Source: Desulfuromonadaceae bacterium
GTDB lineage: Bacteria > Desulfobacterota > Desulfuromonadia > Geobacterales > Pseudopelobacteraceae
Assembly: GCA_028683435.1 (NCBI GenBank)
Contig: JAQUIG010000009.1
Coordinates: 19,643-83,642 of the forward strand
Length of the DNA stretch: 64,000 nt
Direction of reading: 5' to 3'
In this document: positions 1 through 64,000 of the stretch, piece by piece
Layout: every line of letters begins with the position of its first letter
How positions within the stretch are numbered: position 1 is the first letter of the stretch
Program-made: the position numbers and the translations under genes
The notes under the pieces: generated by a model
What the model saw: only the letters and a program-made list of their open reading frames with translations
Told to the model about the DNA's origin: nothing
Databases searched by the model: none

Positions 1-1
1 G

Positions 2-313
2 GAACTGGATGTGGATTCCGTGCCGATGAACTTTCTTGACCCAGTAGAGGGCACAAAGCTATCTGATGCCTGTTTCCTGACCCCGATGGAATGTCTGAAA
101 ACGATTGCCATATTTCGTCTTATGTTACCTGCAAAAAACATTATTGTGTGTGGCGGGCGAGAAACCAATCTGCGCGAGTTGCAGTCATGGATTTTTCTTG
201 CTGGCACGAGCGGAATGATGACCGGTAATTATCTTACCAAGACGGGGCGGGTGCCGGAAGTTGACCGGCAGATGCTGGCCGATCTGGAATTGACTCTGGA
301 GGTATGTGCGTGA
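2..313 (+). CDS. bioB: Biotin synthase, C-terminal part (gene starts upstream of window)
   Basis: Open frame from window edge; MNFLDPVEGTKL...FRLMLPAKNIIVCGGRE...GTSGMMTGNYLT is the BioB C-terminus; overlaps bioD. Confidence 0.93.
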   Translation, partial: ELDVDSVPMNFLDPVEGTKLSDACFLTPMECLKTIAIFRLMLPAKNIIVCGGRETNLRELQSWIFLAGTSGMMTGNYLTKTGRVPEVDRQMLADLELTLEVCA

Positions 314-1026
314 GTAAAGGCATTTTTGTAACCGGAACCGACACCGGTGTCGGGAAGACGATAGTTGCAGCAACACTGGCCAGACTGCTGCGGATGAATG
401 GTGTCAAGGTCGGCGTGATGAAGCCGGTTACCAGCGGCTGCCGCGAACTTTCCGGCACGCTGGTGTCGGATGATGCGCTGTTGCTCTGCCAGGCGGCGGG
501 GGTTACCGTTTCTGATGATATTGCCCCGTACTGTCTGCGGGAAGCGCTGGCACCCGCTGAAGCAGCCGAGTGTGATGGTGTGCGGATTGATGTTTCTGCG
601 ATAAAAGCGTCATTTAATCGTTTGGCGTCCTCTTGTGACTATATTATTGTAGAAGGGGCGGGAGGATTGATGGTGCCGCTGTCAGGTGGGGTGCTGATCG
701 CCGATTTGGCTCGTGAATTGGCGTTGCCGCTTCTGGTCGTGGCCCGACCGGCATTGGGAACGATCAACCACTCCGTCCTGACCTGCTTTGCCGCACAGCA
801 AATGGGCCTTCAAGTGGCGGGTGTTATAGTAAACGGCATGCCGGAACATCCTGGTTTGGCGGAAAAGGGGGCGCCTCATCAGATCGGCTCGCTCTGTGGT
901 GCACCGATACTGGGGGTGTGGCCGCAGCGTAATGAAGTTGACGAGATGGAGATGGTGGACGAACTGGCTGCGTGGCTTGATGGCCAAGCGGAGACGAGCA
1001 TTGTTCTGCGGGAATTAGGTGTGTGA
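304..1026 (+). CDS. bioD: ATP-dependent dethiobiotin synthetase
   Basis: FVTGTDTGVGKTIVAATLARLL P-loop and VEGAGGLMVPL motif; follows bioB. Confidence 0.95.
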   Translation: MCVSKGIFVTGTDTGVGKTIVAATLARLLRMNGVKVGVMKPVTSGCRELSGTLVSDDALLLCQAAGVTVSDDIAPYCLREALAPAEAAECDGVRIDVSAIKASFNRLASSCDYIIVEGAGGLMVPLSGGVLIADLARELALPLLVVARPALGTINHSVLTCFAAQQMGLQVAGVIVNGMPEHPGLAEKGAPHQIGSLCGAPILGVWPQRNEVDEMEMVDELAAWLDGQAETSIVLRELGV

Positions 1027-1062
1027 AATCCCCCCTAGCCCCCCTTTTTTAAAGGGGGGATC
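1026..1062. repeat. REP-like GC-rich stem-loop element, copy 1
   Basis: aatcccccctagccccccttttttaaaggggggat; CCCCCCTTT/AAAGGGGGG stem; inverted relative to copy 2 about 45 bp away. Confidence 0.6.
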
Positions 1063-1104
1063 TTAACACGCCAGCTTTTTATCATAGGTAGTGTGTCTTA
1101 AAAC

Positions 1105-1140
1105 TTTCCCCTTTAAGAAAGGGGGATTGAGGGGGATTGA
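1105..1140. repeat. REP-like stem-loop element, copy 2 (overlaps 3' end of the SulP gene)
   Basis: ctttcccctttaagaaagggggattgagggggattgag; resembles reverse complement of copy 1. Confidence 0.6.
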
Positions 1141-2825
1141 GTGTCCCGTTCAAAATCTTCGACGATATCCGCAAGCGCCGTATGCCGGCTGACCCCGCCT
1201 AATGATTCACTGATACCGGTTGCACGCAGGATCTCACGCACTTCTGCATGCGCTTCCGCCACTTTAAGCCGAATCCCTTCCCGTTCAAGTTCCTCTTCAA
1301 GGTGCTGCAGCATTATGGCGCCAGCCGCATCGATATAAGGTGATGTCGAAAGGTCACATACTGCAAGCCTGACCGGCGTGCTCTCGTGGTGAATTCCCTC
1401 AAGTACGGTTGAATAGATCGTATCAACGTTGAAATAGAGGAGGGGCGCCTCGACCCGGAACAGAAACAGCCCGGGGAATCGTTCATTGTGGGTATGACGG
1501 GCCGAATCACTGAATCTGTTGCTGCCGGGGATTCTGCCGAGCATGGAAACATGCGGTTTAGCCATCATCCGGAGCAGGAAAAGTATAGAAGCGATTGCTG
1601 AAACCGTTACCCCCTTCAAAATTCCGAGCAGCAGCACCCCCACAAATGCGACCAAGGCAACGTTGAACTCAAGCCGGCTTATCTGCCGCAAGCGCTTAAA
1701 ATCATCGATCTTTACAAAACCGGCAACAGCCACGATAATTATGGCGGCCAGCACTGCTTCCGGAAGGTTACGGAGCATTCCGGTCAGGAAAAAGAGCACC
1801 ATTACAAGTGTCATAGATGCAAAAATCAGCGACAGGGGGGTCCTTGCGCCGGCCTTTTCATTAACTGCCGATTGCGATAGTCCCCCTGCAACCGGGTATC
1901 CGTGTCCGAGCGCCGCCATTAGATTTGCGGCCCCCAAACCAAGGAGCTCCTGGCGCGGATCAACTGTGTAGTGGTGTGTCGAGGCAAACGCGCGCGCCGC
2001 GGCGATGCTCTCGACGTAGGAGAGCAGAAAACAGGCAAAAGCCAGTTCAAGCAAGCCTTCGAACTGTTCAGTACGAAAGGAAGGGAACTCAAGGGAGGGT
2101 AATCCTGGCGGAATGAGTCCCACTACTCTGACGCCTTGTTCAGCTAGCCCGAAAGTTGAGATGATGCCGGTTGAAATTATCACAATCGCCAGTGCCACCG
2201 GTCGCCCCGGCAGCAGCCTGTCTCCGGCAATCAGCAGCAGGAGTGAACCACCCCCGATGGTAATAACCACTACGTTTGGATTGCCCAGTTGTGGCAGGAT
2301 GACGATCAGCCGCTCAAAAAAATTGTCGCCGCCTCCGGCTACCCCGAGTAGTTTGGGCAGTTGCATAGAGGCGATGCTTAATGCCGCTCCGGCTTTAAAC
2401 CCCAGCAAGATGGATTCCGAAATGAAATTGACGAATGAACTGAGGCGCATGATCCATGCGAGAAGGCAGAAAACCGACACCATGAAGGCGGTGGTGGCGG
2501 CAATGGCAGCATAATTGGAAGGATCGCCAGCCGCCATAGTGCCGACTACGCTGGCCACCATGACGGAAATGGCCGCCGTAGGGCCGATTGACAGATGACG
2601 GGACGATGCAAAGAGTGCGTAGGCGATGCCGCTGAATATGTAACAGTAGAGCCCCGCTTGTGGAGTCAGTCCGGCCAGTGTGGCATATGCCATCGCCACT
2701 GGCACGGCATACGCCGCAAGAGTGACTCCTGCAATCAGGTCCGGCCAGAGCCAGGCGGATTGGTAGCGGGGCAGCCAGTCAATAATCGGAATCAGTTGTG
2801 TCAGCCATCGGAGAGAACTCTTCAT
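1113..2825 (-). CDS. SulP family sulfate/bicarbonate-type anion transporter with C-terminal STAS domain
   Basis: WPDLIAGVTLAAYAVPVAMAYATLAGLTPQAGLY is the SulP signature; C-terminal STAS-like VRLAVCDLSTSPYIDAAGAIML. Confidence 0.93.
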   Translation of the reverse strand: MKSSLRWLTQLIPIIDWLPRYQSAWLWPDLIAGVTLAAYAVPVAMAYATLAGLTPQAGLYCYIFSGIAYALFASSRHLSIGPTAAISVMVASVVGTMAAGDPSNYAAIAATTAFMVSVFCLLAWIMRLSSFVNFISESILLGFKAGAALSIASMQLPKLLGVAGGGDNFFERLIVILPQLGNPNVVVITIGGGSLLLLIAGDRLLPGRPVALAIVIISTGIISTFGLAEQGVRVVGLIPPGLPSLEFPSFRTEQFEGLLELAFACFLLSYVESIAAARAFASTHHYTVDPRQELLGLGAANLMAALGHGYPVAGGLSQSAVNEKAGARTPLSLIFASMTLVMVLFFLTGMLRNLPEAVLAAIIIVAVAGFVKIDDFKRLRQISRLEFNVALVAFVGVLLLGILKGVTVSAIASILFLLRMMAKPHVSMLGRIPGSNRFSDSARHTHNERFPGLFLFRVEAPLLYFNVDTIYSTVLEGIHHESTPVRLAVCDLSTSPYIDAAGAIMLQHLEEELEREGIRLKVAEAHAEVREILRATGISESLGGVSRHTALADIVEDFERDTQSPSIPLS

Positions 2826-2974
2826 GGTCCCTGGCCTATCATCGTTTAAGGGTGTTAGTCAATGGCAGAGTACTGTCGGGGATGCTTGAAGTGTGAAGCG
2901 CTGCTGCTTCGAACAGGTAATGGAATGATCTTGACTCCTTTACGTGCAAATAGTAATGTTTAGAGCAAATATAG

Positions 2975-4282
<1,308 letters not shown>

Positions 4283-4419
4283 GAGACTCTTTTTTTTGCG
4301 TATGTATGGGTAATCCTTGTGGTTACTCATTATTTTGTGTAGTATCCCAGAAAATGTCATGAAGCTTATATCTGTTATTAAAAATTAGGATTATATTCCG
4401 ATCAGAGGAGTTGTTAAAA

Positions 4420-4788
4420 ATGTATGTTCTGACGATCCGTACAAGTTTTGCTGCTGCACATAACCTGATGAATTATCAGGGGGATTGTGAAAATTTGCAT
4501 GGGCATAATTGGAAAGTCGAGGTGGCGGTCACGGCCAGAGAACTGGACAAGGCGGGGCTGGGTATAGATTTCAAGGTTCTGAAGCGTGAAGCGGGCGCGA
4601 TAATAAACGAACTGGACCATAAATATCTTAATGATAATCCAGCATTCCACGATATTTCCCCTTCATCGGAACATATTTCAAAATATCTGTACCAGCGTAT
4701 CTCCGAGCGGATGAATAACGACAATATCAAAGTGGATTCAATCACCGTCTGGGAGTCTGACAACGCATCTGCACGTTATTATGAGTGA
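4420..4788 (+). CDS. queD: 6-carboxy-5,6,7,8-tetrahydropterin synthase
   Basis: FAAAHNL...CENLHGHNWKVEV zinc/active-site motif; ATG at 4420 better spaced from SD gaggag than TTG at 4411. Confidence 0.9.
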   Translation: MYVLTIRTSFAAAHNLMNYQGDCENLHGHNWKVEVAVTARELDKAGLGIDFKVLKREAGAIINELDHKYLNDNPAFHDISPSSEHISKYLYQRISERMNNDNIKVDSITVWESDNASARYYE

Positions 4789-5530
4789 TCAGGTATTTAT
4801 CAGTGAAATATTTTCGTCCATTCAGGGCGAAGGGATGCTGGCCGGGCGCAGACAGATCTTTGTGCGTCTGATGGAATGTAATCTTGACTGTCGCTATTGC
4901 GACACCAATTTTGAAAAATCGGATAGTGGTCGTCTGGAATCGAAACCGGGCTCTGGTCTCTTTGTTGATCTGCCGCAACCTTTTCCGTTGCATGGATTAT
5001 CCGCCATTTTTGACGATTGGAAATCGCAGCTGCCGGGGGCGCACCATTCGGTAAGTTTTACAGGTGGAGAGCCGCTTCTTTACGCGGATGCCCTTGCGGA
5101 GTGGTTTCCTGAAATCAGAAAATCTCTTCCAATCCATCTTGAAACAAACGGCACCATGCACTTGGCCCTCCGGCGGGTAAAACAGCATGTTGATTATATC
5201 AGCATGGATATGAAACTTCCTTCTACAGCCGGATGTGCGGAGCGGTTGTGGGATCTGCATGCTCTTTTCCTGAGCGAGGCGCAAGGAAGTAACGTCTCCG
5301 TCAAAGCGGTGGTGGGAGAGTTGACATCAGCGGTTGAAATCGGGCAGTTGTGCGATGTGATATCTTCCGTTAACGCGTCCACGCCGCTCTTCCTGCAACC
5401 GTTGTCGCTGCAAGATGGAAGTATCGGCATCACCGCAGCACACATTCTCCGTCTTCAGGAACAGGCATCGTCCCGTCTGCCGGATGTACGGGTAATCCCC
5501 CAGATGCACAAGTTACTGGGTGCGCTTTGA
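4781..5530 (+). CDS. queE: 7-carboxy-7-deazaguanine synthase (radical SAM)
   Basis: SIQGEGMLAGRRQIFVRLMECNLDCRYCDTNF; overlaps queD end. Confidence 0.92.
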   Translation: MSDQVFISEIFSSIQGEGMLAGRRQIFVRLMECNLDCRYCDTNFEKSDSGRLESKPGSGLFVDLPQPFPLHGLSAIFDDWKSQLPGAHHSVSFTGGEPLLYADALAEWFPEIRKSLPIHLETNGTMHLALRRVKQHVDYISMDMKLPSTAGCAERLWDLHALFLSEAQGSNVSVKAVVGELTSAVEIGQLCDVISSVNASTPLFLQPLSLQDGSIGITAAHILRLQEQASSRLPDVRVIPQMHKLLGAL

Positions 5531-5907
5531 TGGTTGAAACGATTACGCTCGATTCAGCTCTCCATATTATGTTGCTGGATCAAACCCGGCACTATTTTGG
5601 CGGCTACTTCCATGTTAAAGTGCTTGCCTGTTGTGATATCCCTCTGCAGCAGAGCTATTTTGAAAACGATGCTGAATACCGCTGTGCGGTTGCCAAAATG
5701 GGGACGTCCGTCAGATTCGAACGGATACTTGAAAAAATGGCCGTTCCCGAATCCGGAATAGAATCAGTTCGCAGCCTGTTGATACAGGCCTTTCACGAGA
5801 CTGCCAAAGTTTATCTGTCAACGGCAGATTTTGCTCCCCGCTTTGTCCGGAGCGAGTATCATAAACGTGTGAAAAAAACCTCTCAAATTCGAAACCCAAG
5901 AGCGTAA
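5527..5907 (+). CDS. Hypothetical protein in the queE-rlmD interval
   Basis: 126-aa ORF overlapping queE stop and directly abutting rlmD; no family recognised. Confidence 0.75.
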   Translation: MMVETITLDSALHIMLLDQTRHYFGGYFHVKVLACCDIPLQQSYFENDAEYRCAVAKMGTSVRFERILEKMAVPESGIESVRSLLIQAFHETAKVYLSTADFAPRFVRSEYHKRVKKTSQIRNPRA

Positions 5908-5908
5908 T

Positions 5909-7222
5909 GTGTCATTACCTGTCGCACATATTGATAAACTCGCCTTTGGTGGCAATGGTGTTTGCCGGATTGACGGCAAAGTCTGTTTTGTACCCTTCAG
6001 TTGCCCTGGTGATGAACTCTCTCTCCGGATCACAGCCGATAAAAAATCGTACTGCACGGCTTCAATCGCTTCTATTATAACCCCTTCTCCTTCGAGAACC
6101 GCTCCAGAATGTTCACTATTTAGCGCATGTGGAGGCTGCAGCTGGCAACATATCAGCTATCCTGTCCAGCTTCAGCAGAAACGGCAAATCCTGGCAGAAG
6201 CGCTCTGGAGGGGGGGGAGCGTCCCGGCAGATATGATCGATGATGTTGTGCCCGCGCCTCATCAATACGGCTACCGGAATCGCCTTCAGTTCAAGGTTTC
6301 TGCCCGTAATGGAAATCTTCGTATCGGCTTTTACCGGCAGGGCTCACACCAGGTAGAGGATGCAGCCTGCGGCTGTCCAATAGCTGCGCCCGTGATCAAT
6401 CAGGTGCTGGGTTGTTGCAGAGCTGTACTTCACTCGTATCCTGATGTTCAGTCGGTCTCTCAGATCAGTATTGATGCCGGTGACAACGGAGTGGTTGTCA
6501 TCATACGCCAGAGCGGAACCGTTACTTCAAAGAAAAGAGAGTATTTTATTGATCGCTCCGGCGATTTTGGACCGTGCACGGGACTTTTTCTTAAAACCGA
6601 TAATCATTCGGACTGTGAAAAACTATGGGGGAGCGATCATATATCCTATCGCATGAACCGGGCTGACCCCAATCAAATGCCGCTGGAGCTGACCTACCCC
6701 CCCGGCGGGTTTGCTCAGGTGCACCAGCTGCAGAATGTTGCCATGCTGTCTGTCATCAGGCGGCTTGGTGCGTTTACAACGGTTGAAGATCTCCTCGATC
6801 TGTATTGCGGTAACGGTAATTTTTCGCTTCCTCTGGCAGCTGAAGTTGCCTCTGTGTTCGGAATCGAGGGGAATGCGGATTCAATACGGGCTGCGGAGAA
6901 GAACCAGAAACTCAACAACGTTGCAAATGCCCGTTTTATTTGTGATGATGTCACCGCCGGCGTACTTTGTCTTGCAGACGAGGGGCGACGATTTGATGCG
7001 GTCCTGCTTGATCCGCCACGCTCCGGCGCTGCAGATGCGATATCAGGTATTGTTCGTCTGCAGCCGGATAAGATTATTTATGTTTCGTGCGATCCGAGCA
7101 CACTTGCGCGGGATTGCGGGTTGCTGGGCGGTTACGGATACACTGTTGTCAAGACTGTCCCGATTGATATGTTCCCCCAAACCTACCACCTTGAAAGTGT
7201 AACATTGCTCCGCAGATCATAG
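5909..7222 (+). CDS. rlmD: 23S rRNA (uracil-5-)-methyltransferase RlmD/RumA-like
   Basis: CGGCSWQHISYPVQLQQK Fe-S cysteine motif; LLDLYCGNGNFSLPLA and DPPRSGA motifs; GTG start. Confidence 0.88.
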   Translation: MSLPVAHIDKLAFGGNGVCRIDGKVCFVPFSCPGDELSLRITADKKSYCTASIASIITPSPSRTAPECSLFSACGGCSWQHISYPVQLQQKRQILAEALWRGGSVPADMIDDVVPAPHQYGYRNRLQFKVSARNGNLRIGFYRQGSHQVEDAACGCPIAAPVINQVLGCCRAVLHSYPDVQSVSQISIDAGDNGVVVIIRQSGTVTSKKREYFIDRSGDFGPCTGLFLKTDNHSDCEKLWGSDHISYRMNRADPNQMPLELTYPPGGFAQVHQLQNVAMLSVIRRLGAFTTVEDLLDLYCGNGNFSLPLAAEVASVFGIEGNADSIRAAEKNQKLNNVANARFICDDVTAGVLCLADEGRRFDAVLLDPPRSGAADAISGIVRLQPDKIIYVSCDPSTLARDCGLLGGYGYTVVKTVPIDMFPQTYHLESVTLLRRS

Positions 7223-7234
7223 AAAGGCTTTGAT

Positions 7235-8257
7235 ATGAATTTTATTAGCCGGTTGTTTTCAAAGTCTCCGTCCGATTTATTGGCCAAGGGTGACAGATAT
7301 ATGGAATCAGACAGCTTCTTTGATGCCAGAACCTGTTATGAGGATGGTTTAAAGCTCTGTTCCTCCATGGAGAATGGCGGCGCTCTGAAGGCTGATTTTG
7401 CCGAGCGGATTGATACGGCCAACCGGAGTTTGGCAGAGCGAAATCTTCATGAAGCGGAGTATGCGTATTCACGTGGCGATGCCGCCAGAGCGATTGATCA
7501 TCTTGAACTTGTAAAAACACTCACCGCTAATCCGGTGTTACTGGAAAAGGCGGAAAGGTTGCTTCTCGATTTTTCGCAGCCAGATAGTGATCATGATGAG
7601 CAGAGTGACATCTCAGCCTGTGCATCGTGTGCCGGTTTTTCAGGGAGCGAATGTGCCGATAACTCTCGTTCGGATGACTCCCTGCCGCCGCTTGAATATT
7701 ATGACCTGCTTATTCAGCAATTGCCGACTGATCAGTATCAACGCTATGCCGGGTTGGGCGATGATTTTGCGTACGCTTACATCGCCGCTAGCCGTGACGA
7801 ACATCATGAAGCGTTAGCCGGTTTTGAAAATTGTTTTGAAACCCTGCCGCATGACATCTACTGGTACGAAAAAGGGAAAGTACTGCACCGGCTTGGAAAT
7901 GATCATGAGGCAGAATTGCATCTGCGTAAGGCGATTCAGTTGAACAGCACCAATCCGCTTGCCTGGATTACTCTGGCGCTTGTACTGCGGGAGAGTAATC
8001 GTTTTCAGGATTCCCTGACAGCAATCGAGACGATGGTTGCAGAGCGGATAATGCCCGAACAGGCATTATTGCTGCGTGCCGATATTTTTGAGGCGACCGG
8101 AGATCATGAAGGGGCGGTGAATCAGTACATCGAGTTGCTGCAGACATCGTATGCACATGCTGCTGCCGAAAAGCTGTATGAAGTTCTTATTGAAATTGGT
8201 CGCCAGAGTGATGCCGCCGTCATTTTAAAAAAATACTTGAATAAATCCTGTCATTAA
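7235..8257 (+). CDS. TPR-repeat protein
   Basis: Repeated TPR-like helices (YEKGKVLHRLGNDHEAELHLRKAIQLNSTNPLAWITLALVLRESNRFQDSL). Confidence 0.85.
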   Translation: MNFISRLFSKSPSDLLAKGDRYMESDSFFDARTCYEDGLKLCSSMENGGALKADFAERIDTANRSLAERNLHEAEYAYSRGDAARAIDHLELVKTLTANPVLLEKAERLLLDFSQPDSDHDEQSDISACASCAGFSGSECADNSRSDDSLPPLEYYDLLIQQLPTDQYQRYAGLGDDFAYAYIAASRDEHHEALAGFENCFETLPHDIYWYEKGKVLHRLGNDHEAELHLRKAIQLNSTNPLAWITLALVLRESNRFQDSLTAIETMVAERIMPEQALLLRADIFEATGDHEGAVNQYIELLQTSYAHAAAEKLYEVLIEIGRQSDAAVILKKYLNKSCH

Positions 8258-8309
8258 GGTTATCCATTGTTTTATTTTCAGGCGGTACATCTAGAATCAT
8301 GGGGGGGAT

Positions 8310-8585
8310 ATGAATAAATCAGAGCTTATTGAGCAGTTGGCAGTGAAAAAGGATTTACCGATCAAGCGGGCGGAAGAGCTTGTTAATCTGGTTTTTTCTT
8401 CTATGGGCGAAGCGATGGTACAGGGTGAACGTATTGAAATTCGTGGCCTTGGCAGCTTTGTTATCAAAGAGTACGGGACGTATACGGGCCGGAATCCAAA
8501 AACAGGTGAGCCGATCAAGGTCAGTCCCAAAAAACTTCCTTTTTTCAAGGTTGGCAAAGAATTGAAAGAAATGGTGCTTGGATAA
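8310..8585 (+). CDS. HU/IHF family DNA-binding protein
   Basis: MNKSELIEQLA...IRGLGSFVIKEYGTYTGRNPKTGEPIKV; HU/IHF signature. Confidence 0.95.
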   Translation: MNKSELIEQLAVKKDLPIKRAEELVNLVFSSMGEAMVQGERIEIRGLGSFVIKEYGTYTGRNPKTGEPIKVSPKKLPFFKVGKELKEMVLG

Positions 8586-8612
8586 TCGGCCGCGGTTATC
8601 AAGGAAGCCGTA

Positions 8613-9524
8613 ATGAATGATTATTGTGCCGCCATTGATTTCGGGACCAATACCGCCCGTTTACTTATTGCCATGCGTTCTGCCTCCGGGATTGTTCCTG
8701 TGCGCGTTGAGCGAGAAGTCGTCCGTCTCGGTGGTGGTTTTACCGACCACTGCGGCTTGTCTGCTGAAGCCCAGGAACGGGGTTTGGCCTGCCTGCATAG
8801 ATTCTCGGGCATCATTTCCGACTACGGGGTATGTCAGGTCCAGGCCTCTGCAACAAGTGCGGTACGAGATGCCGTAAATGGGCGAGCGTTCGTTGATAAA
8901 GTATTCGCGGATACCGGCATCAACCTCGTCGTCATCGATGGAAACACGGAAGCGCGTTTAACGCTTAGGGGTGTACTGTCAGGGCTGGATACCGAGCATG
9001 ATAAGCTTGTCGTACTTGATGTAGGGGGGGGGAGTACCGAGTTTACTGTGTCATCTCACGGCTACCCTGTTTTTATTAAAAGCATGCCGATCGGTGTAGT
9101 GCGACTTACAGAAGGTTTTCGGACGCATATCGATATGATTGAACGGGTAAGCTCTGTCATTGATCAGCTTGAAAAAGATCTTTCCTCAGCTGGAATCGTT
9201 GTGTCAGGAGATTCTGAACTGGTAGGGACCGCCGGTACCGCGACAACCATTGCCGCAATCAAGCTGGAGATGGTTGATTACGACTATCGCAAGGTTAATA
9301 ATTATACCGTCAGCAGGGGAGATATCGCTGAAATCTTTCAACGCTTGTCACAGCTCCTCCCCCAGGAACGGCTGTCAATCAAGGGGGTTGAAAAAGGACG
9401 CGAAGATTTAATCATTGCCGGTCTGGTAATTATTACTTCCGTCATGGACCGTTTCGGCTTCAATCGGTTGAAGGTCAGCGATTTCGGGCTGCTGGAAGGA
9501 TTAGCGCTTTCCGGCCGTGAATGA
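8613..9524 (+). CDS. Ppx/GppA phosphatase family protein
   Basis: AAIDFGTNTARLLIA and VLDVGGGSTEFTV motifs. Confidence 0.92.
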   Translation: MNDYCAAIDFGTNTARLLIAMRSASGIVPVRVEREVVRLGGGFTDHCGLSAEAQERGLACLHRFSGIISDYGVCQVQASATSAVRDAVNGRAFVDKVFADTGINLVVIDGNTEARLTLRGVLSGLDTEHDKLVVLDVGGGSTEFTVSSHGYPVFIKSMPIGVVRLTEGFRTHIDMIERVSSVIDQLEKDLSSAGIVVSGDSELVGTAGTATTIAAIKLEMVDYDYRKVNNYTVSRGDIAEIFQRLSQLLPQERLSIKGVEKGREDLIIAGLVIITSVMDRFGFNRLKVSDFGLLEGLALSGRE

Positions 9525-9584
9525 AGCCGGTGTCAGGCACTTTTAGTCTTGCTTTTAAATAAATAGACGTACATCGGGGGCAAG

Positions 9585-11081
9585 ATGCTGGATAAACGTG
9601 GCTGTGGTGTGCTGTTGCATCCTACCTCATTACCTGGACCTGGCGGTATCGGTTCAATGGGCAAGGATGCCTGCACTTTTGTTGATCTGCTGGCGGAGAT
9701 GGGGATGTCATATTGGCAGGTTCTTCCGCTCACGCCGCCGGCGTGCGGTAACTCTCCCTATTCAGCGTTTTCAGCCCTTGCAGGAAACCCGCTGTTGATT
9801 GATCTTGATCAGCTGGTTGTTGATGGTGATCTTGCAAAGATACACCATGAAAAAAGTCCGGATGATTCCTGTGTCGATTTTGCCGCCGTCTCTGAAAAGA
9901 AAATGAAGCTGTTGCGGAAAGCCGGCGCCAGCTTTTTAGCGAATGATGCTGCGCCGTACAAACAGGAATTCTGGAATTTTTGCAACAGGACTACCTGGCT
10001 TCATAATTTTGCGCTTTTTATGGCGCTGAAGCGCAAATACAAGGGTAAGTCATGGGAAAAATGGCCGGCTGATCTGGCTCTCATGACACCTGAACAGTAC
10101 GAAAAAGTTTCTGTTGAACTGGGTCCTGAAATAGGCGTTCAGAAATATATTCAGTGGCAGTTTTTCAGGCAGTGGAGCGGGCTGCGTGCTTATGCCGCTG
10201 ATAAAGGAATCGCTATTATCGGTGATATCCCGATTTTTGTCGGCTACGATTCCGTAGATGTCTGGAGTCATCGTGAACTTTTCCTTCTTGACCCGAAGGG
10301 GAAGCCGACCGTTGTTGCAGGGGTTCCTCCTGATTATTTCAGTGCAACCGGACAGCTGTGGGGCAACCCCCTGTATGACTGGGAAGCGATGGGGCGCCAG
10401 AAGTTCGCGTGGTGGATAGAGCGGTTTCAGTCGATGTTTGAGCTCTTTGACATCATCCGGGTTGATCATTTCCGCGGCTTTGAAGCTGCCTGGCATGTCC
10501 CGGCCGGAGAGAAAACAGCGGTCAACGGCAGCTGGGTCAAGGCTCCCGGTGTAACTCTTTTTGATACCATATTTGCTGCCCTCGGAAAAGTACCGATCAT
10601 TGCCGAGGATCTTGGTGTTATTACGCCGGAGGTCGAAGGTCTGCGTGATCGGTATGACTTTCCCGGCATGAAAATAGTACAGTTTGCCTTTGATTCAGGG
10701 CCGGCGAATCCTTATCTGCCGCATAATCATCAAAAAAAATCTGTGGTCTATACCGGAACCCATGACAATGATACCACCGCCGGTTGGTATGGTTCTCTTT
10801 CCGACCTCCAGCGCAGCCGGGTGAGTTATTATGTGGGTGGACGTGGGGATGACACAGTTGACTGCATACTACGCACGGTACTTATGTCTGTCGCTGATAC
10901 CGCCATTATCCCACTTCAGGATTTGATCCGATCTGGAAGCGAGGCCCGCATGAATACTCCCGGAACCGCGTTCGGCAATTGGGGGTGGCGTTTTACCTGG
11001 GACATGATTTCACCTGATCTCGCGGGTCAGGTCCGGGATCAGATCGAATGCTATGGCAGGTGGAATCCGAAGTGCCAGTAA
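9585..11081 (+). CDS. malQ: 4-alpha-glucanotransferase
   Basis: RGCGVLLHPTSLPGPGGIGSMG, WQVLPLTPP, IIRVDHFRGFEAAWHVP, IAEDLGVITPEV. Confidence 0.95.
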   Translation: MLDKRGCGVLLHPTSLPGPGGIGSMGKDACTFVDLLAEMGMSYWQVLPLTPPACGNSPYSAFSALAGNPLLIDLDQLVVDGDLAKIHHEKSPDDSCVDFAAVSEKKMKLLRKAGASFLANDAAPYKQEFWNFCNRTTWLHNFALFMALKRKYKGKSWEKWPADLALMTPEQYEKVSVELGPEIGVQKYIQWQFFRQWSGLRAYAADKGIAIIGDIPIFVGYDSVDVWSHRELFLLDPKGKPTVVAGVPPDYFSATGQLWGNPLYDWEAMGRQKFAWWIERFQSMFELFDIIRVDHFRGFEAAWHVPAGEKTAVNGSWVKAPGVTLFDTIFAALGKVPIIAEDLGVITPEVEGLRDRYDFPGMKIVQFAFDSGPANPYLPHNHQKKSVVYTGTHDNDTTAGWYGSLSDLQRSRVSYYVGGRGDDTVDCILRTVLMSVADTAIIPLQDLIRSGSEARMNTPGTAFGNWGWRFTWDMISPDLAGQVRDQIECYGRWNPKCQ

Positions 11082-11086
11082 ATATC

Positions 11087-11114
11087 TTGACAATTCAGGC
11101 ATATTCTCTATACT
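11087..11114 (+). promoter_or_regulatory. Sigma70-type promoter of the yceD-rpmF-plsX-fab cluster
   Basis: TTGACA (11087-11092), 16-bp spacer, TATACT (11109-11114), upstream of yceD. Confidence 0.65.
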
Positions 11115-11150
11115 GACTTGCTTTAAATTTATTGTCGCTATGACCTGCGG

Positions 11151-11711
11151 ATGGTGCATGTGAAACTCATTGTAGACCAAATAAAAGATACGCCTGTTGT
11201 AATCCATTTTGACGAGCCTGTTGCGAATTTTCCTCTTCTTGCAGGTATGCAGAATGACACCGGCTGCCGCATTACCGGTAATATCCAAGGCGATATAACT
11301 GTTGCCCGTGAATTTGACAACATACGCGTTGCTGGAAGGGTAACAGCGCCTCTGGCTCTTTCCTGTTCCCGTTGTCTCGCTGATTTCACCTCTTTTGTAG
11401 ACACCAGCTTCACAATATTTTTTCGGAAAGCGAACCCAGCTGCAACCTCTGTTTCAGCCAATGATGAGCTTGAACTTGGCGAAATGGACCTGCTTTCTTC
11501 TACGTACTTCGGCGACGAAATTGATTTAACTCATGAGATTGAAGAGCAGGTTGCTATGGAGATTCCGTTAAAGCCTCTCTGTGATGATGCCTGCAAGGGG
11601 TTGTGTCACCACTGCGGCACCGATTTGAATACCTCCAGCTGTTCATGCAGCAAAGAGCCTGTCAGTCTTACGTTCAATGCACTGAAGGATTTTAAAGTAA
11701 CCCAAAAATAG
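11151..11711 (+). CDS. YceD/DUF177 family protein
   Basis: LSCSRCLADF...CKGLCHHCGTDLN cysteine motifs; immediately upstream of rpmF. Confidence 0.88.
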   Translation: MVHVKLIVDQIKDTPVVIHFDEPVANFPLLAGMQNDTGCRITGNIQGDITVAREFDNIRVAGRVTAPLALSCSRCLADFTSFVDTSFTIFFRKANPAATSVSANDELELGEMDLLSSTYFGDEIDLTHEIEEQVAMEIPLKPLCDDACKGLCHHCGTDLNTSSCSCSKEPVSLTFNALKDFKVTQK

Positions 11712-11756
11712 AGCGGTGGCACGAGAACGTGTATCACCAGAAAAAGGAGAAACACC

Positions 11757-11945
11757 ATGGCTGTACCCAAGAAAAAAACATCCAAATCGCGCAAGAATAT
11801 GAGAAGAGCCCATGATTTTTTAACTACTCCGTCATTATCTATCTGTCCTCAATGCAAAGCTGCAAAACTGCCGCATCGCACATGTCTTGCCTGTGGGACT
11901 TACAAGGGCAAAGAGGTTATCGACGTTTCCTCCGCACAAGCCTAG
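11757..11945 (+). CDS. rpmF: 50S ribosomal protein L32
   Basis: [19 protein letters not shown]...[25 protein letters not shown]. Confidence 0.97.
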
Positions 11946-11957
11946 AGAACTGACCCT

Positions 11958-13013
11958 GTGCCACTTCCGAAACTGATGAGAGTCGCCGTAGACGCAATGG
12001 GTGGTGACAATGCGCCTGTCATTGAAGTTGAAGGGGCTGTCGCTGCCTGTCGTGAATTCGGCCTCTCGGTGACGCTTGTCGGTGATCGTCAGCGTTTGGT
12101 GTCCGAACTCGCTAAACACAACGTCAGTGGTCTTGATATCGATGTTTTTCATGCAAGCGAAGTCGTCGGTATGCATGACTCTGCTTCAGATGCGGTACGG
12201 AAGAAGCCGGACTCTTCCGTACGCCGGGCGTTCGAACTCGTCAAGGACGGCAATGCCTGTGCTGCTGTCAGTGCCGGAAATTCTGGCGCGACCATGGCAT
12301 CCGGCATGTTTGTTCTGAAGCGAATTAAGGGTATTGAACGACCGGCCATTGCTCAGTTGTTCCCGACTCTTAAAGGGCAGACGCTTGTTCTGGATATAGG
12401 CGGTAATGTTGATTGCAAGCCGCTCCATCTTGTCCAGTTTGCCATCATGGGGGAGGTTTACGCTCGCAACGCTATGGGAGTACTCTCGCCGAAAGTCGGT
12501 CTTCTCTCTAATGGCGAAGAGGATTCAAAGGGGAATGAACTGACCCGGGAAACAAACGCCATCCTGCGCAAGACGTCGCTTAATTATTGTGGTTATATCG
12601 AGGGTCGCGATATTTTCGCCGGGGCTGTTGACGTAGTAGTTTGTGATGGCTTCGTAGGAAATATTGTACTGAAACTTTCCGAGGGACTGGCGGATGCCGC
12701 GGCCAAGATGCTGAAAAGGGAGATCGTTAAGAGTTGGGTTTCCAAGGTCGGTTATCTGTTTGTACGTGGTGCTTTTGGCCGCTTCAAGAAGATTGTCGAC
12801 TATGCGGAATATGGCGGTGCTCCGCTACTCGGAATCAACGGTGTCGGCATGATCTGTCATGGCGGTTCCAACGTCAAGGCGATCAAGAACGCGATACGAT
12901 TTGCACACGAGTACGCCAAAAATGGTGTGTCGGAGCATGTCGCCGAAAAATTATCTGAAAATCAATCAGTCTTGATACGAAGGGATACCCTGCCTCCCAC
13001 CCCTGCAGAGTAA
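11958..13013 (+). CDS. plsX: Phosphate acyltransferase PlsX
   Basis: [12 protein letters not shown]...[10 protein letters not shown]...GNVDCKP motifs. Confidence 0.96.
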
Positions 13014-13026
13014 TGGAGATTCAATA

Positions 13027-14010
13027 GTGAATGTCAGAATTACCGGAACCGGCTCTGCATTGCCCGGGAAAATTCTCACCAATGCTGAACTCGAACAGTT
13101 AGTCGATACCACTGATGAATGGATTACTACAAGAACCGGTATCAAAGAGAGGCGTATTGCAGCTGATGGAGAATATACGTCAACCTTTGCCGCTGAAGCC
13201 GCCCGTCGTGCTCTGGAAATGGCCGGGGTCCAGCCTGAAGAAATTGATCTGATCATTCTTGGCACCGTTACTCCAGACTTCCCCTTTCCCTCAACCGCCT
13301 GTATTGTCCAGGATCTTCTGGGGGCCACAAATGCAACCGCCTTTGATCTCTCGGCGGCCTGTTCCGGTTTTCTCTACGGGTTATCTATCGCTGAAAAATA
13401 TATCCGCTCCGGCGGTGCGCGAAAGATTCTTGTCATAGGGGCTGAAATATTGTCACGTATTGTTGACTGGCAGGATCGCAACACCTGCGTCCTGTTCGGT
13501 GACGGTGCCGGTGCCGTCGTTCTCGAAGCTTCTGAAGAGGGAGATCATTCCCTGCTTTCAACCCATACATTCAGTAACGGATCACACTGGAATCTTCTCT
13601 ATCAGCAGGGGAGCGGCAGTCGTAATCCGGCGACCGCCAGTTGTACAATAGATGAACGGCGGATTTATCTGACTATGGAGGGAAATGATGTTTTCAAGCA
13701 TGCTGTCCGCGGCATGGAGGAAGCTGCAGTAAAAGCCCTTGATGCCAACGGTCTCTCTCCAGCTGATATTTCACTCCTGATACCCCATCAGGCCAATCGT
13801 CGTATAATCGATGCAACTGCAAAGCGGCTCGGAATTGGCCCAGAGCGACTGTTTATCAATCTCCATCGTTATGGCAATACATCGTCCGCATCAATTCCCA
13901 TCGCACTGGATGAAACGAACCGCCAAGGAATACTTAAATCTGACAGCAAGATACTGATGGTGGCTTTCGGGGGCGGTTTTACGTATGCCTCTGCGCTGAT
14001 AAAGTGGTAG
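13027..14010 (+). CDS. fabH: 3-oxoacyl-ACP synthase III
   Basis: TTDEWITTRTGIKERR; DLSAACSGFLYGL active-site Cys; LLIPHQANRRI. Confidence 0.96.
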   Translation: MNVRITGTGSALPGKILTNAELEQLVDTTDEWITTRTGIKERRIAADGEYTSTFAAEAARRALEMAGVQPEEIDLIILGTVTPDFPFPSTACIVQDLLGATNATAFDLSAACSGFLYGLSIAEKYIRSGGARKILVIGAEILSRIVDWQDRNTCVLFGDGAGAVVLEASEEGDHSLLSTHTFSNGSHWNLLYQQGSGSRNPATASCTIDERRIYLTMEGNDVFKHAVRGMEEAAVKALDANGLSPADISLLIPHQANRRIIDATAKRLGIGPERLFINLHRYGNTSSASIPIALDETNRQGILKSDSKILMVAFGGGFTYASALIKW

Positions 14011-14046
14011 CAAGCCCGAATAATATCGTGAAACAAGGATATTTAT

Positions 14047-14973
14047 ATGTCTAAAACGGCTTTTATTTTTCCGGGGCAAGGCTCCCAGTATTCAGGAATG
14101 GGAAAGGAATTGGCAGATACGTTTCCGGTTGCACGGCATCTTTTTGAAGAAGCCGACGATGCTCTTGGATTTAAATTGTCAACACTCTGCTTCGCTGGGA
14201 GTGATGCCGATCTCAAGCTTACCGCCAACACACAGCCCGCGATCCTGGCGACAAGCATAGCAACCTTGAGAGTTGCCCAGCAGGAATCAGGTCTGTTAGC
14301 GGATTATGTGGCCGGTCATTCGCTTGGTGAATATTCTGCGCTGGTCTGCTCAGAAGCCCTCTCTTTCGCTGATGCGGTCAGAACGGTGCGATCCCGTGGG
14401 ACATTCATGCAGGAAGCTGTTCCTGTCGGTAGCGGAACAATGGCTGCCATGCTTGGTGTTGAGCGTGAGGTCCTTGAAGAAATCTGCCGTGAAGCCGCTG
14501 AAGGGGAGGTCGTCTCTCCAGCAAACTTTAATTCTCCGGGTCAGATCGTTATTGCCGGATCGGTTGCGGCTGTTGCGCGTGCAATTGAAATTGCCAAGGG
14601 TCGCGGTTTCCGAAAATCCATGTTGCTGCCGGTCAGTGCCCCCTTTCATTGCGCAATGATGAAACCGGCTGCGGATCGTCTGGCGGCGGTACTGGATAAG
14701 ATAACAGTGTTCGATGTGAACGTGCCGGTGATCGCAAATGCTGATGCAGCAGCTAACAGTGACAAAGATCGGGTAACCCCCCTGCTCGTTACGCAAGTCT
14801 GTTCTCCTGTGCTGTGGGAACAGTCCGTTACTGCGATGACGACCCTGGGGGTAACAAAGTTTGTTGAGATAGGCCCCGGCAAGGTTCTGTCCGGACTGGT
14901 AAAACGTATTACAAGGGAAGTGGCAACCGCAAATGTGGAAGATATTGCCTCTTTGAAACTGCTGGCTACCTGA
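14047..14973 (+). CDS. fabD: Malonyl-CoA:ACP transacylase
   Basis: AFIFPGQGSQYSGMGKEL and VAGHSLGEYSAL. Confidence 0.96.
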   Translation: MSKTAFIFPGQGSQYSGMGKELADTFPVARHLFEEADDALGFKLSTLCFAGSDADLKLTANTQPAILATSIATLRVAQQESGLLADYVAGHSLGEYSALVCSEALSFADAVRTVRSRGTFMQEAVPVGSGTMAAMLGVEREVLEEICREAAEGEVVSPANFNSPGQIVIAGSVAAVARAIEIAKGRGFRKSMLLPVSAPFHCAMMKPAADRLAAVLDKITVFDVNVPVIANADAAANSDKDRVTPLLVTQVCSPVLWEQSVTAMTTLGVTKFVEIGPGKVLSGLVKRITREVATANVEDIASLKLLAT

Positions 14974-15015
14974 TTCCGCTCTAATCGGTATTACTTTTGC
15001 CAAGGGGAACTAACT

Positions 15016-15453
15016 ATGCTCGATATTAATGAAATAATGAAAATTCTGCCCCACCGTTATCCGTTTTTGCTGGTTGACAAGATTCTGGAAATTGAACTCG
15101 GCAAAAGCATAATTGGTATAAAAAACGTCAGCATCAATGAGCCATTCTTTCCAGGACATTTTCCTGAACATCCCGTTATGCCAGGGGTGTTGATTATCGA
15201 GGCTATGGCTCAGGTAGCCGCAATATTAGCTTATTCCTCTGATGAAAGCATTCGTTCCAAGATCACATATTTTGTTGGCATCGACAATGCCCGTTTTCGC
15301 AAACCGGTCATGCCTGGAGACCAACTCCGCTTTGAAATTGAGGCAACCGGATGTAAACGGGGTATCTGGATCTTTAATGCCAAGGCGCTTGTTGACGGAA
15401 AGCTGGTCACAGAAGCGGAACTGAAGGCAACTTTTGCTGATAAAAACAAATAA
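15016..15453 (+). CDS. fabZ: 3-hydroxyacyl-ACP dehydratase FabZ
   Basis: [16 protein letters not shown]...[23 protein letters not shown]. Confidence 0.95.
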
Positions 15454-15480
15454 GATACGGTTATTACGAAAGGATTAATC

Positions 15481-16218
15481 ATGCCTAAAGAGAAAGTTGC
15501 TGTCATCACAGGAGCATCACGTGGAATCGGCAGAAGTATCGCACTGGCGCTGGCAGCCAAGGGGGCGACCATTGTAGCTGTAGATATGGATCAAGTTTCT
15601 ACCGAGGCGGTTGTAGCTGAACTGCAGGCGGCCGGCGGCAAGGCGCTGGCAGTGGTTGGGAATGTGACCGCATCAGCAGATGTAGAGCGGATGATTGATG
15701 CTGCTATTGAGGCCTTTGGTCGTGTAGATATTCTCGTCAACAATGCCGGTATTACCCGTGATGGTCTACTGATGCGCATGAAGGAGGAGGATTGGGACGC
15801 CGTTCTGAACGTAAATCTTAAAGGTGCTTTTCTTTGCACACGGGCAGCCTTCAAAGTCATGAGCAAACAGCGCTACGGCCGGATCATCAATATTGCGTCT
15901 GTCGTAGGTCAGATGGGCAATGCTGGCCAGGCCAACTACTGTGCCAGTAAGGCAGGACTGATCGGTCTTACCAAGTCGAACGCACGTGAAATGGCAAAAA
16001 GAAGCATTACCGTCAACGCCGTTGCTCCCGGTTTTATTGCAACGGCCATGACCGATGCACTTTCGGACAAGGTTCGTGCCGAGTTGACGGCGCAGATACC
16101 ACTGGAGCGCTTGGGGAGTGCCGATGATATTGCCAATGCGGTTGTTTTTCTGGCTTCTGAAGCTGCCGGATATATCACCGGTCATGTTTTGTCGGTAAAT
16201 GGCGGGATGTACATGTAG
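15481..16218 (+). CDS. fabG: 3-oxoacyl-ACP reductase
   Basis: VITGASRGIGRSIALALA, NNAGITRD, YCASKAGLIGLTK. Confidence 0.96.
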   Translation: MPKEKVAVITGASRGIGRSIALALAAKGATIVAVDMDQVSTEAVVAELQAAGGKALAVVGNVTASADVERMIDAAIEAFGRVDILVNNAGITRDGLLMRMKEEDWDAVLNVNLKGAFLCTRAAFKVMSKQRYGRIINIASVVGQMGNAGQANYCASKAGLIGLTKSNAREMAKRSITVNAVAPGFIATAMTDALSDKVRAELTAQIPLERLGSADDIANAVVFLASEAAGYITGHVLSVNGGMYM

Positions 16219-16251
16219 TCCCGTATGCTGTCAAAAAAGTAGAAATATCGA

Positions 16252-16295
16252 TTGACATTTAAAGATTTCATGCTTAATTAAGCACACAGTATAAT
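16252..16295 (+). promoter_or_regulatory. acpP promoter region with 14-bp perfect palindrome TGCTTAATTAAGCA
   Basis: TTGACA 16252-16257; palindrome 16271-16284; TATAAT 16290-16295. Confidence 0.5.
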
Positions 16296-16337
16296 ACACG
16301 AAACCTGCAAAGGTTTAAAATCAAACGGAGGTGGAAG

Positions 16338-16571
16338 ATGTCTGATATTGCAAAACGGGTAAAAGAAATTGTTGCAGAGCAGTTAGGGGTTGAAGAAGCT
16401 CAGGTTTTAACCGAGTCTTCTTTTATGGATGACCTTGGAGCCGATTCTCTGGACACAGTTGAGCTGGTTATGGCTCTTGAAGAAGAGTTCGATATCGAAA
16501 TTCCTGATGAAGATGCCGAAAAAATCCAGACGGTGAATGACGCCATCGAGTATATCACCGAGCATAGCTGA
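16338..16571 (+). CDS. acpP: Acyl carrier protein
   Basis: [23 protein letters not shown] phosphopantetheine site. Confidence 0.97.
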
Positions 16572-16584
16572 TATCGCATAACCG

Positions 16585-16613
16585 AGAGGGGGGTGACAAG
16601 CCCCTCTTTTTTT
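16585..16613 (+). terminator. Rho-independent terminator after acpP
   Basis: AGAGGGG-ggtgacaag-CCCCTCT followed by T-run. Confidence 0.75.
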
Positions 16614-16656
16614 ATTCTGACATAACTGAAGTAGCTGTTATATGGAGTTATTTACT

Positions 16657-17889
16657 ATGAGAAGAGTTGTAATTACTGGTGTTGGAGTCGTTTCACCACT
16701 TGGGAGCGGGAATGTCAAAAACTGGGATGCTCTCACTGCAGGGAAGTCCGGCGTAGGCTTGATTACCCGTTTTGACGCAAGTGATATGCCGGTCAAGATC
16801 GCAGGTGAAGTCTCTGATTTTAATGCAGAAGAGTATATTGATAAAAAAGAAATCAAAAAGATGGATCTATTTATCCAGTACGGTCTTGCTGCAGCTCATT
16901 ATGCTATGCAGGACTCCGGACTGGTGATAAACGATGAAAATTCTGAACGGGTTGGGGTTCTTGTTGGTGCCGGTCTTGGTGGTTTGCCATCGATCGAACG
17001 GTATCACACGCTGCTGAACGAAGGTGGTTTCAAGAAAATATCTCCATTCTTTATCCCGATGCTGATCATCAATCTTGCTCCAGGCCACATCTCCATCAAA
17101 TATGGGGCCAAAGGGCCTAATCTTTCCTCAGTCTCTGCGTGCGCTACCGGTACTCATTCGATTGGTGATGCCTACCATATTATTGCCCGTGGAGATGCTG
17201 ATGCAATGATAGCCGGAGGTACCGAGTCAACGGTTACTCCGCTTGGAATCGGTGGTTTTGCGGCCATGAAGGCGTTGTCTGACAACAACGACTTCCCGGA
17301 AAAAGCATCCCGACCCTTTGACAAGGGGCGCGACGGGTTTGTCCTGGCCGAAGGAGCCGGTATCGTTGTTATGGAGGAGTATGAATCAGCCAAAAAACGC
17401 GGGGCTAAAATATATGCGGAAATCGTCGGCTATGGCCTTACCTGCGACGCCTATCATATGACTGCTCCCTCACCCGGAGGAGAAGGTGCCGCGCGCTGCA
17501 TGAAAATGGCCTTGAAAAATGCCGGTGTTTCTCCAGATCAGGTGACATATATCAACGCTCATGGAACTTCAACGTATTTTAACGATCTGAATGAATCCCT
17601 AGCTATCAAATCGGTTTTTGGTGACCATGCCGACAAGCTGATGGTTTCTTCTACAAAATCAATGACAGGCCATCTCCTTGGTGCAGCCGGCGGTGTTGAG
17701 GCGGTCTTCACCTGTATGGCGATGGAAAAAAGTGTGGTTCCACCCACAATTAACTATGATATTCCCGATCCTGAATGTGACCTGGATTATGTGCCGAATA
17801 CGGCTCGCGACGCAAAGATTGAGTATGCAATGAGTAATTCACTTGGTTTTGGCGGAACGAATGCAACTCTTCTTTTCAAGAAGCTGTAG
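16657..17889 (+). CDS. fabF: 3-oxoacyl-ACP synthase II
   Basis: [42 protein letters not shown]; start chosen at MRRV rather than upstream MELFT. Confidence 0.95.
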
Positions 17890-17904
17890 GCGAGGGCGGA
17901 AATA

Positions 17905-18348
17905 ATGATCATTATCGGAAGTGACCACGGAGGATTAACCCTCAAAACAGCTCTGATCAGTTATCTAAACCGCAGAGGCTTTGAAGTAACAGATGCCGGG
18001 ACCAATGGTGGTGCTTCGGTTGATTATCCGGATTTTGGCCAAAAAGTTGCTGAAACTGTAGTTGCGGGGGGGGCGGAATCGGGAATTTTGATCTGCGGTA
18101 CCGGAATTGGTATGTCGATTGCCGCCAACAAAGTCCCCGGTATTCGCGCCGCGCTTGTGACGGATGTTTTTATGGCCCGCATGGCTAAAGAGCATAATAA
18201 TGCCAATGTGCTGGTGCTTGGCGGCCGCGTCCTCGACGAACAGAAAGCCTGTGACCTTGTCGGTGCCTGGCTTGACAGCACTTTTGAGGGTGGGCGCCAT
18301 CAGGCGCGTCTGGACAAAATCACAGCTCTTGAAAGCAAGTATTCCTAG
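17905..18348 (+). CDS. rpiB: Ribose 5-phosphate isomerase B
   Basis: IIIGSDHGGLTLK...GILICGTGIGMSIAANK. Confidence 0.95.
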   Translation: MIIIGSDHGGLTLKTALISYLNRRGFEVTDAGTNGGASVDYPDFGQKVAETVVAGGAESGILICGTGIGMSIAANKVPGIRAALVTDVFMARMAKEHNNANVLVLGGRVLDEQKACDLVGAWLDSTFEGGRHQARLDKITALESKYS

Positions 18349-18385
18349 CTGCAAACAGAGTTGCAATCATCTTAATATCCACAGG

Positions 18386-18415
18386 CGGGACCTGCTACGG
18401 CATGTGTCCCGTTTG
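18386..18415 (+). terminator. Possible weak terminator between rpiB and glyA
   Basis: CGGGAC...GTCCCG stem followed by tttgttgttt. Confidence 0.4.
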
Positions 18416-18464
18416 TTGTTTGTAAAATGTCATACCTGAAAAGAACTTTTACAAGGAGAACCCT

Positions 18465-19712
18465 ATGTCAATCCTTTCCCAGTTTGATCCCCAGGTTGCT
18501 GATGCTATCCGTCATGAAACAGAGCGAGAGGAATATAATCTGGAGCTGATCGCCTCCGAAAACTTTGTTTCTGAGGCGGTTTTGGAGGCACAAAGTTCGG
18601 TCATGACCAACAAGTACGCCGAAGGGTATCCCGGAAAGCGTTATTATGGCGGTTGTCAGCACGTTGACGTTGTTGAACAGCTTGCCATTGATCGTGCCAA
18701 GGAGCTTTTTGGTGCCGATCATGCCAATGTTCAGCCGCACTCCGGATCACAGGCGAACATGGCGGTCTATTTTGCCGCATGCAAGCCGGGAGACACTATC
18801 CTCGGAATGAATCTTGCCCATGGCGGGCATCTTACCCATGGCAGCCCGGTTAATTTTTCTGGTCGTCTCTTTACCGTAGTTCCCTATGGAGTGACCGCTG
18901 AAACCGAAACAATCGATTATGCCGAGGTTGAGCGCCTGGCCGTCGAGCATAAGCCGAAACTTATTGTCGTCGGCGCCAGCGCCTACCCACGGATCATCGA
19001 TTTTCCCGCTTTCCGGGCAATAGCCGATAAAGTCGGGGCGAAGGTCATGGTTGACATGGCTCATATTGCCGGATTGGTTGCTGCTGGTGTTCACCCGAGC
19101 CCGATTCCGTATGCCGAGTTTGTTACTACAACGACTCACAAAACACTGCGTGGTCCTCGCGGAGGCTTGATTCTCTGTCGTGAAGAATTTGCCAAGGCGC
19201 TAAATTCTCAGATTTTCCCCGGTATTCAGGGTGGACCTCTTATGCACGTCATAGCCGCCAAGGCGGTGGCGTTTAAGGAAGCGCTACAGCCGGAGTTTAA
19301 AGTCTATCAGCAGCAGGTTATTAAAAATGCCGGGGCGCTTGCAGAGGCGCTGGTAAACCGCGGTTTCAAGCTGACAAGCGGCGGTACAGATAACCACCTC
19401 ATGCTGATTAACTTCTCAGGGACAGAGATAACCGGCAAGGCTGCAGAAGAGGCGCTGGATAAGGCCGGCATTACAGTCAACAAGAATACCGTGCCGTTTG
19501 AGACCCGCTCTCCGTTCGTTACTTCCGGCATCAGGATCGGAACACCGGCCTGTACTACCCATGGGCTCAAAGAGGCTGAAATGGATCAGGTTGCCGGTTA
19601 TATTGCCGACGCGCTGGCACATATCGGTGATGACCGGGAACTCGAGGCGATAAAGGATCAGGTAAACAACCTGATGAAGAAATTTCCTCTTTACGCCCAC
19701 AGGCTTGCCTAA
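18465..19712 (+). CDS. glyA: Serine hydroxymethyltransferase
   Basis: [53 protein letters not shown]. Confidence 0.97.
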
Positions 19713-19735
19713 TTTTTAAATATCAAGTAGTTATG

Positions 19736-19769
19736 AGACCCTCTGGATACGTTCCGGCGGGTCTTTTTT
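19736..19769 (+). terminator. Rho-independent terminator after glyA
   Basis: AGACCC...GGGTCT followed by T5. Confidence 0.65.
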
Positions 19770-19807
19770 ATAGTGATAAAATAACCGATTAGCAGGAGAA
19801 ATAACGC

Positions 19808-21172
19808 ATGTCCGGAAACAGTTCCATATCCACCGAACAATTGCGCCTGTGGGACAAGCGCCACGTCTGGCACCCGTTTACCCAGATGCAGGAATGGGAA
19901 CGCGACGAACAGATTATTATCGTAAAAGGGGAAGGGTGCTGGCTGATTGATACTGACGGAAAGCGTTACCTTGATGGTGTTGCCTCCATGTGGACAAATG
20001 TTCACGGCCACTGTCGCCGGGAGTTGAACGATGCTTTAAAGGAACAGGTTGATCGTCTTGAACATTCTACCCTTTTAGGGCTGGCCAGTGAGCAGAGCAT
20101 TATTCTGGCGGCACGACTGGCCGAAATTACACCTCTCGGGCTGGATCGTTTTTTCTATTCAGATAATGGTTCAACCGCCATGGAAGTCGCTGTCAAGATG
20201 GCTTATCAATATCAGGTTCACGGGGGGCACCCGGATCGGAGCCGCTTTATAACCTTCAGTAATGCCTATCACGGTGATACACTCGGTGCAGTGAGTGTCG
20301 GAGGGATCGGTATTTATCATACGACCTTCAAGCCGCTCATGTTTGAGACGCTTCAGGCGCCAGCACCTTACTGCTACCGTTGTGAGCTCGGCTGCAGCAG
20401 AGATTCCTGCAGTATGGAGTGTATCGATGCACTTGAAAGTCTCATGAAGGCTAATGTCGAGAAGGTTGCCGGGCTTGTGATTGAGCCGCTTCTTCAAGGT
20501 GCCGGAGGAATGATCGTCCAGCCGGCAGGGTTTTTAAGACGTGTTCGGGAGCTGTGCGACCGCTATGATATATTGATGATAGCTGATGAGGTTGCCACCG
20601 GTTTTGGTAGAACAGGGACAATGTTCGCCTGCCAGCATGAGGACGTAATTCCCGATATAATGGCGATTTCAAAGGGAATTGCCGCAGGTTATCTCCCTTT
20701 GGCGGCGACAGTGACGGGTGATAAAGTCTACTCGGCCTTTTTAGGCTCTTATGCGGAATTGAAAACTTTTTTTCATGGTCACACGTTCACCGGGAATCCG
20801 TTAGCCTGTGCCGTTGCCCTGAAAAGTCTGCAGCTCTTTGAGCAGGACAATCTGCTGGCGAAACTGCAGCCGAAAATCGCCAAGGTTAAACAAATGCTGG
20901 GCAAGATGGAGTCATTGTCTCACGTTGGCGATGTGCGGCAGTGCGGCCTTGCTGCAGGGGTTGAGCTGGTCGAGAATAAGGATACCGGCACACCATACCC
21001 GTGGGAGATGCAGATCGGGATCACAGTTTGTCTTGAAGCGCGCAAGCGTGGTGTCTTCTCCCGCCCTTTGGGAAATACGATCGTAATTTTTCCACCGCTG
21101 GTTATTTCAAACGGCGAGCTGGACATGCTGTTCGATGTGCTGCAGGAATCAATACGGGTTGTTACAGAATAG
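19808..21172 (+). CDS. bioA: Adenosylmethionine-8-amino-7-oxononanoate aminotransferase
   Basis: DKRHVWHPFTQMQEW; SDNGSTAMEVAVKMAYQY; FIFHGHTFTGNPLAC-like motif. Confidence 0.93.
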   Translation: MSGNSSISTEQLRLWDKRHVWHPFTQMQEWERDEQIIIVKGEGCWLIDTDGKRYLDGVASMWTNVHGHCRRELNDALKEQVDRLEHSTLLGLASEQSIILAARLAEITPLGLDRFFYSDNGSTAMEVAVKMAYQYQVHGGHPDRSRFITFSNAYHGDTLGAVSVGGIGIYHTTFKPLMFETLQAPAPYCYRCELGCSRDSCSMECIDALESLMKANVEKVAGLVIEPLLQGAGGMIVQPAGFLRRVRELCDRYDILMIADEVATGFGRTGTMFACQHEDVIPDIMAISKGIAAGYLPLAATVTGDKVYSAFLGSYAELKTFFHGHTFTGNPLACAVALKSLQLFEQDNLLAKLQPKIAKVKQMLGKMESLSHVGDVRQCGLAAGVELVENKDTGTPYPWEMQIGITVCLEARKRGVFSRPLGNTIVIFPPLVISNGELDMLFDVLQESIRVVTE

Positions 21173-21198
21173 GCGAATCTGCCGTCCGAGGCTCCCTC

Positions 21199-22578
21199 AT
21201 GGATGATATAATTAAAATTCTGGTGATTGATGATGATGACTCCAGCCGTGAAGTTCTGGCCATGTTGCTGCAGTCGGCCGGGTATGAAGTCACTTCAGCA
21301 GCAACTGCTGAAAGTGCGCTCGACCTGATAAACCGTGAACAGTATCAGGTCATTGTTTCCGATCTGTTCCTCCCCGATAAGAGCGGCCTCGATATATTGC
21401 AGGATGTACATAGGATTTCCCCTGCCACCGAGGTTATCGTTGTTACTGGCTATGCTTCGGCTCAAACCGCCGTCAGGGCGATGAAAGAGGGGGCCTTTGA
21501 CTATATTACCAAGCCGATTGATTTTGATGAACTTAAAATGGTTGTTTCAAAGGCACTGGAGAAACAGAAGCTTCTCTCTGAAAATATCTATCTTCGCAGG
21601 CAACTCCAAGGGCGTTTTGAATTCAGCAATATTATCGGCAGCTCTCCTGCAATGAATCTGGTCTTTGAACGCATGAGCCGCATTGTAAAAACGGACTCTA
21701 CCGTTCTTGTCACGGGTGAATCAGGGACCGGGAAAGAATTGGTCGCCAGGGCGCTGCACTATAACGGCACACGCCGGGATCAACCATTTGTTGCGGTAAA
21801 CTGTAGCGCAATTCCGGAGATGTTGCTGGAAAGCGAGCTGTTCGGTCATGTCAGGGGGGCCTTTACCGGGGCTATCAAGGATAAGCCCGGTAAATTCGAG
21901 GCAGCCAATAATGGCACTATTTTTCTTGATGAAATTGGAACATTGCCGCTTCACCTGCAGGCAAAAATGTTGCGGGTTCTTCAAGAGCATGAAGTGGAGA
22001 GAGTAGGCTCCAACAAGACGGTGAAACTAAATGTCAGAGTAGTTTCCGCAACCAACTCGGATCTTGAAAATATGGTGAGACAGGGCGGATTTAGGGAAGA
22101 TCTTTACTACCGCCTGAACGTTATTCCGTTGCGCCTTCCCCCTTTGCGCGAACGCCAGCAGGACATTATGTATCTGACGACTTTTTTTTTAGAGAAACAG
22201 TGCCGTCTGATGGGGCGTCCGCCGTGCAGTATAAGCAAACAGGCGCTTGAAGCGCTGGAACAGTATTCTTGGCCCGGTAACGTGCGTGAGCTGGAAAATC
22301 TGATTGAAAGAATGGTCGCGTTGACTGATGCGGCGGTTATAACGCTAGAAGATGTTCCGGCCAAGATCATTGGTGGAAAGCCTGATAGAGAAGGGTTTGA
22401 TGTCAAAATGCCACCCCAGGGGATAGACTTGGTCGCTACAATCTCCCGGATAGAACACTCTTTAATCTTACAGGCACTGGAATCCGCAGGGGGGGTCAAG
22501 GCGAAGGCTGCTGCTCTTTTGGGGATAAATCGGACAACACTGGTTGAAAAGATAAAAAGGCTGAAAATAGAAAAATGA
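21199..22578 (+). CDS. Sigma-54-dependent response regulator (receiver-AAA-HTH)
   Basis: ILVIDDDDSSREVL receiver; GESGTGKELVARALH and ESELFGHVRGAFTGA sigma54 contact motif; C-terminal Fis-like HTH. Confidence 0.95.
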   Translation: MDDIIKILVIDDDDSSREVLAMLLQSAGYEVTSAATAESALDLINREQYQVIVSDLFLPDKSGLDILQDVHRISPATEVIVVTGYASAQTAVRAMKEGAFDYITKPIDFDELKMVVSKALEKQKLLSENIYLRRQLQGRFEFSNIIGSSPAMNLVFERMSRIVKTDSTVLVTGESGTGKELVARALHYNGTRRDQPFVAVNCSAIPEMLLESELFGHVRGAFTGAIKDKPGKFEAANNGTIFLDEIGTLPLHLQAKMLRVLQEHEVERVGSNKTVKLNVRVVSATNSDLENMVRQGGFREDLYYRLNVIPLRLPPLRERQQDIMYLTTFFLEKQCRLMGRPPCSISKQALEALEQYSWPGNVRELENLIERMVALTDAAVITLEDVPAKIIGGKPDREGFDVKMPPQGIDLVATISRIEHSLILQALESAGGVKAKAAALLGINRTTLVEKIKRLKIEK

Positions 22579-22591
22579 ATTTCTATCGGAA

Positions 22592-22643
22592 GACAATTAA
22601 GTTCTTACATAGACAATAAAGTTTCTCCTAAACAACAAAGTTT
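22592..22643. repeat. Three imperfect direct repeats of about 20 bp
   Basis: gacaattaagtt / gacaataaagttt / aacaacaaagttt starting at 22592, 22612 and 22631. Confidence 0.4.
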
Positions 22644-22888
22644 TTATACCTATGGTCTTTGCTGATCGCTCCGTTTCAACGTTAATCTGCAGTTATCGTT
22701 ACGACTAATTTGCGTGCTACCCTGTTCCGCCAAGCCACCAAGTGGATGTCCCCCTCTTTTAGCCTGCAAAACGAGTCCTTAAGGGTGTGATTGGGGGGTG
22801 CTATGCACTGTTTGATTAATATTTATAGTGAGTTAGCTTGGCCAGACCCTAGAGAATAACCCGGGGAACAACTTATAACTTCTCCCGT

Positions 22889-24205
22889 TCATTTGGAACC
22901 AATCGCCTTGACTATTTCGAGCTTGCCCGTAATGTTATTTTTTATCCAGTGCGCATCCCACCATTCGATCGGATTGACCGACTGTCCGGAGATGGTCATT
23001 TCGTAATGGAGATGATCGCCGCCGGCCATGCCGGTGGCTCCGGTATTGCCGATTACCTGTCCGCTTTCCACTGTATCGCCCGGCTTGACGCTGATCCGGC
23101 TCAGATGCCCGTAGATTGTCTGCAATCCCAGCCCGTGGTCGACAATGATGCAATTGCCATAGATGCCCAAATAGTCGGCAAAAACGACCTTACCGCGGTT
23201 GGCGGCAGGCACGTCAGCGTGCGCCTGCGAAGCCAGATCGAAGCCGAGATGGGTCTGCTGGTCTACCTCGTCCCCCTGATACAGATAGGTGCGAAACTGT
23301 GCAAAACCGCCGAGAGAGGCGGTCTTCGGCATGCGCAGAAAGGTCCCCTGCCAGAGCGGTATAGACGAACTCTTCCGGCCATAGTCGTAGATCAGTTTGA
23401 GGTCCTGCTGACGCTCGTCCCTGTTTGCCTTGAGGAATATCTCCAGCGGCGTTTTCGCTTGGGGAAACTTCCCCTTGAACTCCGCTGCAATCTTTTCGAG
23501 GAAGCTATCGGTCAGATCGATACGGTCAGTTGAAAAGTTTTTTGCAATCAGGTGGTAGTTGATGCCGCTTTGCCGCTCGTTGCCTGCCCCGTCGACCGCT
23601 ATCACCCTGGGCACGAACTTGCCGGGATCCAGATTGTAGGGAAACGAGAAGAGGCAAGCATAATTATCTCCCCCCTGCCGGTAACCCGGATAAAACTGGT
23701 CGCCGAAAACCACGCCGGTCTTTTCAACCTCTTTTGAAACGGTGTAGATTACCAGTCCCGCACCACCTTGGATAATATTATGTGCAACGCTCAATACCGC
23801 CAACTCCGGCGGCTTGTTATCCAAAGTGAAGGAATGGAGCTGGGTTGTGCTCCTGTCAGCCCCGAAACGGGTGGCGGAACCTGTTGCCGTGACCTGCAGG
23901 GTAATCACCCCCTCCTTCAGGCCGGTCTGTGCCAGGCTGAATGTTTCCGTGGCCTGACGGCTGTCGGTGGGATACTCCTTTGCCAGGACATTGACCGTCT
24001 TCTCAGCTTGTACCGCGGAAACCGACAGCTTTTTCAGAATCCCTCCCTGTGCGCCCAGCTTCAAGGTAAGCTCCCGACTGCCGGAAAGCAGACCTGTTTC
24101 AGGGTTTAACGACACCTCAGGTGCGGGGGTCCCCAGGAAATAGAACAGAATCGTTCCGAGCAGGGTGACCAGCGCGATTGCTTTAAATATTGTGATTTTT
24201 TTCAT
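22889..24205 (-). CDS. Membrane-anchored M23 family metallopeptidase
   Basis: N-terminal TM; THLGFDLAS, VDHGLGLQTIYGHLS and GGDHLHYEM M23 motifs. Confidence 0.92.
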   Translation of the reverse strand: MKKITIFKAIALVTLLGTILFYFLGTPAPEVSLNPETGLLSGSRELTLKLGAQGGILKKLSVSAVQAEKTVNVLAKEYPTDSRQATETFSLAQTGLKEGVITLQVTATGSATRFGADRSTTQLHSFTLDNKPPELAVLSVAHNIIQGGAGLVIYTVSKEVEKTGVVFGDQFYPGYRQGGDNYACLFSFPYNLDPGKFVPRVIAVDGAGNERQSGINYHLIAKNFSTDRIDLTDSFLEKIAAEFKGKFPQAKTPLEIFLKANRDERQQDLKLIYDYGRKSSSIPLWQGTFLRMPKTASLGGFAQFRTYLYQGDEVDQQTHLGFDLASQAHADVPAANRGKVVFADYLGIYGNCIIVDHGLGLQTIYGHLSRISVKPGDTVESGQVIGNTGATGMAGGDHLHYEMTISGQSVNPIEWWDAHWIKNNITGKLEIVKAIGSK

Positions 24206-24727
24206 AATTACCCTCGTAAGCTCTGTTTGTTGAATACACGTACTGCGCTTTTTGAAGGATAGTGCGATATCTTTAATATCTCACAAATGTCCGATCAATG
24301 TGTATTCCGGGGAAAGTATTCGAATTATCGGGACAGGTTGTCCTGAGGGGAGATGGTTGGTTTGGGCATTTTATGGGGACGTTGTTGATCTTTTAATTGA
24401 CAGGAATGATGACCAACAATGCAAATAATAGACTCCCCTGTGTCTTATGTCAAGGGCAGGCCTCTTTGTTGTCCCTCATAAACCGGTCTAGTGTCAGTGT
24501 GGGAGAAATTTAGCTGGCAATATCAGGGCAACTGAGCAGCGGATCATTTTCTTTTTCTTCAAGTCAGCTTTTAACCACTTAATTGTTTTGGTTTGTATTG
24601 ACTTAAATGTTTGTTCCTTATAAACGTAAGAACTCTAGATAAATTGCATCGAGATCAGGCCAAAAATAAATCAGTAATTTAAACTATTTTATTGTAATAA
24701 CTTGGTTGTATGGAGATGGAGGTTAAG

Positions 24728-25180
24728 ATGGATCCGGAAACAGGCGTCATTGCCCAAAAAGAATTCGATCGGGCACAACATGAACTTGATCTGGGCAATG
24801 TTCTGGCTGCACTCGCCAGTCTTGAACGGGCACTCAGTATCTGGGATGACCCCCTCTGGCATTCCCGTTTCGGATTCTGTCTCGCCAAACAGCGCGGCCA
24901 GGTCACCCGGGCATTAGAGCTCTGCAGCAGTGCGATTGAACACGATCCTGGAAATCCCCTCCACTACCTTTACCTCGGCAAAGTCTATCTTGTCGCAGGG
25001 AATACGTATGAAGCACTTCAAGCCTTCAGGCAGGGGATGGCCTTTGGAGGTAGCCCGGAACTTGAGCAGGTGCTCAACGCCATTGGTGTCAGGAAATCTC
25101 CGGTGATACCCTTTCTTTCACGTGACAACCAACTGAATAAAGTTCTGGGGATAATTTTTGGCCGTTTGGGTTTACGATAG
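24728..25180 (+). CDS. Small TPR-like protein
   Basis: TPR-like helices (ALELCSSAIEHDPGNPLHYLYLGKVYLVAGNTYEALQAFRQG); start at MDPETG because of SD ggaggt. Confidence 0.75.
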   Translation: MDPETGVIAQKEFDRAQHELDLGNVLAALASLERALSIWDDPLWHSRFGFCLAKQRGQVTRALELCSSAIEHDPGNPLHYLYLGKVYLVAGNTYEALQAFRQGMAFGGSPELEQVLNAIGVRKSPVIPFLSRDNQLNKVLGIIFGRLGLR

Positions 25181-25250
25181 AGCGCTTGCAATCGGAATGT
25201 TCGCTGCATGGTATAGGTAGGTCGAAATTGATGTACAGAGACAGCTGTAG

Positions 25251-25292
25251 AAAAACAATAAGTGCCATTTGCATGGCACTTATTTGTTTTTT
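25251..25292. terminator. Bidirectional terminator between TPR gene and tRNA-Asp
   Basis: 11-bp perfect stem AATAAGTGCCA/TGGCACTTATT (25257-25267 / 25274-25284) with T-rich tracts on both strands. Confidence 0.75.
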
Positions 25293-25293
25293 A

Positions 25294-25370
25294 TGGCGGG
25301 GTTGACGGGGCTCGAACCCGCGACTTCCAGCGTGACAGGCTGGCACTCTAACCAACTGAGCTACAACCCC
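25294..25370 (-). tRNA. tRNA-Asp (anticodon GTC), CCA encoded
   Basis: Reverse complement GGGGTTGTAGCTCAGTTGGTTAGAGTGCCAGCCTGTCACGCTGGAAGTCGCGGGTTCGAGCCCCGTCAACCCCGCCA folds as a cloverleaf. Confidence 0.97.
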
Positions 25371-25456
25371 GTAACAAGTAGTCAGTTTAACTCGACACTT
25401 ATGTCATAAAAGAGAGCTGTTTGTCAAGCGCCTTGTTGTGATATTGTGAAAAAAGT

Positions 25457-27694
25457 TTACGCACATTCGGAATAGCCACAGACATGGCAGACTGAACAGC
25501 CACCCTCGTGCTCGACGATTCCTCCGCACTCCGGGCAGGCACCGCGTTCATGCCGGGTAGATTCATTTTCAATGTCATACCCGCTATCTACCAAATGATC
25601 CTGAATCGCTTTTGCCACCGCATCAGCGCAGGAAAGTACTCGGTTGTCGCCGAAGCCGGACGGGCAGTGACAGGAGATCCCCTGCAGTTGTTTCACCACT
25701 TGTCTGGCCTGAATGCCGCTACGCCAGGCGAGTGACACCAGACGGCCGATCGCCTCGCTTTGGGAAGCGGCGCATCCGCCAGCCTTGCCCATCGTGGTGA
25801 ACAGCTCAAATAAGCCGTTTTTGTCTTCGTTGATCGTGATATAGAGCGGGCCGCAACCGGTCTGCATCTGATGGGTAGACCCTTTCAGCGCTTTTGGACG
25901 TTCCCGTTTGACCGCTTTCTTTTCCTCTTCGACCGGTGTGGCGGCAACTGCTGCCTGCTCTTCTCTTTTGCCGGTCGACAGTACCTGTTCGTCTCTGGAG
26001 CCGTCCCGATAAATGGTGACACCCTTACAACCGGTTTCGTAGGCGAGCATGTAAACTTTTTCAACATCTTCGATAGTGGCGGAATTTGTGAAATTCACCG
26101 TTTTTGACACGGCATTGTCGGTGTAAAGCTGGAAGGCGGATTGCATCTGAATGTGGTATTCGGGAGATATCTCGTGAGAAGTCACAAATACGTTGCGGAT
26201 ATCCAGCGGGATTTCGCTGATGTCATGGACGGTACCGTGCTCGGCAATTTTCTTCATGAGTTCTTCCGAGTAGAAACCACGCTCCTTTGCAATTCTCTCG
26301 AAAATCGGGTTGACCTCGATCAGCACGTTCTTGTCCATGACGGTGCGGATGTAGGAAACAGCAAAGAGCGGTTCAACACCGGAAGACGCGTTGGCTATGA
26401 TCGAGATGGTGCCTGTCGGAGCGATTGTAGTGACGGTTGCGTTTCTTTGCGGAGGCGCTCCCTTTTTGTCAAAAATAGAGCCTTTGAAGTTGGGGAACGA
26501 ACCCCGCTTTTTGCCCAGTTCCTGTGATGCCAGGTGTCCTTCGTCATTTATGAGTTTCATCACCTTCTTGCCGAGTTTTACCGCCTCGTCAGAACAGTAT
26601 GGAATCCCGAGCAGAATCAGCATGTCGGCCCACCCCATGACACCCAGACCTATTTTACGGTTGGCGTGAGTCATGTCATGAATCTGCTGCAGCGGATAGT
26701 TGTTAGCCTCGATTACGTTATCTAAAAAGTGGACTGCGTTGTAAACGGTCTCGCGCAGCTTTTTCCAGTCTACTGTGCCATCCTTGATAAAGGTACCCAG
26801 GTTGATGGAACCGAGGTTACAGGATTCATACGGCAACAGAGGTTGTTCGCCACATGGATTGGTGGATTCGATCTCACCCACCAGAGGCGTCGGATTGTCG
26901 CGGTTCAAGCGGTCGAGAAAGACGATTCCAGGCTCGCCGTTCTCCCAGGCCTGCTTGACGATACGCTGGAATACCTTGCGGGCGTTAAGTGAGCCGCAAA
27001 CCTTTTTGTCACGGGGATTAATGAGATCGTATTCCTCATCCCGTTCTACAGCCTGCATGAACTTTTCGGTAAGTCCTACAGATATGTTAAAATTATTAAG
27101 TTGTTTTTGGTCGGCTTTGCACATGATAAAATCCATCACGTTGGGGTGATCAACCCTCAAAATTGCCATGTTTGCGCCGCGCCTTGTCCCCCCCTGTTTT
27201 ATTGTTTCTGTGGCGACATCAAAAACACGCATGAATGAGAGCGGGCCGCTCGAAATGCCGGTGGTTGTACTGACGACGTCGTTGGCCGGCCTCAGACGAG
27301 AAAATGAGAAGCCGGTGCCGCCGCCGGATTTGTGAATCAGTGCAGTATATTTGACAGCGTCAAATATTTCCTCCATTGAGTCCCCCACCGGCAGGACAAA
27401 GCAGGCCGAAAGTTGCCCCAGAGGACGTCCGGCATTCATGAGCGTAGGGGAGTTGGGGAGAAATTCGAAGCTGGTCATCATCCGATAAAAAGTATCCGAT
27501 AAATCATTTACATCAGCTTTCTTGTCAAAGATTTTATCGGCTGCCGCAATTGTGTCAGCCACTCGCCGAAACATGTCGGCTGGAGTCTCAAGGACCTTGC
27601 CGGTTTCGTCACGGCGCAGGTAGCGTTTTTCCAGTACTGTGGCGGCATTTTTTGTCAGGGAGGGAGGATTGTCGGATGAGGCACTTTTTTTCAT
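25457..27694 (-). CDS. nrdJ: Vitamin B12-dependent (class II) ribonucleoside-diphosphate reductase
   Basis: NSPTLMNAGRPLGQLSACFVLPV, NPCGEQPLLPYESCNLGSINL, APTGTISIIANASSGVEP; C-terminal Cys cluster. Start placed at MKKSASSDN (ATG 27694) after SD aaggag; upstream extension overlaps NrdR-like boxes. Confidence 0.93.
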   Translation of the reverse strand: MKKSASSDNPPSLTKNAATVLEKRYLRRDETGKVLETPADMFRRVADTIAAADKIFDKKADVNDLSDTFYRMMTSFEFLPNSPTLMNAGRPLGQLSACFVLPVGDSMEEIFDAVKYTALIHKSGGGTGFSFSRLRPANDVVSTTTGISSGPLSFMRVFDVATETIKQGGTRRGANMAILRVDHPNVMDFIMCKADQKQLNNFNISVGLTEKFMQAVERDEEYDLINPRDKKVCGSLNARKVFQRIVKQAWENGEPGIVFLDRLNRDNPTPLVGEIESTNPCGEQPLLPYESCNLGSINLGTFIKDGTVDWKKLRETVYNAVHFLDNVIEANNYPLQQIHDMTHANRKIGLGVMGWADMLILLGIPYCSDEAVKLGKKVMKLINDEGHLASQELGKKRGSFPNFKGSIFDKKGAPPQRNATVTTIAPTGTISIIANASSGVEPLFAVSYIRTVMDKNVLIEVNPIFERIAKERGFYSEELMKKIAEHGTVHDISEIPLDIRNVFVTSHEISPEYHIQMQSAFQLYTDNAVSKTVNFTNSATIEDVEKVYMLAYETGCKGVTIYRDGSRDEQVLSTGKREEQAAVAATPVEEEKKAVKRERPKALKGSTHQMQTGCGPLYITINEDKNGLFELFTTMGKAGGCAASQSEAIGRLVSLAWRSGIQARQVVKQLQGISCHCPSGFGDNRVLSCADAVAKAIQDHLVDSGYDIENESTRHERGACPECGGIVEHEGGCSVCHVCGYSECA

Positions 27695-27766
27695 AATGGA
27701 ACTCCTTGTTTTATAAGCAAACTGATGAATATGACTAAATGGATGTAGTGTGTTTGAAAGCCAAAA

Positions 27767-27815
27767 CCACAATATTTTGTGGATGGAGTGGAAATAAACC
27801 ACAACATGTATGTGG
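27767..27815 (-). promoter_or_regulatory. Pair of NrdR-box-like palindromes upstream of nrdJ
   Basis: CCACAATATTTTGTGG (27767-27782) and CCACAACATGTATGTGG (27799-27815), 32 bp start-to-start. Confidence 0.65.
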
Positions 27816-27974
27816 TGTCAACAAATATATTTTGTAAAAATATAACATCTTGAAAGGACTGAAAAAGCTCAATATCTATATATAATGATACGTATTTTAA
27901 TTAAAAAATAACATTAAATTTACAGTTCGGGTGAATCATGGTAGTTGTTCAGTGATTCTATAAGGAGCTCCCGG

Positions 27975-29051
27975 GTGAAAATTCTTTTTGCTGGCTGTGT
28001 TTTTTTATACTTGTTAACAATTTCACCTGCAGCCGCACAGGCTACAGCGGTGTATGATGGGACGGTGTTGACCGAAGATGCCACCTGGCGTGGTTCGGTA
28101 CTCGTCCGTGGCTCCGTTGTTGTGGTTCCTCATGCGACCTTGCGTATAGAACCGGGAACTGTGGTGCGTTTTGCGGCGTCTACTGGTCAGCAACTTCCAA
28201 ACCTGATTATTCAAGGGCGACTTCATGTCGCAGGAACCTCCGAAAGGCCGATTCTACTGACATCTGACCGTCCCATGCCGTCACGCGGATCCTGGGGTGG
28301 CATCGTCTTTCTTTCAACTGAAAAAAATAATCTGCTCGAAGGCTGCCGCATCGAGTACGCCGAGACCGGAATCGATATCCGGTTTTCCACCGTTACCTTG
28401 AAGTCCGTTTCGATTGTGCATGCGAAGACCGCTTTGCTGTCGCATGACGGGGTTGTGCAGATGACCGGCGGCACCGTTTCGGATTCAGAAACCGGCATTG
28501 AGATCTATGACAGCGAGTTTGACGGCAACGATGTGACGGTCGCCTCCTGTCGGCGCGGCTGCCTGTTGAGTAAATCTTCCGTTGTAATGGCATCGCCTAA
28601 CATTATGAATAATCAGCAAACCGGACTTGAAGCTGATGAATGTCGGATTAAGATAACCGGTGGAGAGTTTTCCGGAAATGTACTTGGAGCACTCATAAAA
28701 GGTGGAGAAGGGGATATTTTTATGTCCCGCTTCCTGCGGAACAGGCAGACAGCTCTGCATCTTCTCGGCTCCCGGGTCAAAATTCAGCGCTGCCGGTTTG
28801 CCGAAAACATTCTGGACGCGCTGCGGGTTGAAGATGGCCGGGCACTTCTCATGAATAATGCCTTTAGTTCTAATGGAGGGTTTAATTTGTTTAATGCCGG
28901 GAATGAGGTTGTCAATGCCCGGCTGAACTGGTGGGGTGGGACTGGTCTGCCGCTGGTCCGGCAAAAGATTCACGATGTGTCTCGAGACAAGAAAGCCGGT
29001 GCCGTCCAAATTCTCCCCTGGCTGAACGAACAGCCGGCGTTAATGCCGTAA
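27975..29051 (+). CDS. Secreted right-handed parallel beta-helix protein
   Basis: GTG start after SD aaggag gives signal peptide MKILFAGCVFLYLLTISPAAAQA; repeated beta-helix coils. Confidence 0.82.
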   Translation: MKILFAGCVFLYLLTISPAAAQATAVYDGTVLTEDATWRGSVLVRGSVVVVPHATLRIEPGTVVRFAASTGQQLPNLIIQGRLHVAGTSERPILLTSDRPMPSRGSWGGIVFLSTEKNNLLEGCRIEYAETGIDIRFSTVTLKSVSIVHAKTALLSHDGVVQMTGGTVSDSETGIEIYDSEFDGNDVTVASCRRGCLLSKSSVVMASPNIMNNQQTGLEADECRIKITGGEFSGNVLGALIKGGEGDIFMSRFLRNRQTALHLLGSRVKIQRCRFAENILDALRVEDGRALLMNNAFSSNGGFNLFNAGNEVVNARLNWWGGTGLPLVRQKIHDVSRDKKAGAVQILPWLNEQPALMP

Positions 29052-29065
29052 AAGAGGAACATCCT

Positions 29066-30217
29066 ATGTATCTTGACAACGCTGCTACATCATTTCCCAA
29101 GCCTGAGAAGGTTTATGAAGCAGTTATTCATGCAATGCGTGATGTAGGCGCTTCTCCTGGACGGGGCGGATATCGCCGCTCACTGGAGGCAGGGCGTATC
29201 CTGTTTCAGGCTCGTGAGGCCGCTGCCGCACTTTTTTCGATTTCCGATTCGTCCCGGATCATATTTACACAGAATGCTACCGGAGCGCTCAATCTGGCGC
29301 TGCAGGGTACCCTGGCCGCTGGCGACCATGTGATTACGACCTCCATGGAACACAACTCACTGCTCAGACCGCTCTATGCGCTGCGAAACAAGGGTGTCGA
29401 GCTCTCTGTTATCATGGCTGGTCCCGACGGTGTTGTCTCTGTTGATGATATTCGTCGTGCAGTGCGGGAGAATACCAGGATGATAGCTGTCAGCCATGTT
29501 TCCAATGTCTGCGGTGCTATTCAGCCGATAAAGCAACTGTCGGAGATCTGCAGCGAAGCCGGCGCACGTTTTCTGCTTGATGCGGCGCAGTCGGCCGGCT
29601 ATTTGCCGATTGACGTTGGACGCTATGCTGTTGACCTGTTGGCGGTTCCCGGCCATAAGGGGCTGCTGGGGCCGAGCGGCACCGGACTTTTGTATGTGGC
29701 GCCGCACGTAAATCTTAAATCCGTTATTCAGGGTGGAACCGGCAGCCATTCAACTGCTGAGGAGCAGCCGCTCGTCATGCCGGACGGTTTTGAGGCAGGT
29801 ACCCATAATATCCCCGGCATTGCCGGATTGCAGGCAGGAATAGAGTTTGTTCTTGAAAGGGGGCTTTCAGTTGCCTATCAGCATGAAAATACCCTGCTCA
29901 ATCTGGCGGAGCAGGCGCTGAGAGACATTCCAGGGGTGACGATCTACGGCCCGGTCGATCCATCCGGCCGTTGCTCGGTACTCTCTTTTACCGCTTCCGG
30001 TGTTGACTCGACGCTGCTGGCTGCAGAGCTTGATCACCGTTTTGATATTGCCGTTCGGGCCGGGCTGCATTGTGCCCCCTTGGCTCACCGCACGCTGGGA
30101 ACGTTTCCTGGCGGCACGGTGCGTGTAAGCCCGGGTTGGTCGACGACAAGCGAAGAGATTGCTTTCTTTTCTGATGCAGTTGTAAAATGCATCGCTAAAA
30201 TAAGAAAATCGGCATAA
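29066..30217 (+). CDS. Cysteine desulfurase family (class V aminotransferase) protein
   Basis: MYLDNAATSFPKPEKVYEA; AVPGHKGLLGPSGTGLLYV; start at MYLDNAATS after SD aagagg. Confidence 0.9.
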   Translation: MYLDNAATSFPKPEKVYEAVIHAMRDVGASPGRGGYRRSLEAGRILFQAREAAAALFSISDSSRIIFTQNATGALNLALQGTLAAGDHVITTSMEHNSLLRPLYALRNKGVELSVIMAGPDGVVSVDDIRRAVRENTRMIAVSHVSNVCGAIQPIKQLSEICSEAGARFLLDAAQSAGYLPIDVGRYAVDLLAVPGHKGLLGPSGTGLLYVAPHVNLKSVIQGGTGSHSTAEEQPLVMPDGFEAGTHNIPGIAGLQAGIEFVLERGLSVAYQHENTLLNLAEQALRDIPGVTIYGPVDPSGRCSVLSFTASGVDSTLLAAELDHRFDIAVRAGLHCAPLAHRTLGTFPGGTVRVSPGWSTTSEEIAFFSDAVVKCIAKIRKSA

Positions 30218-30286
30218 TAACAGTATAAATATTTGTTTCTGCTCCGGCATACTGCCGATATCCTCGACATCTAGAGAAAGGGAATC

Positions 30287-31603
30287 ATGAAGAACTTTAT
30301 TCTTGATACAAACGTATTGCTCCACGACCCTCAGTCACTGTTCAAATTTCAGGACAACAACATTATTATCCCGATTACCGTTATTGAAGAGATCGATCGC
30401 TTCAAAAAGGATATGAACGAAACCGGCAGAAATGCGCGGATGGTGTCACGAATTCTTGATTCAATGCGTGAGAAGGGTTCACTTGCGGCGGGTGTGGCCA
30501 TGCCCGGTGGCGGAACGCTCCGGATCGAGATGTTTAGTGAGAAACATTTCAAGAATTTGCCGGTTGACCTGCGGGTGGACAATGGCGATAACCGGATAAT
30601 CGCAGTTGCTCAGGATGTCCGCGATCGCTTTCCTGACGCGGTAACCATTTTTGTGACTAAAGATTCCAATCTACGCATCAAGGCTGATGCAATCGGGCTG
30701 ACAGCGGAAGATTACGAGTCGGACAAAATTGATATACAGGATCTCTATTCCGGAACAAGGTCGATTGAAGTGCCCCCGGATGCAGTAGATCGATTCTATG
30801 GCCAGGGGTGGCTTGAGACCCCGGCTGACCTGGCTCCCAATGAGTTCATCACAATTGTCGACAGCGTAAACCCGAATCATTCCGCCATCTGTCGCAACGA
30901 CCCTGATAATTCTCGCATTGTCCCGGTTCGCAAGGTCCCGAAGGAGGGGATCTGGAGTCTCTTCCCGCGCAACAGGGAACAGTCCTTTGCCCTTGATGTC
31001 CTGATGGACGACAGTATCAAGCTGGTGACGCTTGTCGGCAAGGCCGGAACCGGCAAGACGCTGCTTGCGATTGCTGCCGGCCTACATAAGACTGCCGAGG
31101 AAAATATCTATACTCGTCTGCTGGTTTCGCGCCCGGTTTTTCCGATGGGCAAAGACCTCGGTTTCTTGCCGGGTGACATAGAAGAAAAGCTGACCCCCTG
31201 GATGCAGCCGATCTTTGACAATGTCGAATTGCTGATTTCCGGGCATGAATCTGAAAAACGGCATAGCAAAGGGTACAAGGAGTTGATGGCGATGGGGCTC
31301 CTTGATATTGAACCGTTGACCTATATCCGTGGCCGTTCGATCCCGAATCAGTATCTGATCGTTGATGAAGCCCAGAACCTGACCCCGCACGAAATCAAGA
31401 CGATCGTCACCAGGGTTGGTGAAGGGACCAAGATCGTACTGACCGGTGACCCGTACCAGATCGATAATCCGTACGTGGACTCATCCAGCAACGGCCTGAC
31501 CTACCTTGTCGAAAAATTCAAGGGAGAGAGGATTGCCGCTCATGTGACGCTGACCAAGGGAGAACGTTCTGAATTGGCCGAACTGGCCGCAAATCTGCTG
31601 TAA
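30287..31603 (+). CDS. PIN-PhoH family ATPase
   Basis: KNFILDTNVLLHDPQSLFKF PIN domain; VGKAGTGKTLLAIAAG and VDEAQNLTPHEIKTIVTRVGEGTKIVLTGD PhoH domain. Confidence 0.93.
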   Translation: MKNFILDTNVLLHDPQSLFKFQDNNIIIPITVIEEIDRFKKDMNETGRNARMVSRILDSMREKGSLAAGVAMPGGGTLRIEMFSEKHFKNLPVDLRVDNGDNRIIAVAQDVRDRFPDAVTIFVTKDSNLRIKADAIGLTAEDYESDKIDIQDLYSGTRSIEVPPDAVDRFYGQGWLETPADLAPNEFITIVDSVNPNHSAICRNDPDNSRIVPVRKVPKEGIWSLFPRNREQSFALDVLMDDSIKLVTLVGKAGTGKTLLAIAAGLHKTAEENIYTRLLVSRPVFPMGKDLGFLPGDIEEKLTPWMQPIFDNVELLISGHESEKRHSKGYKELMAMGLLDIEPLTYIRGRSIPNQYLIVDEAQNLTPHEIKTIVTRVGEGTKIVLTGDPYQIDNPYVDSSSNGLTYLVEKFKGERIAAHVTLTKGERSELAELAANLL

Positions 31604-31630
31604 AAACGATCCTAAAGGCATTATGACGTA

Positions 31631-32653
31631 ATGATTTTACTCGCAATTGAAACATCCTGTGATGAAACGGCCGCCGCTGTTGTAAGTGGCGGCCGTGAAA
31701 TTCTTTCCTCAGTCGTCTCGTCCCAGATTGCTATTCATGCGGCGTACGGTGGTGTTGTGCCGGAAATCGCTTCACGTGCCCATCTGCAGTCGATCGCGCC
31801 GGTTATCAGCCAAGCGCTTCAGGATGCCGGTATCGGCATGAAGGAGCTGGAAGGGGTCGCGGTCACGCGTGGTCCCGGCTTGTCAGGGGCGCTTCTTGTC
31901 GGCTTTTCGGCAGCCAAGGCTATTGCTGCCGCTCGTAAGATCCCCTTTGTCGGTGTGCATCACATAGAAGGTCATCTCTTTGCACCATTTCTGGAACGGC
32001 CGGTGGAATTTCCTTTCCTGGCACTGGTCGTCTCCGGCGGTCATACTCATCTGTACCATGTCGAAGGTTTTGGCCATTACACAACCCTTGGCAGAACTAT
32101 CGATGATGCTGCCGGTGAGGCGTATGACAAATGCGCCAAAATTATGGGGATGCCGTATCCCGGCGGGGTATTGATCGATCGGATGGCTCAGAGCGGCAAT
32201 CCGGCTGCGATCCGTTTGCCGAGGCCGCTGCTTCGTGACGGTACGCTCAATTTCAGTTTCAGTGGTTTGAAAACGGCGGTTCTGCAGCAGACCATGAAGA
32301 ACCCAGTTGCAATTCCGAGCCAGGATGCAGATGATCTCTGTGCTTCATTCCAGGAGGCTGTCTGCCATGTCCTTGCAGCAAAAACTGAGGCTGCCATCCA
32401 TCAGACCGGTGCTGCCCGTCTGGTGGTTGCGGGCGGGGTCGCCTGTAACAGCGGCCTGCGCCTTCGCATGGCTTCACTCTGCAAAAAGCTGGGTGTTGAA
32501 CTTTCCATCCCGCACCCCTCACTGTGCGGCGATAATGCAGCCATGCTCGCGGTTCCTGGAGACTATTATCTCTCACATGATCTTGTCTCGCCATTGTCGC
32601 TTGATGTAACCGCTACCTGGAATATGGACAGTATAAAGGAATCAATGAAATGA
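31631..32653 (+). CDS. tsaD: tRNA N6-adenosine threonylcarbamoyltransferase
   Basis: LAIETSCDETAAAVV; HHIEGHLFAPFLE; LVVSGGHTHLY. Confidence 0.96.
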   Translation: MILLAIETSCDETAAAVVSGGREILSSVVSSQIAIHAAYGGVVPEIASRAHLQSIAPVISQALQDAGIGMKELEGVAVTRGPGLSGALLVGFSAAKAIAAARKIPFVGVHHIEGHLFAPFLERPVEFPFLALVVSGGHTHLYHVEGFGHYTTLGRTIDDAAGEAYDKCAKIMGMPYPGGVLIDRMAQSGNPAAIRLPRPLLRDGTLNFSFSGLKTAVLQQTMKNPVAIPSQDADDLCASFQEAVCHVLAAKTEAAIHQTGAARLVVAGGVACNSGLRLRMASLCKKLGVELSIPHPSLCGDNAAMLAVPGDYYLSHDLVSPLSLDVTATWNMDSIKESMK

Positions 32654-33495
32654 GTTCAACTCGCCGCCCTCTGAAGTCACTTGGCCAGAACTTTCTGGTT
32701 GACCAGAATATTATCGCCAGAATCATTCAGGCGGCTGATATTCAGCCTGATCAAGCCGTACTTGAAATCGGCCCTGGGAGAGGCGCACTGACAGCTCATC
32801 TGGCCGAACGTGCCGGGCGACTGGTGTTGATCGAATTCGACCATGCGCTGGCGGCCTGGCACCACGATCAAAATAAAGACAATGGGCATGTTACCGTCAT
32901 TGATGCGGATGTGCTGAAAGTTGACCTTGACGCACTTTTGTCTGAAACTCCCCAAAAGTGGAACGTGGTCGCCAACCTTCCCTATAATATCTCGACCGAA
33001 GTGCTGTTCCGGTTGTACGGCGTCCATGACAGGCTGGCGCGTATGACCCTGATGCTGCAAAAAGAGGTTGGTGACCGTCTAGCCGCCCCTCCTGATTGTT
33101 CAGCATATGGTGTGACTACCGTGCTTCTCGGGCTGTGGTTTGATATCAGCCGGGTTTTTGTGGTGCACCCAGGCAGTTTTAATCCCAGCCCGAAAGTCGA
33201 TTCGGTTGTACTCAATTTCATTCCCCTTTCAGAGGCGCGGGCTGAAGTTGGTGATGAGGAGGTTTTCAGGAGCGTCGTGAAAAGCTCCTTTTCCATGCGT
33301 CGCAAGACGCTGATAAACTGCCTTAAATCTGCTGAATTCGCCAAGCAGGTAGAGTGTGGGGAGTTGCTGGAAGCGTGTGCGATTGATGGCCGCAGGAGGG
33401 GAGAAACGCTTTCTCTGGAAGAGTTTGCCGCATTGTCGCGTCACGTGACTGAACAATTACGAGCTGCATCCGGAAAAACTGATATAAATGACTAA
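32650..33495 (+). CDS. rsmA: 16S rRNA dimethyladenosine transferase
   Basis: LGQNFLVDQNIIARI; LEIGPGRGALT; NLPYNISTEVLFRL. Confidence 0.95.
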   Translation: MSSTRRPLKSLGQNFLVDQNIIARIIQAADIQPDQAVLEIGPGRGALTAHLAERAGRLVLIEFDHALAAWHHDQNKDNGHVTVIDADVLKVDLDALLSETPQKWNVVANLPYNISTEVLFRLYGVHDRLARMTLMLQKEVGDRLAAPPDCSAYGVTTVLLGLWFDISRVFVVHPGSFNPSPKVDSVVLNFIPLSEARAEVGDEEVFRSVVKSSFSMRRKTLINCLKSAEFAKQVECGELLEACAIDGRRRGETLSLEEFAALSRHVTEQLRAASGKTDIND

Positions 33496-34879
33496 TCTAA
33501 TTGCATATAGTACCGTCTTACTCCTCCTGACCTGTCTGGGATTGTTGTTGGCTCTGCTCATGAGGGGGAGGCGCGGGGAATCTGAACGTGCTGACCTGCA
33601 GAACAAAATTGAGGGTATTGAAAAGCTGCTCGAACGTCATGAGCGAACCCTGCGCGATGAGCTTGCTCGAAGTCGCGAGGAGGTTCACGCAGCTTCTCGC
33701 CGTTCGCGGGAAGAGATGACCGGCAACATAACCGTGCTGGGTGATTCATTGTCGAAGCGGATGAGTGAAATAGCCGGTCTGCAGAAAAACCAGCTGGAGC
33801 TGTTCGCCGCCCAATTGAAGGAACTTACTTCGAGCAACGAGGGGCGGCTTGATAAGTTACGGGAAGGGGTCGATGCCCGTCTGCGGCTGATTCAGGAAGA
33901 TAATGCCCGCAAACTGGAACAGATGCGGGCTACCGTTGATGAAAAACTGCACGATACCCTTGAAAAGCGTCTCGGTGAATCATTCAAGCTGGTCAGTGAG
34001 CGCCTCGAACTCGTGCAGCGCGGCCTCGGTGAAATGCAGTTACTTGCCAGCGGCGTCGGAGATCTGAAAAAGGTGCTGACAAACGTCAAGACCCGCGGTA
34101 CTTTCGGGGAGATACAGCTGGCGAGCCTGTTGGAACAGATCCTGGCTCCCGGGCAGTATGATTCAAACGTTGAAACAAGAGCTGGGAGCGGCCAGCGGGT
34201 TGAGTTTGCCCTGAAACTGCCGGGGCGTGACGGCACGCCGGAGGGGATGGTCTGGCTCCCTCTGGATGCCAAGTTCCCTCAGGAAGATTACCTGCGGCTG
34301 GTGGATGCGCAGGAGGCTGCCGATGCCGTCGCTGCTGCCGAATCGAGAAAACAGCTTGACCGCTCGGTGCGGGAGATGGCAAAAATGATTCGCGACAAAT
34401 ATCTGGACCCGCCGCACACAACCGATTTCGGGGTCATGTTTCTGCCGACTGAGGGGTTGTATGCTGAAGTGCTGCGCCTGCCGGGGCTTTTTGAAGCTCT
34501 GCAGCGGGATTTCAAGGTTATGGTGGCCGGTCCGACAACGCTGGCAGCGCTGCTGAACAGTCTGCAGATGGGGTTCAGGACGCTTGCCATCGAAAAACGC
34601 TCTGCCGAAGTATGGAACCTGCTGGGGGCGGTGCGTACGGAATTCTCTAAATTCGGTGCTATTCTTGAGAAAACGCGTAAAAAACTGGTGGAGGCGGGAA
34701 ACCATATTGATCAGGCCGCTACCAGAACGAGGGCCATTGAACGTAAATTGCGTGATGTTCAGGATGTCCCGCACGATGGGTCAGAAGTTCTCCCTGAAGA
34801 TATTTTCGAGCTGGACGAAATCTCTGGTATTTCTGATGGTGCTTTAGATGAGAACCACACGCTGGGGATGCTGCCATGA
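33488..34879 (+). CDS. rmuC: DNA recombination protein RmuC family
   Basis: N-terminal TM plus coiled coil; GTFGEIQLASLLEQIL; PLDAKFPQEDYLRL; ATRTRAIERKLRDVQ. Confidence 0.92.
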   Translation: MTNLIAYSTVLLLLTCLGLLLALLMRGRRGESERADLQNKIEGIEKLLERHERTLRDELARSREEVHAASRRSREEMTGNITVLGDSLSKRMSEIAGLQKNQLELFAAQLKELTSSNEGRLDKLREGVDARLRLIQEDNARKLEQMRATVDEKLHDTLEKRLGESFKLVSERLELVQRGLGEMQLLASGVGDLKKVLTNVKTRGTFGEIQLASLLEQILAPGQYDSNVETRAGSGQRVEFALKLPGRDGTPEGMVWLPLDAKFPQEDYLRLVDAQEAADAVAAAESRKQLDRSVREMAKMIRDKYLDPPHTTDFGVMFLPTEGLYAEVLRLPGLFEALQRDFKVMVAGPTTLAALLNSLQMGFRTLAIEKRSAEVWNLLGAVRTEFSKFGAILEKTRKKLVEAGNHIDQAATRTRAIERKLRDVQDVPHDGSEVLPEDIFELDEISGISDGALDENHTLGMLP

Positions 34880-35487
34880 TACTTGAAATTAACCCCGAAT
34901 ATCCACAACCACACCAGATTTCCCGAGTTGCCGCCAGTCTCAGGGACGGACGGGTTATTGCGTATCCGACCGATACAACCTATGGCATCGGCTGCTCGAT
35001 ATTTTGTAAAAAAAGTATCGAGCGAATCTATCAAATGAAGCAGCGCGACCGGCGTAAACCATTCTCGGTCATCTGTTCCTCTTTGTCGGAAATTTCCCGG
35101 TATGCCCGGGTCAGCAACTCTGCTTTTAAGATAATAAAACGGTATCTTCCAGGTCCATATACGTTTGTTTTTGAAGCGACTCGTGAAGTTCCCGATCTTC
35201 TTCTGACTCGTCAGAAAACGGTAGGGATTCGTATTCCTGATAACAGAATCTGCTGCGATCTTGTCACCGCACTCGGTAATCCGATTATAACAACCAGCGC
35301 CAATCTTTCAGGTGAAGAGCCGGAAGGGGACCCGCGCAGAATCGCCGACACTTTTGGAGCTCAGCTCGATTTTGTCATAGACGGCGGTATTCTGACAACG
35401 GACGTCAGTTCTGTCGTAAGTCTTATCAGTGAGGTGCCGGAGGTCTTACGAGCCGGGCTTGGCGATATCTCGTGGTGTGGTATTTAA
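34876..35487 (+). CDS. Sua5/YciO/YrdC family, probable L-threonylcarbamoyladenylate synthase or YciO-like protein
   Basis: GRVIAYPTDTTYGIGCSIF; QRDRRKPFSVICSSLSEIS; TSANLSGEEP. Confidence 0.88.
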   Translation: MILEINPEYPQPHQISRVAASLRDGRVIAYPTDTTYGIGCSIFCKKSIERIYQMKQRDRRKPFSVICSSLSEISRYARVSNSAFKIIKRYLPGPYTFVFEATREVPDLLLTRQKTVGIRIPDNRICCDLVTALGNPIITTSANLSGEEPEGDPRRIADTFGAQLDFVIDGGILTTDVSSVVSLISEVPEVLRAGLGDISWCGI

Positions 35488-35488
35488 A

Positions 35489-35854
35489 ATGCGTAAGCGT
35501 ACCGTCAGAAATGGCATGCGTCTGGTTATGGCGGCCTTGATTTTGATTATTCTGGCCAGCTTTTATCACAGCCAGATCTCCGACCTGTTTTTATTGTCTT
35601 CAGCTGCAGAGAACCGTATCTATCGCCTCGGCATATTCTGGGCGGCGGCGATAGGTGGCTATGGCGTTGTGGTGACTGCCTTAGGTTTCGCCCTTTCCCC
35701 ACTAAAAAGCGATGTCAAGGTCCGTCTCCTGCCGGTTTTTCTTACTATCTCCGCCATGATCTTTCTTTTCTTTTATCTGCTCTCCTCTTCGGTCAATGCC
35801 CCACCCGGGGATGAACGGAGGCGGCTGCGTCCCGGAGAAACTATTACCATTTGA
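35489..35854 (+). CDS. Small hypothetical membrane protein
   Basis: MRKRTVRNG start after tsaC-like stop; three hydrophobic segments. Confidence 0.7.
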   Translation: MRKRTVRNGMRLVMAALILIILASFYHSQISDLFLLSSAAENRIYRLGIFWAAAIGGYGVVVTALGFALSPLKSDVKVRLLPVFLTISAMIFLFFYLLSSSVNAPPGDERRRLRPGETITI

Positions 35855-35890
35855 AAATTTCTGTTACGGAAACTGAAGCGAGGCGCATCC

Positions 35891-37183
35891 ATGCAGAATT
35901 TAAAATATCCCGCTCTGCTGCACACTGATTCCCCGGAGGCGTGGCATGGTCTGAAAGGGCGTTTTTTTTCAGTTCTCCAGAGTATTTATTCTATTTCAAT
36001 CAGTTTTGACACCCACCAGGGACTTCTCCGCGCCGCTGCGCTCACCTATACCACCGTCCTTTCGCTTGTCCCGTTCCTGGCAATCGCTTTTTCTGTACTC
36101 AAGGGACTCGGTGCGCAAAACGCCCTCGAACCGATTCTGCAGCAGTTTGCCGGCGATTCCAAAGAAACGATCTCCCGTATTATCGACTATGTCAATAACA
36201 CCAATGTTAAGTCGTTGGGGGCGATCGGTCTGCTGTTTCTGATTCTGGCGGTAATCTCACTGATGGGAAACATTGAGGAGGCCTTCAACGCCGTATGGGG
36301 AGTGAATGAAACTCGCTCGGTTCAGAGACGCTTCAGCGATTACTTGAGTGTTGTTGTCGTAGGACCTGTCCTGCTGCTGGCAGCGACCAGTATGACCACT
36401 TCTTTACAGAGCCAGTGGATGCTGCAGTGGCTAATCCAGAATACCTACCTTGGCGGTGCAATCCTGCTGCTGTTCCAGTTTCTGCCGTATCTCAGCGTGT
36501 CGATTGCCATGGTTTTTCTGTACATTTTTATTCCCAATACCCGTGTTAGTTTTGCCTCTGCCGTGGCAGGAGGGGTTATAGCCGGTACCGCGTGGGAACT
36601 GGCACAGTGGGGTTACTTTCACTTTCAGGTCGGGGTTGCCAAATACAACGCTATCTACGGGACTCTGGCGGCTCTCCCCATTTTTCTGGTCTGGATTTAT
36701 ACGAGCTGGCTGATTGTGCTTTTCGGACTTGAAATAGTGTTTGCCCATCAACATCGCGGGCGTAGTCTACCCGGAAGCAGCGCTTTTACTCTGACCGTAA
36801 CGGCCCGTGAAGAGCTGGCTGTCGCGCTGCTGCTGCAGGTGAGCCTGCATTTTCAAAAAGGCGGGATCCCTCCATCTCCCCATCTTCTGGCCGATGAACT
36901 GAATGTGCCGCTACTGCCGCTTGAGACACTTTTCGACCAGTTGGAACGGCTCGGGTTTCTGGTTGAGACCTCGGGAAACCGGTCAGGATGGTTGCCGGCG
37001 CGTGACCCGTCTGAACTCCAGGTGAGTGATGTTATCGAGGCTTTGCGTGGCACTTCAGAATTGCAGGCGGTAACTCCGGTATTGCAGCTCGCCGAGGATG
37101 TCATACGTAGTGGCTGGGACGGCAGCAGAACGTGTCTGGAAGGGATTACCGTGCGGGAACTGCTGCTGAAGATGGGAAAATAG
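35891..37183 (+). CDS. YihY/BrkB family membrane protein with C-terminal winged-helix-like region
   Basis: RAAALTYTTVLSLVPFLAIAFSVLKG; FIPNTRVSFASAVAGGVIAGTAWELAQWGY; C-terminal HTH-like PPSPHLLADELNVPLLPLETLFDQLERLGFLVET. Confidence 0.87.
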   Translation: MQNLKYPALLHTDSPEAWHGLKGRFFSVLQSIYSISISFDTHQGLLRAAALTYTTVLSLVPFLAIAFSVLKGLGAQNALEPILQQFAGDSKETISRIIDYVNNTNVKSLGAIGLLFLILAVISLMGNIEEAFNAVWGVNETRSVQRRFSDYLSVVVVGPVLLLAATSMTTSLQSQWMLQWLIQNTYLGGAILLLFQFLPYLSVSIAMVFLYIFIPNTRVSFASAVAGGVIAGTAWELAQWGYFHFQVGVAKYNAIYGTLAALPIFLVWIYTSWLIVLFGLEIVFAHQHRGRSLPGSSAFTLTVTAREELAVALLLQVSLHFQKGGIPPSPHLLADELNVPLLPLETLFDQLERLGFLVETSGNRSGWLPARDPSELQVSDVIEALRGTSELQAVTPVLQLAEDVIRSGWDGSRTCLEGITVRELLLKMGK

Positions 37184-37277
37184 CAGCGGCGGCAGTGTCA
37201 GTGATAGCTTTAATCCTGGCATCTGCGGCTGCTTTTGAGTATCAGGTATCTACTCTGCGATAACGGAGACGGAATAA

Positions 37278-39971
37278 ATGGATGGAAGTTTTTTGAACGC
37301 TATGTCGGGAGAATGGCTTGATGCGCTTTATACACAGTGGCAGCATTCAGCCGATTCAGTGCCGGAAGAATGGCGGCTCTTCTTCTCCGGTTTTGAGTTC
37401 GGATCGGGTCGTACGTGCAGCGGCTATAACAGGTCTGACGAACAGGCGGCGTTGAAGCTGTCTGGCGTTCAGTCGCTCCTCTACCGCTACCGCTCTCTTG
37501 GACATCTGCTTGCGTGTATTGATCCACTCTCCCCCTGCAAGCTTTCCCATCCTCTGTTGGAACTATCCAATTTCGGACTTGATGAAAACGATCTCGATAC
37601 GTCCTTTGTCTGCCGTAGATTTCTTAAACCTCGTGCAACGTTGCGAGAGGTATTAGAAACCATGCGTGAAACTTATTGTCGCGAAACGGGCGTTGAATTC
37701 ATGCATATTCAGGAACCGGATGAACGACAGTGGCTGATCGATCGCATGGAGTCCTGTCGAAACCGTCCCTACATTTCTGTTGCTGGAAAACTGCATATTC
37801 TGGAAAAACTCCATCAAGCCTCTCTATTTGAGCTGTTTTTGCATCGCAGGTTTGTCGGGCAGAAGCGCTTTTCGCTTGAAGGTGGTGAAATTCTTATTCC
37901 TGTTCTGGATCGGATTGTTTGCGGTTGTCCGGAGGCCGGTATCAGCGATATTGTGATGGGGATGTCGCACCGCGGAAGATTGAATGTGCTGGCCCATATT
38001 TTACGCAAACCGTATGAAACTATTTTTTCCGAGTTTAAAGAGAGCGTTTCCCCTGGATTTATGGGGGACGGTGATGTGAAATATCACAAGGGACATTCGT
38101 GTGATATCGATCTTGACGGCCACGAGGTGCATGTGACAATAGCCGCAAATCCGAGTCACCTTGAGGCGGTTAATGCTGTTGTTGAGGGTAAATGTCGTGC
38201 CAGGCAGGACCGCTATGGAGCTGACGGTGCCGGGCGGGTGCTTCCGGTTCTGATTCATGGTGATGCCGCTTTCGCAGGGCAGGGGAGCGTCATGGAGGTT
38301 CTGAACATGTCGCAGCTTGCCGGCTACGGAACCGGCGGTACGATTCACATTGTGCTTAACAATCAGATCGGCTTCACGACTCTTCCCAAGGACTCCCGTT
38401 CTACCTGTTATGCAACGGACGTTGCCAAGCTGCTCTCCTGTCCCGTTTTTCATGTTCAGGGTGAAGCTCCGGAGTCTGCCGTTCATGTTGTTGAACTTGC
38501 CATGGAATATCGCCGCGCTTTTAGTCGTGATGTTGTGATCGAGCTGATCTGCTACCGCCGTCACGGCCATAACGAAGGGGACGAACCGGCGTTCACCCAA
38601 CCTGAGATGTATCAGCAGATTGCCGTACGCCCCCCGGTAAATCGCATCTACGCAGCTGCCCTGGCGGAGGATAGAGGGTTCTCTTCTGACGAGCTGGAAA
38701 TGGTTGAACGGCGTGTCAACGAAGCGCTGGAATCTTCTTTCAACACCCCCCCTGTGGAGCGGCAGGTCGGCTTTTCCGACCGATGGAGCGCCATCAGTTC
38801 TGGATACAGTGACAAACCTGTTGAAACGGCGGTGTCAGCCGAAAAACTGCTGACGGTTGCCAGAAGGTTGGCTCTCCTCCCTTCAGATTTCATGCCGCAC
38901 GCAAAAATAGACACCCTGATTCAGAAACGTTTCGCAGCTGTTCTGAAAGGGGAGGGGATTGATTGGGGAAATGCCGAAACGCTTGCGTACGCAACGCTGC
39001 TTGACCAGGGACATTCCGTCCGAATCTCCGGGCAGGATTCACAGCGCGGTACCTTTAACCATCGTCATTGTGTCGTGTTCGACAGCCACGGCGGACGCAG
39101 TTATACGCCGCTGGAAACTGTTGTTCGCGATGAGGCCGTTTTTCAGGCATGGAACAGCCTGCTTTCCGAATTCGGCGTGCTTGGTTTCGAATACGGCTAT
39201 TCATTGGAAGCCCCCGGTTGCCTCACTATCTGGGAAGCCCAGTTTGGCGATTTCGCCAATGGAGCCCAGGTTGTCATCGATCAATTTATAGCCAGTGGTG
39301 AAACCAAATGGAATCGCGCCAGCGGCCTGGTTCTGCTCCTCCCGCACGGTTATGAAGGGCAGGGTGCCGAACATTCCAGCGCCCGTATCGAACGGTTTCT
39401 ACAGCTCTGCGCGGCTGAAAACATGGTCGTAACCTACCCGTCGACACCTGCACAGATGTTCCACCTGCTCCGGCGTCAGATGCTCCAGTCATTTCGAAAG
39501 CCTCTTGTCGTGTTTACTCCGAAAAGTCTGCTGCGCCATCCAGGTTGCACTTCGACCGTCGCCCAATTGTCCACGGGCAGTTTCCAAACCAGTATCCTTC
39601 CCTCTGGTGATCTTTCTGTTGCCAGACAAATCCTTTTTTGCAGCGGTAAAATATATTATGAACTGGAAGAAGAGCGGCTCAGGCTGGGTAGGAGTGATGC
39701 CGTAATCATCAGGATCGAGCAGTTATATCCGCTGGATCTGGAGTCTATAAAGAGTCTCTTGGACCTCTGCCTTTCTGACTGCCGATTGTATTGGGTTCAG
39801 GAGGAGCCCGAAAATATGGGCGCCTGGCATTATATGGAGCGGCGCTTCAAGAATATATCTGCTTCTGTCTTGTATATCGGCCGTCCGGCAGACCCCTGTC
39901 CGGCCGTTGGGTCTCATCATATTCATGCAGAGCAGCAGGCGGAAATTCTGCGCGCGGCCTTTTCCCAATAA
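37278..39971 (+). CDS. sucA: 2-oxoglutarate dehydrogenase E1 component
   Basis: GMSHRGRLNVLAHILRKPYETIFSEF; GDVKYHKGHS; HGDAAFAGQGSVMEVLNMSQL; YRRHGHNEGDEPAFTQP; LLPHGYEGQGAEHSSARIERFLQL. Confidence 0.95.
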   Translation: MDGSFLNAMSGEWLDALYTQWQHSADSVPEEWRLFFSGFEFGSGRTCSGYNRSDEQAALKLSGVQSLLYRYRSLGHLLACIDPLSPCKLSHPLLELSNFGLDENDLDTSFVCRRFLKPRATLREVLETMRETYCRETGVEFMHIQEPDERQWLIDRMESCRNRPYISVAGKLHILEKLHQASLFELFLHRRFVGQKRFSLEGGEILIPVLDRIVCGCPEAGISDIVMGMSHRGRLNVLAHILRKPYETIFSEFKESVSPGFMGDGDVKYHKGHSCDIDLDGHEVHVTIAANPSHLEAVNAVVEGKCRARQDRYGADGAGRVLPVLIHGDAAFAGQGSVMEVLNMSQLAGYGTGGTIHIVLNNQIGFTTLPKDSRSTCYATDVAKLLSCPVFHVQGEAPESAVHVVELAMEYRRAFSRDVVIELICYRRHGHNEGDEPAFTQPEMYQQIAVRPPVNRIYAAALAEDRGFSSDELEMVERRVNEALESSFNTPPVERQVGFSDRWSAISSGYSDKPVETAVSAEKLLTVARRLALLPSDFMPHAKIDTLIQKRFAAVLKGEGIDWGNAETLAYATLLDQGHSVRISGQDSQRGTFNHRHCVVFDSHGGRSYTPLETVVRDEAVFQAWNSLLSEFGVLGFEYGYSLEAPGCLTIWEAQFGDFANGAQVVIDQFIASGETKWNRASGLVLLLPHGYEGQGAEHSSARIERFLQLCAAENMVVTYPSTPAQMFHLLRRQMLQSFRKPLVVFTPKSLLRHPGCTSTVAQLSTGSFQTSILPSGDLSVARQILFCSGKIYYELEEERLRLGRSDAVIIRIEQLYPLDLESIKSLLDLCLSDCRLYWVQEEPENMGAWHYMERRFKNISASVLYIGRPADPCPAVGSHHIHAEQQAEILRAAFSQ

Positions 39972-40015
39972 AGGTGCGGAGGCGCAATGTGACTGAATTT
40001 GCTCCCCATTGCTGT

Positions 40016-40044
40016 TGACAATCAAGGCCGGTCCGTGTACATAA
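40016..40044 (+). promoter_or_regulatory. Candidate promoter for the receiver-LysM-ATPase module
   Basis: TTGACA, 17-bp spacer, TACATA (weak -10). Confidence 0.35.
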
Positions 40045-40072
40045 CACAGTCACTTTAATTTAAAGGGCATTC

Positions 40073-41419
40073 ATGCTTAATCTCCTTTTTATATCAGACA
40101 GTCCCCGGGCTGAGTACATAAAGAGTGCGCTGCAGCCTCTTCTCAAGGTCATGATTGATGTCGTGGCCGACTTCGATCATGGCTTGAAGGAGGTCTTTGA
40201 AAAACGTCCTGCGACCGTCTGTATTCAGGATCAGATTGGCGGCGTTACCGGAGAGAGCGTTGCCCGCCACATTCAGATGCTGCTTGGGAACAGTGCGCCG
40301 ACGTTTATTCTCCTTCATAATGGTGACGGCAAGGCGAGGGCTATCAAGGGAGTGTATGAACATCTCATCGATTTGAGTCAGCCGAATGAGATAGTGACAG
40401 ATAATATTAAAACTACGCTCAAATTGTTGCTCGGCAACAAGTGGGAAAGGATTTATATTCCCAACGAACTGACGCCGGTTTCAGTCAGTTTGTTAGTAGC
40501 CGCTCCTGCAGGCTCGCGCGAAGATGCCTTCGGAACCGTTGAATCCGACAGGGCGCAAGCGATCAACGATGATCTGGCGGAACTGCTTCTTATGGAGAAG
40601 GACCGGTCCGAGCGGGATAAAGCTTTCGTCGCACCGCCTTCAACCGCCGGTGATGGTGGGGGATCTGTTTCGATTGATTCGCCTAAGTCGGCAGCTACCA
40701 CACCTGGGAAAAAAGAGACAAGGAGCATTTTAGCACCGGTTCCTGTACCTCCAGCATCACCTGCGGCTAAATTTCGTATCAATCATGACATCCGCCCGGA
40801 TGAAGAGCAGCTTTCTGAAAATCTGCTTCTGGGATTTGAGGAGAACTATCGGTCAGAGTCCCTGCTTTTTCGGCGAACTGTTGTCATCGCAATCATTTGT
40901 GCCTTTTGCGCAGCCGGCGGCTGGTATCTTGTCAAGCAAAAACCGCAGCTGATAAGCTCGCTGAAACAGCGGCTCGACTCACCGGCGGGGCCAAGGCAGG
41001 CGGCGGTACCAACTCCGGTTGCGGCACCGGTACAAAAGCTTGTTCCGCCCTCTCTACCTCAGCCGCTAAAGACTCCACCGCTGCCGGCTTTCATTCCGAA
41101 AGACGGCCATGACAGCTCTTACGCGGTGAAAAAACCCGGTTGGGAGCGTTATGTCGGTGCACGCAACGAATTCCGGGTATTCAGCGTTTCCGGTCGCATA
41201 CAAGCGTTACAGGTGCTTGCTGTTAAAGACGCATCTATTTCAGACTCATGGCTAAGATCCGTTCTGCAGGAATTTGCCGGAAGCAAGGAATACCAGATAA
41301 CCTCCCGAAGTACGAAAGCTGGAGTGCGTGTCGAGAGCGGCAAAATTGGTAATAAGGGTGAAATCATGATCTACAGGAAAAACGGTGAGGTGAAAGCCTT
41401 TGTCGTCTCAATTGAGTAG
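40073..41419 (+). CDS. Hypothetical protein: N-terminal receiver-like domain, one internal TM helix, extracytoplasmic C-terminal domain
   Basis: NLLFISDSPRAEYIKSALQPL...ATVCIQDQIGGVTGESVARHIQ receiver-like; TM TVVIAIICAFCAAGGWYLV; Pro-rich linker. Confidence 0.8.
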   Translation: MLNLLFISDSPRAEYIKSALQPLLKVMIDVVADFDHGLKEVFEKRPATVCIQDQIGGVTGESVARHIQMLLGNSAPTFILLHNGDGKARAIKGVYEHLIDLSQPNEIVTDNIKTTLKLLLGNKWERIYIPNELTPVSVSLLVAAPAGSREDAFGTVESDRAQAINDDLAELLLMEKDRSERDKAFVAPPSTAGDGGGSVSIDSPKSAATTPGKKETRSILAPVPVPPASPAAKFRINHDIRPDEEQLSENLLLGFEENYRSESLLFRRTVVIAIICAFCAAGGWYLVKQKPQLISSLKQRLDSPAGPRQAAVPTPVAAPVQKLVPPSLPQPLKTPPLPAFIPKDGHDSSYAVKKPGWERYVGARNEFRVFSVSGRIQALQVLAVKDASISDSWLRSVLQEFAGSKEYQITSRSTKAGVRVESGKIGNKGEIMIYRKNGEVKAFVVSIE

Positions 41420-41522
41420 TGCCCATCCAGAAACCCGCTGATTAGCGTTTTATCCGGCGAGCGCTTGATCATGCTGTATTTTTAACCGGTTCGTAGCTAT
41501 ATTTAAGCTGTGTGGAGACAAA

Positions 41523-43067
41523 ATGCCCCCCTTTTTAAAGATCCGCGTACCATTTATTGCGGCCGTTTGTCTCGGCACACTGCTTGGTGCCGCTGATGTA
41601 CATGCGGTCATTGATTCGCGTTTCGAACTGGATCCGCTCACAATTTCAGGCTTGAAGAGCACTCCAAAGCCTCCGCAAATAAGAGGGAAACACTCATCAC
41701 ACAGACATGTCGATAAATCTTCATTAACGTCTGCCAAAGGGAGTCTCTACACCGTAAAAGCCGGTGATCACCTCTTCAAAATCTTAATGCGTGATTATGG
41801 CCTGAGCAACAATGAGGCTGAGTCATTTATTGATGAAATCAGGCGCGAAAACAATATCTACGATATTAAACGTCTCAAGGTCGGTCAAAAAATAACTATC
41901 CCCCCGGTTCGGCGACATTCTGATGGAACACTTAACCTGCTTCAGGGGGTACGGATTGATGATGGCAGAACTCCCGGCTCATATGCCGTTCCGAAGCAAT
42001 CATTAAAGCTTGAATCCCCGCTTCCTGCGCTTTCCGACCAGGAAACTGTCGCCATGGCGCATGATATGTGGGACCGGATTATTCCTTCTAAAAAAGAGCT
42101 GCAAAAACCACTGGCACTTCAGACGCCAACCTTTTCATTAACCCTTGATCCAGAGCGCTATCCTACGTTTGCCCGGATGGATGGCGGGCGCATCGTGCTG
42201 GACCAGAATGGCACTATTCCTCCGCTCGTAAAATCATTGATTGAAGAAAAAGTCACCTCGATACGAATTATTACCGGCGGGCTGCCCGGAACAAACCGCT
42301 TTATGGCGTCCCTGCTTGAAGCGGCCGGATTTTACTCGGTTGAGGAAAACTTCAGCATGGAATTCGGCGTAGATCCTAAACTTACGATTCAAACTGATTT
42401 CAAGGTTGAAAAAACAGCAGAAAGCCTTGTCAGTCAGGATGTAACCCTTGTCAACAGCGGTCGCACATCAATTCCCCCTTCCATCGGCGAGTTCCTCAAA
42501 AAAGAGGGCTTTTCGCTCTATGAACCGTTTGCCTCGCTCAAGTCATTTGCGCCTTGTGACTCACGCACGATTTACTCAATATCCTCAAAAAGTCAGCCGG
42601 AAGCAATTGACGCTATTCTCTCCGCATTTTCAGTTTCACCGGTGCTGGATCGTAGTGTGGATGTCTTTGCGTCTGACAATAACGGCATTACCCTTTCAGT
42701 CAAGGCTGAACGTTATTTTGAACGGGGAGGGCAACGCTATGTCGTCACCAGCTTTGATGGTGATCCGATAAATTATACCCTGTTCAGAATTCTGGAGACC
42801 AAGGGGTACAACGTAGTCATTATTGAGGCCCGTGACGATTTTCGCAAGATAGCGGAAAAACTGATTTCCCGGATGAAGATGAAAGGAACTTTCGACCAGC
42901 ATACTCTGCTGCGGGATGTTTCAGCCGGATACTCTTTGAAGATGTCGGGCTTTAAACTGGATGATCCGCTTCTTCCCGGAGGCGGCATCTTCCTGACCGA
43001 TCGTATGATGGATCGCATTGTCAGGGACCTTTTTACCGAAAACGGATTTAACATCAACAGCCGGTGA
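41523..43067 (+). CDS. Secreted LysM-domain protein with uncharacterised C-terminal region
   Basis: Signal peptide; LYTVKAGDHLFKILMRDYGLSNNEAESFIDEIRRENNIYDIKRLKVGQKITIPP LysM-like. Confidence 0.82.
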   Translation: MPPFLKIRVPFIAAVCLGTLLGAADVHAVIDSRFELDPLTISGLKSTPKPPQIRGKHSSHRHVDKSSLTSAKGSLYTVKAGDHLFKILMRDYGLSNNEAESFIDEIRRENNIYDIKRLKVGQKITIPPVRRHSDGTLNLLQGVRIDDGRTPGSYAVPKQSLKLESPLPALSDQETVAMAHDMWDRIIPSKKELQKPLALQTPTFSLTLDPERYPTFARMDGGRIVLDQNGTIPPLVKSLIEEKVTSIRIITGGLPGTNRFMASLLEAAGFYSVEENFSMEFGVDPKLTIQTDFKVEKTAESLVSQDVTLVNSGRTSIPPSIGEFLKKEGFSLYEPFASLKSFAPCDSRTIYSISSKSQPEAIDAILSAFSVSPVLDRSVDVFASDNNGITLSVKAERYFERGGQRYVVTSFDGDPINYTLFRILETKGYNVVIIEARDDFRKIAEKLISRMKMKGTFDQHTLLRDVSAGYSLKMSGFKLDDPLLPGGGIFLTDRMMDRIVRDLFTENGFNINSR

Positions 43068-43142
43068 AACCGTTTTGTTTTGTTGATTATTCTGCTATAA
43101 CGCTCGTACCGTGTCAAAGGACGAGTGTTTTTTTGGGGAAAC

Positions 43143-45089
43143 ATGCTGGATATGAATATTAGAAAAGTTGGCGAACTGCTGGTAGAACAAAAGCTGATTT
43201 CACAGGAGAATCTGCTTGAAGCACTCGATCTTCAAAAAGTTTTTCCGGATCAGCCGGTTGGACAGCTTCTTTGTAAACTCGGCTTTATAAAAGAAAGTGA
43301 TCTCAGTACGTTACTTGACCAGAAAGACAAACGACGCAAACTGACCGACATTCTGATTGCGGCTGGTGTCGTGGATCAGCAGAAGATTTCTCATGCCCGC
43401 GAAGTCGGCAAGCAGAATGCCATATCTCTTGAAAAAGCGCTCCTGAAGTTGAATTATATTGACGAAGAAAGCCTCTCCAAGGCCATTGCGAGCCAGTATG
43501 ATATGCCGTATGTTCAAATCAATACTCAGAATCTTGACCTTTCGCTTTCCGGTTACATAAGTGCTGTCTACGCCCAAAAACAGCGCATCGCTCCCATTTC
43601 TAAAATCGGTAACACGCTGACGCTTGCGATGGCTCAGCCGCTCAACTCGCATGATATTCGTGAGTTGGAAGACAACATCCGGCTCAAGATTATTTCTGCC
43701 ATCGCCACAGAGGCGAATATCTCCAGGTCTATCAAGCGGTTGTACAATGTCGACACGGCGAGCAGTACAACCGCTATGGATGAGGTGAATCTTGATCTGG
43801 TGCCGGACAGTATTGTTGATCTTTTAAGTAATAACTCGGCTGGTGATGAGCCGGATGTTGAGGAAGAAACCAAGAAAGTTACCGAAAAAGATAGTGTTAT
43901 TGTCAAGCTCGTAAACAAGATCATTTATGATGCCTACATGAATAAAGCTTCCGATATCCATATAGAACCGTATCCAGGGAAAAAAGATGTCATCGTTCGC
44001 ACCAGGGTGGACGGTCAATGTTCGATTTATCAGAGAATTCCGTATAAATATAAGTTTGCTCTTCCGTCTCGTATCAAAATTATGGGTGATCTGGATATTG
44101 CCGAACGGAGAAGACCTCAGGACGGGAAAATAGAGTTTAAAAAATTCGGTCCGCTCGATATCGAGCTTCGTGTCGCAACCATGCCGACGGTTGGAGGACT
44201 CGAGGATGTCGTAATTCGTGTTCTCGCAAGCGGTGATCCAATCAGTTTTAACGATCTTGGTCTTACGGAACGGAACCTGCGGATTTTCAAGGAATCTCTG
44301 TCGCGTCCACATGGATTGATTCTGGTTGTCGGCCCGACCGGTTCGGGTAAAACAACAACTCTTCATTCCGGGCTGGCCCAGATAAATCAGACCAATCGCA
44401 AGATTTGGACGGCAGAGGATCCTGTCGAAATCACTCAGCAAGGTCTCCGCCAGGTACAGGTTAATCCGCGTATCGGCTTCACCTTTGCTGCGGCGCTCCG
44501 CTCATTCCTCCGCCTCGACCCTGATGTCATAATGGTTGGAGAAATGCGTGACGAGGAAACGGCCACTACGGCAGTTGAGGCCTCGCTGACCGGGCACCTG
44601 GTGCTTTCAACACTGCATACGAATTCAGCACCGGAAACAGTTACGCGCCTCCTGGAGATGGGTCTTGATTCTTACAGCTTTTCTGATTCTCTCCTCTGCA
44701 TTCTGGGGCAGCGCCTTGCGCGCCGACTCTGCAACGATTGCAAGGAAAGCTTTCATCCGTCAGTGGGTGAATATGAGGAGCTGGTTGATGAATACGGCAG
44801 AGCCGAATTCATCAACACGGGGTTGGGTCTGGCGGATATAGTCATGTTTCGGGCGGTCGGCTGTGAGCAATGTGGGCATACCGGTTATCGCGGTCGTCTC
44901 GGTATCCATGAAGTGCTCGAATGTACGGATGCTATAAAAGGCCTTATCAAGAAGCGTAGTGCAGATACGGATAATGTTCGGGAACGGGCAGCAAGTGATG
45001 GCATGACCACGCTCAAGCAAGATGGCATTCTCAAGGTACTTCGCGGCCTTACTGATATTCATGAAGTACGTAGAGTCTGCATAAAATAA
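43143..45089 (+). CDS. GspE/PilB-family secretion/pilus ATPase with tandem N-terminal MshEN-like domains
   Basis: GPTGSGKTTTLHSGL Walker A; IMVGEMRDEETATTAVEASLTGHLVLSTLHTNSA; CNDC...CEQC tetracysteine; N-terminal KVGELLVEQKLISQENLLEALDLQ / PVGQLLCKLGFIKESDLSTLLDQ. Confidence 0.92.
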   Translation: MLDMNIRKVGELLVEQKLISQENLLEALDLQKVFPDQPVGQLLCKLGFIKESDLSTLLDQKDKRRKLTDILIAAGVVDQQKISHAREVGKQNAISLEKALLKLNYIDEESLSKAIASQYDMPYVQINTQNLDLSLSGYISAVYAQKQRIAPISKIGNTLTLAMAQPLNSHDIRELEDNIRLKIISAIATEANISRSIKRLYNVDTASSTTAMDEVNLDLVPDSIVDLLSNNSAGDEPDVEEETKKVTEKDSVIVKLVNKIIYDAYMNKASDIHIEPYPGKKDVIVRTRVDGQCSIYQRIPYKYKFALPSRIKIMGDLDIAERRRPQDGKIEFKKFGPLDIELRVATMPTVGGLEDVVIRVLASGDPISFNDLGLTERNLRIFKESLSRPHGLILVVGPTGSGKTTTLHSGLAQINQTNRKIWTAEDPVEITQQGLRQVQVNPRIGFTFAAALRSFLRLDPDVIMVGEMRDEETATTAVEASLTGHLVLSTLHTNSAPETVTRLLEMGLDSYSFSDSLLCILGQRLARRLCNDCKESFHPSVGEYEELVDEYGRAEFINTGLGLADIVMFRAVGCEQCGHTGYRGRLGIHEVLECTDAIKGLIKKRSADTDNVRERAASDGMTTLKQDGILKVLRGLTDIHEVRRVCIK

Positions 45090-45165
45090 CCGTTTGCAGT
45101 AAAAATATGCTTGCATTCCATGTGTCGGCATGGTAGTAAAAAAGTACAATTTATGTTCACTCAGT

Positions 45166-45194
45166 AAGTGAGCTCGCGAGGCTCACTTTTTTTT
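45166..45194 (+). terminator. Rho-independent terminator upstream of rimP
   Basis: AAGTGAGC-tcgcgag-GCTCACTT followed by T8. Confidence 0.75.
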
Positions 45195-45212
45195 GTCCAA
45201 TCGGGTAAGGTC

Positions 45213-45698
45213 ATGGCAACTCAAAAAGAAGATACATGTACTGTCGTTAGTAAAATAGCTCAGCCGATTCTCCAATCCATGGGGCTTGAACTGGTAGATA
45301 TTGAATTCGGCAGAGTCGGCCCTGATGCGGTACTGCGTCTGTTTATTGATAAAGAAGGTGGCGTTCTGCTTGATGATTGTGCCGGTCTCAGTCGGGAATT
45401 GTCAATGATCCTTGATGTGGAAGATGTCATAGCCTGCAATTATACACTGGAAGTCTCGTCACCCGGTCTTGATCGTCCGCTCAAAAAACAGGCTGATTAC
45501 GATCGCTTTGTTGGTCGCACCATTAAAGTCCGCACCTATCAACCTTTTCTTGATGATAGCGGTAATAAACGTAAAACTTTTCTTGGAAAACTTGAAGGAC
45601 TTGTGAACGGAGTCATCAAAATGACACTCCAGGAAGGGCAGACCGCTTCCATCCCGCTTGAGCGGGTTGCCAAAGCCAATCTTGAGTTTGAACTCTGA
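45213..45698 (+). CDS. rimP: Ribosome maturation factor RimP
   Basis: LELVDIEFGRVGPDAVLRLFIDKEGGVLLDDCAGLSRELS; EVSSPGLDRPLKKQADYDRFVG; start at MATQKEDT. Confidence 0.94.
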   Translation: MATQKEDTCTVVSKIAQPILQSMGLELVDIEFGRVGPDAVLRLFIDKEGGVLLDDCAGLSRELSMILDVEDVIACNYTLEVSSPGLDRPLKKQADYDRFVGRTIKVRTYQPFLDDSGNKRKTFLGKLEGLVNGVIKMTLQEGQTASIPLERVAKANLEFEL

Positions 45699-45736
45699 TC
45701 TGAAATACCCATATATACCGGCAAGGAGAAGTAATC

Positions 45737-46951
45737 GTGGATACAATTGTTAATCTCAAGCACGCAATCGACCAACTTGTTAAAGAGAAGGGCATTGATC
45801 GCCAAGTTGTTCTTGAAGCTATGGAACAGGCGGTTTTGACGGCTGCTAATAAAAAATATCGCAATACCCGTGAGCTCGAGGCTCATTACAATCATGAAAC
45901 TGGAGAAGTTGAACTTTTCGAGTTTGTCACGGTTGTGGAAGATGTAGAGGATTCATATAAGGAAATTGGTCTGGATGAAGCTCACGAGATAGATCCTGAA
46001 GCCGAAATCGGCGATTCGCTGGGTGAAAAACTGGACTCCAGCAGCTTTAGCCGGATTGCTGCTCAAACTGCCAAACAGGTTATTATTCAGAAGGTGCGCG
46101 ATGCCGAGCGTGAAACAATCTATAATGAGTACAGTGATCGTATCTGGGAAGTTATTACCGGCATGGTGCGGCGTTTTGAAAAGGGTGAGCTGCTGATAGA
46201 CCTTGGACGTGCAGAGGCTGTACTGCCGGCCAAGGAGCAGATGCCGCGTGAGGTGTATCGTCCCGGAGATCGTATCCGTGCCATTATTACCGATATTCGT
46301 ATGACCACTAAAGGGCCGCAGATTATGCTTTCACGGACTCATCCGAGCATGCTTGCCAAGCTGTTTGAAGCTGAAGTCCCGGAGATTGCCGAAGGCATAG
46401 TTGAAATTAATGCTATTGTACGTGATGCCGGCAGCCGTGCTAAAATTGCGGTTTCGTCAAATGATCGTGATGTTGATCCGGTCGGTGCCTGTGTCGGCAT
46501 GCGCGGCGCTCGTGTTCAGAATGTAGTTTCCGAACTGCGTGGAGAAAAAATAGATATTATACCATGGTCGGAAGATATCGCCCGCTTTGCCTGCAATGCA
46601 CTTTCTCCTGCACAGGTCTCCAAGGTATTTGTGGACGAAGAAAAGCGTGCCCTTGAAATCATCGTGGCAGATGACCAGCTCTCACTCGCCATTGGTAAAC
46701 GCGGTCAGAACGTCAGCTTGGCTGCTCGACTGACCGGATGCCGGATTGATATCAAGAGCGAATCGAAAGTTGCTGAATCAGAAAGACAGGAATTTTCATC
46801 TTTTGATGGGACTGATGCTGACGAAGAACCTGCTGTAACCGATGAAGCGCCGGTTCAGGAACAGGATGCTGATGTTGCCGCAGTCGATAATGGCACTGTC
46901 GAGGGAGAGGATGCTGCCGCCGATAGAAGTACCGACGCAGTCGCCGAGTAA
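45737..46951 (+). CDS. nusA: Transcription termination/antitermination protein NusA (acidic C-terminal tail)
   Basis: GTG start after SD aaggag; S1/KH motifs, IMLSRTHPSMLAKLFEAEVPEIAEGIVEI, DPVGACVGMRGARVQNVVSELRGEKIDII. Confidence 0.96.
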   Translation: MDTIVNLKHAIDQLVKEKGIDRQVVLEAMEQAVLTAANKKYRNTRELEAHYNHETGEVELFEFVTVVEDVEDSYKEIGLDEAHEIDPEAEIGDSLGEKLDSSSFSRIAAQTAKQVIIQKVRDAERETIYNEYSDRIWEVITGMVRRFEKGELLIDLGRAEAVLPAKEQMPREVYRPGDRIRAIITDIRMTTKGPQIMLSRTHPSMLAKLFEAEVPEIAEGIVEINAIVRDAGSRAKIAVSSNDRDVDPVGACVGMRGARVQNVVSELRGEKIDIIPWSEDIARFACNALSPAQVSKVFVDEEKRALEIIVADDQLSLAIGKRGQNVSLAARLTGCRIDIKSESKVAESERQEFSSFDGTDADEEPAVTDEAPVQEQDADVAAVDNGTVEGEDAAADRSTDAVAE

Positions 46952-46959
46952 TACGGAAC

Positions 46960-47562
46960 ATGGCCCATACGGGGAATACAGAAACTCCGCAGCGGAGTTG
47001 TCTCAGCTGCAGAACAAGCAAAGACAAGAACATGCTGATCCGGTTCGTTCTGACACCAGAAATGGAAATTATGCCGGATCTGGATAGCCGACTTCCCGGC
47101 AGAGGGGCGTATACCTGCATCAATAAGCGCTGCGTAACCGCAGCAATTGAACAGCGGCAGTTTAAACGCTCTTTTAAGCATGACGTGTCTGTTATGCCGC
47201 CGGAGCAATTTGTCGAGCATCTCCGGCAGCAATTACATGGCCGCATTATCGGACTGATCGGGCTGGCCAACAAAGCGGGGCGGATAACCTCCGGCGGTTC
47301 CATGGTAATTGATGCTCTTAAAGGCAAGACAAAACCGGGTCTCGTCATCGTTGCAACGGATGTTTCGGAGGCAATCGGTGCTAAAATCATATATGCTGCG
47401 GCAGCACACCATGTACCGCATCGAATGGTCGTAACAAAGGATGATTTCGGAGCGATATTAGGCAAGGCGCCCAGAAGCGCGATTGCCGTAGCATCAGGCG
47501 GCTTTGTTGCGCAGTTGGTGAAGGCTATTGACAGATACAAAAACTTCCTGGGGGAGGTATAA
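46960..47562 (+). CDS. YlxR (DUF448)-L7Ae-type fusion protein
   Basis: [19 protein letters not shown]...LPGRGAYTC YlxR region; [24 protein letters not shown]7Ae-like region. Confidence 0.88.
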
Positions 47563-47567
47563 AGGAT

Positions 47568-50408
47568 ATGGGTAAAATTAGTGTGGGTAGTTTGGCAAAA
47601 ACATTGGGCGTAGAGCCCAGGGATGCTATTGCCAGACTCAAGGAAATTGGTGTTGACGCAAAAACGGCTACATCGCAGGTTGATGAGGGTGTCGTTGCGC
47701 GCTTGACAGCCCCCCAGCCAAAAGATACCGGTACCAATGAAGTCAGGGTAGCGTCAAATATCATTCGGCGGCGTGCCAAGGTGGCTCCTGCGGTCGAAGT
47801 TGCTGAAACAGCTGGAGCCGCTGAAGTCTTGCCTGTCCAGCAGCCGGTAACTCCGCCTCCGACGGCGGTGCCTTCTGCCGAGCCGCCTGTTGCAGCCGTC
47901 GTCCGTACCGAGGCGGTGCAAAAAGAGGTCACTGCTGCTGTCGTCACGGTTCCCAAAGAGGTGGCAGAACCGGTGAAAGTTGCAGAACCGGTGAAGGTTG
48001 CAGAACCGGTGAAGGTTGCAGAACCGGTGAAGGTTGCAGAACCGGTGAAGGCCGCAGAACCGGTGAAGGCCGCAGAACCGGTGAAGGCCGCAGAACCGGT
48101 GAAGGCGGGGCCAAACCAGGCCAGAATTCTCGGCATGATGGAAATCCCCGGCGTTACAAATCGTCCGACTCGTGTTGTGACCAAAGACACTCCCGTTACG
48201 CCGCGGAGTGCTCCTCAGCGTACAGGGCTGGATTCGGCTCAACCGAGAAGAGCTGCGCCGGCTGCCGGAGAGCAGAGAAGGCCCGCAACAGGTGCCGATA
48301 CAAGACGCCCTTCGTCTGGTTATGATCAGAAACGCCCTGCGACTGCAACACCTTCCGCTCCCACAACCGAGCTTGATCGTTCACGCATGAAGCAGGTACA
48401 GCTTGCTCCGGCGGCACTTCCGGGCGGTGACAACCGCCGTGGTGGTAAAAAAGAGGGTCCTGGTTATGGAGACGCCGGAAAAGGTGCCAAGAAGGGTGCT
48501 CCACCGGTCAAGAAAAAAGAGCAGCCGCGCAAAAATGAAATTATAGAAAAACGTGAACGTGCGTTTGATCCGGTCTATAAAGGATCAAAGAAGCGGGGCG
48601 CAAGAGAACAGCGGTATACGGACACCAAAAAAACGGAAATTACCGTACCGAAGGCGATCAAACGTATTATCAAGATTTCGGAAAGCATTTCAGTCGGGGA
48701 ACTTGCCAAGCGTCTCGGCATCAAGGCAAACGATCTCATCAAATCGCTGATGAAGATGGGGATGATGGTTAACATCAATCACCAGCTCGATTACGACACC
48801 TCTGTAATTCTGGCATCAGAGTACGATTATGAAGTTGAAAATGTTGCAGTGGATCTTGATGAAATCCTCGAATCCACAATTGATGCGCCTGAAAGCCTCG
48901 TAAAAAGGCCTCCGGTTGTGACAATCATGGGGCATGTTGACCATGGCAAGACCTCTCTGCTTGATGCAATTCGTGAAGCCAACGTTATCGCCGGCGAGGC
49001 CGGAGGAATTACCCAGCATATCGGGGCATATGACGTAGAGTTGAACGGGCGGAAGATTACTTTCCTCGATACTCCGGGACATGAAGCGTTTACCGCGATG
49101 CGTGCTCGTGGCGCAAAGGTTACTGACATCGTTATTCTCGTCGTGGCTGCTGATGACGGTGTTATGCCGCAGACCAAAGAAGCTATCAACCACGCCAAAG
49201 CCGCCGGAGTGCCCATTATTGTCGCTATCAATAAAATCGACAAACCGGGTGCAAAACCGGAAAAGGTCAAGCAGGAGTTGACAGAGCAGGGCATTGTCTC
49301 CTCGGAATGGGGCGGTGACGTTACGATGGTGGAAGTTTCAGCCAAGCAGCGCATTAATCTGGATGGTTTGCTTGAAATGGTTCTTCTGCAGGCTGACCTG
49401 ATGGAGCTGACGGCTAATCCGAACAAGCTGGCCAAAGGGACCATTGTTGAAGGAAAACTCGACAAGGGGCGTGGTCCAATTGCCACTGTACTCGTTCAGG
49501 AAGGAACGGTTAAAACCGGCGACTATTGCGTTGTTGGTGTTCATTCGGGACGTGTCAGGGCGATGCAGAACGATCGCGGCGAAAAAGTTACCGAGGCCGG
49601 TCCTTCCATGCCTGTTGAGCTGGTTGGGTTATCCGGTGTGCCGGATGCGGGTGATATCTTCGTGGCGATGAAAGACGAGAAACAGGCCAAGGAAATAGCC
49701 ACGCTACGCCAGATCAAGCAGCGCGAAGTCGAGTTTGCCAAACATACCAAGCTATCTCTGGACGATCTGTATAAACGGATCCAGAGCGGCGAAGTCAAGG
49801 ATCTCAATGTCGTTGTCAAAGGTGATGTTCAGGGTTCTGTCGAGGCTGTTAGTGAGACACTGCGTAAGCTGTCGACTGATGCGGTCCGTCTGAATGTTAT
49901 TCACTCTGCTGTCGGTGCGGTTACCGAGACGGACGTTAATCTGGCTGCTGCTTCGAACGCCGTCATTATCGGCTTTAATGTCCGCCCTGAAGTCAAGGCA
50001 CAGGGGCATGCCGAACGGGAAGGTGTTGATATCCGCCTCTACAGCATTATCTATGATGCGGTAGAAGATGTTAAAAAAGCGATGGAAGGGCTGCTTGAGC
50101 CGACTTTCAAGGAGAAATTCCTTGGTCGTGTCGAGATCCGGGATGTATTCAGTGTGCCTAAAATCGGCAATGTTGCCGGTTGTTACGTTACCGACGGCAA
50201 AATGGTCCGCAACGCTCAGGTACGCTTGTTACGTGACAATGTGGTCATGTACGAGGGTAAAATGTCATCACTGCGCCGCTTTAAGGATGATGTCAAAGAC
50301 GTTTCAACCGGTTACGAATGCGGTATCGGGCTTGAAAACTACAACGATATCAAAGCCGGCGATATTATCGAAGCGTTTGAAATGGAAAAAATTGCTACAA
50401 AACTTTAG
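47568..50408 (+). CDS. infB: Translation initiation factor IF-2
   Basis: [53 protein letters not shown]. Confidence 0.97.
47961..48104 (+). repeat. In-frame 18-bp tandem repeat in infB (8 units)
   Basis: (GTT/GCC)GCAGAACCGGTGAAG x8 encoding VAEPVK x5 then AAEPVK x3. Confidence 0.95.
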
Positions 50409-50420
50409 GTGCATGGGGCA

Positions 50421-50482
50421 GGGGGCGAGGGACAAAGTTTTATTTACCCCTCACTCCTCGTCCCTTACACCTCGTTCTTGAG
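50421..50482. repeat. GC-skewed intergenic repeat-like segment between infB and rbfA
   Basis: gggggcgagggacaaag...acccctcactcctcgtcccttacacctcgttc; GAGGGAC/GTCCCTT inverted arms. Confidence 0.4.
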
Positions 50483-50490
50483 GTTACCCA

Positions 50491-50862
50491 ATGCAGCATA
50501 AACGTTCAGATAAAGTTGCTGAAACCATACATGAAATTATCTGTTCCATCCTTTCCCGTGGTCTTAATGACCCTCGTATCGGGTTTGTCACGATTACCGG
50601 GGTCGAGGTCACGGACGATCTGAGCCTCGCCCGTATTTATTTTACCGTTATCGGTGACGACACGGTCAAGAAAGAAACGGAAGCCGGCCTGAACAGTGCC
50701 AAAGGGTTTATTCGCCGCGATATCGGCAAAAAACTTACTATTCGTCATACACCGGAACTTTTGTTCAAATACGATAAATCTCTTGATTACGGCAGTCGCA
50801 TAGAATCTCTTCTGAAGGAGATACACACTGAGCATGACGGAAACAGTTCAACAGATCATTGA
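50491..50862 (+). CDS. rbfA: Ribosome-binding factor A
   Basis: RSDKVAETIHEIICSILSRGLNDPRIGFVTITGVEVTDDLSLARIYF. Confidence 0.95.
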   Translation: MQHKRSDKVAETIHEIICSILSRGLNDPRIGFVTITGVEVTDDLSLARIYFTVIGDDTVKKETEAGLNSAKGFIRRDIGKKLTIRHTPELLFKYDKSLDYGSRIESLLKEIHTEHDGNSSTDH

Positions 50863-51793
50863 GGTCATTCGTTCCAACACATCGTTTCTTCTCACAACTC
50901 ATGAAGGGCCGGACGGAGATGCAATCGGCTCTTCGCTGGCTCTTGCTTCATTTCTGCGCAAAATAGGTAAAAACGTTACCGTGCATTACCGCGATCCAGT
51001 CCCCGACCTGTACGCCTTTCTTCCTGCAGCAGATACCGTACTTCCGCATATCCCCGACCGTCATTACGACGTTGCATTTGTTCTTGATATCGGCGAACGG
51101 AAGCGGGCGGGAAATGAATTCTGTAACTTTTCACGTGTCACCACGACGGTCAACCTTGACCATCATCTCTCCTGCGATAATTTCGCTGACTACAACCTGA
51201 TTGATCCCCAGGCTGCGTCAACCGGTATCCTTGTATACCGGATTGCCACGGCGTTCGGTTACCGCTTTGACCGTGAAACGGCGCTCTGTATCTATGTTGC
51301 AACCATTACCGATACCGGTTCATTTCGCTACTCCAACGCCAATCGCGAGGCCTTTTCCGTTGCCGGCGAAATGATAGAGTTCGGTGTCAATGCCTGGGAT
51401 GTTGCAGAAAAACTCTATGAGAACCAGCCGCAAAGGCGTCTTGAACTGTTGGCGAAGTGCCTCCCCACTCTTGAGGTCTTCAAGGATGGACAGGCCGCCT
51501 CCGTTACCGTTACGAGCGACATGTACGCCTCCTGTGGAGCAGATGCCGAGCTTACGGACGGTTTTGTCAATTATCCCCGTTCTATTCGCGGCGTCGAGGT
51601 TGCGATTTTTTTCAGGCAGCTGGAAGAGAATAAATACAAGGTCGGTTTCCGTTCAAAGGGAAAGGTTAATGTTGCCGCATTTTCGGCGGCGCTTGGCGGC
51701 GGTGGTCACCATAACGCTGCCGGATGCACGTTGGATGGGACACTGGACGACGTAAAGACATTGGTGTACCGCATAGTGGAAGATTCCCTTTGA
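50834..51793 (+). CDS. nrnA: DHH/DHHA1 phosphoesterase, NrnA-like oligoribonuclease/pAp phosphatase
   Basis: TTHEGPDGDAIGSSLAL; NLDHHLSCDNFADYNLIDP; ALGGGGHHNAAGC. Confidence 0.93.
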   Translation: MTETVQQIIEVIRSNTSFLLTTHEGPDGDAIGSSLALASFLRKIGKNVTVHYRDPVPDLYAFLPAADTVLPHIPDRHYDVAFVLDIGERKRAGNEFCNFSRVTTTVNLDHHLSCDNFADYNLIDPQAASTGILVYRIATAFGYRFDRETALCIYVATITDTGSFRYSNANREAFSVAGEMIEFGVNAWDVAEKLYENQPQRRLELLAKCLPTLEVFKDGQAASVTVTSDMYASCGADAELTDGFVNYPRSIRGVEVAIFFRQLEENKYKVGFRSKGKVNVAAFSAALGGGGHHNAAGCTLDGTLDDVKTLVYRIVEDSL

Positions 51794-52701
51794 TTCATGG
51801 CTTTGTAGTTATCGACAAGCCGGCCGGCATTACCTCCCATGACGTGGTCAGTCGTGTCCGCCGCATTCTGGGGACACGAAAGGTCGGGCATACCGGCACC
51901 CTCGACCCTTTTGCCACCGGAGTCCTGCCGATCGCTGTCAATGACGGCACCAAAGCAATTCCTTTTCTCGACGAAGGGGTCAAATGCTATGAAGCGGTGA
52001 TGCAGCTCGGGGTTGCAACCGACACCCTTGACATGACCGGCAAGGTACTGCGTGAAAGCGGGTTCTCTGCTGTTTCAGAGCCGCAGCTGCTGGATGTTTT
52101 TGAAAAATTCACCGGTCCGATCCTTCAGATCCCTCCGATGTATTCTGCAATAAAGCAGGGGGGGCAGCCGCTCTACAAACTGGCCAGGCTGGGGCAGGAA
52201 GTCGAACGCGCCGCCCGCCCGGTAGAAATACACGCCATTGAACTTCTTGCTTTTACATCCCCCTTTGTATCAATAAGGGTCACCTGCTCACGGGGAACCT
52301 ACGTTCGCACGCTGGCTGACGATATCGGTGCCACACTTGGCTGCGGCGCTGCGTTGAAGGAATTGCGCCGGACTGCGAGCGGCCCGTTCGCGATCGGGGC
52401 TGCACATACATTGGATTCGTTGCAACGTGCGGCAGATGAGGGGAGCGTGGCGTCTTTCTCTGTCACGCCCTACGGCGCATTGGCGCATCTGGTCGATATA
52501 CCGCTTGTGGATGCGGGATTAGCCAAAGTTTCCTGCGGACGCTCTCCACTCTGGCATGAGACAACTGTTCAAGCCGCCGCTGTAGCTGCCGGAACAGAAT
52601 ATGTGCGACTTTCTCATAACGGGATTCTCGTTGCAGTCGCTCGGATGGATGAGAGGGGCGATCCCTTTCCGGACATTGTTTTGAAGCGTGTTTTTATGTA
52701 A
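51790..52701 (+). CDS. truB: tRNA pseudouridine(55) synthase
   Basis: IHGFVVIDKPAGITSHDVVSRVRRILGTRKVGHTGTLDPFATGVLPIAV; probable TTG start overlapping nrnA TGA stop (TTGA). Confidence 0.94.
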   Translation: MIHGFVVIDKPAGITSHDVVSRVRRILGTRKVGHTGTLDPFATGVLPIAVNDGTKAIPFLDEGVKCYEAVMQLGVATDTLDMTGKVLRESGFSAVSEPQLLDVFEKFTGPILQIPPMYSAIKQGGQPLYKLARLGQEVERAARPVEIHAIELLAFTSPFVSIRVTCSRGTYVRTLADDIGATLGCGAALKELRRTASGPFAIGAAHTLDSLQRAADEGSVASFSVTPYGALAHLVDIPLVDAGLAKVSCGRSPLWHETTVQAAAVAAGTEYVRLSHNGILVAVARMDERGDPFPDIVLKRVFM

Positions 52702-52819
52702 GTTAGTACTTTACAAACGAGTCGTCGCTGTGTTAGTTATTACAACTTAGTTATATACGTTTCGGGGTTCCCCCCCTGATTTCGTAATCTCATCAAGCAG
52801 TTTTACGGAGGAGTTGACA

Positions 52820-53086
52820 GTGCTGGTAACCGAGAAAAAACAAGAAATAATTAACGAATTCAAGAAGCATGAGAGCGATACAGGTTCACCAGAGGTGCAG
52901 ATCGCAATTTTGACTGCGCGGATCACCTATCTGACTGAGCATTTCAAAACACACAAGAAAGATCACCATAGCCGTCGTGGTCTTCTCAAGCTTGTCGGTC
53001 AGAGAAGGCGTCTGCTGGATTATCTGAAAGGCAAAGAGCTGGCCAGATACAAAACAGTTATCGAGCGTCTCGGCATTCGTAGATAG
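52820..53086 (+). CDS. rpsO: 30S ribosomal protein S15
   Basis: [64 protein letters not shown] at 52820 better spaced from SD than TTG 52814. Confidence 0.96.
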
Positions 53087-53090
53087 TAGT

Positions 53091-53124
53091 CGGCGGTATA
53101 TCTGTCAGTGCAGGTATACCGCCG
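53091..53124 (+). promoter_or_regulatory. Stem-loop in rpsO-pnp intergenic region
   Basis: Perfect 10-bp stem CGGCGGTATA/TATACCGCCG, 14-nt loop, no T-run after it. Confidence 0.6.
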
Positions 53125-53151
53125 CTCAGTTTACGGTATGCTCATTTCAGG

Positions 53152-53175
53152 AAAGGGCTTTGCGGCCCTTTTATT
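53152..53175 (+). terminator. Possible terminator/attenuator upstream of pnp
   Basis: AAAGGGC-tttgcg-GCCCTTT followed by T-rich sequence. Confidence 0.5.
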
Positions 53176-53265
53176 ATTTGTTGGGGACGTGGATAGAATT
53201 CCTGCACTTTTTTCCCGCAGGAATTGTAGCGACGGCCCCAACGCAACCGAAGAGGAGAATAGTTT

Positions 53266-55374
53266 ATGGAACAAAATGTTCAGGTTGAGTTTGGGGGGAA
53301 AACAATTACGCTTTCCACCGGCAAAATGGCCAAACAGGCAAGTGGTGCAGTCGTCGTCAGCTGTGGCGATACCGTCGTGCTTGTCACTGTTGTGGCTTCA
53401 AAAGAAGCGAAAGAAGGGCAGGACTTTTTCCCGCTGACCGTTAATTACACCGAGAAGGCGTATGCTGGCGGCAAGATCCCCGGAGGCTTTTTCAAGCGCG
53501 AAGCACGCCCTTCCGATCCGGAAACCCTTACCTGTCGTCTTATCGACCGACCTATCCGTCCGCTTTTCCCGGAAACGTTTTTAAACGATACCCAGATCAT
53601 AGCGACAGTTGTATCGGCTGATCAGGACAATGATCCCGCTATCTTGTCAATGCTGGGGGCTTCTGCGGCGCTGATGATTTCCGACATTCCGTTCAACGGC
53701 CCGATTGCCGGCGCCAAAGTTGCACGGGTAGACGGCATGTTTATCTGCAATCCTTCTGCTGAAGAACTCGAAAAAAGTGATCTTGAGATCGTCGTCGCTG
53801 CCAGTCGCGACGCGGTAATCATGGTTGAGGGCGAAGCCAAGTTCGTATCCGAAGCGGACCTGCTCGAAGCGGTTTTTTTCGCTCAGGAAGCGATGCGGCC
53901 GTTGATTGAAGCTCAGGAACAGCTGCAGAAACTGGCAGGAGTAGCAAAACGCTCTGTTAAGCCTGTCATTGTCGATGAAGTCCTGCTGGCACGTGTTAAG
54001 GAGCTGGCCTACAATCGCATCGGCGAAGCGGTTAAGCTCAAGGCAAAAAATGAGCGTCATGATCAAATTGATCTGATCAAGGCTGAAACCATTGAAGCCC
54101 TGAAGGAAGAATTTGAAGGCTCCGCTAAACAGATCAAGGCGTTTCTCGGTGATTTCGAGTATGACCGCGTCCGCGCCGATGTCCTCGATACCGGTATCCG
54201 TATCGATGGCCGTACGACCAATACTATTCGTCCGATCAGCACTGAGACCGGTTTTCTTCCGCGCGTTCACGGCTCGGCGCTCTTTACCCGTGGTGAAACA
54301 CAGGCGCTGGTTGCTGCCACACTCGGCACATCCAGTGATGAACAGCGTATAGATTCACTGTACGGCGCTTCGCGCAAACGCTTCCTGCTGCACTATAACT
54401 TTCCCCCATTCTCGGTTGGTGAAACCAGCTTCCGTCTGGGACCGGGGCGTCGCGAGATCGGTCACGGCATGCTTGCCGAACGTGCCCTCTCGGCTGTTCT
54501 CCCTAACCATGATGATTTCCCGTACACGATCCGGATTGTCTCCGAGACACTCGAAAGTAACGGCTCTTCTTCCATGGCGGCCGTCTGCGGCGGCTGCATG
54601 TCCCTTATGGATGCCGGTGTGCCGGTGACAGCACCGGTTGCCGGTATCGCCATGGGACTGATCAAGGAAGGGGACAAATTCGCCATCCTCTCCGATATTC
54701 TGGGTGATGAAGATCATCTGGGAGACATGGACTTCAAAGTTGCCGGAACAGCAGCAGGCGTTACCGCTCTGCAGATGGATATCAAGATCGGCGGCGTGAC
54801 TAAAGAGATCATGGAGCAGGCCCTCAAACAGGCTCGTGAAGGGCGTCTGCACATCCTCGGCAAAATGGCTGAGACTCTCGCCGCACCACGGGCAGAGATG
54901 TCACCGTTTGCACCGCGGATTACCACTATTTATGTCAAGACTGACCGTATCCGTGACGTTATCGGTACCGGCGGTAAAAACATCCGCAACATCACCGAGA
55001 CAACCGGCGTTACGGTTGATATCGATGATACCGGCCGCATCAACATCGCCAGCACCAACAAGGAAGCGTGTGATCTGGCGATCCAGATGATCCGCGGTCT
55101 GACCGATGAGGCTGAAGAGGGCAAGCTGTACATGGGTACTGTCCGCAAAATCATGGATTTCGGCGCATTTGTTGAAATTATGCCCGGTACGGATGGACTG
55201 GTTCATATTTCCGAACTCGACACAGCACGTGTCAAGCTGGTTACCGATGTCATGAATGAGGGTGACCAGGTTCTGGTCAAATGTATCGGCGTCGATAAAA
55301 ACGGCAAGATCAAGCTCTCCCGCAAGGAAGCGCTTGGATACAACCTTGACGGCACAAAGGTTGACGCCGCATAG
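53266..55374 (+). CDS. pnp: Polyribonucleotide nucleotidyltransferase
   Basis: [55 protein letters not shown] (KH) and S1 domain. Confidence 0.97.
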
Positions 55375-55397
55375 CATTTCTTTTTGTAGATGGAAAT

Positions 55398-55433
55398 AAG
55401 GGCGAAGCTGATACCGGCTTCGCCCTTTCCTTT
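55398..55433. terminator. Terminator between convergent pnp and dut
   Basis: 11-bp perfect stem AAGGGCGAAGC/GCTTCGCCCTT then TTCCTTT. Confidence 0.75.
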
Positions 55434-55456
55434 AGTGGTGATGTAAACTACAAATT

Positions 55457-55921
55457 TTAATGACTGCCGGTGGAACCAAATCCGCCCGTTCCCCTCAGGC
55501 TTTCCATGCGGAATTCCTTCACCACACTCAGCTCAGCCTGTAGCACCGGCACAAACATCATCTGGCAGATTCGTTCCCCCGGTTCGATCGTGTAGGGGAG
55601 AGTGCCGCGATTGACGATTCCGATGCCGATCTCTCCCTGATAATCAGAATCGATAACGCCGACCGTGTTGGCCAGGACGATGCCATGCTTGATGCCGAGG
55701 CCGGAGCGGGGCACCAGCAATGCCACCAGGCCGGGGTCGTGAATGCTGATGGCGATGCCGCTTGGAATAAGGACGGTTTCTCCCGGCTGCACGGTTTTCG
55801 GTGCTTCGAGGCAGGCCCGCAGGTCAAGAGCAGCGGCGCCGCTCGTTGCATACGACGGCAGCGGGATGGTCGTGCCGATCAGCGGATTCATGATTTTGGT
55901 TTCAATTTTAGGTCGGTTCAT
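55457..55921 (-). CDS. dut: Deoxyuridine 5'-triphosphate nucleotidohydrolase
   Basis: PSYATSGAAALDLRA; VPRSGLGIKHGIVLANTVGVIDSDYQGEI; C-terminal RGTGGFGSTGSH. Confidence 0.97.
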   Translation of the reverse strand: MNRPKIETKIMNPLIGTTIPLPSYATSGAAALDLRACLEAPKTVQPGETVLIPSGIAISIHDPGLVALLVPRSGLGIKHGIVLANTVGVIDSDYQGEIGIGIVNRGTLPYTIEPGERICQMMFVPVLQAELSVVKEFRMESLRGTGGFGSTGSH

Positions 55922-56002
55922 GTAGATTTCCCTGTCTTTGAGATGAATTTTTACGAATCACTCTAGCAGAATCAAGCGACGGTACACAAGGAGCGTTTTA
56001 CC

Positions 56003-56983
56003 ATGAAGCAACGCGTTGTCAGCGGCATGAGACCGAGCGGCAGACTGCATATCGGTCATTATCACGGAGTACTTGAAAATTGGGTCAGGATGCAGGATTC
56101 CTATGACTGCTTCTTTTTTGTGGCCGATTGGCATTCTCTTACAACTGAATATGCAGATACCTCCGGAATTGCTCAGAGTATCCGCGATATGGTGCTGGAC
56201 TGGGTGGCCTTCGGGCTCGATCCGGAAAAGTGCGTTATCTTCCGCCAGAGCCTTGTCCCGCATCACTCCGAGCTGAATCTGATTCTTTCCATGGTCACTC
56301 CGGTTTCCTGGTTGGAACGCTGCCCGACCTACAAGGAGATGCAGGACAATCTGGAGACCAAGGATCTTTCCACCTTCGGTTTTCTCGGATATCCGGTGCT
56401 GATGGCGGCCGATATCATTCTGTACAAGGCCGCACGCGTGCCGGTCGGCCAGGACCAGCTGCCGCATCTGGAAATCACCCGCGAAATCGCCCGCCGCTTC
56501 AACCATCTCTACGGTGCGGTATTCCCGGAACCTGAGGCGCTCTTGACCGAGACCCCCAAGCTGCCGGGCCTGGATGGACGCAAGATGAGCAAGTCGTACA
56601 ACAACTCGATCTATCTTTCCGATACAGCCGAAGAGACGAGCAAGAAAATCATGTCCATGATGACCGACCCGGCCCGGGTCCGCCGCAACGATCCCGGCGA
56701 CCCCGACATCTGCGTCGCTTTTAACCTGCACCGTCTCTATGTCCCGCCGGAAAAGCTCGATGAGATCATCCCGGCCTGCCGCAATGCGACCATAGGCTGT
56801 GTGGAGTGCAAGAAGATTCTGGTCGGCTGCATGAACGAGCGACTGGCACCGTTCCGCGCCAAGCGTGAAGAGCTTGCCGCTAATCCGTCATTTGTTGATG
56901 AACTATTGAAGGAGGGGAGCCGGAAGGCATCGCTGATATCCGATGCGGTCATGGCCGAAGTCCGTACTGCGCTTAAATTTTAA
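56003..56983 (+). CDS. trpS: Tryptophanyl-tRNA synthetase
   Basis: SGMRPSGRLHIGHYHGVLENWV; DGRKMSKSYNNSI (KMSKS). Confidence 0.96.
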   Translation: MKQRVVSGMRPSGRLHIGHYHGVLENWVRMQDSYDCFFFVADWHSLTTEYADTSGIAQSIRDMVLDWVAFGLDPEKCVIFRQSLVPHHSELNLILSMVTPVSWLERCPTYKEMQDNLETKDLSTFGFLGYPVLMAADIILYKAARVPVGQDQLPHLEITREIARRFNHLYGAVFPEPEALLTETPKLPGLDGRKMSKSYNNSIYLSDTAEETSKKIMSMMTDPARVRRNDPGDPDICVAFNLHRLYVPPEKLDEIIPACRNATIGCVECKKILVGCMNERLAPFRAKREELAANPSFVDELLKEGSRKASLISDAVMAEVRTALKF

Positions 56984-56984
56984 C

Positions 56985-57794
56985 ATGCCTGGCGAAGCAC
57001 AGCACCATCAAGAGGAACATCTGCCGCTGCTGGACGGTTTGCATGAACAGTACAGCGTCCACCTCGATAAATTTGATGGGCCGATGGATCTGCTGCTCCA
57101 TCTGATCAAGAAAAACGAGCTGGATATCTGTGATATATCGATTGCGGTCATCACCCGCCAGTATCTTGATTTCATCAAGCTGATGAAGGATCTTAACCTG
57201 GAAGTGGCGGGCGATTTTCTGGTTATGGCGGCGACCTTGCTGCAGATAAAATCCCGTCAACTGCTCCCGCAGGGTGATGAGGAAGAGCCGGAAGTCGAGG
57301 AGCTAGATCCGCGTGGTGAACTGGTGCGCCGACTGCTGGAGTATCAGCAGTACAAGGAAGCCGGCATGCTGATCGGTGCGCGGGCGCTGCTGGGACGTGA
57401 AGTCTTTTCCCGGGAAGCCTCAGAGCCTTTTCTGGCTGCAGCGCAGGGTGTAGAAGGGCCGTTGGAAGTGAGCCTGTTTGAATTGGTGGACGCTTTTCGT
57501 ATTCTACTGCAACGGATTCCTGCCGAAAGTTTCCATGATGTCGCTCCTGGGGACTCGCTCAGCATTGCCGACTGCATCAACGAGATTCTATCGTTACTTC
57601 AGGAGAGGGATATCGTCCAGTTTGATGACCTGACCCGGGATGAATATACCAGAGAACGGGTGATCGTCACCTTGCTGGCGATTCTGGAACTCTGCCGTCT
57701 CAAGCTGATTCGTATTTTTCAGGGTAGCGGGGATGGACCGATCTGGTTTGTTCCTGCTGTGGCGGCAGATCCCGCAGATATCTCCGAGGTTTGA
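56985..57794 (+). CDS. scpA: Segregation and condensation protein A
   Basis: YSVHLDKFDGPMDLLLHLIKKNELDICDISIAVITRQYLDFI; start at MPGEAQHH. Confidence 0.94.
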   Translation: MPGEAQHHQEEHLPLLDGLHEQYSVHLDKFDGPMDLLLHLIKKNELDICDISIAVITRQYLDFIKLMKDLNLEVAGDFLVMAATLLQIKSRQLLPQGDEEEPEVEELDPRGELVRRLLEYQQYKEAGMLIGARALLGREVFSREASEPFLAAAQGVEGPLEVSLFELVDAFRILLQRIPAESFHDVAPGDSLSIADCINEILSLLQERDIVQFDDLTRDEYTRERVIVTLLAILELCRLKLIRIFQGSGDGPIWFVPAVAADPADISEV

Positions 57795-57800
57795 TCTCCC

Positions 57801-58406
57801 ATGACGTCTGAATTATCATCCATCATAGAGAGTCTCATCTTTACCGCAGAGTCACCGCTTTCGACCGATCGCATCTGCGAGTTGCTGAACGAATTTGAGC
57901 GGGATCAGATAAAATATGCGCTGGTGGAGACCGTTGCCCATTATCAGGGGCGGGGAGGAGGCTTTGAACTGGTCGAGGTGGCCGGCGGCTGGCAATTCAG
58001 AACCCGTCCTGCGTTTCACAGCTATGTCACCCGTCACATCAAAGCCAGAACATCAAAATTATCACAATCATCCCTTGAGACCCTGGCGATCATCGCGTAC
58101 CGTCAACCGATTACCCGCGCTGAAGTCGAACATCTGCGCGGCGTTGATTGCGGCGGTGTTCTCAAGTCGCTGCTGGAAAAACGTCTGGTACGGATTCTGG
58201 GCAAAAAGGATATTCCCGGTCGCCCCCTGATTTACGGCACCTCAAAAGAATTTCTTGAAATATTCGGACTTAAGGACTTGAAAAGTCTGCCGACACTCAA
58301 AGAAATTCAGGCGCTGGATACGGTGCCGCAGTATGAGCGTCAGGAGGAGTTGCAGCTTGAACCGGAGAAGGTGATTCCGGTGGAGAGTGATTTACTGTTT
58401 GAGTAA
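57801..58406 (+). CDS. scpB: Segregation and condensation protein B
   Basis: IIESLIFTAESPLSTDRI; LSQSSLETLAIIAYRQPITRAEVEHLRGVD. Confidence 0.95.
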   Translation: MTSELSSIIESLIFTAESPLSTDRICELLNEFERDQIKYALVETVAHYQGRGGGFELVEVAGGWQFRTRPAFHSYVTRHIKARTSKLSQSSLETLAIIAYRQPITRAEVEHLRGVDCGGVLKSLLEKRLVRILGKKDIPGRPLIYGTSKEFLEIFGLKDLKSLPTLKEIQALDTVPQYERQEELQLEPEKVIPVESDLLFE

Positions 58407-58503
58407 CCATCCAGCATCCTGTTAAAATGCGTTTGAATTTTTGTGATATAATTTGACAGTGCTGAATATCACTCTTTTGATTAACCGGCGAGGGAGGTTA
58501 CCC

Positions 58504-59307
58504 ATGCAGCGACAGCCAGCCGTAGCAGGCCAATTCTATCCGGGGAGTGAACACAAACTTCGTGCAGAACTATCCCGGCTGATACCTGAGAACGAATCCA
58601 CAAAGCGGGTAAAAGGCGTCATCTCACCTCACGCCGGTTATGTCTATTCCGGGGCTATTGCCGGTCAGCTGTTTTCACAGATAACAATTCCCGCCACGGT
58701 TCTGATCATCGGCCCCAATCACCATGGGGTTGGAGCGGCCGCCGCGCTTTACCCGGATGGCCAATGGCTGACCCCGCTTGGATCGGTATCGATCAACTCC
58801 CGCCTGAATGCGCTTTTGCTCCGGCATTCACCGTATCTCCAGTCAGACAGCATCGCTCATCAGAATGAACACTCCCTTGAAGTCCAGCTCCCTTTCATCC
58901 AGTATCTGCGTCCCGATGTCACCATCTCGGCGCTCTGCATTGGACATGGCGACTATGCCCCCCTCCGTGATATCGGTCAGGGGATCGCAGCCGCTATTCG
59001 GGAATACGGGGAGGAGGTGCTGATCGTGGCCAGCTCTGACATGACCCATTATGAATCGGCCGCTTCGGCCCGCCATAAGGATGAAATGGCGCTTGAACGG
59101 GCTCTGGCTCTGGATGGTAAAGGACTGCTGCATGTCTGTCGCAGCGAGGGAATAACGATGTGCGGAGTCGTGCCGGCCACCGTCATGATCGAGGCGGCCC
59201 TTCAATTGGGGGCAACAAAAGCGGAGCTGGTGGCGTACGGCACCAGCGGCGATGTGACCGGAGACAACGATCAGGTGGTCGGGTATGCTGCGGTGACGAT
59301 ATTCTGA
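58504..59307 (+). CDS. AmmeMemoRadiSam system protein B (Memo family)
   Basis: QPAVAGQFYPG; GVISPHAGYVYSGAIAGQLF; GPNHHGVG; NEHSLEVQLPF; SSDMTHYE. Confidence 0.92.
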   Translation: MQRQPAVAGQFYPGSEHKLRAELSRLIPENESTKRVKGVISPHAGYVYSGAIAGQLFSQITIPATVLIIGPNHHGVGAAAALYPDGQWLTPLGSVSINSRLNALLLRHSPYLQSDSIAHQNEHSLEVQLPFIQYLRPDVTISALCIGHGDYAPLRDIGQGIAAAIREYGEEVLIVASSDMTHYESAASARHKDEMALERALALDGKGLLHVCRSEGITMCGVVPATVMIEAALQLGATKAELVAYGTSGDVTGDNDQVVGYAAVTIF

Positions 59308-61802
59308 TGCTGGTTATCGAGCGGCAGCGCAATCCGGAACGTCGTGCCGCTCGAACCGTCACTCTCGACCGTCAGGGTTCCGTGATGTTCTTCGATAATG
59401 CGCTGAGTGATTGATAATCCGAGTCCGGTACCGGCACCTTTGCGGGTAAAAAACGGTTCGAAGATCAGCGGCAGATCCTGCGGCGATATCCCGGGGCCGT
59501 CATCATGAATGGTAATGCTTACGGCGGTAGCGCTGCAGCCGGTTGTAATCGTAATGATCCCGCCGGATTCAAGTACCTCAAGTGAATTTTTCAAAATGTT
59601 GATCAACGCCTGGCGTACCTTTTCAGGATCGAATCTGAACTGCGGCAACTCGGCGTATGAAACGTTCAGGGCAACCCCCTGCTTCTCCGCCTGTCTGCGC
59701 ATCAACAATAGAATATCTTTTAAAATTTCTGCCAAATCCCCATCCCTGAAAGACGTGCGTACCGGTGAAGAGTAATTGAGCAGTGCACTGATAAGCCGCT
59801 CGACCCGCTCAATCTCCGCCAACGCCTTGGAAAGCATCCCTTTGTCTTCTGCGTTAAAACCCGGCTTATCATGCAGGTCATCAAGCAGCAGCGAAATGCC
59901 GGTCAGAGGGTTACGCACCTCGTGAGCGATCCCGGCCGAAAGTTTGCCGAGTGAAGCCAGGCGATCCAAGCGTACGGTCTCTTCGCGCAACCGTTCTCGT
60001 TCCGTTTCATTGCGCAGCGTTACGGTCAATCCCATTTCGGCATCGGTGCCGATCGGAAAAAGACCGATATCGTAATAAGCCATTTCACCATCTATCTGTC
60101 TGCTCAACGGTTCGCGGCCGTACCCCTTTTTTGACTGCAGTACAACTTCTATCCGTGAACAGACATCAGGCCATGCGGCAAAAGCTTTATGATATTCTCT
60201 GCCAAGGCAGTCGGCATCGGAAAGGAGTTTCAGTCCGACTCCGTTGATAGAGGTCAGGGTCCCGGCGGGTGAAATTGTAATGATCGCGCTGGAAATACTT
60301 TCCAGAATACTGGTCTTGAAATTGCGCTCGTCGAGAATATCAATCCGTGAATGCTCCAGCTGGTCAAGCGTTGCCAGCAGGCTATTTTTGCGGGTTTCCA
60401 GTTCATCGGCCATAAAATTGAACGTTCGGCCAAGTTCGCCAATCTCGTCGGCAGAGGAGACGGCCACCCGGCTGTGGATATCCCCACCTGCCAGTCTCTG
60501 GGCGCCTTCGGTCAATTGCAGGAGCGGGCGGGTGATGTTGCGTGATAATCCCCAGGCTGAAAAACCGGCCAGCAGAGCGGTGATCAGGAGAATCACTCCG
60601 CTTCTTGTCCGGTGTTGTCCAAGCTGCTGGTTGATCAGGCGACTCCCTTTACGAGCGGCATCCTGAAACTGGTTGAGCTGAAAGCCGATGGTAATACCTC
60701 CGAAAACGCCATGACGTGAGTAATCGCCGCGATCGTACATGATCGGTGCATATGCCATGATCTTCTTTGCGCCGCCGACATTGGTCGTATCTACAAAACC
60801 GGCCTTCTGCTTTCTTATCTGGTCTGCAACCAGTGGGTAGTTGGGGTGAACAAAGCCGGCGTGGTCAAGATTGAATGGTATCCGTCCGCTATCGATGTCT
60901 GCTTCTCGGGATGATTCGGAATACGGCGGGATCAGTTTTCCGCCTGCATCAAGCCCCCTAATATCCCAGTATTTCGGATGGGTTATGATCCATCCCTCGT
61001 CATCGAACATGAAGGCATAATTGCCGCTTTTGTAGGAAGGAAACAGCGTGGAAAAGTTGTGACCGGGGTCGATATGCTGGGTAAACTCCATGAGGTGACG
61101 ATGGTCGAGTGATACCACAACTACGCCGTTGAAAGAGCCTCTCGCGTCATACAGGGCTGCCGCAAAGCGGATGACACCTTGGTATGATTTGCCGTCAAGG
61201 GCGTGTTCCGGTTCGTCGGCGCCGTTCAGCTGATCCTGCTTTGAAATATGGAAGCCGGTGAGATGAGAAACGTATATTTTGCCCGGTTGCGTGCGTACCT
61301 TGGTGAAATAATCTTCAGTCAGAAACTCCGTCCGGGCGGGATCAGAAACATCCTTCAGCTCCGATGCCGGGACAACAGCGCCATCCCGGATAACCACTTT
61401 TTCCCGGCCGGCTTTGTCTATCAGGGCGATGCTGCGGTACAGCGGCACCTGCTCACGTGTTTCTAACGGGTTGGAGGCGCTCCCGCTTCGGTACCAGATC
61501 TCGCCTCGTCTGCTTGCATAAAAATTGAGCAGCGTCGCCTGGTCAAGCTGCGCGCGGGACAGAAAAATAAGGTCGCTCTCGCATTGACGCAGTAAGTCGG
61601 CCACATTTTCTGCCACCTGATTCGCCCGCATCTGCAGCGATTCCGATGCCTGGGTATCTGCCGTATCGCCGATCTCAGAGGTAAGGCGGGAGCTGGTTTT
61701 TTCCAGGTTGAAAAACAGGATAAGCGAGGATGCCATCAGTGGAATCAATGACAGCAGCAGCGTGATAGCAAGGATTTTTTTAAAGAGTGTGAGGCGCGGC
61801 AT
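59271..61802 (-). CDS. Membrane sensor histidine kinase (extracytoplasmic sensor, HAMP, PAS-like, HisKA, HATPase)
   Basis: Two TM segments; ITRPLLQLTEGAQRLAGGDIHSRV HAMP; AGIAHEVRNPLTGI H-box; DDGPGIS and GAGTGLGLSITQRII G-boxes. Confidence 0.94.
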   Translation of the reverse strand: MPRLTLFKKILAITLLLSLIPLMASSLILFFNLEKTSSRLTSEIGDTADTQASESLQMRANQVAENVADLLRQCESDLIFLSRAQLDQATLLNFYASRRGEIWYRSGSASNPLETREQVPLYRSIALIDKAGREKVVIRDGAVVPASELKDVSDPARTEFLTEDYFTKVRTQPGKIYVSHLTGFHISKQDQLNGADEPEHALDGKSYQGVIRFAAALYDARGSFNGVVVVSLDHRHLMEFTQHIDPGHNFSTLFPSYKSGNYAFMFDDEGWIITHPKYWDIRGLDAGGKLIPPYSESSREADIDSGRIPFNLDHAGFVHPNYPLVADQIRKQKAGFVDTTNVGGAKKIMAYAPIMYDRGDYSRHGVFGGITIGFQLNQFQDAARKGSRLINQQLGQHRTRSGVILLITALLAGFSAWGLSRNITRPLLQLTEGAQRLAGGDIHSRVAVSSADEIGELGRTFNFMADELETRKNSLLATLDQLEHSRIDILDERNFKTSILESISSAIITISPAGTLTSINGVGLKLLSDADCLGREYHKAFAAWPDVCSRIEVVLQSKKGYGREPLSRQIDGEMAYYDIGLFPIGTDAEMGLTVTLRNETERERLREETVRLDRLASLGKLSAGIAHEVRNPLTGISLLLDDLHDKPGFNAEDKGMLSKALAEIERVERLISALLNYSSPVRTSFRDGDLAEILKDILLLMRRQAEKQGVALNVSYAELPQFRFDPEKVRQALINILKNSLEVLESGGIITITTGCSATAVSITIHDDGPGISPQDLPLIFEPFFTRKGAGTGLGLSITQRIIEEHHGTLTVESDGSSGTTFRIALPLDNQHQNIVTAAYPTT

Positions 61803-61920
61803 TCAAGCTCCTGCGGATGCAATCTCCTGATTGTATTTCATTGATTACAATGATACCTTGCGCAGGGTCAAGAGATCTTTTAACCTGAGTAGAACCAATC
61901 CCTCTCTTTGGTAGAAAACA

Positions 61921-61958
61921 ATCCCCTCTCCCTGAGGGAGAGGGCTAGGGTGAGGGGG
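61921..61958. repeat. REP-like stem-loop element, copy 3
   Basis: atcccctctccctgagggagagggctagggtgagggggca; CCCTCTCCC/GGGAGAGGG stem. Confidence 0.6.
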
Positions 61959-62071
61959 CAGAGTTGGATTATGCAGTACTGTAATTCCCCTCATTTGGCC
62001 CTCGGCCACTTTATCTGACGTTGTCGGTTTGACATGATATTTACAACTGTTTGCATGGCGGGAATCAGGAT

Positions 62072-63913
62072 ATGGGTTATAAAAATCTGCAGGAATGTGT
62101 GGTCGATCTTCAGCGGCGGGGAATGCTGATCCGGATCGATGTGCCCCTTGATCCTTACCTGGAGGTCGGTGCGCTGCAGCGGCGCGTGTATCAGGCGGGA
62201 GGGCCGGCGCTGCTCTTCACGAATGCGCTCGGAAGCAGTTTCCCGCTGCTGGGCAACCTGTTCGGAACGCTGGAACGGACCCGTTTCATCTTCCGCGACA
62301 CGCTGGCTGATATCCGCCGGCTTGTAGATCTCAAGATCAACCCTTTTTCCCTCCTCAGAAATCCGCTCGATATCGTCAAAGCCCCCCTGGCGGCATATCA
62401 TCTTCTGCCGTCTGTCACGTCGAAAGCTCCCGTACTGGAATGTTCAACGACCCTCTCGGGTCTGCCGCAGATCGTATCCTGGCCCATGGACGGCGGTGCG
62501 TTTCTGACCCTGCCGCAGGTGTACAGTGAAAGCCCGGCAGTGCCAGGGTTTGCCAGGTCCAATCTCGGAATGTACCGGATCCAGATCTCCGGCAACAGCT
62601 ATCAAGCGGACAAGCAGGCCGGTCTCCATTATCAGATTCATCGCGGCATCGGCGCCCATCATGCCGAGGCGATAGCGCGGGGCGATCTTCTCCGGGTCAA
62701 CATCTTTCTGGGGGGGGCGCCGGCCATGACGGTCGCGGCGGTTATGCCGCTGCCGGAAGGGATGCCGGAGATCTCATTTGCCGGTCTGCTGGCCGGACAG
62801 CGCATACCGATGACCAGGGTGCCGGGGCATCTTCCGATCTATTCCGAAGCCGATTTCTGCATCAGCGGTGTTGTTCATACCTCCAAAACCATGCCTGAAG
62901 GCCCTTTCGGCGACCATCTCGGCTATTACAGCCTGACTCACGAATTCCCTTTTATCGAGGTTGATGCGGTCTATCACCGCCGGGACGCCATCTTTCCTTT
63001 TACGACCGTTGGCCGTCCACCGCAGGAAGATACCAGTTTCGGTGCCTTCATACATGAACTGACAGGCCCGCTGATTCCGACCGTTGTGGCTGGCGTAAAG
63101 GAGGTGCATGCCGTTGACGCCGCCGGCGTTCATCCGTTGCTGCTGGCGATTGCCGGTGAACGTTACGTGCCGTATTCAGCGGTTCGTCAGCCGCAGGAGT
63201 TGTTGACCGTCGCCAACGCCATTCTCGGCCAGGGGCAGCTTTCGCTCGCCAAATACCTGCTGATTGCAGCTCAGGAGGACGCGCCTGCCCTGCATACTCA
63301 CGATATCGCCGCGTTTCTGGGGCACATCCTCGAGCGTGCCGACTGGCGCAATTGTCTCCATTTTCAGACCGCTACCACGATTGATACCCTCGATTACAGC
63401 GGTTCCGGACTTAACGAAGGCTCCAAAGTCGTGATCGCCGCCGCCGGTCCGGTGCGGCAACTGCTGGCAACGGAGCCCCCTGGCGGTCTTGAACTGCCGC
63501 CCGGATTCGGCCCCGTTTCCCTCTGCCTCCCCGGTATTGTCGCCATCCAGGGACCTCCTTCAGGGCAGGGGAGGGGGGAGGGGGACCCGCTTCTTGACGA
63601 GTTCTGCCGTTTTTACCGCGACCGGGACGTTTTTACCGGCTTTCCGTTGATCGTGATCTGCGACGACAGCTCTTTCACCGCAGCTACCCTGAACAACTTC
63701 CTCTGGACGACTTTCACCCGCTCCAACCCGGCGACCGACATCTATGGTATTCGACCAGAACCACACGGTCGGCACTGGGGGTGCAGCGGCGCGTTGGTGA
63801 TCGATGCCCGTATCAAGCCGTTCCATGCCCCGCCGCTTGTCGATGATCCGGCGGTGGAGCGCAAGCTTGACGCGCTTGCCGCCCCCGGCGGGCCGCTCCA
63901 TGGAATCATCTGA
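62072..63913 (+). CDS. UbiD family decarboxylase
   Basis: GYKNLQECVVDLQRRGMLIRIDVPLDP; EGPFGDHLGYYS; FTTVGRPPQEDTSFG. Confidence 0.92.
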   Translation: MGYKNLQECVVDLQRRGMLIRIDVPLDPYLEVGALQRRVYQAGGPALLFTNALGSSFPLLGNLFGTLERTRFIFRDTLADIRRLVDLKINPFSLLRNPLDIVKAPLAAYHLLPSVTSKAPVLECSTTLSGLPQIVSWPMDGGAFLTLPQVYSESPAVPGFARSNLGMYRIQISGNSYQADKQAGLHYQIHRGIGAHHAEAIARGDLLRVNIFLGGAPAMTVAAVMPLPEGMPEISFAGLLAGQRIPMTRVPGHLPIYSEADFCISGVVHTSKTMPEGPFGDHLGYYSLTHEFPFIEVDAVYHRRDAIFPFTTVGRPPQEDTSFGAFIHELTGPLIPTVVAGVKEVHAVDAAGVHPLLLAIAGERYVPYSAVRQPQELLTVANAILGQGQLSLAKYLLIAAQEDAPALHTHDIAAFLGHILERADWRNCLHFQTATTIDTLDYSGSGLNEGSKVVIAAAGPVRQLLATEPPGGLELPPGFGPVSLCLPGIVAIQGPPSGQGRGEGDPLLDEFCRFYRDRDVFTGFPLIVICDDSSFTAATLNNFLWTTFTRSNPATDIYGIRPEPHGRHWGCSGALVIDARIKPFHAPPLVDDPAVERKLDALAAPGGPLHGII

Positions 63914-63914
63914 T

Positions 63915-64000
63915 ATGCCGACAACTTCGATAATCACCCGCTCCCTTGCCAAATCATATGGCCAGCTTACCGCACTTGACTCGTTCGATCTTGAGGTAGA
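63915..64000 (+). CDS. ABC transporter ATP-binding protein, N-terminal fragment (runs off window)
   Basis: MPTTSIITRSLAKSYGQLTALDSFDLEV resembles the start of an ABC ATPase; TGATATG junction with ubiD-like gene. Confidence 0.6.
   Translation, partial: MPTTSIITRSLAKSYGQLTALDSFDLEV

Follow-up and report, generated by a model that had tools for sequence, protein, structure and literature searches.

A conserved three-gene locus of Geobacterales, pairing a PilB/GspE-type ATPase with a predicted membrane-anchored pseudo-receiver and a LysM protein, as a candidate accessory module of the type IVa pilus

What is the role of a PilB/GspE-type ATPase that is encoded between sucA and rimP, with no complete type IV pilus or type II secretion locus around it? 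The gene lies in the window considered here, the whole 64-kb stretch of DNA that was analysed (C72:19643-83642), from a 3.17 Mb assembly of 97 contigs that is 99.9% complete. Genome searches gave no match inside this window to GspF, secretin or prepilin-type N-methylation sequences, in agreement with the original prediction, and the ATPase is accompanied there by no platform (GspF/PilC), secretin or pilin. Pili and filaments have a central part in the metal respiration and electrode growth of Geobacterales, and the excess of GspE-type ATPases over platforms in this genome has been without explanation so far. The ATPase gene is the last of three consecutive genes on the + strand (40073-45089; genes 1 to 3, hereafter the trio). 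As the trio travels together in Geobacterales and adjoins pilus genes in one genus, it probably represents a module, not described before, for the recruitment or control of pilus motors. No description of it was found in the open-access literature, subscription journals being outside the coverage of our search. Combining a motor that appears active from its motifs, a predicted phosphorylation-dead receiver and a wall protein, the trio is a testable candidate for the deployment of a second motor.

All three open reading frames are present, on the same strand and between sucA and rimP as predicted (Table 1). The open frame of gene 3 extends from a GTG codon at 43125 (43125-45089, 654 aa), but the ATG at 43152 is the more likely start because orthologues begin there. 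A promoter-like element precedes gene 1. It was not picked up by a generic promoter scan, which performed no better than shuffles, because its second hexamer lacks the final T. Across ten genomes, the TTGACAAT and TGTA columns of the element are invariant while the flanking intergenic DNA diverges, and this makes it probable that the trio is transcribed from a promoter of its own and not solely from sucA. At the other end, a scan recovered the strong terminator expected directly after the trio (stem-loop 45166-45188 plus T-tract).

Table 1 Features of the trio and of its boundaries, in window coordinates
Feature	Position	Strand	Description or basis
Promoter-like element	40015-40043	+	TTGACA-17 nt-TACATA, TG before second hexamer; 30 nt 5' of gene 1
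Gene 1	40073-41419	+	448 aa ORF; predicted pseudo-receiver/transmembrane/periplasmic protein
Gene 1, pseudo-receiver domain (residues 1-127)	40073-40453	+	AF2 model, Foldseek
Gene 1, predicted membrane helix (residues 264-289)	40862-40939	+	AF2 helix, sequence hydrophobicity
Gene 1, conserved C-terminal alpha/beta domain (residues 345-448)	41105-41416	+	pLDDT about 96
Gene 2	41523-43067	+	514 aa ORF; predicted exported LysM protein
Gene 2, LysM domain (residues 76-127)	41748-41903	+	PF01476, 24.4 bits against cut-off of 20.9
Gene 2, conserved C-terminal domain (residues 183-514)	42069-43064	+	Alignment of 53 sequences
Gene 3	43152-45089	+	PilB/GspE-type ATPase, 645 aa from ATG 43152
Gene 3, MshEN-type tandem motif (residues 6-59, from codon 43149)	43164-43325	+	NF053729
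Gene 3, Walker A	44331-44360	+	GPTGSGKTTT; Walker B, His box and four zinc Cys also present downstream
Intrinsic terminator	45166-45195	+	9-pair stem, loop of 5, T-tract; closes operon

We searched 141 genomes of the order with each trio protein. Where the three matches occur they are neighbours in most genomes, and in about 73 of the 141 genes 2 and 3 adjoin each other on a single contig. When named genomes were scanned with the gene 2 alignment, 65 loci were recovered, and those with a taxon all belong to the Geobacter lineage (Geobacteraceae MAGs, Pelotalea, Oryzomonas, Trichlorobacter, Geomobilimonas, Geomonas and Geobacter argillaceus). The full trio is contiguous, on one strand and in constant order at 56 of the 61 loci where it was testable; median gaps in these 56 are 62 and 67 nt, and in several loci the stop and start of genes 1 and 2 overlap (-4). 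Nine of the 65 loci are not complete. In four of them a contig end lies at or close to the start of the locus, ahead of gene 2; the remaining five, of a Geomonas type, retain genes 1 and 2 without the ATPase. Some genomes carry the ATPase separated from genes 1 and 2. The trio is flanked by sucA and rimP in most members of the window's genus; elsewhere its neighbours include sucA then pilM (Trichlorobacter), an ispE-like gene (Oryzomonas) and aromatic-amino-acid biosynthesis genes (other families). The co-conservation and adjacency proposed as a check on the original prediction are borne out across these contexts, and because the trio stays intact while its surroundings change, gene order gives good evidence that the three genes act jointly. 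The suggestion that the trio forms a divergent assembly system is not supported, because it is accompanied through these genomes by no pilin, platform or secretin.

The ATPase itself appears to be complete. Its T2SSE domain scores 391 bits against a Pfam cut-off of 24.9 and its MshEN domain 52 bits, and the catalytic and zinc motifs are intact. Among 62 trio ATPases, the Walker A/B motifs and His box are near-invariant and the tetracysteine zinc motif (CxxC...CxxC) is invariant. In its MshEN plus T2SSE architecture and in its Walker, His-box and zinc motifs, gene 3 resembles the PilB/MshE extension ATPases, but it falls below the PilB equivalog cut-off (TIGR02538, 545.9 against 675.65) and is not found beside PilT/PilC. 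Its earlier labelling as a c-di-GMP-type ATPase can be kept only in part. The N-terminus scores above the cut-off of the MshEN model NF053729 (61.5 bits against 38), but the second binding motif has lost key residues. The MshEN c-di-GMP receptor comprises two 24-residue motifs, RLGxx(LVI)(LVI)xxG(LVI)(LVI)xxxxLxxxLxxQ, separated by a 5-residue spacer (PMC5013675). No strict match to this pattern was found in the gene 3 N-terminus, where the spacer is 6 residues, the Arg of motif I is replaced by Lys, and the Arg and Gln of motif II are replaced by Pro and Lys, respectively. Unlike PilB/MshE, the trio ATPases have P, T, A, Q or S in place of the motif II Arg in all 62 cases, and the Gln is replaced in 60 of the 62; a perfect first motif is seen in five, including one from Trichlorobacter. 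Due to this degradation of the second motif, control of the gene 3 ATPase by c-di-GMP appears doubtful, and binding of c-di-GMP should not be assumed.

Gene 1 gave no Pfam or NCBIfam match in profile searches; weak scattered Pfam matches of genes 1 and 2 were treated as chance, and a PDB profile match of gene 1 to 6ncl P14 (profile positions 138-322) was discounted because it falls on a variable low-complexity linker. The AF2 model of gene 1, built on an alignment of 52 sequences, has a mean pLDDT of 77.8, with both end domains at about 95. Foldseek matches the N-terminal domain to many receivers, the best being the FrzS receiver 2gkg (E 4e-6, TM normalised by target 0.74); at 14% identity, and as one match among many receivers, this is a likeness of fold and is no evidence of homology. 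The site of the phosphorylated Asp in receivers, which the model places at the end of beta-3, is occupied by Gln52 (codon 40226-40228), invariant in 52 of 52 sequences. Taken together, the predicted receiver fold, the Gln in place of Asp and the predicted membrane helix identify gene 1, at the level of its model, as a membrane-anchored pseudo-receiver, and the original description of the domain as receiver-like and degenerate holds. Judged from an Arg pair preceding the helix, the N-terminus would lie inside. The C-terminal domain, in which D347, G356, W357, R359, Q380, Y434 and V444 are invariant across the 52-sequence alignment, is then probably periplasmic.

This layout recalls the GspL/GspE docking pair, in which a single-span membrane protein with cytoplasmic and small periplasmic domains is encoded near a GspE-type ATPase. 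The analogy to gene 1 is one of topology; the cytoplasmic part of GspL has an actin-like fold, whereas that of gene 1 is predicted to be a receiver. FrzS of Myxococcus xanthus is likewise an atypical receiver without the Asp (PMC1974792), and it promotes the extension of pili by helping PilB to localise at the pole (PMC11580455). Gene 1 is comparable, by analogy only, in its predicted receiver fold without a phospho-Asp, but, unlike FrzS, has its receiver fused to a predicted membrane helix and a probably periplasmic domain.

Gene 2 begins with a signal peptide-like sequence, with VHA at residues 26-28, and its LysM domain passes the Pfam cut-off, in line with the secreted LysM protein that had been predicted. 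However, LysM is recognised in 32 of 53 orthologues, those of Trichlorobacter being among the ones without it, and the conserved core of the protein is instead its C-terminal domain. All 17 invariant columns across 53 sequences fall in the C-terminal 330 residues, for which the fold is predicted with good confidence (pLDDT mostly 85-95). Described originally as unrecognised, this domain indeed matched no Pfam or NCBIfam family, and Foldseek gave no PDB fold match below E 1e-3. An internal duplication, prompted by repeated secondary structure, was rejected on a half-versus-half profile comparison (probability 6%, P 0.006). We also set aside a PD-(D/E)XK nuclease reading of D292-F-K294, for which Foldseek matches were weak (E about 0.02-0.08) and superposition poor, and a PrgH-like ring-building domain as a relative (best E 6e-3, TM 0.12-0.25), as too weak. 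A precedent for a wall-binding pilus part is the LysM protein TsaP, which stabilises the T4aP secretin and is a proposed link between the pilus machine and peptidoglycan (PMC10653833). Gene 2 is similar as a predicted exported LysM protein, but its LysM domain is dispensable among orthologues, it is encoded with an ATPase, and its C-terminal domain is without a family match; of the LysM and FlgT-like C-terminal domains that mark TsaP, family-model searches found the former in gene 2 and no FlgT family match.

The genome as a whole offers more motors than platforms. Seven GspE-type ATPases are encoded in the assembly (gene 3, PilB on contig C20, and others at C72:11185 and on C34, C86, C19 and C80), with a weak eighth on C2, against three GspF platform proteins (C19, C20 and C34). 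The canonical PilB on C20 adjoins PilT and PilC, and is 38-40% identical to gene 3. So several GspE-type ATPases, gene 3 included, are without their own platform, and with seven such ATPases to three GspF proteins the gene 3 ATPase must either share a platform or build no filament. There are three secretins (C19, C34 and PilQ on C72), and prepilin-type sequences were found on C56, C34 and C70 only. As a search of the entire assembly gave no prepilin peptidase, most likely reflecting an assembly gap, its absence from the window is uninformative. The original description is to be corrected in that pilus genes are not far away: pilMNOPQ is encoded at C72:50-5556, on the contig that contains the window and about 14 kb ahead of its start.

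A closer connection to the type IVa pilus is seen in Trichlorobacter, where the trio lies directly upstream of pilM-N-O-P and where, in a near-complete genome, pilMNOP and then pilQ follow the ATPase gene. PilM and PilQ score above their NCBIfam cut-offs in this genus, and pilN, pilO and pilP were assigned by position and by similarity to the operon of our own genome. The adjacency of trio and pilM occurs in this one genus only. The presence of pilM was considered as a phyletic-profile test and is uninformative, as pilM is near universal (123 of the 141 genomes of the order). Many relatives, among them several genomes of the window's genus, retain pilM but have no trio, which marks the trio as optional and as not required for the pilus machine.

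Our preferred reading, which we hold with middling confidence, is that the trio is an operon-like accessory module of the type IVa pilus, with a motor or regulatory function, serving a machine encoded elsewhere. It draws on the conservation of the trio, the surplus of ATPases over platforms, the Trichlorobacter trio adjoining pilMNOP(Q) and the intact motor motifs, and on the conserved promoter-like element and terminator that bound the trio. An accessory arm using a machine elsewhere, with putative roles in cell-wall sensing and motor control, had been one of the original suggestions, and the use of such a machine fits both the Trichlorobacter arrangement and the shortage of GspF. We infer the interactions within the trio, its use of PilC/PilM and its output as follows. 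The gene 2 protein would be exported, would bind peptidoglycan where LysM is present, and would tie the complex to the wall. Spanning the inner membrane, the gene 1 protein would use its C-terminal domain to link the periplasm to the cytoplasmic pseudo-receiver, which, not being phosphorylatable at the usual site, could serve as a surface for protein docking, through which the gene 3 ATPase is recruited or gated. The latter may be an alternative PilB-like extension motor, or a motor regulator, at the PilM/PilC base, and the output could be pilus extension that is additional or conditional, or else signalling linked to the pilus. A more specific version, which we regard as unlikely, has the membrane-anchored pseudo-receiver replacing or supplementing the PilM/GspL dock and delivering a second, dedicated extension ATPase to sites marked at the wall. 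If true, Geobacterales would possess a separately controlled mode of pilus extension and a new form of motor-envelope coupling.

The chief rival reading is that of a signalling switch. In this case the ATPase would power no filament but would be a nucleotide-gated hexameric regulator under the control of genes 1 and 2, acting for example on exopolysaccharide or gene expression. We consider this possible, if somewhat on the unlikely side. ATPase relatives at 53-60% identity are found in signalling operons with STAS, HATPase_c_2 and response regulator genes and without pilus genes, and another related subfamily carries a GAF domain. In a tree, the trio ATPases group with these GAF- and STAS-associated proteins, apart from the other ATPases of their own genome. 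No claim is made for monophyly of the trio ATPases, because the grouping has a support of only 0.70 and the trio set does not separate cleanly. A regulatory role has precedent in M. xanthus, where PilB regulates exopolysaccharide (PMC5544727; PMC11656802), and would fit both the excess of GspE-type ATPases over platforms and the many trio genomes that have no pil gene beside the trio. The near-invariance of the full motor and zinc motif set in 62 proteins argues against a pure switch, as does the adjacency of the Trichlorobacter trio to pilMNOPQ.

It is very unlikely that gene 3 is instead the dedicated motor of a type II secretion or pseudopilus machine. The T2SS-like cluster on C19 already has its own GspE beside a secretin and GspF, the gene 3 score against the GspE equivalog is below the cut-off (TIGR02533, 481.8 against 630.25), and the best relatives in a PDB search are PilB proteins, ranked above GspE. 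These points stand against the GspE-type architecture of gene 3, with its N-terminal domain, and against the presence, in one genome, of gspA/gspB-like genes (recognised by eye) about 2 kb upstream of the trio.

In other Desulfobacterota, the distant homologues of gene 2 are single LysM genes, and in four inspected loci they directly adjoin PBP1A, which supports a wall-related role for the gene 2 family as judged by gene neighbourhood. Together with the Geomonas loci, which keep genes 1 and 2 without the ATPase, this would suit a cell-wall module with a borrowed ATPase, acting in envelope growth or positioning, for which the pilus link in Trichlorobacter is incidental. However, genes 1 and 3 are not nearby in the PBP1A-linked loci, making the trio a separate arrangement, and the trio contains a conserved motor ATPase; we find this reading highly improbable. 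Hardly credible, finally, is the absence of any functional link, with the genes as mere neighbours in a slowly changing region: sucA and rimP do flank the trio in most members of the window's genus, but the trio is intact across several unrelated contexts, both within and beyond the window's family.

Among the other GspE-type ATPases of the own genome, one lies about 5 kb after pilQ and, like the PilB/GspE-type ATPase of gene 3, has no platform (GspF/PilC) gene with it. Another, of 807 aa, begins with receiver-like sequence and is encoded within a large group of response-regulator and kinase genes. No match to prepilin peptidase (PF01478) was found in this 99.9% complete assembly, where GspF and secretin genes number three each; the missing peptidase is probably an assembly gap.

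Among relatives in other loci, GspE/MshEN-type ATPases with 53-60% identity to gene 3 are encoded together with STAS genes at L088, L089, L090 and L091, several of which also contain HATPase_c_2 and response-regulator genes, and no pilus genes were seen near the ATPases in these inspected loci. A related subfamily (L082-L085; ~770-790 aa; GAF, MshEN and T2SSE domains in the L082 protein) consists of solitary genes that are common in the order, with no close member seen in the window's genome.

Gene 1, the pseudo-receiver protein, and gene 2, the exported LysM protein, each have a paralogue in the own genome, and these are not adjacent to each other. The gene 1 paralogue is apparently divided between two contig ends, on C68 and C9. 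In other genomes (L077, L078) such paralogues stand side by side without an ATPase. Very long proteins (1000-1450 aa) at L095 and L092 are gene 1-like at both ends and adjoin a ParA-like gene; the receiver of the L095 protein is recognised by Pfam. LysM homologues of gene 2 directly adjoin a PBP1A-family gene at L178, L186, L188 and L189, with overlapping ends in some pairs. Within the window, infB carries a run of near-identical AEPVK repeats at its N-terminus.

Coordinates of the genes described
Feature	Locus	Position
ATPase after pilQ	L058	C72:10948-12750
ATPase with receiver-like start	L061 (C86)	7855-10278
Gene 1 paralogue	L067 and L068	9410-10396 and 2-280
Gene 2 paralogue	L057 (C16)	9405-10337
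Very long gene 1-like protein	L095	8590-12942
Very long gene 1-like protein	L092	10057-13059
infB	window	47568-50408
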